Source of the DNA: Anaerophaga thermohalophila DSM 12881 | Lineage (GTDB): Bacteria > Bacteroidota > Bacteroidia > Bacteroidales > Marinilabiliaceae | Reading direction: 5' to 3' | Length of the DNA: 43,104 bases | Assembly (NCBI RefSeq): GCF_000191885.1 | Contig: NZ_AEWI01000036.1 | Coordinates: 1-43,104, forward strand | Shown here: positions 1 through 43,104 of the stretch, in pieces | How positions within the stretch are numbered: the stretch's first letter is position 1 | How the letters are laid out: each line of letters opens with the position of its first letter | Notes under the pieces: model-generated | Database searches by the model: none | What the model saw: the letters and a program-made list of their open reading frames with translations, nothing else | Told to the model about the DNA's origin: nothing | Translations under genes and position numbers: made by a program

Positions 1-54
1 AGCCTCAATCTCAACCTCAACCTCAGCCTCAACCTCAACCTTAACCTTAGCTGC
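1..54. repeat. Hexameric low-complexity repeat (CCTCAA/CCTCAG)n
   Basis: Degenerate 6-bp units (CCTCAA, CCTCAG, TCTCAA) run from the first base to about 54. The same hexamer array, in the other orientation (GAGGTT, GAGGCT, GATTGA), occurs at 42675-42768. No protein is supported here. It is a simple-sequence repeat that probably grows and shrinks by slippage. Confidence 0.8.
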
Positions 55-142
55 CTGTCATTCTGAGCGAACCGAAGAATCTTATATAAATCAAAGCATA
101 ATAAGTTGCATCATTCCAATTACTTAAATTAATTTTATACGG
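54..142 (+). repeat. Dispersed repeat: TCATTCTGAGCG motif plus partial C element
   Basis: A CTGTCATTCTGAGCG..GAAGAATCT motif (about 54-83) is followed by ATAATAAGTTGCATCA and a right-end piece of the C element (ATTTTATACGGATGAAA). The same order recurs at 24592-24682, so this is a composite dispersed repeat. The C-element end here is directly followed by a full C element. Confidence 0.65.
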
Positions 143-241
143 ATGAAACGAGCATGACAAAGTTTTCCACAAAACAACATGTATAAGTTCTTGCATGCGA
201 GTTCCATCCGACCTTGATAAATAAATTTTATACGGATGAAA
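143..241 (+). repeat. C element (ATGAAACGAGCATGAC...TATACGGATGAAA), copy 1
   Basis: About 100 bp. The left arm GATGAAACGAGCATG and the inner arm CATGCGAGTTCCATC form an imperfect inverted repeat, and the right end reads ATACGGATGAAA. The ATGAAA at the right end is the first two codons of the aldo/keto reductase at 236. Other copies lie near 8945, 10383, 10478, 22117, 24462, 32836, 38414, 41089, 41185 and 41666. Confidence 0.8.
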
Positions 242-1060
242 ATAACAAACATTAAAGGAACAGTAGAGCTTGCCAATGGTATAAAAATGCCATACCTGGG
301 ACTAGGCGTATTTCAGACCCCAAACAGTAAAATTAAAAGGGCGGTGCACCGGGCCTTGGATGTAGGCTACCGTCATGTAGATACAGCTACGCTTTATGAA
401 AATGAAGACGGACTGGGAGAAGCAATAAAAACCCACCCGTTGCCACGGCAGGACATTTTTATCACCAGTAAGGTATGGAACACGGATCAGGGGTATGATT
501 CTACCATCAATGCCTTTAATCAGTCGCTCAGAAAATTACAAACCGATTATCTTGACCTTTATCTCATTCACTGGCCTGTTAAAGGAAAATACAAGGAAAC
601 GTGGCGTGCTCTTGAAACATTGTATGATGAAGGCAGGGTAAAAGCCATAGGCGTTAGTAATTTCATGCAGCACCACCTGGAAGACCTGATGCAATCGGCG
701 AAGATAAAACCCATGGTGAATCAGGTAGAATTTCATCCGAAACTCGTTCAACAACCGCTTCTCGATTTCTGCAAGACCAACAACATTCAATACGAAGCAT
801 GGAGCCCTTTGATGCAGGGAAAAATTTTCGGGATTGATTTGCTGAAAGAACTTGCAGGGAAATATAATAAGAGTATAGCTCAGCTTGTACTGCGATGGGA
901 CCTGCAAAAAGGAGTAGTTACCATCCCAAAAAGTGTGCATGAAGATCGCATAGCATCCAATGCCGATATTTTTGATTTTGAAATTTCGGATGATGATATG
1001 GCCCTGATTGATTCGCTTGATAGAGATGAACGAATAGGCCCCCATCCCGACAATATATGA
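236..1060 (+). CDS. Aldo/keto reductase
   Basis: 274 aa, the usual length of the family. It is a cytoplasmic NADPH-dependent reductase of carbonyl compounds. The catalytic tetrad is visible: D49 and Y54 in HVDTATLYENE, K79 in ITSKVWN and H112 in LIHWP. The loop GVSNF (139-143), the cofactor-binding IPKSVHEDRIASN near the C-terminus and the closing RDERIGPHPD match the 2,5-diketo-gluconate reductase/glyoxal reductase-like branch. The substrate cannot be told from sequence. The start codon lies inside the right end of a C repeat element, so the 5' leader is repeat DNA. The next gene follows after 18 bases and may be co-transcribed. Confidence 0.93.
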   Translation: MKITNIKGTVELANGIKMPYLGLGVFQTPNSKIKRAVHRALDVGYRHVDTATLYENEDGLGEAIKTHPLPRQDIFITSKVWNTDQGYDSTINAFNQSLRKLQTDYLDLYLIHWPVKGKYKETWRALETLYDEGRVKAIGVSNFMQHHLEDLMQSAKIKPMVNQVEFHPKLVQQPLLDFCKTNNIQYEAWSPLMQGKIFGIDLLKELAGKYNKSIAQLVLRWDLQKGVVTIPKSVHEDRIASNADIFDFEISDDDMALIDSLDRDERIGPHPDNI

Positions 1061-1078
1061 TTTTGTAAACCAAAAAAG

Positions 1079-1303
1079 ATGGAAGAACCGCCCCTTTTTA
1101 ATCCGAAAATCCTGACGGAGCTTATTTCATCACGGATGCCCTACGGCAGGTATAAGGGTTCCAGAATTTGTGATATACCCGAACATTACCTGGTTTGGAT
1201 GTCGCAAAAAGGATTCCCCTCAGGAAAACTGGGTATGCTTTTGGGAACAATGTATGAGATAAGACTCAACGGACTCGAATATCTGTTGAAACCATTGAAA
1301 TAA
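1079..1303 (+). CDS. DUF3820 family protein
   Basis: 74 aa. Family features are MPYGRYKG near residue 20, then IPEHYLVWMSQKGFPSGKLG and a C-terminal GLEYLLKPL, characteristic of DUF3820 (sometimes called putative quorum-sensing-regulated virulence factor). The biochemical function is not known. The YGKYKG-type motif also occurs in small nucleic-acid-associated or exonuclease-linked domains, so a DNA-related role is possible but unproven. It starts 18 bases after the aldo/keto reductase, which suggests one transcript. Confidence 0.8.
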   Translation: MEEPPLFNPKILTELISSRMPYGRYKGSRICDIPEHYLVWMSQKGFPSGKLGMLLGTMYEIRLNGLEYLLKPLK

Positions 1304-1310
1304 TAAATTA

Positions 1311-1453
1311 TGAGTGCAGTCTAAAAAGCCTTTTGACCCCTAAATCCCTAAAGGGGACTTTTTCGAACTGCTGATTTTTAGCAGTTCCCCTTTAGGGGTC
1401 AGGGGTAAAAATGGTAAAAATCAGCAGTTTGAAGGCTTTTTATACTGCACTCA
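1311..1453. repeat. Type A palindromic element, copy 1 (143 bp)
   Basis: Begins TGAGTGCAGTCTAAAAAGCC and ends with the inverted GGCTTTTTATACTGCACTCA. Inside is a second inverted repeat (CTGCTGATTTTTA / TAAAAATCAGCAG) and blocks built on CCCCTAAAGGGG. No ORF. Copies 2 (8803-8946) and 3 (31360-31503) are in the opposite orientation. It resembles a MITE or REP-like non-autonomous element and could also fold in RNA as a bidirectional terminator. Confidence 0.85.
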
Positions 1454-1806
1454 ATTATTAGAGATTAGATAGTTTTGATATACTGCATTTTAGAAAAGAG
1501 TGCAGTCTAAAAACAATAACTTCAACTATAAACAATTGTTTGGCAGCCTGTTGAAAAAGTTCAACAACGTGTTGAAAATACTACAACCATAATAAGGGTT
1601 TTTCGCACTCATGGTGTCTTTATATTGAAAAGGATGGAAAAAGCAAAATCGTTGTTAACAACGAAAAAATAGCATCCAAAACAAACAGGTTCAACGAAAA
1701 GAGTACAGCAAGGTTTGCGACAACCTGTCTCTGCCCGCCCCCGATTATTCGGATACTATTCGGGAACCTTTAAAACAAAATTTATACGGATAAAAAGAAA
1801 GATGCC
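1454..1806. other. Non-coding stretch before the CarboxypepD_reg gene
   Basis: No gene seen. Contains a truncated type A end (GAGTGCAGTCTAAAAA at 1499), a 16-bp perfect palindrome TCGTTGTTAACAACGA around 1651-1667, and near 1775 a right-end piece of the C element (AAAATTTATACGGATAAAA). No TAnnTTTG promoter was recognised. Confidence 0.5.
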
Positions 1807-3114
1807 ATGAAAACTCTGATGATTAACCACAGAAAAAATGTTATTGCGCTGCTGGCCTTTATCGCCTCCATAATAACCATTACACCTGATGCCCGGGCTT
1901 TCACCTCCGGGGAAGATGAGCAGCAGTTTGATACTCTCAATTACGTATTGATTCGCGGAACAGTTGAAGATGAAGACAACGGTGATCCACTGCCATTTGC
2001 AACAGTGGCCATAGAAGGAAGCAATATTGCCACGGTCAGTAACTCAAGTGGTAACTTTTCACTAAAGGTACCCAAAAACATGACCGACAAAAACATACGT
2101 TTCTCCTTCATTGGTTATGAAAAAAAATATGTCCCCTTATCGGAATTTCGCAGAGGACGCAATACTGTAAGACTTAAGATGATTACTGTCCCGCTTGTTG
2201 AAGTCTCCGTTTTTCCGTCCGACCCGAATCTTTTGATCAAGGCCGTGTTGAATCGCCGGGACGAAAACTATCTGAATCAGCCGGTAACAATGACTGCTTT
2301 TTATCGCGAAACAATAAAAAAGGGCTGGTCTTACGTTTCTTTGTCAGAAGCCGTTGTAGAAGTATATAAACATTCTTACGACGATCCGAGGGAAGACCGG
2401 GTTCGACTTCAAATTGGCCGGAAAAGTACGGATTATGACAAGCTCGATACGCTGGCATTTAAACTTCAGGGCGGGCCTTACACAGCAACCATGCTGGACA
2501 TAATGAAAGACCCTTATCTACTGTTCGACAATGAAATGATTGATTATTACAACTTTAAGATAAGTAATATTACACGGATAGAAGATCGTACCATCTATGT
2601 TCTCAGTTTTGAGCAGAAACCGCACATCAATATACCTCTTTTTTACGGGAAACTTTATATTGACACAGAGAATCTGGCTGTTACACGTGCCATATTCAAC
2701 ATGAACACAGAAGACAGAGATGAAGTAGCACGGATGTTCATCAGAAAAAAACCTCTGGGAGCACGTGTTTATCCTACAGAAGCATCATATACCGTCAACT
2801 ACCGTGAAGATGACAACGGAAAGTGGTACTTCGGATATAGCCGCGGAGAGGTTTCATTCAAAGTAAAATGGAGACGTAAATTATTTAACACCAACTATCA
2901 TACAACACTTGAAATGGCTGTAACCGACTGGGAATATACTGAAGAAAAACCTTTCCGGGGGTCTGATCGACTGAAAATGAATGCCATTCTTGAAGATGAA
3001 GTATCAGGTTTTTCCAATCCTGATTTCTGGGGTGATTACAATGTCATTGAACCTGAACAGCCTATTGAAGCTGCCATCAGAAAAATACAAAGAAAACTGG
3101 AGCGTTTGGAGTAA
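1807..3114 (+). CDS. Secreted CarboxypepD_reg-like domain protein
   Basis: 435 aa. A Sec signal peptide covers about residues 1-31 (basic MKTLMINHRK, hydrophobic core, cleavage near ARA-F). Residues about 47-130 form a carboxypeptidase-regulatory-like beta sandwich (RGTVEDEDNGDPLPFATVAI... FSFIGYEKK), the domain found at the N-terminus of TonB-dependent receptors. The remaining 300 residues are a beta-rich region (FYRETIKKG, YGKLYIDTENLAVTRA) seen in Bacteroidota surface proteins carrying this domain; no TonB plug or barrel follows. It probably sits in the periplasm or at the outer membrane. Function is unknown. The ATG follows a C-element remnant by about 15 bases. Confidence 0.8.
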   Translation: MKTLMINHRKNVIALLAFIASIITITPDARAFTSGEDEQQFDTLNYVLIRGTVEDEDNGDPLPFATVAIEGSNIATVSNSSGNFSLKVPKNMTDKNIRFSFIGYEKKYVPLSEFRRGRNTVRLKMITVPLVEVSVFPSDPNLLIKAVLNRRDENYLNQPVTMTAFYRETIKKGWSYVSLSEAVVEVYKHSYDDPREDRVRLQIGRKSTDYDKLDTLAFKLQGGPYTATMLDIMKDPYLLFDNEMIDYYNFKISNITRIEDRTIYVLSFEQKPHINIPLFYGKLYIDTENLAVTRAIFNMNTEDRDEVARMFIRKKPLGARVYPTEASYTVNYREDDNGKWYFGYSRGEVSFKVKWRRKLFNTNYHTTLEMAVTDWEYTEEKPFRGSDRLKMNAILEDEVSGFSNPDFWGDYNVIEPEQPIEAAIRKIQRKLERLE

Positions 3115-3129
3115 AAAGCTTTTAGTCAC

Positions 3130-3163
3130 GTGAGGGTGCTTCACAAAAAAGTGAAACCCTCAC
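3130..3163. terminator. Stem-loop after the CarboxypepD_reg gene
   Basis: GTGAGGGT..TTCAC pairs with GTGAAACCCTCAC across an A6 loop, 15 bases after the stop codon. It lacks a strong U-tract, so it may act with the next hairpin. Confidence 0.55.
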
Positions 3164-3183
3164 TGAAAAAACAAATAGAAAAT

Positions 3184-3230
3184 ATGGCGGAGCGGCTTCG
3201 GTTTCTCCGCTTTATTTTAAATCCGCCATA
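3184..3230 (+). terminator. Rho-independent terminator candidate
   Basis: GCGGAG (3187-3192) pairs with CTCCGC (3205-3210), followed by TTTATTTT. An overlapping larger stem TATGGCGGA / TCCGCCATA (3184-3230) is an alternative fold. It lies 70-100 bases after the 1807-3114 gene. Confidence 0.65.
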
Positions 3231-3292
3231 CCAGATGGAAACTGCTGAATGAAGATGGCAACAACAAAAGTTACTTTTCTGTTCCGGATGGG

Positions 3293-3547
3293 CTAAAATT
3301 CATCATCATCATCATCATCGTACTGTTCCAAATCTTCTCCATCCAAATCATCATCCAAATCTTCGTCATCGAAATCTTCATCAAAGTCCTCATCGAGGTC
3401 ATCGTCATCATACTCCTCATCGAAATCTTCGTCAAGGTCATTTTCATCCCATTCATAGTCATCTTCTTCACTGAGATCGTCTCCATCAATGTCGGGATCT
3501 TCATACCGAAATGCTACAGGATCAACTTTCAAAATACTCTTTTTCAT
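3293..3547 (-). CDS. Extremely acidic Asp/Glu-rich protein
   Basis: 84 aa. After a short basic start (MKKSILKVDP) nearly every residue is Asp or Glu, with repeating blocks such as DEDFDEEYDDDDLDEDFDED and a final run of six Asp before EF. No fold or enzyme motif is visible; such proteins can be nucleic-acid mimics, metal buffers or disordered linkers, and none of these can be chosen from sequence. The neighbour upstream on the same strand (3646-4122) is also acidic, with a terminator between them, so separate transcripts are likely. The overlapping Met-rich frame is a shadow of the GAT codons. Confidence 0.6.
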   Translation of the reverse strand: MKKSILKVDPVAFRYEDPDIDGDDLSEEDDYEWDENDLDEDFDEEYDDDDLDEDFDEDFDDEDLDDDLDGEDLEQYDDDDDDEF

Positions 3548-3622
3548 GATTTTAATAAATAATAAAATTACAGGGTAAAAATATATAAAGGTTTTATATC
3601 ACAAACATTCCGGCAAAAAAAA

Positions 3623-3642
3623 AATGTAGAATTAACTACATT
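3623..3642 (-). terminator. Rho-independent terminator of the 158-aa gene
   Basis: AATGTAG / CTACATT stem with a 6-base loop, directly after the stop codon of the minus-strand gene at 3646 and followed on the minus strand by a run of about ten T. Confidence 0.75.
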
Positions 3643-3645
3643 TTT

Positions 3646-4122
3646 TTATTTCACTTCGGGCCATATTAATTCTTCTTCTTCCTCATCCCAGAACGGGCCC
3701 CATTGAATTTCGGTCAATATCCCGTTATCAAACCAAAGATTAAGACTCACATCAAGAATGGTGGCGATTTGCTGACTGTTTTCTTCATCGTCAGACAACT
3801 CTTCAATGGAAATATCGCCAAGTCCCATCATCTCAATCTGTTCCATAACTTCCTGCTGGCTGAGCCCGATCAGGTCAATGCCCTCGAAGGAGAAGTTATC
3901 AGAACTGACAGCCAAAGATGTTAACCGCCAATCCTCCATTTTATCAAATGAAGCAGATAACTCCATGTCGTCGTAATGCCAGGCTTCAGACAAATCTTCC
4001 GGTAAATCTTCATTTTCAATGGTCTCTACCTCATCGGGCTCGCCCATGATCTCTTTGAAATCATCGCGACTCATACCAAAATACAAGTTGTCAAGCCCTT
4101 TTCCCAGTTCTATTTTCTTCAT
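3646..4122 (-). CDS. Hypothetical acidic protein
   Basis: 158 aa, no signal peptide, no membrane segment. It opens MKKIELGKGLDNLYFGMSRDDFKEIMGEPDEVE, a pattern (G-LG.....G.s..e...l.G.P) common to small proteins that use a short helix-turn to monitor or bind partners, including some polymorphic-toxin immunity proteins. The rest is Glu/Asp-rich with WGPFWDEEEEELIWPE at the end. Not recognised as a named family. An immunity-like or regulatory role is only a guess, since no toxin gene lies nearby. Confidence 0.65.
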   Translation of the reverse strand: MKKIELGKGLDNLYFGMSRDDFKEIMGEPDEVETIENEDLPEDLSEAWHYDDMELSASFDKMEDWRLTSLAVSSDNFSFEGIDLIGLSQQEVMEQIEMMGLGDISIEELSDDEENSQQIATILDVSLNLWFDNGILTEIQWGPFWDEEEEELIWPEVK

Positions 4123-4633
4123 TTTTACAGTTTTTCTTTTACAAATTTTGTTTCAACCAAATGTAACGAATTAAAGAAAAATCATCACCTCTTTTCTACA
4201 TATTTTTTTGACCGCTTTTGCCGTGTAATGAAAATTTGAACTTCATGTGCATGATTTTTCCATTTTAATAGCATCCAATCTGCAGATATGACATGAAAAG
4301 TAAACAGAAGTAACGGATTGGCAGCAATCCTTGGCTTTTGCGCAGGATTACTTTGCGTTCAGGCTTTTTCATCAATCTGTTGAGATTAAGAACCGAAAAA
4401 ATGAAAAATTATACTTCACCCCCCCCCCCTCAAAAAGGGGTCATAGTCTTAAAAAATATAAAATTTCAGAAATTACCCCTCAAAAAATTAGGTTTCTAAT
4501 ATAAAAAGTATATAAATTTGCAGCATACCCCCATCCCCACATGGGGTAATTCAAATAAAAAGTACTTTTAATTAGATCACCCCCCTGAAAAAGGAGGGGC
4601 AAAACCAATTTCTAACAATTTAAACCAACTGCT
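4123..4633. other. Intergenic region upstream of the ammonium operon
   Basis: No gene seen. Features are an 11-C run at 4419-4429 followed by CCCCTCAAAAAGGGG, a CCCCACATGGGG hairpin near 4534, a CCCCCCTGAAAAAGGAGGGG hairpin near 4581, and a promoter-like TAAATTTG at 4513. A short signal-peptide-like frame near 4300-4372 has no good start and ends quickly. Confidence 0.5.
4513..4520 (+). promoter_or_regulatory. Candidate -7 box of the torF-like/glnK/amt operon
   Basis: TAAATTTG fits the Bacteroidota -7 consensus TAnnTTTG. The -33 region has no clear TTG, so support is weak. It lies about 114 bases upstream of the first ATG, and the leader between them carries two G/C-rich hairpins. Confidence 0.4.
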
Positions 4634-5296
4634 ATGAGAAACAATGGAAAACTTTTACCGGGAATCCTAATCCTGACGGGATTGTACATTTTCAGTACAA
4701 AAACCTTCGCTCAGGTTGAGGTTAATGTCGGAGCCGACCTGATGAGCCGATATGTATGGAGGGGAACCGATTTCGGTGGTTCACCCAGCATTCAGCCCAC
4801 GCTTGAAATGTCGGCCGGCAGTTTTGTTTTGGGAGCCTGGGGCGCTTACACCACCAATGCTCCGGGAGCGCAGGAGGCCGATCTGTATGCCGGTTATTCC
4901 TTTGGTGATGTATTTGGCCTCACCCTTACCGATTACTATTTCCCGTTGGATGATATGTCGGATGATTATTTTGATTTTGACAATTTTCATTCACTGGAAA
5001 TAAGCGGTACTCTCACCATAGACAAGTTTAGTTTGCTTGCCGGTAAATTCTTTGCAGGCGCCGATGACCAATCCTTATACCTGGAAGCCGGTTATGATCT
5101 GGGTGTCGCCAATATTTTTCTGGGGGCTGGTAACGAAGTTTATACAACTGACGGCGATTTTGCTGTGGTAAACATCGGTATAGGTGCATCGAAAGAGATA
5201 AAATTCACCGATTATTTCTCTCTCCCGCTTTCGGGATCCCTCATTCTGAATCCGGAAAGTGAAAGCCTGTTTATGGTAGTCGGGGTTTCCTTCTGA
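4634..5296 (+). CDS. TorF family putative porin
   Basis: 220 aa with a signal peptide (MRNNGKLLPGILILTGLYIFSTKTFAQ). The mature part begins VEVNVGADLMSRYVWRG, the typical opening of TorF/Gcw_chp-like outer-membrane barrels, and is composed of alternating amphipathic strands ending in F (VVGVSF), the usual outer-membrane C-terminal signal. It is first in a cluster with glnK and amt (68 and 34 bases apart). Proteins of this family are often found beside amtB in Bacteroidota and Proteobacteria, so passage of ammonium or small nitrogen compounds across the outer membrane is a reasonable inference. Confidence 0.85.
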   Translation: MRNNGKLLPGILILTGLYIFSTKTFAQVEVNVGADLMSRYVWRGTDFGGSPSIQPTLEMSAGSFVLGAWGAYTTNAPGAQEADLYAGYSFGDVFGLTLTDYYFPLDDMSDDYFDFDNFHSLEISGTLTIDKFSLLAGKFFAGADDQSLYLEAGYDLGVANIFLGAGNEVYTTDGDFAVVNIGIGASKEIKFTDYFSLPLSGSLILNPESESLFMVVGVSF

Positions 5297-5363
5297 TGAA
5301 GTACGCCATTCATTCAATCAGGAATTAATAAAAGAGATGATTAAATAACCTAAAAACAGACTC

Positions 5364-5720
5364 ATGAAAAAAATTGAAGCCATCATACGCAAGACAAAAT
5401 TCGATGATGTAAAAGAAGCACTGGGCAACGTAGGCATCGACTTCTTTTCCTACTGGGAAGTCAGGGGTGTCGGAAGATCACGTGAAGAACGTGCCTTTCG
5501 TGGCATAGTGTACGATACCAGCTCCATAGAACGCATCAAGCTCTCGATAGTAGTACGCGACAAAAACCTGAAGAATACCATCAATGCCATCATGGAATCT
5601 GCAAGAACAGGAGCCATCGGAGACGGAAAAATTTTCGTGGTCGACATTGAAGAATCTTACCGGATACGGACAGGAGAAACCGGTAATGAGTCGCTATACA
5701 TCAAAGGAGAAGAAGAGTAA
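5364..5720 (+). CDS. glnK: PII family nitrogen regulator
   Basis: 118 aa. It senses 2-oxoglutarate and ATP/ADP and gates the ammonium channel encoded next door. The opening KKIEAIIRKTKFDDVKEAL, the T-loop region (about 37-55), the B-loop TGAIGDGKIFV and the C-loop YRIRTGE are all PII signatures. The T-loop GRSREERAFRGIVY is one residue shorter than in E. coli GlnB and has Phe in place of Tyr46; the residue equivalent to the uridylylated Tyr51 is retained as Y50. Position between the porin and amt supports the GlnK role rather than GlnB. Confidence 0.92.
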   Translation: MKKIEAIIRKTKFDDVKEALGNVGIDFFSYWEVRGVGRSREERAFRGIVYDTSSIERIKLSIVVRDKNLKNTINAIMESARTGAIGDGKIFVVDIEESYRIRTGETGNESLYIKGEEE

Positions 5721-5753
5721 ATCAGGTCGTTGAACAACTAAAAGAATAGAATT

Positions 5754-6989
5754 ATGGAAGATATTACAACAAAAATAACAGATATATCCGTCTCTATAGA
5801 CATGTTGTGGGTACTGATTGCCGCTGCCATGGTTATGTTTATGCAGCCGGGATTTGCAATGGTAGAAGCCGGCTTTACCCGAGCCAAAAACACAGCCAAC
5901 ATACTCATGAAAAACTTTCTTGATTTTTCGGTAGGTTCGCTTATGTTCTGGGTGGTAGGTTTTAGCATAATGTTTGGTACCGACCTGGGCGGATTTATAG
6001 GCATGCCCGACCTCTTTTTCTCGGGTTCTTATGGCAACGATGTTGACTATGCCATTTTAATTTTCCAGACTGTATTTGCCGCCACTGCTGCAACGATTGT
6101 TTCCGGTGCAGTAGCAGAGCGAACAGAGTTCAAAGCCTATATTCTTGCCAGTTTTTTCATCACAGCGGTGATTTATCCCGTTTCCGGGCACTGGGTCTGG
6201 GGCGGCGGCTGGCTCAGTGAACTGGGTTTTCATGACTTTGCAGGATCAACGGTGGTGCACTCGGTCGGCGGCTGGCTGGGACTGGTCGGAACAGCCATTA
6301 TTGGCCCCCGTCTGGGGAAATACAATGGGAAACGTAAAGCCATTCCCGGTCATAGTTTGACAATTGGTGCCCTGGGTGTATTCATCCTCTGGTTCGGATG
6401 GTTTGGTTTTAATCCCGGTTCACAGTTGGCAGCCAGCGGACTTGACAACATTTCTGCGGTGGCATCAATATTTGTTACCACAAACCTTTCGGCTTCAGCC
6501 GGAACGGTTACTGCCATGATAATATCGTGGATTCGGTACAAAAGACCATCATTAGGGCTTTCTTTGAACGGCGCTTTAGCCGGTCTGGTAGCCATTACCG
6601 CCGGATGTGATGTTGTTAGCCCGGGAGGTGCCGTAATTATTGGTATCGTTGCAGGGATAACATTAATTTTTGGCGTTGAAATGCTGGATACACTCAAAAT
6701 AGATGATCCCGTTGGTGCTGTTACAGTACACGGTTTCAGCGGAGCTGTCGGAACCATACTGGTTGGCTTGCTGGCAACAGAAGGAGGATTGTTCTATGGC
6801 GGTGGTGCTTCAATGCTTGGTGTACAAACACTGGGCGTGGTAGCCATCGCAGCATGGGCGCTTTCTATGGGATTCATCCTGTTCAGAGCCATCAAATCCA
6901 CAGTAGGGCTCCGGGTTCCCCGAAGGGTCGAGGAAGAAGGCCTGGATGTTTATGAACACGGAGAGACTGCCTATAATAATTTTTCATAA
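5754..6989 (+). CDS. amtB: Ammonium transporter (Amt/MEP/Rh)
   Basis: 411 aa, about 11 membrane segments, usual length. Key features are FMQPGFAMVEAG in the first segment, D161 in HDFAGSTVVH, the twin pore histidines H169 and H326 (VTVHGFSGAVGT), and F108 in the gate region. It conducts ammonium inward and is closed by the PII T-loop, fitting the upstream glnK 34 bases away. No cleavable signal peptide is evident; the N-terminus runs directly into helix 1. It is the last gene of the operon, followed by a strong terminator. Confidence 0.96.
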   Translation: MEDITTKITDISVSIDMLWVLIAAAMVMFMQPGFAMVEAGFTRAKNTANILMKNFLDFSVGSLMFWVVGFSIMFGTDLGGFIGMPDLFFSGSYGNDVDYAILIFQTVFAATAATIVSGAVAERTEFKAYILASFFITAVIYPVSGHWVWGGGWLSELGFHDFAGSTVVHSVGGWLGLVGTAIIGPRLGKYNGKRKAIPGHSLTIGALGVFILWFGWFGFNPGSQLAASGLDNISAVASIFVTTNLSASAGTVTAMIISWIRYKRPSLGLSLNGALAGLVAITAGCDVVSPGGAVIIGIVAGITLIFGVEMLDTLKIDDPVGAVTVHGFSGAVGTILVGLLATEGGLFYGGGASMLGVQTLGVVAIAAWALSMGFILFRAIKSTVGLRVPRRVEEEGLDVYEHGETAYNNFS

Positions 6990-7094
6990 CCGTAAAAACA
7001 CGACAACCCTCTTATGGAGAACACACTATCGCAAAGCCATAACGATGGCGTATCTGGTTCAATTATCCAGTTCTTTTAATTGTCCTGTTTTTAG

Positions 7095-7124
7095 AGACCT
7101 GTCCGTTTGGACAGGTCTTTTTTT
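7095..7124 (+). terminator. Rho-independent terminator of the ammonium operon
   Basis: Perfect 10-bp stem AGACCTGTCC / GGACAGGTCT with a GTTT loop, followed by seven T. It lies 105 bases after the amt stop codon. Confidence 0.93.
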
Positions 7125-7248
7125 ACAAAATAACGCCTGGCTGAAAAGTGTGTTGCCAAAACAGCTTCAACAACATCTTCATCTTCAGATGAATAATCAC
7201 CTTTTTCATATTGTCGCCGAACATCACTTAAATAAAAAAGTTGATTAC

Positions 7249-7318
7249 TGATACATCATGATTCAGCAGAATAATTTTTCCTTCGTTTGTTTTTCCACGA
7301 TAAAAAAACGATGTATCA
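7249..7318. repeat. Separated inverted repeat TGATACATC / GATGTATCA
   Basis: Nine-base arms at 7249-7257 and 7310-7318 in the gap between the amt terminator and the convergent methyltransferase gene. Meaning unknown. Nothing else is seen in 7125-7354. Confidence 0.4.
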
Positions 7319-7354
7319 TTATAAGGCATTTGAAAATGTTTAACGACATATCGA

Positions 7355-8224
7355 TTATAGAGGAATTTCAAACTTTTGTTTAGTTGAAAAGTTCTTCTTT
7401 ACAACCACTATCCCCATCGATTGAAGGTCTATTGAGGCAGATACTTCCCCAAGCTCTTCTATTTCCTTCCAAGCTTTTCTCATTCCAGGCGACCAGGAAA
7501 TATCGTCAAAAACAATCACACCACCATCAGAGAGATAGGGGATTGCCTCGTCAAAATATTTTCGAACAGCATAGTAATCATGATGACCATCATTAAAGAG
7601 AAAGTCAACCGGTTCAGAGGCCTCCAATACTCTCTTAAAAGTTTGATGAAATGGTCCAATAACAACAGATGCATTTTTAAATTCTAAGCTATTAAAAGTA
7701 TCCCGGGCAATTTCAGCAATTTCGGGTGCCCCTTCAAGTGATACGATTTGCCCTATTCCATTAATTTTTAATGCTGCTGCCTGATAGGATGCCGAGATAC
7801 CTACACATGTACCAAGTTCTACGCATGACAAGGGTTTTAATTCACGAATCAGCTTGAAAAGTAAAAGTCCCCAGAATTTGGGTTTACTCGATGCAACAAT
7901 TTCCGAGACGGATTCAGTTGATTGTAACCCCTGTTCCATTTCCCTTTTTCCTCTTTTAAAATGAGGAGAACCCGCGCCATAATCAATAACATGAATTTTT
8001 TTATCTGATCTCAGGAGAAAAGAGCGTCGATTTTCAATCATGGAAATGAATTCTGCTTCCTGGCTTGACAATACAGTAGATAAGGATTCTTGTAAAGCGA
8101 TAGCCACAGATTTCAGAGTTATATCTTCATGCAATGAAAGCTGAGTTAATATTTCCCTTGCTTTTTTCCTTTTCAAATATTGAATCGGCACATTCAAACC
8201 TGTTTTTATGATCTGCTTTATCAT
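7355..8224 (-). CDS. Class I SAM-dependent methyltransferase (Methyltransf_24 type)
   Basis: 289 aa. The SAM-binding motif I is CVELGTCVGISASY (134-147), the acidic residue that binds the ribose is E164 in VSLEG, and motif IV is DFLFNDGHHDYYAV (207-220), the DGxHxY pattern of catechol-O-methyltransferase-like enzymes. A further GGVIVFDDI follows (234-242). About 75 N-terminal residues are a helical extension of no known role. The substrate is unknown; the location next to a flippase and a hexapeptide acyltransferase suggests surface-polysaccharide decoration, but repeats separate the genes and this is only context. Confidence 0.82.
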   Translation of the reverse strand: MIKQIIKTGLNVPIQYLKRKKAREILTQLSLHEDITLKSVAIALQESLSTVLSSQEAEFISMIENRRSFLLRSDKKIHVIDYGAGSPHFKRGKREMEQGLQSTESVSEIVASSKPKFWGLLLFKLIRELKPLSCVELGTCVGISASYQAAALKINGIGQIVSLEGAPEIAEIARDTFNSLEFKNASVVIGPFHQTFKRVLEASEPVDFLFNDGHHDYYAVRKYFDEAIPYLSDGGVIVFDDISWSPGMRKAWKEIEELGEVSASIDLQSMGIVVVKKNFSTKQKFEIPL

Positions 8225-8269
8225 TCTGATATCATTGAAAAATTAACATTTCGATGCGTTTTGCAAACA

Positions 8270-8412
8270 TGAGTGCGGTATAAAAAGCATATTTTTGTCA
8301 AAATCAAGGCGTTTTAAATTTTTGCACCGGAGTTAACTCATTGTTAATGAGGATGCAAAAATTTAAAACAACAATGAGTTTGGCAACAAAGATGCTTTTT
8401 AGACTGGGCTCA
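8270..8412. repeat. Type B palindromic element, copy 1 (143 bp)
   Basis: Starts TGAGTGCGGTATAAAAAGC and ends GCTTTTTAGACTGGGCTCA, with a perfect inner stem TTTTAAATTTTTGCA / TGCAAAAATTTAAAA. It has the same terminal repeat and length as the type A elements but a different core. Related copies are at 16977-17119 (full), 28782-28850, 41582-41665 and 42799-42846 (partial). Confidence 0.8.
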
Positions 8413-8802
8413 AACATATAAAAAAATAAAAATAGTAGAGAGGAAGGTTGTATTTAATATCTTCAAATTAATATCTAACAAAAAAATTTTATTCTCAAAA
8501 AATTTTTATCAGTATAACAATAGTTTAAGTTATTGGTCTGATAGAATTCGTATGCAAGAATTTAGCCGCTTAGCGCATAAAACTAACCAACATGTTGTTT
8601 AAGTTGACTAAATCCTGCACAGGGGTTTTTTTTCAGGCTTGTCCAGAAAAAACGTAGGTTCTAATTCGCTTAATTTTCCTATTTTTGATGACATAAATAG
8701 TGTCTGTTCAGATGGAACTTTCTGAACAAACACTATTTATACCTTATCAACCAGCCTAATGACCTATCCGAACGAAAAAGGAAAAATAAAAAATTTTATC
8801 CA
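8413..8802. other. Non-coding stretch with a degenerate C-element piece and a 20-bp hairpin
   Basis: A worn C-element fragment (TTATTGGTCTGATAGAATTCG) lies near 8531-8557. Arms 8693-8712 and 8721-8740 form a 20-bp stem with one mismatch around an 8-base loop; no T-tract follows. No gene is seen. Confidence 0.55.
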
Positions 8803-8946
8803 TGAGTGCAGTATAAAAAGCCTTCAAACTGCTGATTTTTAACATTTTTATCCCTGACCCCTAAAGGGGAACTGCTAAAAATCAGCAGTTTGAAAAAGTC
8901 CCCGTTAGGGGATTTAGGGGTCAAAAGACTTTTTAGACTGCACTCA
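8803..8946. repeat. Type A palindromic element, copy 2 (144 bp)
   Basis: Terminal inverted repeats TGAGTGCAGTATAAAAAGCC and GACTTTTTAGACTGCACTCA. Inverted relative to copy 1 and directly abutting a C element on its right. Confidence 0.85.
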
Positions 8947-9038
8947 TCCATATAAAATTTATTTTTAAGGTCGGATAGGACTCGCATGCAAGGGTTTATA
9001 CATGTCCTTATTGTGGGAAATCTTGCCATACCCGTTTC
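8945..9038 (-). repeat. C element, minus orientation
   Basis: Reads CATCCATATAAAATTTATTT...GGACTCGCATGCAAG...CCGTTTCA, a diverged copy in reverse orientation joined to the type A element. Confidence 0.7.
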
Positions 9039-9178
9039 AATTGGTTGTAATATACGCGCCTTTAAAAGTGCTCATTTCAGTATCTGTTTGGTGAAAAAAA
9101 AAGGATAAAAATATTCTAATAACATCCTTCCCGCTATTTTCTGCATCTTTTATAGCGCAAGGGGTTAACTTTTTAACA

Positions 9179-10360
9179 TTGCTCTTGTTACCTCTTTTTT
9201 ATTTAACGGAGGATATTGGCGTTTTTTTTGTTTTTTCAGCTTTAGGACTTTTACTGGGTTCTCTTGTTTCATGGCGAAGTTTTAATGCAATACTTATAAG
9301 CGATACGGATGAGGTGGCAAATTCTAACCTGGGAATTTCATTTTTATTAGGAGGCGTAACATCTCTCATCCTTGAGATTTTAATATTAGCATTTTCCCCT
9401 TTTTGGGGGAATTGGCAATCGAATGTGGAATGGATATATTTTTTACCCGTTTATGCATTATTCACTAGTGTGTTTATTTCTTTTGAGAACTTTTTGAATT
9501 ACAAAAAGAGATACATCCAGATTGGTTATGGAAAATTGATAAAGGCTTCTGCAACTTTATTAATTACTTTGCTCCTTGGAATTCTGACGCCCTCGGCTGA
9601 ATCTCTCATCTTTGCTTTAATTACGGGTCTGTTGGCTGTCATTGTTTTTCAAATTTGGATTTCCGGTATAACCTGGCATATATTTCAAATATCCAAAAGA
9701 AAGTTTAAAATATTCTTCTTTAAGTACCGTGATATTCTAACCTTTAATTCTTCTCTTGCAATAATTTCTGAACTAAACAGCCACTTGCCCACCATTCTTC
9801 TCTCTATTTTTTATGGAGAAAATGTAGTTGCTTTTTATGGAATGGCTCAGCGGTTTTTTTCAACACCTGTAAGTGTCTGGTCAAATAGTATCGCTTCTGT
9901 ATTTGGAAAAGAAAGTGTTGAACGATATATTAAATCCCGGAATATATCCGGCTATTTTGTCTCCACCGTAAAAAAAGTGATAATGATAATTATTCCTTTC
10001 GGAGTAATTGCTTTTTTATTAGCACCTTGGATATTTGACACTTTTTTGGGAAAAGAATGGGAAGCTTCTGGTGGAATAAGCCGAATTATAATTCCTTTAA
10101 TAATTGCTCAAAATATTGTAATGCCAACAACTATTCTATACACAATATTAAATCATCAAAAAAGAATTCTGATCTTCTATCTTGTAAGTTTTTTTGTACG
10201 AATTATATTGCTTTTTATTTTGCCCTATTTGCTTTTTGATATAAATTATATTTATTTACTTATGATGTTTTCTTTTACAGGTGTTCTTCACTACATTCTT
10301 TATTATAGAGAGTTACGCAGTCAGATTGAAAATTATGAAACTCAAATTGAACATAAATAG
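9179..10360 (+). CDS. Oligosaccharide flippase, Wzx/polysaccharide biosynthesis family
   Basis: 393 aa from the first usable start (TTG), about 12 hydrophobic segments, MOP superfamily flippase of lipid-linked oligosaccharides. The frame is open further upstream to 9095 and encodes DKNILITSFPLFSASFIAQGVNF, the missing first membrane helix typical of these proteins, but contains no ATG, GTG or TTG. Just before it lie GTG and a run of nine A (9094-9102); with eight A the GTG at 9091 would be in frame. So the true start is probably 9091 and the gene is off by one base, by natural slippage or sequence error. The TTG start would remove helix 1. Confidence 0.78.
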   Translation: MLLLPLFYLTEDIGVFFVFSALGLLLGSLVSWRSFNAILISDTDEVANSNLGISFLLGGVTSLILEILILAFSPFWGNWQSNVEWIYFLPVYALFTSVFISFENFLNYKKRYIQIGYGKLIKASATLLITLLLGILTPSAESLIFALITGLLAVIVFQIWISGITWHIFQISKRKFKIFFFKYRDILTFNSSLAIISELNSHLPTILLSIFYGENVVAFYGMAQRFFSTPVSVWSNSIASVFGKESVERYIKSRNISGYFVSTVKKVIMIIIPFGVIAFLLAPWIFDTFLGKEWEASGGISRIIIPLIIAQNIVMPTTILYTILNHQKRILIFYLVSFFVRIILLFILPYLLFDINYIYLLMMFSFTGVLHYILYYRELRSQIENYETQIEHK

Positions 10361-10382
10361 AAAATTAAAGCGTTATCTCGTT

Positions 10383-10545
10383 TCATCCGTATAAAATTTA
10401 TTTATTAAGGGCGGATGGAACTCGCATGAAAGGATTTATACATGTTCTTTTGTGATAAACCTTGTCATGCTCGTTTCATCAGTATATAATTAGACTAAGT
10501 TATTGGTCTGATGGAACGAGTCCCGAGTACGCGGAACTCGTTTCA
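10383..10545 (-). repeat. Two tandem C elements, minus orientation
   Basis: The first unit (10383-10480) is nearly full: TTCATCCGTATAAAATTTAT...GGAACTCGCATG...TGTCATGCTCGTTTCATC. The second (to about 10545) shares the TTCATC junction and is truncated after GGTCTGATGGAACGAG. Nothing else is seen between the flippase and the acyltransferase. Confidence 0.75.
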
Positions 10546-10607
10546 TTAAAAAAATTTGGTGAAAGTTAATATTTTCTATATCGGGGTTAATTCCAAACAG
10601 ATGTTAA

Positions 10608-11201
10608 ATGAAAAAAGCAATTTTTTTTATCCTTGAATGGATAGATCAAAACCCTTGCAGATGGATGGTGAAGCTGGTCTATCCACAATATAAACGTCCG
10701 CGTCATGGATATATGAAGCATTACAGAGTTTTGTACGACTACTTTTTCATGCAAAAGATAATGGGTTTCAACAGAATGGTACCGTGGCCGGTAGATTTTA
10801 GAAGTAAAATAAGAGGATGGCAACACATAAAAAAAGGTATTATATGTGATCCCGGCGATAGCCCCGGCGTCTACATCAATGCATTTGGCGGCCTCAAATT
10901 TGGAAACAATGTTGAAATAGGGCCCAATACTACAATTGTTACCACAAATCATTACAAGTATGACCAAAGGAAAACTTCTCCCAAGCAAGGTGTTGAAATT
11001 GGCAATAATGTCTGGATTGGTTCCAATTGCGTAATTCTCCCGGGTACAAAGATTGGTGATGAAGTTACTATTGGGGCAGGTTGCATAATCTCAAGCGAAA
11101 TACCTGCAAAAAGCACGGTCGTGCGTAGCAATGATACCATTAAAATAATACCAAAATCAAAAGACTATGAATGGAATATATATGATGAAAAATTAACCTG
11201 A
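10608..11201 (+). CDS. Hexapeptide-repeat acyltransferase
   Basis: 197 aa. Residues about 85-180 form a left-handed beta helix of hexapeptide repeats (NNVEIGPNTTIVT, IGNNVWIGSNCVILPGTKIGDEVTIGAGCII), ending with the family's typical SSEIPAKSTVV. The catalytic-type His in TTNHYKYD (about 113) matches xenobiotic/maltose O-acetyltransferase relatives such as WcaF/WcaB. It probably acetylates a sugar during surface-glycan synthesis, which fits the flippase 250 bases upstream. The acceptor is unknown. Confidence 0.85.
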   Translation: MKKAIFFILEWIDQNPCRWMVKLVYPQYKRPRHGYMKHYRVLYDYFFMQKIMGFNRMVPWPVDFRSKIRGWQHIKKGIICDPGDSPGVYINAFGGLKFGNNVEIGPNTTIVTTNHYKYDQRKTSPKQGVEIGNNVWIGSNCVILPGTKIGDEVTIGAGCIISSEIPAKSTVVRSNDTIKIIPKSKDYEWNIYDEKLT

Positions 11202-11542
11202 AAATTTTTCACTACCTCAAAACCACACCACACTATAATACAGCCCATTATTTAACAAGCTTTCGTATTTTACAGTTTTCTCACCCAAAAGGGAACAATG
11301 TTTTCGAGTCCTTTGATAAAAATGGTAGTTAATCATTTACAAAAATGAAAAACAATCATAGCTCTCTCATAATAAAAACATTGCGTCTTCGCGCCTCTGC
11401 GTTTAGTCTTTCTTTTAACGGTCATTTGGTTTTTACGAACACACTGAAAATTGTCATAGTTTTTTGTCACAATTTTTCACTATTTTGAAGTTCATTCAAT
11501 AAATACATCGTAAATGTCTATAAACCAAAATATTAAAATATC
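11202..11542. other. Intergenic region upstream of the C1 peptidase
   Basis: No gene seen. Around 11380-11410 there is a GCGTCTTCGCGCCTCTGCG sequence, a dispersed motif of many Bacteroidota genomes. A possible -33/-7 pair (TTTG at 11463, TATTTTG at 11481) is one base short of the consensus and is not called. Confidence 0.4.
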
Positions 11543-12754
11543 ATGAATAAAGTATCGCAAATTTTCATTTTTTTCTTATTGTTGAGCGGAACCATAAGCA
11601 CATTTGCCCAGGATGAAAAAAAAGAAGAACAAAAACCTGAAGGATATAAATTTGAAACGATCATTGATCTGCCTGCCACAAGTGTCAAGGATCAGCACCG
11701 TTCAGGTACCTGCTGGAGTTTTTCAGGAGTATCGTTCCTGGAATCTGAGATGATACGAATGGGCAAAGAACCGGTAGATTTTTCAGAAATGTTTATTGTC
11801 CGTCATTGTTACGCAGACAAAGCCGAAAAGTATGTCAGACTTCACGGCCATTTAAATTTCGGCCCCGGCGGAGCATTTCATGATGTTTTGTATGTATTGA
11901 AAAACTATGGCGCGGTACCCGAAAATGTTTACCCCGGACTCGACTATGGCACAGAGAAGCACGTGCACATGGAAATGGATGAAGTATTGAAAAATTATGT
12001 AGATGGTGTCATTGAAAACAAAAACCGTGAACTAACTACTGCCTGGCACCAGGGCTTCGAAGGAATACTGGATGCCTATCTGGGTGAATTGCCTTCAACA
12101 TTTGAATACAAAGGGAAAGAATATACCCCAGAGTCTTTTGCGAAAGAAGTGACCGGACTCAATCCGGACAACTATATCCAGGTTACCTCTTTTACTCATC
12201 ATCCATTTTATGAGCCTTTCATCATTGAATTGCCCGACAACTGGCTTTGGGGCGAAGTTTACAATGTAACCCTGAAGGAGATGACGGACATCATCAACCA
12301 CTCGCTCGAAGCGGGTTACACAGTAGGCTGGGCTACAGATGTCAGTGAAAAAGGATTTTCGCACAAAAACGGAGTTGCCGTTGTTCCGGCCGACAATATA
12401 GAAGAATTGAGTGACACCGAACGCTCACGCTGGGAAGAATTAACAGAAGAAGAACGCCAGAAACAGATGTATTCTTTCGAAGGGCCTGTCACCGAGAAAA
12501 AGATTACTCAGGAAATCCGCCAGGAAGGATTTGACGAATATACCACCACCGATGATCATGGCATGCACATAGTGGGTTTGGTGAAAGACCAGAACGGGAC
12601 CACCTATTACAAAGTAAAAAATTCATGGAATACAGATAATAAATACAATGGTTATTTGTATGCCTCCGAAAGCTTTGTGAAACTAAAAACCATTTCACTC
12701 ATGGTGAATAAAGAAGCACTACCCAAAAGCATAAGCAAAAAACTGGGACTCTAA
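11543..12754 (+). CDS. Secreted C1 family cysteine peptidase (aminopeptidase C/bleomycin hydrolase type)
   Basis: 403 aa with a signal peptide (MNKVSQIFIFFLLLSGTISTFAQ). The papain-type active site is clear: Q51 and C57 in KDQHRSGTCWSFSG, H342 in DDHGMHIVG and N360 in KVKNSWNT. The long insertion between Cys and His and the GMHIVGLVKD context are typical of PepC/bleomycin hydrolase. Bacteroidota have exported versions of this otherwise cytoplasmic family, so a periplasmic or outer-membrane peptide-trimming role is likely. It stands alone between repeat-rich gaps. Confidence 0.92.
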   Translation: MNKVSQIFIFFLLLSGTISTFAQDEKKEEQKPEGYKFETIIDLPATSVKDQHRSGTCWSFSGVSFLESEMIRMGKEPVDFSEMFIVRHCYADKAEKYVRLHGHLNFGPGGAFHDVLYVLKNYGAVPENVYPGLDYGTEKHVHMEMDEVLKNYVDGVIENKNRELTTAWHQGFEGILDAYLGELPSTFEYKGKEYTPESFAKEVTGLNPDNYIQVTSFTHHPFYEPFIIELPDNWLWGEVYNVTLKEMTDIINHSLEAGYTVGWATDVSEKGFSHKNGVAVVPADNIEELSDTERSRWEELTEEERQKQMYSFEGPVTEKKITQEIRQEGFDEYTTTDDHGMHIVGLVKDQNGTTYYKVKNSWNTDNKYNGYLYASESFVKLKTISLMVNKEALPKSISKKLGL

Positions 12755-13108
12755 TCGTTTAATTCCAACAAAAAATTGAAAAACAATAACTTATACACAA
12801 GGAAAGCCAATAACTCAATTTAAAAAGCTAAAATTGTGCCAAAACATGTTAAACTTGAAATATTTTTTACCAACAACTGAAACTTTTACACAAACCACAC
12901 GTTAGAAAGGGTAGAGTTTTCTTCATAAGTAAGGGTTTAGGTTAGGTAAATTGACAAAAAGAAAGAGATAAAAGTTTCTCTAAGTCAGAGTTTTCTCATC
13001 GATGAAGAAAAAAATAAAAAATTTTTATCTCTTTCTTTAAACCTTTGGACAAACAAACTGTTTAAGATTATAGATTTTCATAATTTTGGGTTAGGGTTAA
13101 GGTTAGAG
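12755..13108. other. Non-coding region with a long-range 16-bp inverted repeat
   Basis: AAAGAAAGAGATAAAA (12958-12973) is perfectly complementary to TTTTATCTCTTTCTTT (13023-13038), enclosing 49 bases with further AGAGTTTTCT direct repeats. A strong terminator follows at 13109. There is no ORF. The layout (structured region then terminator, 200-350 bases past the peptidase gene) would suit a small RNA or a long 3' UTR. Confidence 0.45.
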
Positions 13109-13149
13109 ACGGAAGTTATCAAACGAGATAACTTCCGTTTCTGTTTTTA
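13109..13149 (+). terminator. Rho-independent terminator
   Basis: Perfect 12-bp stem ACGGAAGTTATC / GATAACTTCCGT with a 6-base loop and tail TTCTGTTTTT. The nearest plus-strand gene ends 355 bases upstream, so it may end a long leaderless transcript or an RNA gene. Confidence 0.8.
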
Positions 13150-13175
13150 TAACGATCCTTACCTCATACAAGTGT

Positions 13176-13636
13176 GTTTTTTTGCAAAATATTTTCTAAT
13201 GTTATCTGAAAATGGCTACGCCATTTCTTGTTTGGTGTCAGCTAATTGCAGGAATTAGGCGAATTTAAAAGCTGTTTTTACAGCTTTTCTTATATAAAGC
13301 ACCCGTATTAAAAAGAGGGTGTCTATGATGTAATTCTTTGGAAAAACTGAATTCAATACTTGCTGTCAAGAGTATTATTTTTCAATTAGTTACACAGAGT
13401 GCACTGAGCACATCACAGAGATTCACAGAGAATAATGGACTTTTTTGATCACCTTTTTCTTAAGCGGCGCAGCCGCTTCAAAAGTGGGTGACTAAAAAGA
13501 CTAATTTTTGCTCTTTGAGACTCTGTGTGCCAACTGCGTGGAAATCTGTGAAATAATGAATTACACAGAGTTTTTAGACACCCCCAATCATTCGCGTAAA
13601 TTTGCGAAATTGACAACATCATAATTGATTTTTTAA
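13176..13636. repeat. D element, copy 1, interrupted by another repeat
   Basis: The left part (13176-13288: TTTTTTTGCAAAATATT, ATGGCTACGCCATTT hairpin, GCGAATTTA, stem AAAAGCTG/CAGCTTTT) and the right part (13587-13636: AATCATTCGCGTAAATT, TTGACAACATCATAATTG) match the contiguous copy at 42945-43092. The 300 bases between are an insertion bounded by GGGTGTCTA (13317) and TAGACACCC (13576). Inside are the CACAGAG..CACAGAG repeats, a dispersed palindromic motif of Bacteroidota, and a perfect AAGCGGC/GCCGCTT hairpin (about 13464). No ORF. Confidence 0.65.
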
Positions 13637-13785
13637 ACAGCTATCGAACGCTTTCCGGTCGTTTCATGGACATCCAAAAATAATGGCGTAACAATCAACT
13701 AATCAGACTAATTGTGATTTGATTTTTTATAACTTGTTGGTACTGGCCTGTCCGGGTTAGGTTCTGACAATTCGTTGATTTGATA

Positions 13786-13842
13786 TTGTTAAAAACTTTA
13801 TCATATATTTGTTGCAACATATAATGTTTTTACATATATTTG
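13786..13842 (+). promoter_or_regulatory. Tandem Bacteroidota promoters of the redox operon
   Basis: Two TATATTTG -7 boxes (13804-13811 and 13835-13842). The second has TTG (13812-13814) 20 bases upstream, close to the ideal spacing; the first has TTG at 13786 with a 15-base spacer. The following ATG is at 13868. Confidence 0.65.
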
Positions 13843-13867
13843 TGGCAGAATTATAAATTAAGTGTAT

Positions 13868-14146
13868 ATGAATAACAAAAGCACTGTTACCATAGAAATG
13901 TTTTATACGCTTACTTGTCCAAATTGCAAAATATTGAAAAGAATGTTGGATGAAGTACTGCCCCAATATGGTGACAAGTTTCAATTAAGAAGAAGCCTTG
14001 CCAATTCGCCCATGGGAATGGTTAGAACAATGAGATTAGGAATTCATTCAGTTCCGACCCTTCTCATTAATAATAAAATAATTTTTCGAAGTGTCCCCAA
14101 AAAGGAAGAATTAATTAATACCTTGAATAGTTTTATAAATCATTAA
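13868..14146 (+). CDS. Thioredoxin/glutaredoxin-like protein
   Basis: 92 aa from ATG 13868 (the upstream GTG at 13862 is less likely). A CPNC redox motif at 17-20 follows the beta strand IEMFYTLT; the cis-proline region is HSVPTLLIN. It belongs to the small thioredoxin-like family (Thioredoxin_3/glutaredoxin-like), acting in the cytoplasm as a disulfide reductant. It is first in an apparent operon with an integral membrane protein, an FMN reductase, DoxX and MarR, which suggests thiol or quinone stress. Confidence 0.85.
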   Translation: MNNKSTVTIEMFYTLTCPNCKILKRMLDEVLPQYGDKFQLRRSLANSPMGMVRTMRLGIHSVPTLLINNKIIFRSVPKKEELINTLNSFINH

Positions 14147-14157
14147 ATTTTAGAATT

Positions 14158-14391
14158 ATGGAAGAAAAGAAAAAACTAAGATGTCCGCTTGGCATTCCGG
14201 GTGGAATCATTGCTGCCTTAATTGGCTTAATTGGAGTTGTTGTTAATATCATAAACTTCAATTGGTTTGAGTTAATAACCTCATTTGCGCTCTTATTGTT
14301 AGCACTGCCATTTGTTCGGGTAACAATGATGGTTCACATGGCAAACGACAGGTTGGATGAATTAGAAAATAAATTAAAAACAAAGCAATAA
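14158..14391 (+). CDS. Small membrane protein
   Basis: 77 aa, with two hydrophobic segments (about 13-33 and 40-60) joined by NFNWFEL and a charged C-terminal helix (NDRLDELENKLKTKQ). Not a recognised family. It starts 11 bases after the thioredoxin-like gene and 13 bases before the FMN reductase, so it belongs to the redox operon. Confidence 0.7.
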   Translation: MEEKKKLRCPLGIPGGIIAALIGLIGVVVNIINFNWFELITSFALLLLALPFVRVTMMVHMANDRLDELENKLKTKQ

Positions 14392-14404
14392 AGAAGATAT
14401 AACA

Positions 14405-14962
14405 ATGCTAAAAACCGGAATTATCATAGGTAGCACCCGCCCGGGACGCAACGCTGAACAAGTTGCTAAATGGGTATATGATTTTGCATCAAAAAGAAAT
14501 GATGCAGAATATGAATTAGTTGACCTTAAAGACTACAATTTACCTTTGCTTGATGAAGCTTATCCGGCATCCTTTGGCCAATATTCGAATGAACATACAA
14601 AAGTCTGGGCAGAAAAAATTAAATCGCTCGATGCTTTTATCTTTGTAAACGGAGAATATAACCACTCGATACCCGGTGCCCTGAAAAATGCATTGGACTA
14701 TTTGTATGCCGAATGGAACAATAAAGCGGCCGGTTTTGTAACCTATGGTTCTGCAGGGGGTGCACGAGCTGTAGAGCAACTTCGGCTGGTTTTGAGTGAA
14801 TTACAAGTCGCTCATGTTCGGGCTCAGGTATTGCTGTCGTTGTATACCGATTTCGAAAACTTTAGTGTTTTTAAACCAGCGCCATTACATGCTGACAACT
14901 TAAAAACAATGTTAGACCAACTGAACAGCTGGGGAAATGCTTTAAAAACACTAAGAGAATAA
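14405..14962 (+). CDS. NADPH-dependent FMN reductase family protein
   Basis: 185 aa, flavodoxin-like fold. The FMN phosphate loop is GSTRPGRNAE (9-18), and NGEYNHSIPGALKNALDYL is the second flavin-binding signature of the NADPH-dependent FMN/quinone/chromate reductase family (usually PEYN; here GEYN). GSAGGARAVEQLR is the third. It probably makes two-electron reductions of quinones or azo compounds, protecting against redox cycling. Neighbours (thioredoxin-like, DoxX, MarR, dioxygenase remnant) agree with electrophile or quinone stress. Confidence 0.88.
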   Translation: MLKTGIIIGSTRPGRNAEQVAKWVYDFASKRNDAEYELVDLKDYNLPLLDEAYPASFGQYSNEHTKVWAEKIKSLDAFIFVNGEYNHSIPGALKNALDYLYAEWNNKAAGFVTYGSAGGARAVEQLRLVLSELQVAHVRAQVLLSLYTDFENFSVFKPAPLHADNLKTMLDQLNSWGNALKTLRE

Positions 14963-14980
14963 TTACAAATTTGTGGAAAA

Positions 14981-15124
14981 TTGGCTGTATATTTTATCCC
15001 TCACGGTGGTGGCCCTTGGCATGTGATGGACGATGCTATGGGTGACCCCGTGGGATATGGAGGTTTAAGAACGTATCTTACGGAATTGGGGCAGAAGTAT
15101 CGGCCGAAAATAATACGTAATTAA
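14981..15124 (+). pseudogene. Remnant of LigB-type extradiol ring-cleavage dioxygenase (DODA/YgiD)
   Basis: 47 codons in one frame give AVYFIPHGGGPWHVMDD, then GDPVGYGGLRTYLTELG and RPKIIRN. The HGGGP motif (its His is a metal ligand) and the spacing to the GLRTYL helix match the N-terminus of 4,5-DOPA dioxygenase/LigB proteins, which are about 260 aa; the other 80 percent is missing. A TTG is the only start. It lies in the redox operon between FMN reductase and doxX, so it was probably once an operon member acting on catechols. Confidence 0.6.
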
Positions 15125-15155
15125 ATGTCAAATAATAATCTTAAATCTTGACGTG

Positions 15156-15512
15156 ATGACAACAGAAATTTCAAAAACAAGAAAAATAGCTGCATGGGTA
15201 ATTGCAGGCTTATTAACAGCACAATATTTATATAGTGCAAGTGGAAAATTATTCCTTCATCCCGAACAAATGGAACAAATGCACTTAGCCGATTGGCGGA
15301 TTATTATTGCCCTTGGTGAAATTGCTTCTGCCTTATTGTACTTGTTTCCAAAAACAAATAATTTTGGAACTTTGCTATTGAGTTCTTACATGGGAGGCGC
15401 TATTATCATTCACATGACAGGTGGCATGAGCATTGCATTGCCCGTGGTTGTTCTTCTTCTTGTCTGGGTAGGTTTCTATTTAAGAAATCCCGATTTTTTT
15501 AAATTAAAATAA
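15156..15512 (+). CDS. DoxX family membrane protein
   Basis: 118 aa from ATG 15156 (a GTG one codon earlier is possible). Four membrane segments; LYSASGKLFLHPE and LGEIASALLYLFP are the typical DoxX-like pattern. The family is linked to quinone and thiol-redox systems; its biochemical action is unclear. It is separated by 2 bases from the marR gene. Confidence 0.85.
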   Translation: MTTEISKTRKIAAWVIAGLLTAQYLYSASGKLFLHPEQMEQMHLADWRIIIALGEIASALLYLFPKTNNFGTLLLSSYMGGAIIIHMTGGMSIALPVVVLLLVWVGFYLRNPDFFKLK

Positions 15513-15514
15513 AA

Positions 15515-15973
15515 ATGTCTATCGAAGAAGAAATTAATGGAAAGTTTCGGAATGAATACCACAAGGGATTTATCAATTTGACCTATACGGTCAAATTGTT
15601 AAGTCATAAGTTTCATAAATCACTTAAAGCGCACGGACTTACCGAACCGCAGTACAATGTTTTAAGAATACTTCGTGGTTTTCGTTCCCAGGCACCTCTT
15701 TCTATTGGTTTTATAAAACAGCGAATGCTTGACAAAGATTCGGATGTAAGCCGAATTGTTGACAGACTTTTTGAAAAAGGATTACTGAGCCGGAAGGAAA
15801 ATCCGGACGACAGGCGGCAAAAATCTGTCGAAATTAACACAAAGGGCTTGGAATTACTGGATAAGATGTTCATTTGCGAACAGAAAGTAGATACTTTATT
15901 GAAAAATTTATCTATGGACGAAGTTAAACAATTGAATTATTTGGTAGATAAAATAAGAGAGAATAAAGAATAA
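15515..15973 (+). CDS. MarR family transcriptional regulator
   Basis: 152 aa. Winged helix with LTEPQYNVLRILRG (helices 2-3), then IKQRMLDKDSDVSRIVDRLFEKGLLSRKENPDDRRQKSVEINTKGLELL, the recognition helix and wing of MarR proteins. The DRR at the wing is intact. As the last gene of the redox operon it probably controls it, releasing DNA on phenolic or electrophilic ligands. A terminator follows. Confidence 0.92.
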   Translation: MSIEEEINGKFRNEYHKGFINLTYTVKLLSHKFHKSLKAHGLTEPQYNVLRILRGFRSQAPLSIGFIKQRMLDKDSDVSRIVDRLFEKGLLSRKENPDDRRQKSVEINTKGLELLDKMFICEQKVDTLLKNLSMDEVKQLNYLVDKIRENKE

Positions 15974-16018
15974 TACACATGGTGGTAATATTTTAAATTA
16001 AAGCACAGTTGGGCCCTG

Positions 16019-16055
16019 AAAAAAGGCAGTAGGATTTACCTGTTGCCTTTTTTTT
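16019..16055 (+). terminator. Rho-independent terminator of the redox operon
   Basis: AAAAAAGGCAGTAGG pairs (with two G-U) to CCTGTTGCCTTTTTT around the loop ATTTA, ending in eight T, 45 bases after marR. Confidence 0.85.
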
Positions 16056-16192
16056 GAAGCATAAATTTATCGAGTGCAGCTTCTTTTAATTCCTGTTTGG
16101 TACTGCCACTTCGATCATGATATTGTCCTTTGTAATTTATAAGATAAGGATAAGCTATATGCTTCGTTAATTTCAATGAAATTGCCCTTTGG
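16040..16192 (-). pseudogene. Remnant of an AlbA_2-domain (RecG-like/DNA-binding) protein
   Basis: The minus strand reads YPYLINYKGQYHDRSGSTKQ followed by ELKEAALDKFMLQKK, the well-conserved end of the AlbA_2 domain (YxGKYYxRSGSTKQELK...L..FLL) of putative transcriptional regulators/ATP-dependent helicase-like proteins. Immediately upstream, KGNFIEINEAYS continues the domain in another frame, so there is a frameshift near 16152. Everything else is gone, and its 3' end is now part of the marR terminator. Confidence 0.55.
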
Positions 16193-16300
16193 GCTTTTAT
16201 GCAAGTTTACATCAACGATAAATTCCTTTCCTGGACAGGCCAGAGTCAAAAATAACCAAAAAGCATCCTCACCCATCAATAAACCATCAAGATAATATGA

Positions 16301-16606
16301 TTATTGTGCGGTCAGTCCACCATCAATAACCAATTCAGAGCCTGTTATATAAGAAGATTCATCAGAGGCAAGAAATAAAACACCATACGCAATTTCTTCT
16401 AATTTGGCCCCTCTACCCATAGGTGTTGAAGAAAGTGAACCCTTTTTAAAATCATCGGAACCTTTCATCTGCATCGTCATGGGAGTTTCAACATAGCCTG
16501 GATGAACGGAATTGACACGAATGTTATCCTTAGCTAATTCAACTGCTGCACCTTTTGTGTAGATTTTTGAACCACCTTTTGATGCCGTATAAGCCGTACC
16601 ATTCAT
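16301..16606 (-). pseudogene. C-terminal half of a short-chain dehydrogenase/reductase
   Basis: From MNGTAYTASKGG the frame carries the SDR catalytic YTASK, NIRVNSVHPGYVETPM and the final YGVLFLASDESSYITGSELVIDGGLTAQ, a complete SDR C-terminus. The N-terminal Rossmann half (TGxxxGIG, NNAG) is absent; the open frame extends upstream to 16825 but encodes unrelated sequence. It is therefore a 3' fragment. An SDR N-terminal fragment lies at 24215-24410 on the other strand. Confidence 0.8.
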
Positions 16607-16976
16607 TTTTATATATTTTAATTTACGTTTCATTTCAAATACAAACAAATTCCACTTAAATAGTAGTGTCAGCAAGAAAACAAAGGAATTTAAAGTCTTT
16701 GATAAGAAAGCGCCAAATACAAAGCCTGCCCCGATTTTTTTCGGGGGGGGGGAAGTTTTTGAAACCAAGGAGTCCCGATTGTGCTTTTTGTTGGTTTTTA
16801 GGGTAAAAAACCTTACAAAAGCCACTTCGGGATAACTGTTTCAAAAACGAGAATAACAGTTTACCCCGATTTTTCTTCGGGGCAGTAGTTGGTGTTTTCT
16901 TGCAAAGACTTAATTACATTAGATACGCAAAAATGTTATTAACAATAGCAGCCAAAACATTGTGCATAAATATTTA
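16607..16976. other. Non-coding stretch with G10 run and CCCCGA/TCGGGG hairpins
   Basis: CCCCGATTTTTTTCGGGG-type palindromes occur at about 16731-16752 (ending in a 10-G run, 16743-16752) and 16863-16884. They are a dispersed element of Bacteroidota genomes. No gene is supported. Confidence 0.5.
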
Positions 16977-17119
16977 TAAGCCCGGTCTAAAAAGTATTTT
17001 TGGTGCCAAATTCATTGTTGTTTTAAATTTTTTGAATCGTCATTCACAGCGGGTTAACTTTGGTGCAAAAATTTAAACGCCTTGATTTTGACAAAAAGAT
17101 GCTTCTTATACCGTACTCA
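16977..17119. repeat. Type B palindromic element, copy 2 (143 bp)
   Basis: A diverged full copy: left end TAAGCCCGGTCTAAAAAG, right end ATACCGTACTCA, inverted relative to copy 1 and of the same length. Confidence 0.7.
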
Positions 17120-17143
17120 ACAGTATAAAAAAAATAAAATATT

Positions 17144-17172
17144 TTTGGATTGATAAAATATTTCTATTTTTG
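17144..17172 (+). promoter_or_regulatory. Candidate promoter of the tetR gene
   Basis: TATTTTTG (17165-17172) fits the Bacteroidota -7 consensus; TTTG (17144-17147) lies 17 bases upstream. The -7 box overlaps the operator-like inverted repeat. Confidence 0.55.
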
Positions 17173-17197
17173 TACTATAAAACAATTTTAGTACAAA
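17169..17197. promoter_or_regulatory. Inverted repeat, probable TetR operator
   Basis: Perfect 9-bp arms TTTGTACTA (17169-17177) and TAGTACAAA (17189-17197) with an 11-base spacer, overlapping the -7 box and ending 7 bases before the tetR start. A degenerate copy is found at 17807-17830, before the exporter remnant. Confidence 0.65.
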
Positions 17198-17203
17198 CAG
17201 AGC

Positions 17204-17786
17204 ATGAGCATAGATTCTACTAAAGATTCGATATTGAGAGTTGCAAACCAACTGTTTAGCCGGTTCGGGTTTCACAAAACCTCTATGGACGAAATCGCAA
17301 AAGTTGCACGCAAAGCTAAAGGCTCGTTATACTACCATTTCGTTAGTAAAGAAGATTTATTCAGGGAGGTAATTTTAAAGGAAATTACTCATCTTAAAAG
17401 CCAACTGGGAATTATTACTAACAGTTCTGATTTGGATGCTTCTCAAAAGCTGCGTAGCTATCTTGTCAAAAGAATGGAAATCCTTAATTCAGCAGCAAGT
17501 TACCATGAGACGTTAAGAGCCGATTTTTTTTGAGCACTTTCACTTTATTGATGACCTTAGAACTGATTTAGATACGTGGGAAAAAGAAAATCTGAGGAAA
17601 ATTATTCTTCAAGGTGTTCATACAGGTAAGTTTACCTTAGTTATAGAAATAGATGTTTTGCTGGATATGTTTTTAATGATGCTGAAAGGTCTTGAAATAC
17701 CATTTTTTTTACAAAATAAGTACGAGAAATACTCACCTTACTTTGATGGGTTAATAAACATATTGAATAAGGGTTTAGCCACCTGA
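17204..17786 (+). pseudogene. TetR/AcrR family regulator, frameshifted in a T8 tract
   Basis: The N-terminal helix-turn-helix is intact (ILRVANQLFSRFGFHKTSMDEIA, GSLYYHFVSKEDLFREVI). The frame stops after 109 aa at a run of eight T (17524-17531). With seven T, translation would continue EHFHFIDDLRTDLDTWEKEN and on to LINILNKGLAT, stop at 17784-17786, giving 193 aa, the normal TetR length, with its ligand-binding domain. So the regulator is intact but for one base: slippage-type phase variation, recent loss or sequence error are all possible. It precedes the lipid locus and probably controls it through the two operator-like repeats. Confidence 0.8.
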
Positions 17787-17806
17787 TTTTTTTTTAACCT
17801 AAACTG

Positions 17807-17830
17807 ACTATAAAACGATATTGGTACAAA
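17807..17830. promoter_or_regulatory. Second TetR operator-like sequence
   Basis: ACTATAAAACGATATTGG followed by TACAAA matches the spacer and right arm of the tetR operator (17175-17197) at nearly all positions. It lies 18 bases before the start codon of the exporter remnant, so the TetR protein likely controlled that transcript too. Confidence 0.5.
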
Positions 17831-17847
17831 TAATAATAAATAAAAAC

Positions 17848-17966
17848 ATGAACAGATTTGTAAAATCAATAATCAGACTAAAATGGTGCTGATAGTCGTA
17901 GCCGTAGTTGTTTTGACATTAACCATTTTTTTTGGGTATCAACTAAAAAACTCGCAGATACTTAGT
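17848..17966 (+). pseudogene. N-terminal remnant of an RND/MMPL family exporter
   Basis: MNRFVKSIIRLKW is followed, after a one-base frameshift at about 17885, by VLIVVAVVVLTLTIFFGYQL, the first membrane helix typical of predicted RND-superfamily exporters (usually near 800 aa). The remainder is missing. Such exporters often accompany lipid or aryl-polyene synthesis genes. Confidence 0.55.
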
Positions 17967-18069
17967 GCCAGCAAGAAAACTACAATATTTTTAGACGTGG
18001 TTGCAGGAAATCTTCGAGAACAAGGCTTTCCGCTTTTGAAAATCAAGGAGTTTACTTTTGTAAGTGACT

Positions 18070-18264
18070 ATTTTCACAAGTGGCGTAACGCAGTTATCGG
18101 AGTTTTCTTGCAATCACTACTTACAAATATTGAATGCTTTTGGAAATACAGGTTCGGCCAATACAGCGATTGTATTATCTGATAATTGGAGCAAGTTTAG
18201 ACAAAACGATAATATTATATCAGTTTTTGGCGGTGGGTATTCAAGTGGTGCAGTTTTATTGAAA
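18070..18264 (+). pseudogene. C-terminal remnant of a FabH-like 3-oxoacyl-ACP synthase III
   Basis: The frame reads FGNTGSANTAIVLSDNW, then NDNIISVFGGGYSSGAVLLKK. The GNTxSA motif (Asn of the Cys-His-Asn triad) and the final FGGGxSxGAxLL are hallmarks of ketoacyl synthase III C-termini. The first 250 residues are lost. It is in frame with the downstream acyltransferase, which makes an artificially long open frame from 18064. The 17967-18069 part between the two remnants was not recognised. Confidence 0.5.
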
Positions 18265-18282
18265 AAAAATATAATTCAAAAT

Positions 18283-18831
18283 ATGAAAACAATTTCAGGT
18301 TTTGTTCTTGTAAATATTTTGGGATGGAAAATAATAGGTGAGTTGACCAACATAAAAAAATCAATAATAATTTTTGCCCCTCACACCAGCTACCGGGATG
18401 GATTATATGGAAAACTTTATTTGATGCAGTTAGGTGTACATTACAAATTTCTATCAAAAAAAGAATTTTTCAAATTTCCATTAAACTATTTCTTTAAGAT
18501 TTATGGTTCAATACCCGTAAGTAAAACCAAGGAGTACATTGATTATGTTGTTGAATTAATTAATAATAGCCACGAACTTCATATCGTGTTGTCCCCGGAA
18601 GGGCAATTGGCAAAAGCAATACGATGGAAAAAAGGGTATTACTATATGGCTGTACGAGCAAATGTTCCCATTGTAGTTGGCTTTATTGATTACAAGAGAA
18701 AAGAAATCGGGATTAAGAAGGTGATTTATATCCCAACGGATATTAGTACAGTAAGGAAAGAAATTGCTCAATTGTATTCTGATGTTACCGCAAAATATCC
18801 TGATAATTTTTCAACCGAACTAAAAATATAA
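18283..18831 (+). CDS. Lysophospholipid acyltransferase family protein
   Basis: 182 aa from ATG 18283; the open frame reaches back to 18064 but that part is fabH remnant. The PlsC/LPLAT motifs are present: HTSYRD (34-39, HX4D), FPLNYFFKIYGSIPVSK (motif II/GxIPV), SPEGQLAK (104-111, variant of EGTR) and VPIVVGFIDY. It is about 60 residues shorter than PlsC, as in the small Bacteroidota LPLATs. Reaction: acyl transfer to a lysophospholipid or other lipid hydroxyl at the inner membrane. It ends 3 bases before the patatin gene. Confidence 0.82.
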   Translation: MKTISGFVLVNILGWKIIGELTNIKKSIIIFAPHTSYRDGLYGKLYLMQLGVHYKFLSKKEFFKFPLNYFFKIYGSIPVSKTKEYIDYVVELINNSHELHIVLSPEGQLAKAIRWKKGYYYMAVRANVPIVVGFIDYKRKEIGIKKVIYIPTDISTVRKEIAQLYSDVTAKYPDNFSTELKI

Positions 18832-18834
18832 AAT

Positions 18835-19677
18835 ATGAAACAGAATGTGGCATTAGTGCTATCAAGTGGTGGCTCAAGGGGGCTTGCCCATATCGGGGTT
18901 ATTTCAGAACTGGAAAAACACGGGTTTACCATTACTTCTGTTTCAGGCTCTTCCATAGGAGCGGTTATAGGAGGGCTCTACGCAATGGGAAAAATACATG
19001 AATATACCGAGTGGGTAAGCTCCTTTAACAAAAGGGATGTCTGGGGCTTTATGGATTTTACGCTTGCCTCTAATGGCTTATTAAAGGGTGAGCGGGTTTT
19101 TGATAAAATGAAGACTTTTATCCCCGATATGAATATTGAAGATATGCCCATCCCCTTTGCTGCCGTTGCTACTGATATACTCCATGAAAAAGAAGTGGTT
19201 TTTACGAAAGGAAGTTTTTATGAAGCTGCCCGGGCATCCATTGCAATTCCTGCAGTTTTTACACCTGTGAAGTACAACAATACTATTCTTGTTGACGGTG
19301 GCGTTCTTAATCCAATTCCGGTTGAACAGGTGCCCCGAAAAAATGGTGATATGCTGGTCGTAGTGAATCTTTATGGCGACAAAAAAACTGATATTCCTAA
19401 AGATACAAATAATAACAATGGATACTTAAACAGGTTGATGAACACCATATCGACCTTAATTTTAACCGGAGACAAGCGCAGTGCAGGGTATTACTCACTT
19501 TTAAGCGGTACTACATCGGCAATGATGCATAGGATTGCAAAAATGAGTATTGAAAAACACAAACCTGATATGATTATAAATATTCCCTGCGATTCAGCAA
19601 ATACCTTTGATTTTTACAGGGCAAAGGAATTGATACAGTTAGGGGAAAATGCAGCAAAAGAGGCAATAAATCATTAG
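18835..19677 (+). CDS. Patatin-like phospholipase
   Basis: 280 aa, RssA-like. The oxyanion loop SGGSRG (11-16), the nucleophile elbow GSSIG (38-42, Ser40) and the DGG (154-156) of the Ser-Asp dyad are intact. It hydrolyses acyl esters of phospholipids or lysolipids in the cytoplasm or at the inner membrane face. Its position 3 bases after an acyltransferase and before a head-group transferase suggests acyl-chain remodelling. Confidence 0.92.
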   Translation: MKQNVALVLSSGGSRGLAHIGVISELEKHGFTITSVSGSSIGAVIGGLYAMGKIHEYTEWVSSFNKRDVWGFMDFTLASNGLLKGERVFDKMKTFIPDMNIEDMPIPFAAVATDILHEKEVVFTKGSFYEAARASIAIPAVFTPVKYNNTILVDGGVLNPIPVEQVPRKNGDMLVVVNLYGDKKTDIPKDTNNNNGYLNRLMNTISTLILTGDKRSAGYYSLLSGTTSAMMHRIAKMSIEKHKPDMIINIPCDSANTFDFYRAKELIQLGENAAKEAINH

Positions 19678-19721
19678 AGTTTCGCATTTCAGATATAACA
19701 ATTTTTAAATTAATAACTAAT

Positions 19722-20408
19722 ATGACGAGCGGTAAAAAACCCGAAGTAAGAATACAAACATCCATTTTAAACAGCCTGGAGAAGAAAGCGTTAGTTTGGA
19801 TGGCACTAAGAATACCTCAAAAAATTAATTCAGACCATTTAACGGTAATAGGATTTATTGGTGCCTTAATTTCAAGTGCAGGTTATATACTTTCCAACCT
19901 GGAGAGCCATTTTCTTTGGTTAGCCTCTTTTGGCTTGTTAGTGAACTGGTATGGCGACAGCCTTGATGGAACACTGGCTCGTATAAGGAATGCTCAACGT
20001 CCGATATATGGATTTTTTATTGATCACACTATTGATGGCTTAACGATTTTCGTCATTTGTGTGGGTGCAGGGCTTTCTCCATACATAAACTTTGCAGTAG
20101 CCATGCTTATTCTCGCAGGGTATTTGCTCTTATCAGTTTTAACATACATCAATACCTACCTTAAAGGGGAATTCAGGATCACTTACAGTAAACTAGGCCC
20201 CACTGAATTTCGTTTAATTGTTATCCTTATAAACACACTTTTTATATATTACCCGACAGGAAACCAGTATTTTGTACTTAGTGGTGTCGTTTTAAGTCTG
20301 TTTGATGTCATAGGAATTGTTATTGCTTTTATTCTTTTCATTATTTACCTGGTTAACTTTTTGATAGATAAGAATAAATACGCTAAAATCGACCCTCTCA
20401 AATATTAA
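19722..20408 (+). CDS. CDP-alcohol phosphatidyltransferase
   Basis: 228 aa, about six membrane segments. The full signature D-x2-D-G-x2-A-R-x(9)-G-x3-D-x3-D is seen: D79, D82, R87, G97, D101, D105 (GDSLDGTLAR to GFFIDHTID). It transfers a phospho-lipid moiety from a CDP-activated donor to an alcohol in the membrane. In Bacteroidota such enzymes make phosphatidylinositol or sphingolipid head groups; the neighbouring serine palmitoyltransferase makes a sphingolipid role plausible. Confidence 0.9.
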   Translation: MTSGKKPEVRIQTSILNSLEKKALVWMALRIPQKINSDHLTVIGFIGALISSAGYILSNLESHFLWLASFGLLVNWYGDSLDGTLARIRNAQRPIYGFFIDHTIDGLTIFVICVGAGLSPYINFAVAMLILAGYLLLSVLTYINTYLKGEFRITYSKLGPTEFRLIVILINTLFIYYPTGNQYFVLSGVVLSLFDVIGIVIAFILFIIYLVNFLIDKNKYAKIDPLKY

Positions 20409-20418
20409 AACAAAATTT

Positions 20419-22094
<1,676 letters not shown>

Positions 22095-22116
22095 TAATGC
22101 CAACAAAACTACAACT

Positions 22117-22281
22117 ATGAAACGAGCATGACGAAGATAGCCTTAATAGATTATCAGATTTTTAGATATAAGATTTAAGATGAAATGAACATAGATAGGT
22201 TTTCCACAATAAGAATATGTATAAATCTTGCATGCGAGTTCCATCAGACCAATAACTTAGACTAATTATATACTGATGAAA
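22117..22281 (+). repeat. Extended C element between spt and the SDR gene
   Basis: 165 bp. Left end ATGAAACGAGCATGAC, then an extra block (AGATTTTTAGATATAAGA..) and the normal right part ending ATACTGATGAAA, whose ATG is the start codon of the SDR gene at 22276. About 150 bp are almost identical to the inverse of 41192-41345. Confidence 0.8.
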
Positions 22282-23070
22282 GTGGTTTTAATAACGGGTG
22301 TTTCATCCGGTTTTGGTTTTGCCATTGCTCAACGGCTTGCAAAAGGCGATTACCGGGTTTACGGGACAGTGCGTAGAGAAGTTGATTCACTACCTAATGT
22401 TAACTACCTTTACATGGATGTGGTTTCAGATGAATCCGTAAAACAGGCAATCGATGAGGTGCATCAGAAGGAAGGTCGCATTGATATGCTGATAAATAAT
22501 GCCGGTGCAGGGATTGCAGCTCCTCTTGAATTTACCAAAATTACTGATGTCCAACACCTGATGGATGTTAATTTTCTTGGAGCCGTGAGAGTGACTCAAG
22601 CGGTATTGCCAATTATGCGCAAGCAGTCAGGCGGTCTAATTATATCTATCAGCTCCATAGGCGGTTTGATAGGTTTACCCTATCAGGGAATTTATTCAGC
22701 CGGCAAGTTCGCCCTCGAAGGCTTTTGCCAGGCTTTATATCACGAGGTCAAACCATTCAACATTAAAGTTACAGTAATTAACCCGGGTGACTTTGCCACG
22801 CGATTTACAGCCAACAGGCTATGTGCTGAAAAGGACGATTTCACAGCTGTTTATCCAACTTTTGGTAAAACGCTTTCCAAAATTGAACAAGATGAAAAAA
22901 ACGGTTTACACCCGGATAAATTAGCCAAAAGAATAGAGAAACTTATTAATAAGAAGAACACACCTGTAAGACAAGTTATAGCTTCACCTTTGCAAAAATT
23001 TTCAGTGTTCCTGAAAAGAATACTACCTGAAAAACTGTTTTATCGGATAATTAGTAAATACTACCTTTAA
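22276..23070 (+). CDS. Short-chain dehydrogenase/reductase, candidate 3-ketosphinganine reductase
   Basis: 264 aa. NADPH-binding TGVSSGFG (7-14), NNAG near 75-78, and the catalytic S..Y140-SAG-K144. The C-terminal 60 residues (HPDKLAKRIEKLINKKN.. SVFLKRILPEKLFYRII) are basic and amphipathic, as in membrane-associated SDRs that act on lipid ketones. Located between spt and a GNAT-like acyltransferase, the obvious hypothesis is reduction of 3-ketosphinganine to sphinganine; sequence alone cannot exclude another lipid substrate. The start codon is given by the C element. Confidence 0.85.
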   Translation: MKVVLITGVSSGFGFAIAQRLAKGDYRVYGTVRREVDSLPNVNYLYMDVVSDESVKQAIDEVHQKEGRIDMLINNAGAGIAAPLEFTKITDVQHLMDVNFLGAVRVTQAVLPIMRKQSGGLIISISSIGGLIGLPYQGIYSAGKFALEGFCQALYHEVKPFNIKVTVINPGDFATRFTANRLCAEKDDFTAVYPTFGKTLSKIEQDEKNGLHPDKLAKRIEKLINKKNTPVRQVIASPLQKFSVFLKRILPEKLFYRIISKYYL

Positions 23071-23087
23071 TATTAAGACATTACTGT

Positions 23088-24212
23088 ATGAAAATAACAA
23101 TCAAAGAGATTACAAGCAAAAACGACTTAAAAAAATTTATCAAATTCCCAAATAAACTTTATAAGAAGAATAATTTTTATGTACCGCCACTAATTTCAGC
23201 AGAGCTGGAAACCTTATCAAAAGATAAAAACCCTGCTTTTGACTTTTGTGAAGCCAAATACTGGTTGGCCTACAATGAGAGCAATACCATCGTTGGGCGA
23301 ATAGCAGGAATCATAAACCATAAGTACAACAAAAAGGTTGGTAAGCAACTGGTTCGCTTTGGTTGGCTTGATTTTATAGAGGATATTGATGTTTTAAAAG
23401 CCCTGATTCAGGAAGTTGTAAAATTTGCCAATGAAAAAGAAGCCGTTGGCATTCATGGCCCTCTCGGATTTTCCGAATTTGATGCTTCAGGCATTCTTAT
23501 CGAAGGTTTTGACGAAATCCCGACAGCCTACGGCAAATATAACTATCCTTATTACTCTCAGATGATTGAACAATTGGGCTTTGAGAAGGAAGTTGACTGG
23601 GTTGAATTCAGGGTAACTGTTCCTGATAAAATACCGGTAAGATACAGCCAGATAGCCAGGTCGATTGCCGATCGGTATAAATTGCAAAGCGTGAAATTAA
23701 AATCAAAAAAAGAGGTTCTAAATTATGCAGACCAAATCTTCCAACTTCTAAATAAGGAATACGAAAGCATACATGGTTTTTCAGGACTTACTCCCAACCA
23801 AATAGATGCTCTGAAAAAACAGTTCATCCCATTGCTGAGATTAAAATTTGTTTCAATAATACTGAATGCTGAAAATAATGTGATTGGTTTTGGTATATGC
23901 CTGCCCTCACTTTCCAAGGCATTACAAAAGTGCCGGGGCCGTTTATTCCCTTTTGGATTTCTGCATATTCAAAAAGCGCTTCGTGTCAATGACACAATCG
24001 ACACCTTACTTATCGCAATCCATAGCGATTATAGGAACAAAGGTGTAAATGCCTTAATCTTTAATCATATAGGTAGCGCGATTGTGTCAGAAGGGATAAA
24101 ATATATAGAAACCACACGTGAGCTGGAACATAATTTATCAGCGCAGAACCTTTGGGATAAACTAGAAAACAGACAGCATAAAAGAAGTAGATGTTATTTT
24201 AAAACAATATAA
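23088..24212 (+). CDS. GNAT-like N-acyltransferase, candidate ceramide synthase
   Basis: 374 aa. The N-terminal 150 residues have the KFPNKLYKKNNFYVPPLISAELETLS opening and the GPLGFSEFDASGILIEGFDE segment of a large uncharacterised GNAT family often seen in Bacteroidota. The C-terminal half has the GNAT acyl-CoA fold (IDTLLIAIHSDYRNKGVNALIFNHI, with the RNKG pyrophosphate loop). Bacterial ceramide synthases described in Caulobacter are of GNAT type, so next to spt and an SDR this gene is a good candidate for N-acylation of sphinganine. That assignment is inference. Confidence 0.8.
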   Translation: MKITIKEITSKNDLKKFIKFPNKLYKKNNFYVPPLISAELETLSKDKNPAFDFCEAKYWLAYNESNTIVGRIAGIINHKYNKKVGKQLVRFGWLDFIEDIDVLKALIQEVVKFANEKEAVGIHGPLGFSEFDASGILIEGFDEIPTAYGKYNYPYYSQMIEQLGFEKEVDWVEFRVTVPDKIPVRYSQIARSIADRYKLQSVKLKSKKEVLNYADQIFQLLNKEYESIHGFSGLTPNQIDALKKQFIPLLRLKFVSIILNAENNVIGFGICLPSLSKALQKCRGRLFPFGFLHIQKALRVNDTIDTLLIAIHSDYRNKGVNALIFNHIGSAIVSEGIKYIETTRELEHNLSAQNLWDKLENRQHKRSRCYFKTI

Positions 24213-24214
24213 CT

Positions 24215-24410
24215 ATGAATGATATCTCCGAAATGGTTACGGTTATTACCGGAGCCTCGTCTGAAATTGGAAAAGCATGTGCATTGAATTCGCGAACAGA
24301 GGCGCAACTGTAGTTCCAGCCGCAAGAAACAAGAGGGTGCGTTACTTGAATTTGAAAACGGAATTGACGCGGTAATCTCCATAAAAAACAGATATTGCCG
24401 ACAGCATATT
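24215..24410 (+). pseudogene. N-terminal remnant of a short-chain dehydrogenase/reductase
   Basis: MNDISEMVTVITGASSEIGKACAL is the Rossmann start of an SDR (TGASSEIG). After a frameshift near 24287 it continues FANRGATVVPAARNK, then LLEFENGIDAVISIK. Nothing of the catalytic half follows. It begins 3 bases after the GNAT gene, so it was once part of the same operon. The C-terminal fragment at 16301-16606 (minus strand) could be the other half. Confidence 0.6.
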
Positions 24411-24461
24411 ATGCGAACTTCAATATTCGATGTGGAAACTTTAATTCACTAACAAAAGATG

Positions 24462-24682
24462 AAACGAGCATGACAAAGATTGTCACAAAAGAACATGTAT
24501 AAACATCATTTAACCTCTAATCATCTAAGAAACCAAAAACAAGAAACAGATTCTTCGTCGTTACCTCCTCAGAATGACATTAGACAGTCTGTCATTCTGA
24601 GCGGAGCGAAGAATCTAAAATCAATTAAAACATAATAAGTTGCATCAGACCAATAACTTAGACTAATTTTATACGGATGAAA
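24462..24682 (+). repeat. C element split by a TCATTCTGAGCG repeat
   Basis: The left part of a C element (ATGAAACGAGCATGACAAAG...ACATGTATAAA) is followed by an inserted palindrome (AGATTCTTCG at 24551 to CGAAGAATCT at 24617, with AGAATGACA/TGTCATTCT arms) and then ATAATAAGTTGCATCAGACC and the C right end. The final ATGAAA is the start codon of the gene at 24677. Confidence 0.75.
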
Positions 24683-25396
24683 CCAAAGACTATATTCTGG
24701 TTAACAGTTTTTGCTGTTTCGATGGGCTTTTTCGAAAGTGCAATTGTAATTTACCTAAGGGAAATTATATATCCCAATGGATTTGCTTTCCCTTTACAGC
24801 CTGTCGAAAGGAGGCTTGCAACAACAGAAATTCTAAGAGAAGCCTTTTCTTTGCTTATGCTTCTTTCTGTTGGTATTCTTACAGGCAAATCAACGACTAC
24901 AAGATTTGCTTACTTTTTATATTCTTTTGCCGTTTGGGATATTTTCTACTATATCTTTCTGAAAATATTAATAAACTGGCCGGAATCTTTAATAACAATG
25001 GATATTCTGTTCTTACTGCCCGTAACCTGGGTTGGCCCTGTAATAGCCCCGATAATTCTATCTTTTCTGATGATTTTATTAGCTTTGCTAATACTTTATT
25101 TTTCCGCACGCAATGAACACGTTCACTTAAAGGCTCATGAACTTGTAATGTTAATAACAGGCTCTGTAATAATAATTATATCTTTTACCCAGGACTATAT
25201 AAGGTTTATAATCAGTCATTATTCGGCTGCCGATATTTGGTCACTGCAGGCTAAAGACATTTTAAAATTATCTGTTCAATACTATCCCGAAAATTTTTAC
25301 TGGCCAATTTTTATTGTTGGATTTGTTTTTATTCTCATTGGGATAGGGCTTTTTACAAAAAGAAATATTTTATTAATTAAAGATCGCTTACAATAA
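24677..25396 (+). CDS. Multi-pass membrane protein of unknown function
   Basis: 239 aa, six to seven hydrophobic segments. The N-terminus (FWLTVFAVSMGFFESAIVIYLREIIYPNGFAFPL) contains an FFES..V.YLRE pattern, and the loop before helix 2 has ERRLATTEILREAFSLLMLL. No named family was recognised. The start codon belongs to a C element. It is convergent with the plsY-like gene 44 bases away, and no terminator is obvious between them. Confidence 0.7.
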   Translation: MKPKTIFWLTVFAVSMGFFESAIVIYLREIIYPNGFAFPLQPVERRLATTEILREAFSLLMLLSVGILTGKSTTTRFAYFLYSFAVWDIFYYIFLKILINWPESLITMDILFLLPVTWVGPVIAPIILSFLMILLALLILYFSARNEHVHLKAHELVMLITGSVIIIISFTQDYIRFIISHYSAADIWSLQAKDILKLSVQYYPENFYWPIFIVGFVFILIGIGLFTKRNILLIKDRLQ

Positions 25397-25440
25397 AAAT
25401 ACGTATTGCTTTAAATCACAAAGAGATAAAAAGAATAGAA

Positions 25441-26055
25441 CTAAGTCACTTTTTTTAATCTGTCAAAGTAGAATTTTACTCTTGTTGAAAGAAAATCTCT
25501 GTTAAAATATAATCCAACTAAGCCGGCAGCCCAAACCATAATTTTTACATCCATTGTGTGATGAAAAAATAAACAAGAAACAGCACTAAAAGTGATTATC
25601 CCCAGTGGTGTCCAAAAACCATAGTCCTTTTTAATCAGAGAAAAAACGATCAATGGAATAATAACAAAAGCAATAAGCAGTTCATCAGGAATAAAAAATA
25701 AATATACTCCCATCAATGTTCCGGCAGCACGTCCTCCTTTAAAATTAAAGAACAGAGGATAACCGTGCCCTATTATTGCTCCGATACCGATTAGCCCCAG
25801 CGAAATTGTGGATAAATTAAAAAAATGGTTTGCAAGAAGCATTGGTATTAATGCCTTCGAACTGTCTAAAAGTCCGGTTAAAATTCCCCAAAACCGGCCT
25901 ACATTTCTAAAAGTATTATAGGTTCCGGGGTTATTATTACCCAAGTCTCTGATATCTACTCCTTTAACCAGTTTTGTAATCACACAGGCAAACAATACCG
26001 AACCCGTAAAATATCCTGATAATAAGCATGTTATATAAGTCAAATAAGTATTCAT
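25441..26055 (-). CDS. plsY: PlsY-like glycerol-3-phosphate acyltransferase (divergent)
   Basis: 204 aa, about six membrane helices, usual PlsY length. GYFTGSVLFACVITKLVKGVDIRDLGNNNPGTYNTFR corresponds to motif 1 (GSGNxGxTN), and HGYPLFFNFKGGRAAGTLMG to motif 2 (H.FP.FL.FKGGKG.AT). Both deviate from the consensus: NNNPGT and GGRAAG instead of GSGNxGAT and GGKGVA. PlsY transfers the acyl group of acyl-phosphate to glycerol-3-phosphate. The upstream fakB and fakA genes supply acyl-phosphate, so the operon is self-consistent. It ends the operon, 3 bases after fakB. Confidence 0.82.
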   Translation of the reverse strand: MNTYLTYITCLLSGYFTGSVLFACVITKLVKGVDIRDLGNNNPGTYNTFRNVGRFWGILTGLLDSSKALIPMLLANHFFNLSTISLGLIGIGAIIGHGYPLFFNFKGGRAAGTLMGVYLFFIPDELLIAFVIIPLIVFSLIKKDYGFWTPLGIITFSAVSCLFFHHTMDVKIMVWAAGLVGLYFNRDFLSTRVKFYFDRLKKVT

Positions 26056-26058
26056 AAT

Positions 26059-26931
26059 TTAAATAGTTATAGCAACAGTATATGTTTTTGGCCCGCTGTG
26101 AACAGCACTGACAAAATCCGCTTTCCCTATAATAAAATTATCACAGGGTAAAGTTTTTAATTTTTCTTCGAAATCAGAAAAAGCTTCTTTATTATCTCCA
26201 AACCCGACGATATTTAATCTTTTAATGACGGTTGCGGATTTTTCAGCCATTTTAGCTTTTATTAACTCAATAATTAGTGAGTTTACGTGTTTGAAAGTTC
26301 TTCCTTTTCCAAGCGGAACGAATTGACCTTCTTTATCATCGCCCATCAGGCCGATAATTGGAGTAATACGCAAAACAGAACCCATCAATGCTTTTGCTTT
26401 TCCAATTCTGCCACCTCTGTACAGATAGTTCAGGTCTGAAATAGCAAAATAGCTAAATGTATTTTGAACAACTTCCTGTGATAATTTGACAATATCATCC
26501 GTGTTGTTGGTTTTTTTAATTATATCAATTACTCCAAGAAGAACATTTCCTATTCCTGCCATAACTTGTCGGCTGTCAATATTGATAATCGGAATTGTAT
26601 TTTCATACATTTCCTTGACGTTTTTACCAATAGCTAAGGTTGCTGCTGACATTACACTGCTCATCATGACATGAATTATCAGGTCATATTTATCCTTATT
26701 TTTTTCTACTATTTCAATAAGTTCTCCTTTTACAATTGAAGATGATTTTGCAACAACTTTTTCTTTCAGATATTTTTCATTTAGCCATTGTGCAGTGTAT
26801 TCATCACTTTCGCGATATTCTTTACCCTCAACTACAACAGGAAATTTTAAAATTTCGATGTCGGGATAATCTATTTGCTCTCTATAAAGGCCAGTCATAT
26901 CGCCTGTGATAATTAAAATTTTCTTATCCAT
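26059..26931 (-). CDS. fakB: DegV family fatty-acid-binding protein (FakB)
   Basis: 290 aa. DegV fold: IITGDMTGLYREQI at the N-terminus, KSSSIVKGELIEIVE (equivalent of the TSqP loop that binds the carboxylate), VMMSSVMSAATLA, SRQVMAGIG and a C-terminal SAVHSGPKTYTVAI. FakB proteins hold a fatty acid while FakA phosphorylates it. It lies 11 bases after fakA on the same strand, so the pair is almost certainly functional together. Confidence 0.88.
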   Translation of the reverse strand: MDKKILIITGDMTGLYREQIDYPDIEILKFPVVVEGKEYRESDEYTAQWLNEKYLKEKVVAKSSSIVKGELIEIVEKNKDKYDLIIHVMMSSVMSAATLAIGKNVKEMYENTIPIINIDSRQVMAGIGNVLLGVIDIIKKTNNTDDIVKLSQEVVQNTFSYFAISDLNYLYRGGRIGKAKALMGSVLRITPIIGLMGDDKEGQFVPLGKGRTFKHVNSLIIELIKAKMAEKSATVIKRLNIVGFGDNKEAFSDFEEKLKTLPCDNFIIGKADFVSAVHSGPKTYTVAITI

Positions 26932-26942
26932 TTTTTGAAAAT

Positions 26943-28754
26943 TTATTCAAAAGTTATGTAATAATGATATTGATATTGACCACCGTAATATTCTTCAAAC
27001 TCTAAATCGGGAAATGATTTTTTCAGTTTCGGAATAAGATTTTTTTCATTTTTTGCTGGAACACCTTTGTATATTGATACCAGACTTTCTTCTTTTATCA
27101 GTTTTTTAATTGTATTAGTGATAAGCATGTCTATATTTTTGTCAGAATGAATTATTTTCCCGTTGTAAATAGTGAAAAAATCATTTTTGTTTACTTTTTT
27201 ACCATCTTCCGTTGTAGTATCTCTGACAGCCCTGGCAATTGTACAAAAACGAATGTCATCAAGACGATTCATTATTGATTCAAGCGTAGTGGTAATGTCT
27301 AATTCTTTTGAAATATTCATCATCATACCAATCAGGGCGATTACATTATCCGCTTCAACAATATGGACATTGGATTTACTGAGTGAAGCAGCATATTTGA
27401 GTGCCATCAGAATATCTTTATCGTCGGCAGCAACGATTATATTTTTTGTTCTCAATCTGTTTAACTCTTTAACGATACGTTCTACTGACGGCTTATTTTT
27501 TCCATAGCAGAATACATCATCGGCACCGAGTTTTTTAAGAATTTCAGCAAATCCTTTACCGGAAACGATACAAAAAACACCTTTTTCTCTTTCATAATCA
27601 ATAGTATCATTACTTATGAGGTTCCTGTGTTGTTTTTTCATATCATCTACTTTGGTAAATATAAGTTCACCATATTTTGAAGCATCTTTAAAAACGGATT
27701 CCGGTTTATCCGTATGTATATGAACTTTATATTTATCGCCGCTGTTAAGTATTATCAGGCTGTCTCCGTACTCGCCGATTATTTCCTTTATTTGTTCTTT
27801 CGATGATATTTTGTCTGTTTCTAAAATAAATTCAGTACAATATTTTAATTTAATTTCCGGATTCCATGAATTTTTCATGCCTTCCAGGTCATTAATAATT
27901 GCTTTTTTATTCAAAAGTTTATTCCCGTTACTTTGCAGATTGTTAATAAAACGCTTAACATCTTCAATGATATTATGCAATCTTAAATTATGCAATTTAT
28001 CTATATCAATATTCGCAAGCAAAGCTGCAATGGAATTTTTATTGAAATTTGCAAATTTACCATTGAGATACTTTTTTGTAGCTTTATTTATATTAAGTAT
28101 AATCGAAACAGGTAAGCTTCGGGGAACCAATTCGTTAAAATTTAATTCCCTGTTAATTCCCTGAAGAATAATAAGAAATCCTGCACCACCCGAGTCTACA
28201 ACACCGGCTTGTTTCAATACGGGCAACATATCCGGAGTTTTATTAAGAACTTCTTTTAAATAAGGGATACATTTTTTCATAATACTTGAAGGGTCATCAT
28301 CTTCTTCCATCATTTCACCATACTTTTCTTTAAATTCACGCATTAAAGTAAGCATCGTTCCTTCCTTTGGATTTTCAGTACCCTCGTAAGCATTTTTATA
28401 TCCGTTTTCTATAGCTTTAAATATATTATCTTTAGAAAAGTCGTTATTTTCAATTACTTGTGAGATTCCCTGACAATACAGTGATAAAATTACTCCTGAA
28501 CACCCCCGACTGTTCAGAAGCATCTGTTCAGAAAAATTTTTCAAATATTCTCCTGTTGAGATTGATTCTTTTTCATAATTGTGCATATTTGCCAAAGCAC
28601 CCTGTATGGTCAGCGTCATATTAAGACCGGTATCGCCATCCGGAACAGGAAACACATTTAACCTGTTTATATATTCTTTGTGCCGATGCAGATACTTGTA
28701 AATATTCTCTATTTTTTCTCTTATTACTGCTGTTCTGTTTTCTGTTTGTATCAT
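26943..28754 (-). CDS. fakA: DAK2-domain fatty acid kinase catalytic subunit (FakA)
   Basis: 603 aa. The N-terminal DAK2 kinase domain has RLNVFPVPDGDTGLNMTLT (the Asp residues bind two Mg), LNSRGCSGVILSL and EGTMLTLMREF. A middle domain (ILNSGDKYKVHIHTDKPE) and a C-terminal DegV-like domain (FCIVSGKGFAEILKKLGADDVFCYG, VAADDKDILMAL) complete the FakA architecture. It phosphorylates a FakB-bound fatty acid to acyl-phosphate with ATP. FakAB is well described in Firmicutes and is less usual in Bacteroidota, so acquisition is possible. First gene of the fakA-fakB-plsY-like operon. Confidence 0.9.
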   Translation of the reverse strand: MIQTENRTAVIREKIENIYKYLHRHKEYINRLNVFPVPDGDTGLNMTLTIQGALANMHNYEKESISTGEYLKNFSEQMLLNSRGCSGVILSLYCQGISQVIENNDFSKDNIFKAIENGYKNAYEGTENPKEGTMLTLMREFKEKYGEMMEEDDDPSSIMKKCIPYLKEVLNKTPDMLPVLKQAGVVDSGGAGFLIILQGINRELNFNELVPRSLPVSIILNINKATKKYLNGKFANFNKNSIAALLANIDIDKLHNLRLHNIIEDVKRFINNLQSNGNKLLNKKAIINDLEGMKNSWNPEIKLKYCTEFILETDKISSKEQIKEIIGEYGDSLIILNSGDKYKVHIHTDKPESVFKDASKYGELIFTKVDDMKKQHRNLISNDTIDYEREKGVFCIVSGKGFAEILKKLGADDVFCYGKNKPSVERIVKELNRLRTKNIIVAADDKDILMALKYAASLSKSNVHIVEADNVIALIGMMMNISKELDITTTLESIMNRLDDIRFCTIARAVRDTTTEDGKKVNKNDFFTIYNGKIIHSDKNIDMLITNTIKKLIKEESLVSIYKGVPAKNEKNLIPKLKKSFPDLEFEEYYGGQYQYHYYITFE

Positions 28755-28781
28755 AGCAGCTTAGTTCTATAATTGATAATA

Positions 28782-28855
28782 TTAGTCCGGTCTAAAAAGC
28801 ATATTTGTTGACAAAATTATGGTTGTTTTAATGAAATCAGGGTTTTCAATTCCCG
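28782..28855. repeat. Partial type B element
   Basis: TTAGTCCGGTCTAAAAAGC and the following TGACAAAATTATGGTTGTTTT match the end of type B copy 2. The other half is absent. A CCCCGA..TCGGG-type piece follows near 28868-28884. No gene is seen in 28856-29010. Confidence 0.55.
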
Positions 28856-29010
28856 GCACGCTGCCTGCCCCGACACATTTCGGGACTCAACTCAGGCACT
28901 TTAAAAAACGTCCCGGTGAGGGGAAAACCCGACTGTTATTATTACTCTTGTTGTCGCTGACAATAAAAGTAGTAATTTGTCGGCACTCTCTGGCTATTTT
29001 TCCCTTCTTT

Positions 29011-29125
29011 TTATTCTATCAGGACTACTACCATATCCATTACATTCGTCCTTGTGTTTCCTGTAATAATATGGCCACCGATTTGTTGAAAAAATTCAAG
29101 CGGTAGGTTTTCATCTCTGCAGTAT
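29011..29125 (-). pseudogene. C-terminal remnant of a glycerate 2-kinase (MOFRL type)
   Basis: The minus strand in one frame reads DENLPLEFFQQIGGHIITGN, then TRTNVMDMVVVLIE and stop at 29011-29013. The FF..GG.IITGxTxTNVMD ending is the conserved C-terminus of MOFRL-family glycerate kinases, about 430 aa when whole. The upstream part is lost by a stop codon and frame changes. It lies just after the M24 peptidase on the same strand. Confidence 0.5.
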
Positions 29126-29238
29126 CAAAAGGGAAATTTCTATTTACTTTCAAAACAAGCAAAAATCTGAAAAACAAAGGCTCTTCCCATTTTCCAAAAG
29201 CCTGCCTCAACAAATTGGGGTCAATCTCTGATATTTTC

Positions 29239-30432
29239 TTACTCAACCATTATCAACCCCGGATTATCTCCTGTGATGCAACGCCCACCGGCAGGTGTCA
29301 CCACAAAAGTATTTTCTATCCCCACCATTCCAACACCATCGATTCCTTTTTTAGGTTCCACAGCAAATACCATATTTTCTTCCAATGGCGTTTTAAAACC
29401 TTTGGCCAGCACAGGCAACTCGTCCACAGTGAGGCCAATGCCATGCCCCAGAAACTTCACGGTACGATCGCCAAAACCCATAAAATTTTCTTTAAACTCA
29501 GGACTGAGTGCATCCATAATGGTTTCATAGATATTTTCCGGAGTATTACCAGGTTTCAACATCGCAGCCACTTGATTCTGAATCTTCACACATTGTTTGT
29601 GAATGCTCTGCACCTCTTCAGATAGCGGCTTCCCAAACATATAAGTCATGGTTTTATCGGAATGATAGCCATTTACCCCCAGTCCCATATCCACAAATAC
29701 CAGATCCCCTTTCTGCAGTTTTCTTTCTCTGCTGCCCAGGCCAGGTACCGCAGCATTCAATCCACGATTGCCTCCGGGCCCGTCGAAATTGGTGGGGTAC
29801 AACGAACTCTCGCCAAATCCCAGTTGGGCCACAACAATTTCTGTATCCAACATGGCAAAACGGGCAATCCCCTGATGTCCTTCCTGCACCATCAACCGGT
29901 ATAGTTCACCGGAGAGATCAGCCTCAGTCATTCCTTCTCTCAGTATATGTGGCACCAGGTCTTCGAGAACCCGTCGATGGATAGCTCCGGCCTTTTCCAT
30001 AAAACTCAGTTCCAAAGGACTTTTCACCGCTCTGGCCATTGACACTTGCAAATCGAGAGGATGAAAACGTTCAAAAGCAAAATGTTTACGGATTCTTTCA
30101 AACATGGCCAAAGGCACAAACTCTGCCTCCAGATATACCTCTTTGGGAATTTGACTGTAAACAGCAGCGGCATCCCTGTAACTGCTCATAGGTCGGATAT
30201 CATCAAATTCCGATTCTCTGGAAGTACGCTCAAAGCTTTTCCTTACCCACAAGATGGCTCCCCCATCCCGGGGAATAATCAACATCCCGTCAGGCATAGA
30301 ACCCGTAAAATACAAAAGGTTGATTTTACTGAAGATAATACCCATCTCCCATTCCGGATTCTGAGCATTCATTATTTCACGAAAACGAACAAGTCGCCGG
30401 TTGATTTCTGAAGCGGGGATAATAGATTCCAT
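29239..30432 (-). CDS. M24 family metallopeptidase (Xaa-Pro aminopeptidase type)
   Basis: 397 aa from ATG 30432 (a start eight codons upstream, 30456, is also possible; MESIIPASEINRRLVRFREIM looks like the natural N-terminus). Creatinase-like N-terminal domain, then the pita-bread fold with metal ligands: the two Asp in LVFVDMGLGVNGYHSDKTMTY, His in LGHGIGLTVDE, Glu in FAVEPKKGI and Glu in VGIENTFVV. It removes N-terminal residues before proline, or a similar peptide bond, in the cytoplasm. Not in an obvious operon. Confidence 0.92.
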   Translation of the reverse strand: MESIIPASEINRRLVRFREIMNAQNPEWEMGIIFSKINLLYFTGSMPDGMLIIPRDGGAILWVRKSFERTSRESEFDDIRPMSSYRDAAAVYSQIPKEVYLEAEFVPLAMFERIRKHFAFERFHPLDLQVSMARAVKSPLELSFMEKAGAIHRRVLEDLVPHILREGMTEADLSGELYRLMVQEGHQGIARFAMLDTEIVVAQLGFGESSLYPTNFDGPGGNRGLNAAVPGLGSRERKLQKGDLVFVDMGLGVNGYHSDKTMTYMFGKPLSEEVQSIHKQCVKIQNQVAAMLKPGNTPENIYETIMDALSPEFKENFMGFGDRTVKFLGHGIGLTVDELPVLAKGFKTPLEENMVFAVEPKKGIDGVGMVGIENTFVVTPAGGRCITGDNPGLIMVE

Positions 30433-30602
30433 AATAAAAACTTGTGATAATGTCATTCCGGAATTGTTTTGGTTGGAAGAGCATCAATCCTGATTAGTGT
30501 TTGTCCTTAAAGTGCCATTTGCTGTGTTACGCTTGCCGCCAAACCCTCAATATACTGTGGATGCCACGGCCGGCATATAATGGCGCTGTCAGATGGCGTT
30601 TT

Positions 30603-31307
30603 CTATATTCTTATTTTAATACCAGTCTTCCAGTAACTTGGATTAAAATTAACGTTCCAACTTGAATTATCCGTATCCCATTCTAACAGAGAATAGCTCA
30701 CTCCTCCCAAACCAACATAAATACTAAATCTTGAAGAGAAAAAATATGTTAATTCCGGAATGATATCAACACTAAAAAAATCAACTTTTGACGTCCCTTC
30801 TTGTCCGCTTGCAGAATAATCATCTGTTAATTCAATTGAGGTATTTGACGGATTATAGGCACTCCCAGCCCAAAAAGTATCATACTCAGATTTAATTTTT
30901 CCATAGCTGAATTTCAGGCTTGCATTAATATACAAATTGGTAGTAATCGGGTAATAATATCCTAAATACATATTTGGTAAAAAAACATTGGATTTAACAT
31001 TGGTCACTTCAGTCTGATAATAGCTATTAATCATCAAACTATTTTCTCTGACTTCTTTATCCCAATTATAGTCTAATCCGATTCCTGCAATTAATCTGCT
31101 ATTAATAAAATATCCTATGGAAGTTCCGATGTCTAAATATTTTCCTTCTGTCATATTTTGGTTATGTGTGACACCATTTTCTGTGGTTGATTGCCTATAA
31201 TTTCCGTCAAGTGAGATGATAATTTCTCCTTTTTCAGTCTGGGAAAATAAATGCAATGTTGAGAGAATCGTCACAGTTAATAATAATAATTTTTTCATCA
31301 TGCTCAT
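30603..31307 (-). CDS. Outer-membrane beta-barrel protein
   Basis: 234 aa with a signal peptide (MMKKLLLLTVTILSTLHLFSQ). The mature protein is alternating strands (GKYLDIGTSIGYFINSRLIAGIGLDYNW, FLPNMYLGYYYPITTNLYINASLKFSYG, IIPELTYFFSSRFSIYVGLGGVSY) ending KTGIKIRI. This is the OMP_b-brl (porin-like, small barrel) type common in Bacteroidota; ligand unknown. It stands alone. MSMMKK gives two possible starts (31307 or 31301). Confidence 0.83.
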   Translation of the reverse strand: MSMMKKLLLLTVTILSTLHLFSQTEKGEIIISLDGNYRQSTTENGVTHNQNMTEGKYLDIGTSIGYFINSRLIAGIGLDYNWDKEVRENSLMINSYYQTEVTNVKSNVFLPNMYLGYYYPITTNLYINASLKFSYGKIKSEYDTFWAGSAYNPSNTSIELTDDYSASGQEGTSKVDFFSVDIIPELTYFFSSRFSIYVGLGGVSYSLLEWDTDNSSWNVNFNPSYWKTGIKIRI

Positions 31308-31359
31308 TTTATTTGAATTAAAGATTAATTTAACGCAATATTATTTGAATGATTATCTT

Positions 31360-31503
31360 TGAGTGCAGTATAAAAAGCCTTCAAACTGCTGATTTTTACC
31401 ATTTTTACCCCCTGACCCCTAAAGGGGAACTGCTAAAAATCAGCAGTTCGAAAAAGTCCCCTTTAGGGGATTTAGGGGTCAAAAGGCTTTTTAGACTGCA
31501 CTC
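31360..31503. repeat. Type A palindromic element, copy 3 (144 bp)
   Basis: Nearly identical to copy 2 and in the same orientation: TGAGTGCAGTATAAAAAGCC to GGCTTTTTAGACTGCACTC. It lies 52 bases upstream of the outer-membrane barrel gene. Confidence 0.85.
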
Positions 31504-31595
31504 GTCTTTTAAAACTTAAAACATAAATTCAAGAATTATATTATGAGCCCGTTATAAAAATATCGTCAACCTTTTACGCTCCTGTAATTTTAATA

Positions 31596-31808
31596 TCAAT
31601 GTGCAAACATAAAGACCTGTCGGTAAAAACAATTTGAGGGCAGTCCTGCTGCAAATTGACCAATCAAATATTCGAAAGCATCACCGGAAAATCTGCCATT
31701 CATTGCTCCGTGCAATTCGTCTGCGATTTTCCAAAGGGTGTTTCCAATATAGTTGCGACAGGGATTGTCGTGTCTGTACGGTTCATTTGCTGTTATGTTA
31801 TTTTGCAT
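31596..31808 (-). pseudogene. Possible HsdM (type I restriction methylase) remnant
   Basis: The 70-aa frame contains YIGNTLWKIADELHGAMN (about 31698-31751), which closely follows the N-terminal helix of HsdM proteins (LGxTLWxIADxLRGAMNAxxF). Sequence on both sides does not continue the domain. It overlaps the end of the transposase gene by a few bases. The match is short, so this is a tentative call. Confidence 0.4.
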
Positions 31809-32039
31809 CTAAAAATTTATCTTCCTCCCAATTTTTAGGATTGTTTGTGATATAAGATGTAATTTTTTGAAACGATTTATCATCCCGGATGATATTGTCA
31901 TAAAAACGGGTTTGCCATTGAAATTCAAAACCTAAACGATGGGCATGTTTTGATACGGCAGATTTGTAGGAACCTACAATGGACGAAATGGAATTTTTCC
32001 CGATATTTTGAAATCGTTGTTGACCGATGGTTTTCGGGA

Positions 32040-32145
32040 TGGATTCCGATTGGTTGTCGGGATTGGTTATCCGGTTGGTTATTCGGTTGGTTATTCGGTT
32101 GGTTATTGGATTGGTTGGGCGATTGGTTGGGCGATTGGTTGGGCG
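32040..32145. repeat. 12-bp tandem repeat inside the transposase gene
   Basis: Units of GGTTATTCGGTT and GGTTGGGCGATT type repeat about eight times. In the two frames they encode NQS/NNQP or TNRP/TNRI repeats. The reading frame of the transposase is lost here. Confidence 0.8.
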
Positions 32146-32180
32146 ATCGTAGAGACAGGGCATGCCCTGTCTCTACGATC
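32145..32180. repeat. Perfect 36-bp palindrome (REP-like)
   Basis: The two 18-base arms, centred between 32162 and 32163, are exact complements; the core is AGACAGGGCATGCCCTGTCT. A related imperfect palindrome (CAGGGCGTGCCCTG) lies at 32612-32625, just upstream of the transposase gene. Palindromes of this GAGAC..GTCTC type accompany RAYT genes. Confidence 0.8.
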
Positions 32181-32310
32181 CCATCCCCATTCCCGTCACC
32201 GTCACCATTATTCCCATTCCCATCCCCGCCCCCGTCACAATTATCCCCGTTACCGTTACCATCACCATTCCTGTTCCCGTCATCATTCCCGTCATCATTC
32301 CTGTCATTTG
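32180..32310. repeat. Hexamer tandem repeat (CCCGTC/ATTCCC) inside the transposase gene
   Basis: Short 6-bp units (CCCATT, CCCGTC, ACCATT, CCCGTT) encode a Gly/Asn/Asp linker in the transposase N-terminal frame on the minus strand. Simple-sequence expansion. Confidence 0.75.
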
Positions 32311-32835
32311 TAATAATCAAAATACCATGAATATGATTAGGCATGACCACGAATTCGCCTAATTCAACATTTTGCGTATGATGTGGAATTTGATACCACA
32401 ATATATCTGCAATGATGCCAATATGCGACAATTGCATTTTACCATCATGTATTTCACCAAAATAATGGAACCTATTCTTCGTACAAATGGTAATAAAATA
32501 GGCACCTGCCCACCGATAATCCCAGGATTGCAAACGGGCAGACGGAATGCGGTATTTATTTTGAAATTTATCCATATCTATTCATATTGATACAGGACAT
32601 GCCCTTCAGGCAGGGCGTGCCCTGTCTGAACAAATAGGTCGTAGTATTCATTTCCGGGCATTACGCAAGACCATGAACGTCGCCCATTTTGGCTTCCCGC
32701 CATCTGCAGGACCGGAAAGCGGACAGGCCACTGCAACTTTTAAATAGTTAAAATCGTTCATTATTGTGACATTCTTTTGAATTGTGATATGTTGACAATT
32801 AACATTTACAGATGCAAACATTTTTAAAGATTTGC

Positions 32836-32937
32836 ATGAAACGAGCATGACAAAGATTGTTACAAAAGTTGATGTATAAAATCAATCATGCGAGTTCCAT
32901 CAGACCAATAACTTAGACTAATTTTATACTGATGAAA
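32836..32937 (+). repeat. C element, plus orientation, without a following gene
   Basis: Full copy ATGAAACGAGCATGACAAAG to ATACTGATGAAA. Here the terminal ATGAAA opens only a few codons before a stop, so this copy does not supply a start. The region 32576-32835 holds a partial REP-like palindrome and no gene. Confidence 0.75.
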
Positions 32938-33066
32938 AACCTTCCACCTTAAATGGAACTATGCAATATAAATAATTATTATTAATAATTTAAGCGTTAT
33001 TCAGCAGGCCCTATATAAATTATTGATTTATAAATTTTAATGATGAGGCCTCCACAAGAATGTTTG

Positions 33067-33130
33067 GTCCAACGGAGCCTCCAGTATCAAGCGAGCACAA
33101 ACAACGCTTGATCGGAGGCTAAGTGTTAGC
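33067..33130. repeat. Imperfect palindrome, attC-like
   Basis: GTCCAAC, then GCCTCC..ATCAAGCG pairing with CGCTTGAT.GGAGGC, then AAGTGTTAGCGGC. The arrangement (AAC..TCAAGC / GCTTGA..GTTAG) recalls an integron attC site, but the final core does not fit GTTRRRY. It precedes the padR gene. Confidence 0.3.
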
Positions 33131-33168
33131 GGCTGGCGATCTATTCTAATCACTTTTTTTTCAATTTA

Positions 33169-33201
33169 TTTGTTTTTCTCAATATTTTATTATTACATTT
33201 G
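33169..33201 (+). promoter_or_regulatory. Promoter of the padR operon
   Basis: TTTG (33169-33172), 21 bases, then TACATTTG (33194-33201), matching the Bacteroidota consensus. Confidence 0.65.
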
Positions 33202-33226
33202 TATTATACAAGATGATTAATACAAA
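33198..33226. promoter_or_regulatory. Inverted repeat, probable PadR operator
   Basis: Perfect 9-bp arms TTTGTATTA (33198-33206) and TAATACAAA (33218-33226) with an 11-base spacer, overlapping the -7 box and 13 bases before the padR start. Position and symmetry suit autorepression. Arm spacing equals that of the tetR operator at 17169. Confidence 0.6.
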
Positions 33227-33238
33227 AAAGACTATATC

Positions 33239-33616
33239 ATGAGTAAAAATAATCATTTATCTGAATTATTATCTGCATGGGAAGAAACTTATAAAAAAGG
33301 TCAATTGACCCTCTGGATTTTTCTCTCATTAAAAGATGGGAAAAAATATGTCGATGAAATTAAGTCCTTTGTTGAAGAACAATCTAATCACACTATGACC
33401 TGTGAAAGTCAAAGTCTCTACCGTAATCTAAGAAAGTATCAGCATGTCGGAGTTGTTGATTTTGAAACAGGTGTAGGAAATAAAGGTCCCGACCGTAAAT
33501 ACTATTTCTTGACAGAATTAGGATTTGAATTGCTCAATCGTTTTATTGAGAGAAATATAAATCTTTTTTTTAGCGAACAAATTAAAAAATTAATCTTATC
33601 GGAGGATAAAAAATGA
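33239..33616 (+). CDS. PadR-like transcriptional regulator
   Basis: 125 aa winged helix: KGQLTLWIFLSLKDGKKYVDEIKSFVEE (helices 1-2), ESQSLYRNLRKYQHVGVVDFE (recognition helix) and GNKGPDRKYYFLTELGFELL (wing), as in PadR proteins. The C-terminal dimer helix is short (PadR-s1 size). It overlaps the next gene by 4 bases (ATGA), so the two are translationally coupled. Likely represses its own operon through the TTTGTATTA repeat. Confidence 0.85.
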   Translation: MSKNNHLSELLSAWEETYKKGQLTLWIFLSLKDGKKYVDEIKSFVEEQSNHTMTCESQSLYRNLRKYQHVGVVDFETGVGNKGPDRKYYFLTELGFELLNRFIERNINLFFSEQIKKLILSEDKK

Positions 33617-34032
33617 AAACAATAACAAAAAATTTAATCGCATTTACCTTTGGGCTGGTTGTCTTGACAATTGCTTTTAGGTTCTCATTAAGTTCTATGC
33701 TTCAAAATCGTCTATTCAGCACTGTCTGGATTGTTGCTGTAATCTATGGGATATTGGTGTTTACAATAGGTTGGATATTTGGCAAAAAGGACAAAATGAA
33801 TTTACCATTATATGATGTTGGATTCCGTTTCCACTTAGTCACATACATATTTTGTAATCTAATTGGTGAACTTTGGTTTTTAATTGGCTTACAATCAGAA
33901 TATGAGAATGTCAGAACTGTACATTTAACTGCTGTTTTTTGGGGATTAGGTCTATTATTCCATTTTATTATTTACCTGATTACCCGAAAAAACGCAATTA
34001 AAGGAATCAAAAAGTCTGAAATATTTGAATAA
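33613..34032 (+). CDS. Membrane protein coupled to padR
   Basis: 139 aa, four predicted membrane helices with a cytoplasmic loop GKKDKMNLPLYDVGFRFHLVTY and a basic tail (RKNAIKGIKKSEIFE). It resembles 2TM/DUF1700-like partners of PadR regulators only in size and context; no family was recognised. The start overlaps the padR stop. Confidence 0.72.
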   Translation: MKTITKNLIAFTFGLVVLTIAFRFSLSSMLQNRLFSTVWIVAVIYGILVFTIGWIFGKKDKMNLPLYDVGFRFHLVTYIFCNLIGELWFLIGLQSEYENVRTVHLTAVFWGLGLLFHFIIYLITRKNAIKGIKKSEIFE

Positions 34033-34622
34033 AACATCCGAATCTTCGATTCCACTTTAGACTGCAAACCCCTATAATACCCGAATTCTCGCAAGCAAGC
34101 GGCAGGGTCGGGCGAATCAATTCCGCTCAACAGCCACTACCGAATTTTGATCGGGAATTTAGAAAATGTAAGACTTTCACTAAAAATACCGGGGGAGCCA
34201 ACATTTTCAATATCAGGGTTAACTTTGTTGATTTTGCTGTTTTGGGTGGGTATTCCGGTGATGCTGCCCGCATTCCTGTGATATTGACCCTTGCTCAGTA
34301 ATGATTCAAAGAACAAGATGGACTGACAATATTACCGTTTTTTTCTTAAACTTTCACCTCTTAATTCGATTCTATGAGAAGGTATGGACTAATCTATCTA
34401 AAATAGCATCTGCAATCGTCTCTTCTCCAATTTCTTTAAAGGTTTTTGAATAAAACCTCTAAATAACCAACACCTAAGCTATATTAGCTACGGAAAGGGG
34501 TCAACATGCTCCGGATTTTCCGTATTTTAGACTTGATGGGGGTCAGCATCCGCCGGAATGACATGCTTTTTTGCTTAAAAAAAGGTGTGGATTTGTGGAT
34601 TGTAGATATTTATTATCAAACA
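34033..34622. other. Non-coding region between the padR operon and the nuclease-helicase operon
   Basis: 590 bases with no convincing gene. TTAGACTGCA near 34067 is a worn type A end. Short frames near 34220-34300 (FWVGIPVMLP) look like debris but are not identifiable. No terminator with a T-tract was found for either flanking operon. Confidence 0.45.
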
Positions 34623-36596
34623 TTAGATTAAAGGTATTCCTATGTCTTTTAAATAATTAAATGTTGGGTCATAATATTCCTTTCTTCGCGTGTGGTCATT
34701 ATCGCTTCCTTCTGGAACTACAATAACCATACCCTGCCTAGCTCTTGTAAGTAACACACGATATGCATTTATAAGATATTTTTTTCGCTCAATTTTATTA
34801 ATATTTTGCCATTTTTTCCCTCTAAATGAATATGTTTGCCACTCATTTTTTGAATACCGCAAATCACCATCCCAGACAACACAGCTCCAATCTAACTCTA
34901 ATCCTTGAATATGAAATTCAGTAACAACATCTTCCATATAAAATGATGAACGAACATCGTCTTTATCATCCAAAAACCAATTCACATAATTCATTGGAGA
35001 CTTTACATCAATAGCAAATGGCTTTAATCTCAGTGCTTGTGAAGATACAACAATTCCATATCGTTCACTACCTCTAGCCTTTTCTTTCAGCCATTTTTTA
35101 GCTTTTATTATATCCCGTGTTAAAACAATTGGGTATCTATTTGAAAACTGCAAAAAATCATCTTTTGCTTTTTCTATATTTAGGTCTAAAAGGTTTTTAA
35201 CAAAAGATGATAACATTTCCGCTCTGAATGAACGCAATGATACAGCTAAATGCAAATCTTTGTCAAAATAAGCCCGACCTAGTAAATTCAATTTATCAAT
35301 GACATCGATTGCCGAATATTCTGAATCTGCAAGATTTGGTGATATATAAACTTTCCAATCCGGGAAAGTCTTGTCTATTGCATCTAACCACTCAGAAATA
35401 CCTGCTTCACCAGTGTTTATTTCTTGACCACTACCAACTAAGCAAACAATTACAGCCCAGTTTTTGTGTCTATCCAAACACGAAATAAGAAACTCAGGCT
35501 CAGAATAATCAAAGTCATGAATTCCTTTTTTCTGTTTCATGAACTTAATCGTTTGTTGTTTATTCCAAGCTCTTTGGGCTTCGTCGAATATTGCTACATG
35601 GTCGTATGGTGCGTCTGAATTTTTGAGATATTCATCTCTATAATGATGAACAATTTGTATAAATGCTTTTACAGCCTGTTTTGCAGCTATTTTAGTTATT
35701 TTGTTCCCTTTTTCTCGTTCTCTTTGAACTTTATCTCTTGCTAAGGCTTCTTGCAGAATATCAACTAATGGCTTGTTCCCTGATAAATAAACACTTGCAT
35801 TACCATTTTCATTATCAAGGTGAGATGTAGCAACATTGAGTCCAACAAGTGTTTTCCCAGCACCAGGCACACCAGTTACAAAACAGATAATTTTATTATT
35901 GTTTCTCTTGGCACTTTCAATTATTTCAGATATTTTACTTGTCGTAACTGTTAGGTTTTTTGCATCTGCATCGCTACGAGTAATATTTTCAACACTGTGT
36001 GTTGTATAAAGAGCAACGGCGGCTTCAATAATTGTTGGAGTTGGCATATAACCACCGTTTATGTATTCAGATATATTTATTTGTCGTTCATTTGAAAAGA
36101 AATATAAAGCATTTTGTATTACTTCAAGTAATCCTTCACTGCCAATTTTTACAGGTAGAGTTAATTTGTCATTATGGGAAGTAAGCTGTATTTCTGCATA
36201 GTTCTTTTTTGCTTCTGTTGCAATTAAAACAGGTACTAAAACAACATTATGACTTGTTTTATGAAAATTCTTTAAATCTAAAGCATAATCCCACACCTGT
36301 TCAACATTATGCCTTAGAAAATGCCTTTCACCAACTTTAAATTCAATAACGAAAACAACATTTTCTATAATTAAAAGTGTATCAACCCTTTTCCCCATTC
36401 GAGGAATAGAGAATTCAAAAAAAACTTCACCATTAAACTCGTTTAAAGCCGCTTTCAATATAGGAATTTGTAATTCCCATGACTTATTTTGCAAAAATGT
36501 AGCATCAAACTCATTTGACCTTGTCATTGAGCCAATTATCTCATTTACTGATGATTTAAGAAATCTTTGAATTGAATTCCGATAGTAATAATTCAT
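34623..36596 (-). CDS. PD-(D/E)xK nuclease-SF1 helicase fusion (DUF2075)
   Basis: 657 aa. The N-terminal domain has E61, D72 (GKRVDTLLI), E85-F-K87 (VIEFKVG) and Q100, the arrangement of a PD-(D/E)xK nuclease. Then a DUF2075-type SF1 ATPase: Walker A GVPGAGKT (242-249), Walker B AIFDEAQRAW (336-345), FHIQGLELDWSCVVWDGDL and the arginine finger region NAYRVLLTRARQGMVIVVP near 625. Such proteins are frequent in restriction and defence loci. It starts directly after the stop codon of the 80-aa gene, in one operon with the Vsr-like nuclease. Confidence 0.88.
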   Translation of the reverse strand: MNYYYRNSIQRFLKSSVNEIIGSMTRSNEFDATFLQNKSWELQIPILKAALNEFNGEVFFEFSIPRMGKRVDTLLIIENVVFVIEFKVGERHFLRHNVEQVWDYALDLKNFHKTSHNVVLVPVLIATEAKKNYAEIQLTSHNDKLTLPVKIGSEGLLEVIQNALYFFSNERQINISEYINGGYMPTPTIIEAAVALYTTHSVENITRSDADAKNLTVTTSKISEIIESAKRNNNKIICFVTGVPGAGKTLVGLNVATSHLDNENGNASVYLSGNKPLVDILQEALARDKVQREREKGNKITKIAAKQAVKAFIQIVHHYRDEYLKNSDAPYDHVAIFDEAQRAWNKQQTIKFMKQKKGIHDFDYSEPEFLISCLDRHKNWAVIVCLVGSGQEINTGEAGISEWLDAIDKTFPDWKVYISPNLADSEYSAIDVIDKLNLLGRAYFDKDLHLAVSLRSFRAEMLSSFVKNLLDLNIEKAKDDFLQFSNRYPIVLTRDIIKAKKWLKEKARGSERYGIVVSSQALRLKPFAIDVKSPMNYVNWFLDDKDDVRSSFYMEDVVTEFHIQGLELDWSCVVWDGDLRYSKNEWQTYSFRGKKWQNINKIERKKYLINAYRVLLTRARQGMVIVVPEGSDNDHTRRKEYYDPTFNYLKDIGIPLI

Positions 36597-36839
36597 TTAC
36601 AACGTCTCCCAAACCCCATTGTTATAATATTTAATGTCTGTACAGCCAGAATTATCCATTTCATCATCTAATGGGTCAAATGAATAATTTTTAGCACTTA
36701 ATCCTTCATAATACAATTTATTATCTGCATCAAACAACCGGAAAGGATATTTGTATTTTCCAGATTTGAAGGTTAAGTCATTTTTTAGTCGTTCTTTATC
36801 TTCAGGAAAGATTGATTTAGTAATTATATATATCATCAT
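36597..36839 (-). CDS. Small protein of the nuclease-helicase operon
   Basis: 80 aa, acidic, no known motif; YKYPFRLFDADNKLYYEGLSAKNYSFDPLDDE suggests a compact beta-rich domain. The start overlaps the vsr stop (ATGA, 36836-36839) and the stop is directly followed by the helicase start, so it is translated as part of this module. Could be an adaptor or inhibitor of one of the nucleases; this is only inferred from size and coupling. Confidence 0.75.
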   Translation of the reverse strand: MMIYIITKSIFPEDKERLKNDLTFKSGKYKYPFRLFDADNKLYYEGLSAKNYSFDPLDDEMDNSGCTDIKYYNNGVWETL

Positions 36840-37291
36840 GCTATGTTTTTGTTACGCGTTATAAATATTTTATTCATAAATACAATTAAATCATTTAAAA
36901 CCAAGTCTCTCTTGCCTTTTTTTAATTCACATTCCCAGATCACTTTTACACACCAGTCAAGTGCTTCAAGCTCTTTTATTTTCAATTCATCACGATGTTT
37001 TGTTTCATTAATTTTGTCAAGCCACCATTCTGTTTTTGTTTTTGGAACAACAAAATACTTACAATTCTGATGTCCATGCCAGAAACAACCATTAACAAAA
37101 ATTACTGTTTTATATTTTGGTAAAACTATATCAGGTTTTCCTGGTAGCTTTTTATAATTCAATCTATAACGGAATCCATGCTTATGTAAAAATTGTCTGA
37201 CAAGGATTTCCGGTTTCGTATTCTTCCCTTTAATCCTTGACATATTATAACTTCTTGTCTTTTTATCATGTACATCAGCCATAATATGCAT
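36836..37291 (-). CDS. vsr: Very short patch repair endonuclease (Vsr)
   Basis: 151 aa, full family length. TRSYNMSRIKGKNTKPEILVRQFL, FRYRLNYKKLPGKPDIVLPKYKTVIFVNGCFWHGH, PKTKTEWW and IWECEL are the Vsr signatures. Active-site and zinc residues are E28, D54, H72, and C69, H74, C77, C121; the position of E. coli His64 is Asn67. Vsr nicks 5' of T in T:G mismatches created by cytosine methylation, yet no cytosine methyltransferase is in the window. It leads the three-gene operon, so it may have been recruited for another cleavage task. Confidence 0.93.
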   Translation of the reverse strand: MHIMADVHDKKTRSYNMSRIKGKNTKPEILVRQFLHKHGFRYRLNYKKLPGKPDIVLPKYKTVIFVNGCFWHGHQNCKYFVVPKTKTEWWLDKINETKHRDELKIKELEALDWCVKVIWECELKKGKRDLVLNDLIVFMNKIFITRNKNIA

Positions 37292-37544
37292 TTTCGAGCG
37301 TTGGCAAAAAATAGCTCTTTTGAGTTTTTGTGGGATGGATTCTCATATCACTTATCTTTCAGTTTATCAGTTAGTATGTATATCATCTTTTTATCATTCA
37401 GCAATAACGCTCGGCTGCATGTGTCAGGCCGGGGGTTTCAACCCGGCAACGATTGTTTCAAGCCGTGACCGGGTAACAAGGAAAAACGAAGCTTGCAATA
37501 TGCTGTGAAGCCATGGCTGGTGTATACAGATTGTTGTGGCGTCG
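37292..37544. other. Spacer between the SIMPL gene and the vsr operon, possible attC-like repeat
   Basis: 253 bases, no gene. Contains CGACGCCACAAC (minus strand, near 37544), inverted blocks GGGGGTTTCAACCCGG and GCGTTATTGC. Together with GTTGGGC at 38308-38314 (minus strand, upstream of the SIMPL gene) this resembles the cassette boundaries of chromosomal integrons, but no integrase is in the window. Confidence 0.3.
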
Positions 37545-38267
37545 TTATTCTTCAATATTCCAAATAACTCCAATGGTCTTTTTTATTTCTATTTTATTTG
37601 GATTTAGATTTAAGTCTTGCTGACTTTCCTCTTCTTCTTCGACTATGTAAAATATCGTTGGTTCGTTTGTGAGTATATCATCTTGATAGTTTGAAAATCC
37701 AAAATTTATATCTTTAATTTTAGATAGTCTGATATTCAGCGACTCAGCTATGTAACTCGCTTTCTTTTTTGCATCATCAATTGCCAATTCAATTGATTGT
37801 TTCAGTAACTCGTTTTTTTGCTGGTTACTTAGTTTGAAAGATAAATAATATGCTGTTGGAAATCCTGTATTTTTCAAGGTTTTCATTACTGTATTCAAAG
37901 AATTTGAATTATATGGAAGTTCAAGAATCACTGTGAGGCTTCCTGAATATCCATCTTGTTCTCGTGTTCTTGTTTTTTGAGACCATGAATAACTCTCCGT
38001 AATATTCAGTCCACTAGATTTTAAATTTTCTTTTGAAATTCCATTTCTGGCAAATGCCTTTTCAAGTTGGTTGTAATAGGTAACTAGTAAATCTGAACAT
38101 TTTGAATAAACGGTATCTTTCGAGTTAATAGTTATATCAACTAACATCAATTCTGGAATCTCACTGATAATTGCGTTACCTTGAACTCGTAAATGATTAT
38201 CTTGCAATTGAGAAAATGAACTGACAGCAGTCAATAAAAAAATGATGGTTAGTATTCTACTTTTCAT
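37545..38267 (-). CDS. SIMPL-domain (DUF541) secreted protein
   Basis: 240 aa from ATG 38267; the frame opens 18 codons earlier (38321) but MKSRILTIIFLLTAVSSFSQ is the clear signal peptide start. The mature protein reads LRVQGNAIISEIPELMLVDITI, FARNGISKENLKSSGLNITESYSW and DDAKKKASYIAESLNIRLSKIKDINF, all typical of SIMPL/DUF541 (Oxidative stress defence/BP26-like, ring-forming periplasmic proteins). The function is uncertain. Confidence 0.88.
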   Translation of the reverse strand: MKSRILTIIFLLTAVSSFSQLQDNHLRVQGNAIISEIPELMLVDITINSKDTVYSKCSDLLVTYYNQLEKAFARNGISKENLKSSGLNITESYSWSQKTRTREQDGYSGSLTVILELPYNSNSLNTVMKTLKNTGFPTAYYLSFKLSNQQKNELLKQSIELAIDDAKKKASYIAESLNIRLSKIKDINFGFSNYQDDILTNEPTIFYIVEEEEESQQDLNLNPNKIEIKKTIGVIWNIEE

Positions 38268-38360
38268 AATGGTAAATTTTATCGTTCTGTCGCTTATGTC
38301 CGTTTTAATGACGCCCAACATCCCCTACCAACAATCACTGTTATATTACGTCATAAAAAA

Positions 38361-38400
38361 AGGTGCACAATAAACCCCTATCGGGATATATTGTGCACCT
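38361..38400 (-). terminator. Rho-independent terminator, minus strand
   Basis: Perfect 12-bp stem AGGTGCACAATA / TATTGTGCACCT; on the minus strand it is followed by seven T (38354-38360). It lies about 230 bases after pheT on the same strand, beyond a C element. Confidence 0.8.
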
Positions 38401-38413
38401 CTATGTAAACTAT

Positions 38414-38513
38414 TTTCATCCGTATAAAATTTATTTATTAAGGACGGGTGGAACTCGCATGATTGATTATATACATAATTCTTTTGAGCTAAACCTTATC
38501 ATGCTCGTTTCAT
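38414..38513 (-). repeat. C element, minus orientation, downstream of pheT
   Basis: TTTCATCCGTATAAAATTTATTTATT...GGAACTCGCATG...TATCATGCTCGTTTCAT. Full length. Nothing else is seen in 38514-38631. Confidence 0.8.
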
Positions 38514-38631
38514 TTTTTAAATTATTAATTCATCATTGGTATCAAAATTAATAATTTACATTTGGAAAAGCCAGATAATTATTAATAAAAATATGTTTTA
38601 TGGCGGCCGGTGTAGAGTCAGGCAATACCAT

Positions 38632-41091
38632 TTACCGGAGTTTCGCACCCAATTCCTTTTCAAAAACTCTGGTAAGGTTATTCATGGTTTTATCGATTTG
38701 TTTATCCTTAAGTGTTTTTGTATTGTCCTGCAAGGTAAAAGTAATGGCATAAGATTTTTTGCCGGCACCAAGTTTTTCTCCTTCAAACACATCGAAGAGT
38801 GAAACTTCCCTGAGCAATTTTTTTTCGGTTTTGAAGGCCAGTTCTCTGATGTCTTTAAACATAACTTTCTTATCCAGCAGAAGAGCAAGATCGCGCTTCA
38901 CTTCGGGAAATTTGGGCAATTCGCTGAAAGTTACTTCCTTTTTAGCGGAGAGTTTAATCAAAGCAGGCCAGTTCATCTCCGAAAAATAAACCGGCTCGTC
39001 AATATCAAATTCCTTAAGCAATTTGGGTTTCACCATTCCCATCTGAAACAATTCCATACCATCGGCGGTGGCATATTGCAATCCTTCGGACATCAGATCG
39101 TTATTGCAGTCATACTCTTTACAGTTGGCGGTATCAATTCCCAAGCGTTCCAAAATATTCAGCGACCAGGTTTTAAGGTCGAAAAAAGAGACTTTTGTAT
39201 CGGGAGTATTCCAGTCGCCTTCTGTCTTGTTACCGGTAACAAAGAGGGCCAGTTTTTCTTCCTCGCGATAGCTGTTCAATTCGGTTTTTGGTTTTCCGGC
39301 TTTCAGGCTGTAACAATTTCCAAATTCAAACAGCCGGAGATTTGCATTCTGCCGGTTCCTGTTATGCCGGATGGTTTCGAGTCCGCCGAGCAGCAAGGTC
39401 TGACGCATACCATTCAGGTCGGAACTGAGTGGGTTGGCCAGCTCCACCACCTGGTTGCGGGGATAAGTTTCCGATTGTTCATAATAGGCAGCCCTGGTCA
39501 GTGAGTTGTTTATTATCTCGACAAAACCGGCCCCCACAAGCTGTGCGGAGATGGTATTTCTTAGCTCTCCCACATCCGGTTTTTCACGGTAAACGATTGT
39601 AGCGTTCAATTTACCGGGGGCTTCCACGTTGTTATATCCGTAAACACGCAGTATTTCTTCAATGACATCGGCTTCGCGCTGAACATCAACACGATAAGGC
39701 GGCACAGCAAGTTCCCATACACCATCGGCCTCAGCCAATATCTCAATATCAAGGGCCTGCAGAATGGTTCTGATCTGCCGGCTTTCGATTTTCTTACCAA
39801 CCAGTCGTTCCACATGTTTCAACGACAGGGCCACATCGTGCGGTTTTACGGGTTCGGGATAGATATCCACGATATCTGAAGAAATCGTTCCGCCGGCAAC
39901 TTCCTTAATCAGTAAGGCAGCTCTTTTCAGTGCATAAATGGTAATATTCGGGTCGGTTCCGCGTTCAAATCTGAACGATGCATCGGTATTGAGCGTATGC
40001 CGACGGGCAGTTTTCCGTACAAAAACCGGATTAAAGCAGGCACTTTCAAGAAATATTTTATTGGTTTTTTTTGTTACGCCGCTGTCAATTCCACCAAAAA
40101 CGCCGGCAATACACATGCCTTCCCGCTCATTACAAATCATCAGGTCCTGATTGCCGAGCACCCTTTCCTTTCCGTCAAGTGTCGTAAACTTTGTTCCGTC
40201 GGGCAAAGTTTTAACGATCACTTTATTGCCCGTTATTTTGTCTCCATCGAAAGCATGCAGCGGTTGTCCGAGTTCGTGCAGGATAAAATTGGTCACGTCC
40301 ACTACATTATTGATTGGTGCCTGACCGATGGCAAGCAAACGGTTTTTGAGCCAGGCGGGAGATTCTTTTATCTCCAGGCCGGTAATGGTAACACCTGAAT
40401 AGCGTATACATGCCTCGGGATTTTCTACTTTAACACTCACCGGCCAGTCGTGGTTATCTGTTTTATACTCGTCAACCCGTGGCCATTCGACCTTGATCGA
40501 AGGATCGGATTGTTTCAGATAAGCAGCCAGATCGCGTGCCACACCTATATGCGATGCACCATCAATCCGGTTGGGAGTAAGGTCAATCTCAATAAGAACA
40601 TCCGATTCGATATTAAAATATTCTGATGCCGGAGTTCCTGTTTTGGCAGCGGGGTCCAAAACCATGATGCCCTCGTGATTGTTACCCAGGCCGATTTCGT
40701 CTTCAGCACAAATCATTCCTTCAGAAACCTCACCACGTATTTTAGCTTTCTTTATTTCAAACCCTTTATCACTGTCTACCGGATAAAGGACGGCTCCCAC
40801 GGTAGCCACCACAACTTTCTGTCCTTCAGCAACATTAGGAGCACCGCAAACAATTGAAAGCGGTTTTTCCTCACCAACATCGACGGTAGTAACACTTAAT
40901 TTATCGGCATTAGGATGTTTTTTGCAAGTTAACACCTCTCCTACCACAAGTCCGCGAAGTCCGCCTTTTACAGTATCTACAGTCTCTACCGAGCCAACTT
41001 CCAGCCCCAGGTCGGTAAGAATTTTAGCAATTTCGTTTGCCGGTAAATCGGTCTTAATGTAATTTTTCAGCCAGTTGTATGAGATATTCAT
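38632..41091 (-). CDS. pheT: Phenylalanyl-tRNA synthetase beta subunit
   Basis: 819 aa, full length. Order of domains: N-terminal MNISYNWLKNYIKTDLP, EMAP-like tRNA-binding OB fold (GEVLTCKKHPNADKLSVTTVDVG, about 50-150), B3/B4 editing region (LTPNRIDGASHIGVARDLAA, PLHAFDGDKI), B5 (YPEPVKPHDVALSL), the catalytic-like core (NSLTRAAYYE, NPLSSDLNGMRQTLLLGGLETI) and the C-terminal anticodon-binding FDX-ACB (FPEVKRDLALLLDKKVMFKDI). It charges tRNA-Phe with PheS, whose gene is not here. The start codon lies at the end of a C element. Confidence 0.98.
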   Translation of the reverse strand: MNISYNWLKNYIKTDLPANEIAKILTDLGLEVGSVETVDTVKGGLRGLVVGEVLTCKKHPNADKLSVTTVDVGEEKPLSIVCGAPNVAEGQKVVVATVGAVLYPVDSDKGFEIKKAKIRGEVSEGMICAEDEIGLGNNHEGIMVLDPAAKTGTPASEYFNIESDVLIEIDLTPNRIDGASHIGVARDLAAYLKQSDPSIKVEWPRVDEYKTDNHDWPVSVKVENPEACIRYSGVTITGLEIKESPAWLKNRLLAIGQAPINNVVDVTNFILHELGQPLHAFDGDKITGNKVIVKTLPDGTKFTTLDGKERVLGNQDLMICNEREGMCIAGVFGGIDSGVTKKTNKIFLESACFNPVFVRKTARRHTLNTDASFRFERGTDPNITIYALKRAALLIKEVAGGTISSDIVDIYPEPVKPHDVALSLKHVERLVGKKIESRQIRTILQALDIEILAEADGVWELAVPPYRVDVQREADVIEEILRVYGYNNVEAPGKLNATIVYREKPDVGELRNTISAQLVGAGFVEIINNSLTRAAYYEQSETYPRNQVVELANPLSSDLNGMRQTLLLGGLETIRHNRNRQNANLRLFEFGNCYSLKAGKPKTELNSYREEEKLALFVTGNKTEGDWNTPDTKVSFFDLKTWSLNILERLGIDTANCKEYDCNNDLMSEGLQYATADGMELFQMGMVKPKLLKEFDIDEPVYFSEMNWPALIKLSAKKEVTFSELPKFPEVKRDLALLLDKKVMFKDIRELAFKTEKKLLREVSLFDVFEGEKLGAGKKSYAITFTLQDNTKTLKDKQIDKTMNNLTRVFEKELGAKLR

Positions 41092-41348
41092 TCGTATAAA
41101 ATTTATCTAAGTCATTGGTCTGATGGAACTCGCATGATTGAGTTTTATACATGTTCTTTTGAGACAATCTTTGTCATGCTCGTTTCATCCGTATAAAATT
41201 AAGTCTAAGTTATTGGTCTGATGGAACTCGCATGCAAGATTTATACATATTCTTATTGTGGAAAACCTATCTATGTTCATTTCATCTTAAATCTTATATC
41301 TAAAAATCTGATAATCTATTAAGGCTATCTTTGCCATGCTCGTTTCAT
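41089..41348 (-). repeat. Two tandem C elements upstream of pheT
   Basis: Unit 1 (41089-41189) ends, on the minus strand, in ATACGAATGAAT, whose ATG is the pheT start. Unit 2 (41185-41348) is the extended form and is almost identical, inverted, to 22117-22281. The promoter of pheT must be inside or beyond this repeat. Confidence 0.8.
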
Positions 41349-41581
41349 CTTACATTTAATCAATTGTTACGGCTGTCAGAATTGTTAAAGTTGTTAGAAT
41401 GTTATAAGTTTTATTACATTAGCTAACAATCCTAACAATCTAATGATCTAACAATCTAACAATCTAATGATCTAATGATCTATTATAAGAATCTTTGCCA
41501 TGCTCGTTTTATCAAGCCCTGTATTAAACACGCAAAATCAAATGACCAGCAAAAATAAATAAATATGTTCCAAACAACTAA
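41349..41581. repeat. Short-word low-complexity region (AACAATCTAATGATCT)n
   Basis: About 41400-41490 consists of degenerate CTAACAATCTAATGATCTAA units, followed by a C-element end piece (GAATCTTTGCCATGCTCGTTTTATC, split as GAATCTTTGCCATG and CTCGTTTTATC) near 41490-41513. No gene. Confidence 0.55.
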
Positions 41582-41665
41582 TGAGTGCGGCATAAAAAGC
41601 ATATTTTTGTCTATATCAAGGCGCTTTGAAATTTTGTACCGGAGTTAACTCATTGTTAATGAGGA
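41582..41665. repeat. Truncated type B element
   Basis: TGAGTGCGGCATAAAAAGC and the first half of the type B core up to ACTCATTGTTAATGAGGA, where a C element begins. The second half of the B element is missing. Confidence 0.7.
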
Positions 41666-41765
41666 TTGATTCGTATAAAATTTATTTATAAAGGTCGAAT
41701 GAAACTCGCATGATTGATTATACATGACACGACACTAAGATTTTGCCACATGCTTCTTCTGATGG
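41666..41765 (-). repeat. Diverged C element upstream of surE
   Basis: GATTCGTATAAAATTTATTTATAAAGG...GAAACTCGCATGATTG...CCACATGCTTCTTCTGATG, in reverse orientation and joined directly to the cut type B element. Confidence 0.65.
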
Positions 41766-41788
41766 GAAAACAGAATCTTCCACTATTA

Positions 41789-41818
41789 TTGCCATTTCAC
41801 CTTATTTCAATATCTTTG
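41789..41818 (+). promoter_or_regulatory. Promoter of surE
   Basis: TTG (41789-41791), a 19-base spacer and TATCTTTG (41811-41818), an excellent match to the Bacteroidota consensus, 37 bases before the ATG at 41856. Confidence 0.75.
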
Positions 41819-41855
41819 ACAGGAAAAACGTAAAAATTTGATAAGTAACACAAAT

Positions 41856-42668
41856 ATGGTAGAATTTGAAGGAAATCACCGTCCGCTTATATTGGTTACC
41901 AATGACGATGGTTTTGATGCAGGAGGAATTAGTGTTTTAAGCGAGATTGCCGGGGAGTTTGGCAATGTTGTTGTTGTAGCTCCCGATGAAGCCCGCTCGG
42001 GGATGTCCAGTGCCATTACAGTAAAGGTTCCCCTTTTTGTCAGCCAGGTAAAAGAGGAAAAAGGACTCTTTGTGTTTAAAAGCAACGGAACACCGGTTGA
42101 CTGTGTAAAGCTGGCATTGAATTCCATTTTGCCCCGGAGACCCGACCTGGTACTTTCCGGAATTAACCATGGCAGCAACAGCTCATCCAATGTCCATTAC
42201 AGCGGTACTTTAGGCGGAGCGCGCGAAGGCGTGATGAACCAGTTAACATCGGCAGGTTTTTCATTACTCGATCACAGCCATGATGCGGATTTTTCCGCTG
42301 CACGTCCTTTCGTCAGACAAATAATCCGGCAGGTTTTGCAATTTGGATTGCCGGTCGAAACCTTTCTGAATGTTAACATTCCCGCAGGAAATAACATAAA
42401 AGGCATTAAAATTTGCCGTCAGGCCAAAGGAAGATGGGTGGAAGAGTTTGTGGAAAGGGAAGACCCGAGGAAACAAAAATATTACTGGCTGACCGGCTTT
42501 TTCCAGAACCTGGAGCCCAATGCCACCGATACCGACGAATATGCCCTTAAAAACGGATACGTGTCGGTGGTCCCATGCAACCTCGACATCACCGATTATT
42601 CGGCCATCGGACAACTGCGCGATCAATCGTATGAGATGAGCGTTAACGGGGTGTTTGAGAAGGATTGA
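41856..42668 (+). CDS. surE: 5'/3'-nucleotidase SurE
   Basis: 270 aa from ATG 41856 (a TTG six codons earlier, 41838, is less likely). PLILVTNDDGFDAGGI has the metal-binding DD of SurE; further signatures are APDEARSGMSSAIT, SNGTPVDCVKLAL, DLVLSGINHGSNSSSNVHYSGTLGGAREG (Ser and Asn at the active site) and LNVNIPAG. It dephosphorylates nucleoside 5'- and 3'-monophosphates in the cytoplasm. Single-gene unit with its own promoter. Confidence 0.95.
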   Translation: MVEFEGNHRPLILVTNDDGFDAGGISVLSEIAGEFGNVVVVAPDEARSGMSSAITVKVPLFVSQVKEEKGLFVFKSNGTPVDCVKLALNSILPRRPDLVLSGINHGSNSSSNVHYSGTLGGAREGVMNQLTSAGFSLLDHSHDADFSAARPFVRQIIRQVLQFGLPVETFLNVNIPAGNNIKGIKICRQAKGRWVEEFVEREDPRKQKYYWLTGFFQNLEPNATDTDEYALKNGYVSVVPCNLDITDYSAIGQLRDQSYEMSVNGVFEKD

Positions 42669-42674
42669 CGGGAG

Positions 42675-42768
42675 AAGGCAGAGGTTGAGGCAGAGGCAGA
42701 GGTTGAGGTTGAGATTGAGGCTGAGGTTGAGATTGAGGCTGAGGTTGAGATAGAGGTTGAGGTTGAGA
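42675..42768. repeat. Hexameric low-complexity repeat (GAGGTT/GAGGCT/GATTGA)n
   Basis: About 15 six-base units directly after surE. The opposite strand has a Leu-Asn repeating frame that is not a gene. The same repeat family, inverted, starts the window (1-54). Confidence 0.85.
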
Positions 42769-42798
42769 TGACAGATTTTTAGATATTTAGATATAAGA

Positions 42799-42846
42799 TG
42801 AGTGCGGTATAAAAAGTATATTTTTGTCAAAATCAAGGCGTTTCAG
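42799..42846. repeat. Truncated type B element
   Basis: TGAGTGCGGTATAAAAAG to ATCAAGGCGTTT, the first third of the element. Confidence 0.6.
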
Positions 42847-42944
42847 ACCGGGGTCATAAGATGTAAGATGAAACGAGGATGGAAAGGTTTGCCAAAAAAA
42901 TGAATGAGAATTAGTATCTTATCTCTAATTTTGTTGTATTGTAT

Positions 42945-43092
42945 TTTTTGGCAAAATATTTATAAAAATGGCTGCGCCATTTGTTGTTTGGATCACCGAA
43001 TTTGCGCGAATTAACGCGAATTTAGTCGCATCTTTGATGCGACAATCATTCGTGTCATTCGTGTCATTGACAACATCATAATTGATTTTTTA
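42945..43092. repeat. D element, copy 2 (contiguous)
   Basis: TTTTTTGGCAAAATATT, the ATGGCTGCGCCATTT hairpin, ACGCGAATTTA, a stem GTCGCATC/GATGCGAC (43025-43032/43036-43043), then TCATTCGTG repeated and TTGACAACATCATAATTGATT. Same order as copy 1 at 13176-13636, but the second hairpin has a different sequence. No gene. Confidence 0.7.
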
Positions 43093-43104
43093 AGGTGTTG
43101 TCGA

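Follow-up and report, generated by a model that had tools for sequence, protein, structure and literature searches.

A Helicase-Nuclease Cassette behind a Probable vsr Left-Over in Anaerophaga thermohalophila

The stretch of Anaerophaga thermohalophila DSM 12881 DNA analysed here (the window; 43,104 nt, contig NZ_AEWI01000036.1, assembly GCF_000191885.1) shares its flanks and its vsr gene with the corresponding locus of another genome of the genus, G001; a breakpoint lies inside vsr, and the modules beyond it differ. Two further loci, in other genera, show an exchange of this kind. In the window, the genes of an 80-aa protein and of a helicase-nuclease stand where G001 has a C5 methylase and MzaB-E, and vsr is therefore likely to be a left-over of a G001-type operon. 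We consider it quite probable that the two genes are a cassette at the position of the methylase and MzaB-E, with vsr left behind. It should be kept in mind that the genome is a draft (4.32 Mb, 98.65% complete, 5.39% contamination), and the possibility of a chimeric contig within the window is a point against the exchange. The individual parts are known, and their combination as a trio is unsupported; it is the pattern of exchange behind them that is unusual.

The Three Genes of the Window and Their Counterparts in G001

As an earlier, sequence-only reading of this DNA had it, three ORFs on the minus strand are tightly coupled (Table 1): an ATGA overlap joins the stop of vsr with the start of the 80-aa gene, and the TAA stop of the latter directly abuts the ATG of the helicase-nuclease gene. 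Chance ORFs were rejected as the identity of these genes, since the proteins are conserved in relatives. The G+C content is 29-36% in the exchanged genes of both kinds, those of the window and those of G001, as well as in vsr and in the neighbouring gene upstream of it; in three housekeeping genes of the window it is 45-47%. At 31798-32575, what looks by eye like a transposase ORF runs into long simple repeats, with NGDGNG encoded in one reading frame and PTNR in a second.

Table 1. Features of the window, with positions in the 43,104-nt stretch
Feature	Positions	Strand	Remarks
vsr	36836..37291	-	151 aa; codons 1-137 as in G001 vsr, last 14 codons new
80-aa (or 79-aa) protein gene	36597..36839	-	predicted partner of the helicase-nuclease
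PDC-S41 helicase-nuclease gene	34623..36596	-	657 aa
SLFN-g3 (formerly DUF2075) helicase domain	34713..35888	-	residues 237-628, Walker A 242-249
Predicted PD-(D/E)xK active-site stretch	36336..36383	-	D72 to K87, motif from family knowledge
Left flank common to G001 locus L104	33445..34246	.	99.5%; homology extends further left
Right flank common to G001 locus L104	36864..41136	.	96.9%; takes in most of vsr
Right breakpoint	36864..36881	-	inside vsr near codon 138; G001 homology ends
Left breakpoint (34246) and repeat remnants	34246..34585	.	repeats also present elsewhere in the genome (contigs C154, C156 and C200)

The helicase-nuclease carries the proposed DUF2075 helicase domain (PF09848 of Pfam, 274.8 bits), which now goes by the name SLFN-g3. 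Its residues D72, E85, K87 and 242-249 are invariant in an alignment with 13 relatives; we take the first three to be those of a PD-(D/E)xK nuclease, and the Walker A residues 242-249 to be those of an ATPase. At least 7,999 relatives were found by search. The link to defence that had been suggested for this gene is supported by its match to the unvalidated PADLOC candidate PDC-S41 (941 bits, residues 1-655, profile 1-651 of 657), and it is probably a defence gene. According to the accessible part of the source, PDCs are candidates from a guilt-by-embedding screen, most of which await validation (PMC12988326). Our literature search found no paper naming PDC-S41.

The 80-aa protein was said to belong to no recognised family, and it indeed has no match in PADLOC, Pfam or NCBIfam. 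Fifteen relatives were found by search; the gene may start one codon later, giving 79 aa, as it does in the closest of them. Among the best 80 of 578 confirmed helicase loci, and setting the window aside, the gene stands beside the helicase only in L053, where the two adjoin through the same TAAATG stop-start and the 80-aa frame holds a TAG. The pair of 80-aa gene and helicase thus recurs in L053, and Vsr is the changing part. Four relatives of the 80-aa protein and four of the helicase come with longest contigs of equal length (5647, 4106, 3761 and 4304), and from these lengths alone the pair is perhaps present in four further genomes. Another small protein, of a family here called YRD that matches nothing in Pfam or PADLOC and measures 84-106 aa in the six members aligned, is encoded in the same direction as the helicase and within 100 nt of it at 10 of the best 80 of 578 loci (L010, L013, L027, L061, L063, L066, L067, L068, L076 and L079). 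YRD genes are also found beside HNH nucleases (L177, L178, L240), a type IV-like enzyme (L208) and a type II-like operon (L181).

The Vsr of the window scores 135.7 bits against TIGR00632 of NCBIfam, above the cut-off of 97.85, and 115.5 bits against PF03852 of Pfam; its match to 1cw0 has an E value of 1.4e-32. It had been described as lacking a C5 methylase within the window, and its orphan state goes further, as a profile search for PF00145 found none in the window and none in the whole genome. There is consequently no known source of the mismatch on which a Vsr usually acts. D51 of the E. coli Vsr aligns to D54 of the window protein, and H64 to Asn67; we take D51 and H64 to be active-site residues of the E. 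coli enzyme, with a presumably catalytic role for His64. The Asn codon lies at about 37091-37093. Asn also replaces His64 in the MZA-linked vsr genes of L104, L105 and L106, and the equivalent of His64 is kept in those of L012, L020 and L107. The window Vsr is nearly full length and could still act, which counts against its being a left-over.

The Vsr proteins of the window and of G001 are 98% identical, and over codons 1-137 (411 bases) a single synonymous base differs, too little to gauge selection on the window vsr. Between the common flanks, G001 has the last vsr codons, a C5 methylase gene whose start overlaps the vsr stop, MzaB, MzaC, MzaD, and an MzaE that is split across two frames. 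In their place the window has a new end of vsr, followed by the 80-aa and helicase genes. MzaB-E are absent between the window vsr and the left flank, and the G001 genome has no match to PDC-S41. The order vsr, C5 methylase, MzaB-E is also seen in G032, G028 and G477. The idea that a methylase elsewhere in the genome might account for the Vsr thus fails for this genome, which has none, and survives in another form, in that vsr, C5 methylase and MZA stand together at the same locus of G001.

Just upstream of vsr, within the flank common to G001, lies a repeat of about 145 bp (37405-37551). The genome holds 16 other full or partial copies, 11 of them of at least 110 bp, and on contigs C105, C110 and C117 several copies are spaced between small genes in the manner of a cassette array. 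As an attC candidate the repeat folds no better than its shuffles (z -1.19), and all matches in a search for an integron integrase were under the TIGR02249 cut-off.

Vsr Starts as Junctions at Other Loci

In genus g56, the start of vsr leads to PDC-S41 in G063, to PDC-S36 in G180, and to PDC-S07 together with a SauUSI-like type IV enzyme (757 bits) in G241; the flanks on both sides are common to these three genomes. Homology between G063 and G180 stops about 17 codons into vsr, and restarts about 12 and 8 nt past the respective stop codons. In a fourth genome, G147, the module of PDC-S07 and type IV enzyme recurs, judged by the likeness of the ORFs, with the upstream flank alone matched. In genus g133, G360 has an intact operon of vsr, an HTH gene, a methylase and a 390-aa protein; in G338 the same place is taken by a vsr stub and by genes for a 603-aa AAA protein, for an HNH nuclease and for a small protein of the YRD family, and the flanks of the two align at 78-82%. 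The stub in G338 is followed by a 129-bp copy of the end of the upstream gene. A NUDIX gene, which is PDC-S07 in L206, L243 and L250, precedes the type IV-like enzyme in these three loci and in L208; L041 and L044 likewise have NUDIX-like ORFs upstream of their helicase genes.

A wider view was obtained from the best 80 of 578 confirmed helicase loci, among which distant relatives are thinly represented as a result of this choice. A Vsr or methylase match within 2 kb upstream of the helicase was present at 22 of these best 80 loci. After removal of L032 and L082, where the match is antisense, there were 20 with same-strand sequence upstream vs 0 downstream (Fisher p 5e-7). All of the 20 relics except L020 and L064 are 5' stubs whose 3' part is gone (18/20), and a full-length vsr upstream of the helicase was seen only in L020 among the best 80 of 578, the vsr of L012 being truncated. 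Outside the 20 are L009, in which nine vsr codons are fused in frame, and L066, with a stub about 2.8 kb upstream. The junction falls at about methylase residue 43 in L045, exactly at the helicase ATG, at about residue 370 in L040, and at about residue 396 in both L043 and L037, the last of which has an extra internal deletion; in others it falls at about vsr codons 17 to 36. Where a stub is present with no gene between it and the helicase (14 loci, L067 entered at +51 nt), the stub frame ends -8 to +24 nt from the helicase ATG in 9. MzaE without its start follows directly behind the helicase in L020, L029 and L040.

In a tree of the helicases, the window groups with L053, L008, L009 and L029. 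The stub labels cluster in this tree, so part of the pattern is inherited or travels with the cassette. No Vsr or methylase relic was found within 2 kb at 60 of the best 80 of 578 loci. As a replicate, 16 of 395 genomes of the class carry the helicase at E ≤ 1e-100; excluding the window and five genomes with contigs identical to earlier loci leaves 10 new ones, and none of these 10 has a relic in the flank of about 1.5 kb or less. It follows from both counts that the cassette does not need the junction. Stubs of the vsr 5' end also occur in tandem, in L061 (5000-6640), L063 (2900-4520) and L244 (556-2524); those of L061 lie within repeated non-coding units, and those of L244 upstream of an intact vsr.

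The vsr starts were also surveyed independently of the helicase. The N-terminal 40 residues of Vsr were found at 89 places in 81 of the 395 class genomes. The open frame is shorter than 110 aa at 17 of the 89, of which 13 are clear stubs; G162, G364 and the second places of G105 and G402 were left out as weak, and G219, at a contig end, was also dropped. Behind 9 of the 13 clear stubs stands a nuclease-type module of one of four kinds: PDC-S07 in four cases (type IV enzyme next in three, contig end in the fourth), PDC-S36 in three, and HNH and PDC-S41 in one each. The remaining stubs lead to an IS and a zinc-ribbon ORF (one each, both by eye) and to further vsr copies (two). Of the 27 vsr places found in 100 relatives of the window, 3 are stubs, with HNH and YRD behind two and an integrase-like ORF with a methylase match behind one. 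A 735-aa ORF behind a vsr stub in L176 (2500-4707, minus strand) has, by eye, a tyrosine-integrase-like start and then a C5 methylase match. Fourteen loci with an intact vsr were inspected, not as a random draw, and in 12 of them the stretch covered includes a C5 methylase (L093, L104, L172, L173, L179, L180, L181, L252-L255 and L258); none was seen in the stretches covered for L174 and L175. In the literature covered by our search, which takes in few bioRxiv preprints and some sources only in part, we found none that describes the 5' stubs of vsr as a junction.

The Proposed Exchange and Its Alternatives

Under the exchange explanation, the state of the window would be younger than that of G001. 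The retained 5' end of vsr would supply a promoter and a translational start for the cassette, which would work without Vsr as a methylase-free nuclease. The predicted helicase may translocate on invading DNA or unwind it, the predicted PD-(D/E)xK domain may cut this DNA, and the 80-aa protein may regulate or target the helicase-nuclease. In Bacteroidia at large, the first codons of vsr, and sometimes those of its methylase neighbour, appear to form a recurrent junction for swaps of restriction-type modules, in which the former leading gene keeps its 5' end while the modules are exchanged. The tandem stubs, like the gene end that is copied in G338, would then be scars of repeated recombination.

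An alternative is that the helicase is an old member of a vsr-methylase-AIPR operon, and that decay left the 5' stubs because their promoter was needed. Such erosion would fit L020, where vsr and an almost entire methylase stand together with the helicase and an MzaE without its 5' end; it would also fit L037, with the junction of L043 plus a deletion inside the methylase, and the clustering of stub labels in the helicase tree. Decay alone, however, is insufficient to explain how the window's genus, g56 and g133 all keep their flanks with wholly different modules behind vsr, and we consider this explanation unlikely. A similarly small chance is given to the possibility that the helicase is a type IV-like enzyme against 5-methylcytosine, and that the methylase was lost as the two cannot coexist. 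The SauUSI-like enzyme is another module at the same junction, and the window's genome is without PF00145, both of which are in line with this idea; PF00145 is present in 5 of the 16 helicase genomes vs 176 of 379 others (p=0.31), a difference that decides neither for nor against it. Least probable, in our judgement, is the one machine put forward in the sequence-only reading, with Vsr as its nicking part and the helicase-nuclease as its degrading part: the genes are tightly coupled, and a young trio, perhaps newly assembled in this lineage, is conceivable since Vsr keeps its domain, but the trio co-occurs at 0 of the best 80 of 578 helicase loci, which leaves no conserved three-gene system, L053 has the pair behind a methylase stub without Vsr, and the window vsr matches that of the G001 MZA operon.

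The exchange explanation could be taken a step further. The 5' end of vsr, together with that of its C5-methylase neighbour, might be a general port in Bacteroidia, through which entire restriction operons are exchanged for methylase-free nuclease cassettes (PDC-S41, PDC-S36, PDC-S07 with the type IV enzyme, AAA-HNH); we offer this tentatively, and put its chances at slightly short of even. Each cassette would take the promoter and first codons of the old gene as a translated leader, and small partners such as the 80-aa protein and the YRD family would be shared or exchanged between unrelated nucleases. If true, it would explain several single-gene defence candidates that are embedded in other systems. 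The case also links several single-gene candidates, as yet unvalidated, through a common way of spreading, and it calls for caution, in that tight coupling of genes in a defence island need not mean one machine. Three genera now give genome pairs with the edge of the exchange inside the same gene, which makes the question of exchange testable.

Comparison with Known Systems

The window Vsr has the fold and family in common with V.EcoKDcm, a Vsr that stands beside a Dcm-type methylase; it differs in that its genome is without a C5 methylase at PF00145. The MZA system with Vsr and C5 methylase follows the near-identical vsr in G001 and is found in the three relatives named above, whereas the window keeps none of its genes except vsr. 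Restriction operons of this kind, which combine MORC or paraMORC with a helicase, a cytosine methylase, Vsr and AIPR, are already on record from 2008; the available part of that source also notes gene displacement (PMC2292703). PDC-S41, which the helicase-nuclease of the window matches over its whole length, is a single gene in PADLOC; the window copy, in contrast, has an 80-aa partner and stands behind vsr.

Two further comparisons are drawn from partly available sources. In the E. coli immigration control region, restriction segments are likewise replaced at one place with a remnant gene left, by a mechanism that the review terms unknown (PMC3874153); the genes there are others, and here the edge lies repeatedly inside vsr. 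The genes found through guilt by embedding (Payne et al. 2024, as cited in PMC12988326) are likewise defence genes inside the operon of another system. The window differs from these in that the host operon is broken and its body replaced, with a 5' stub kept.
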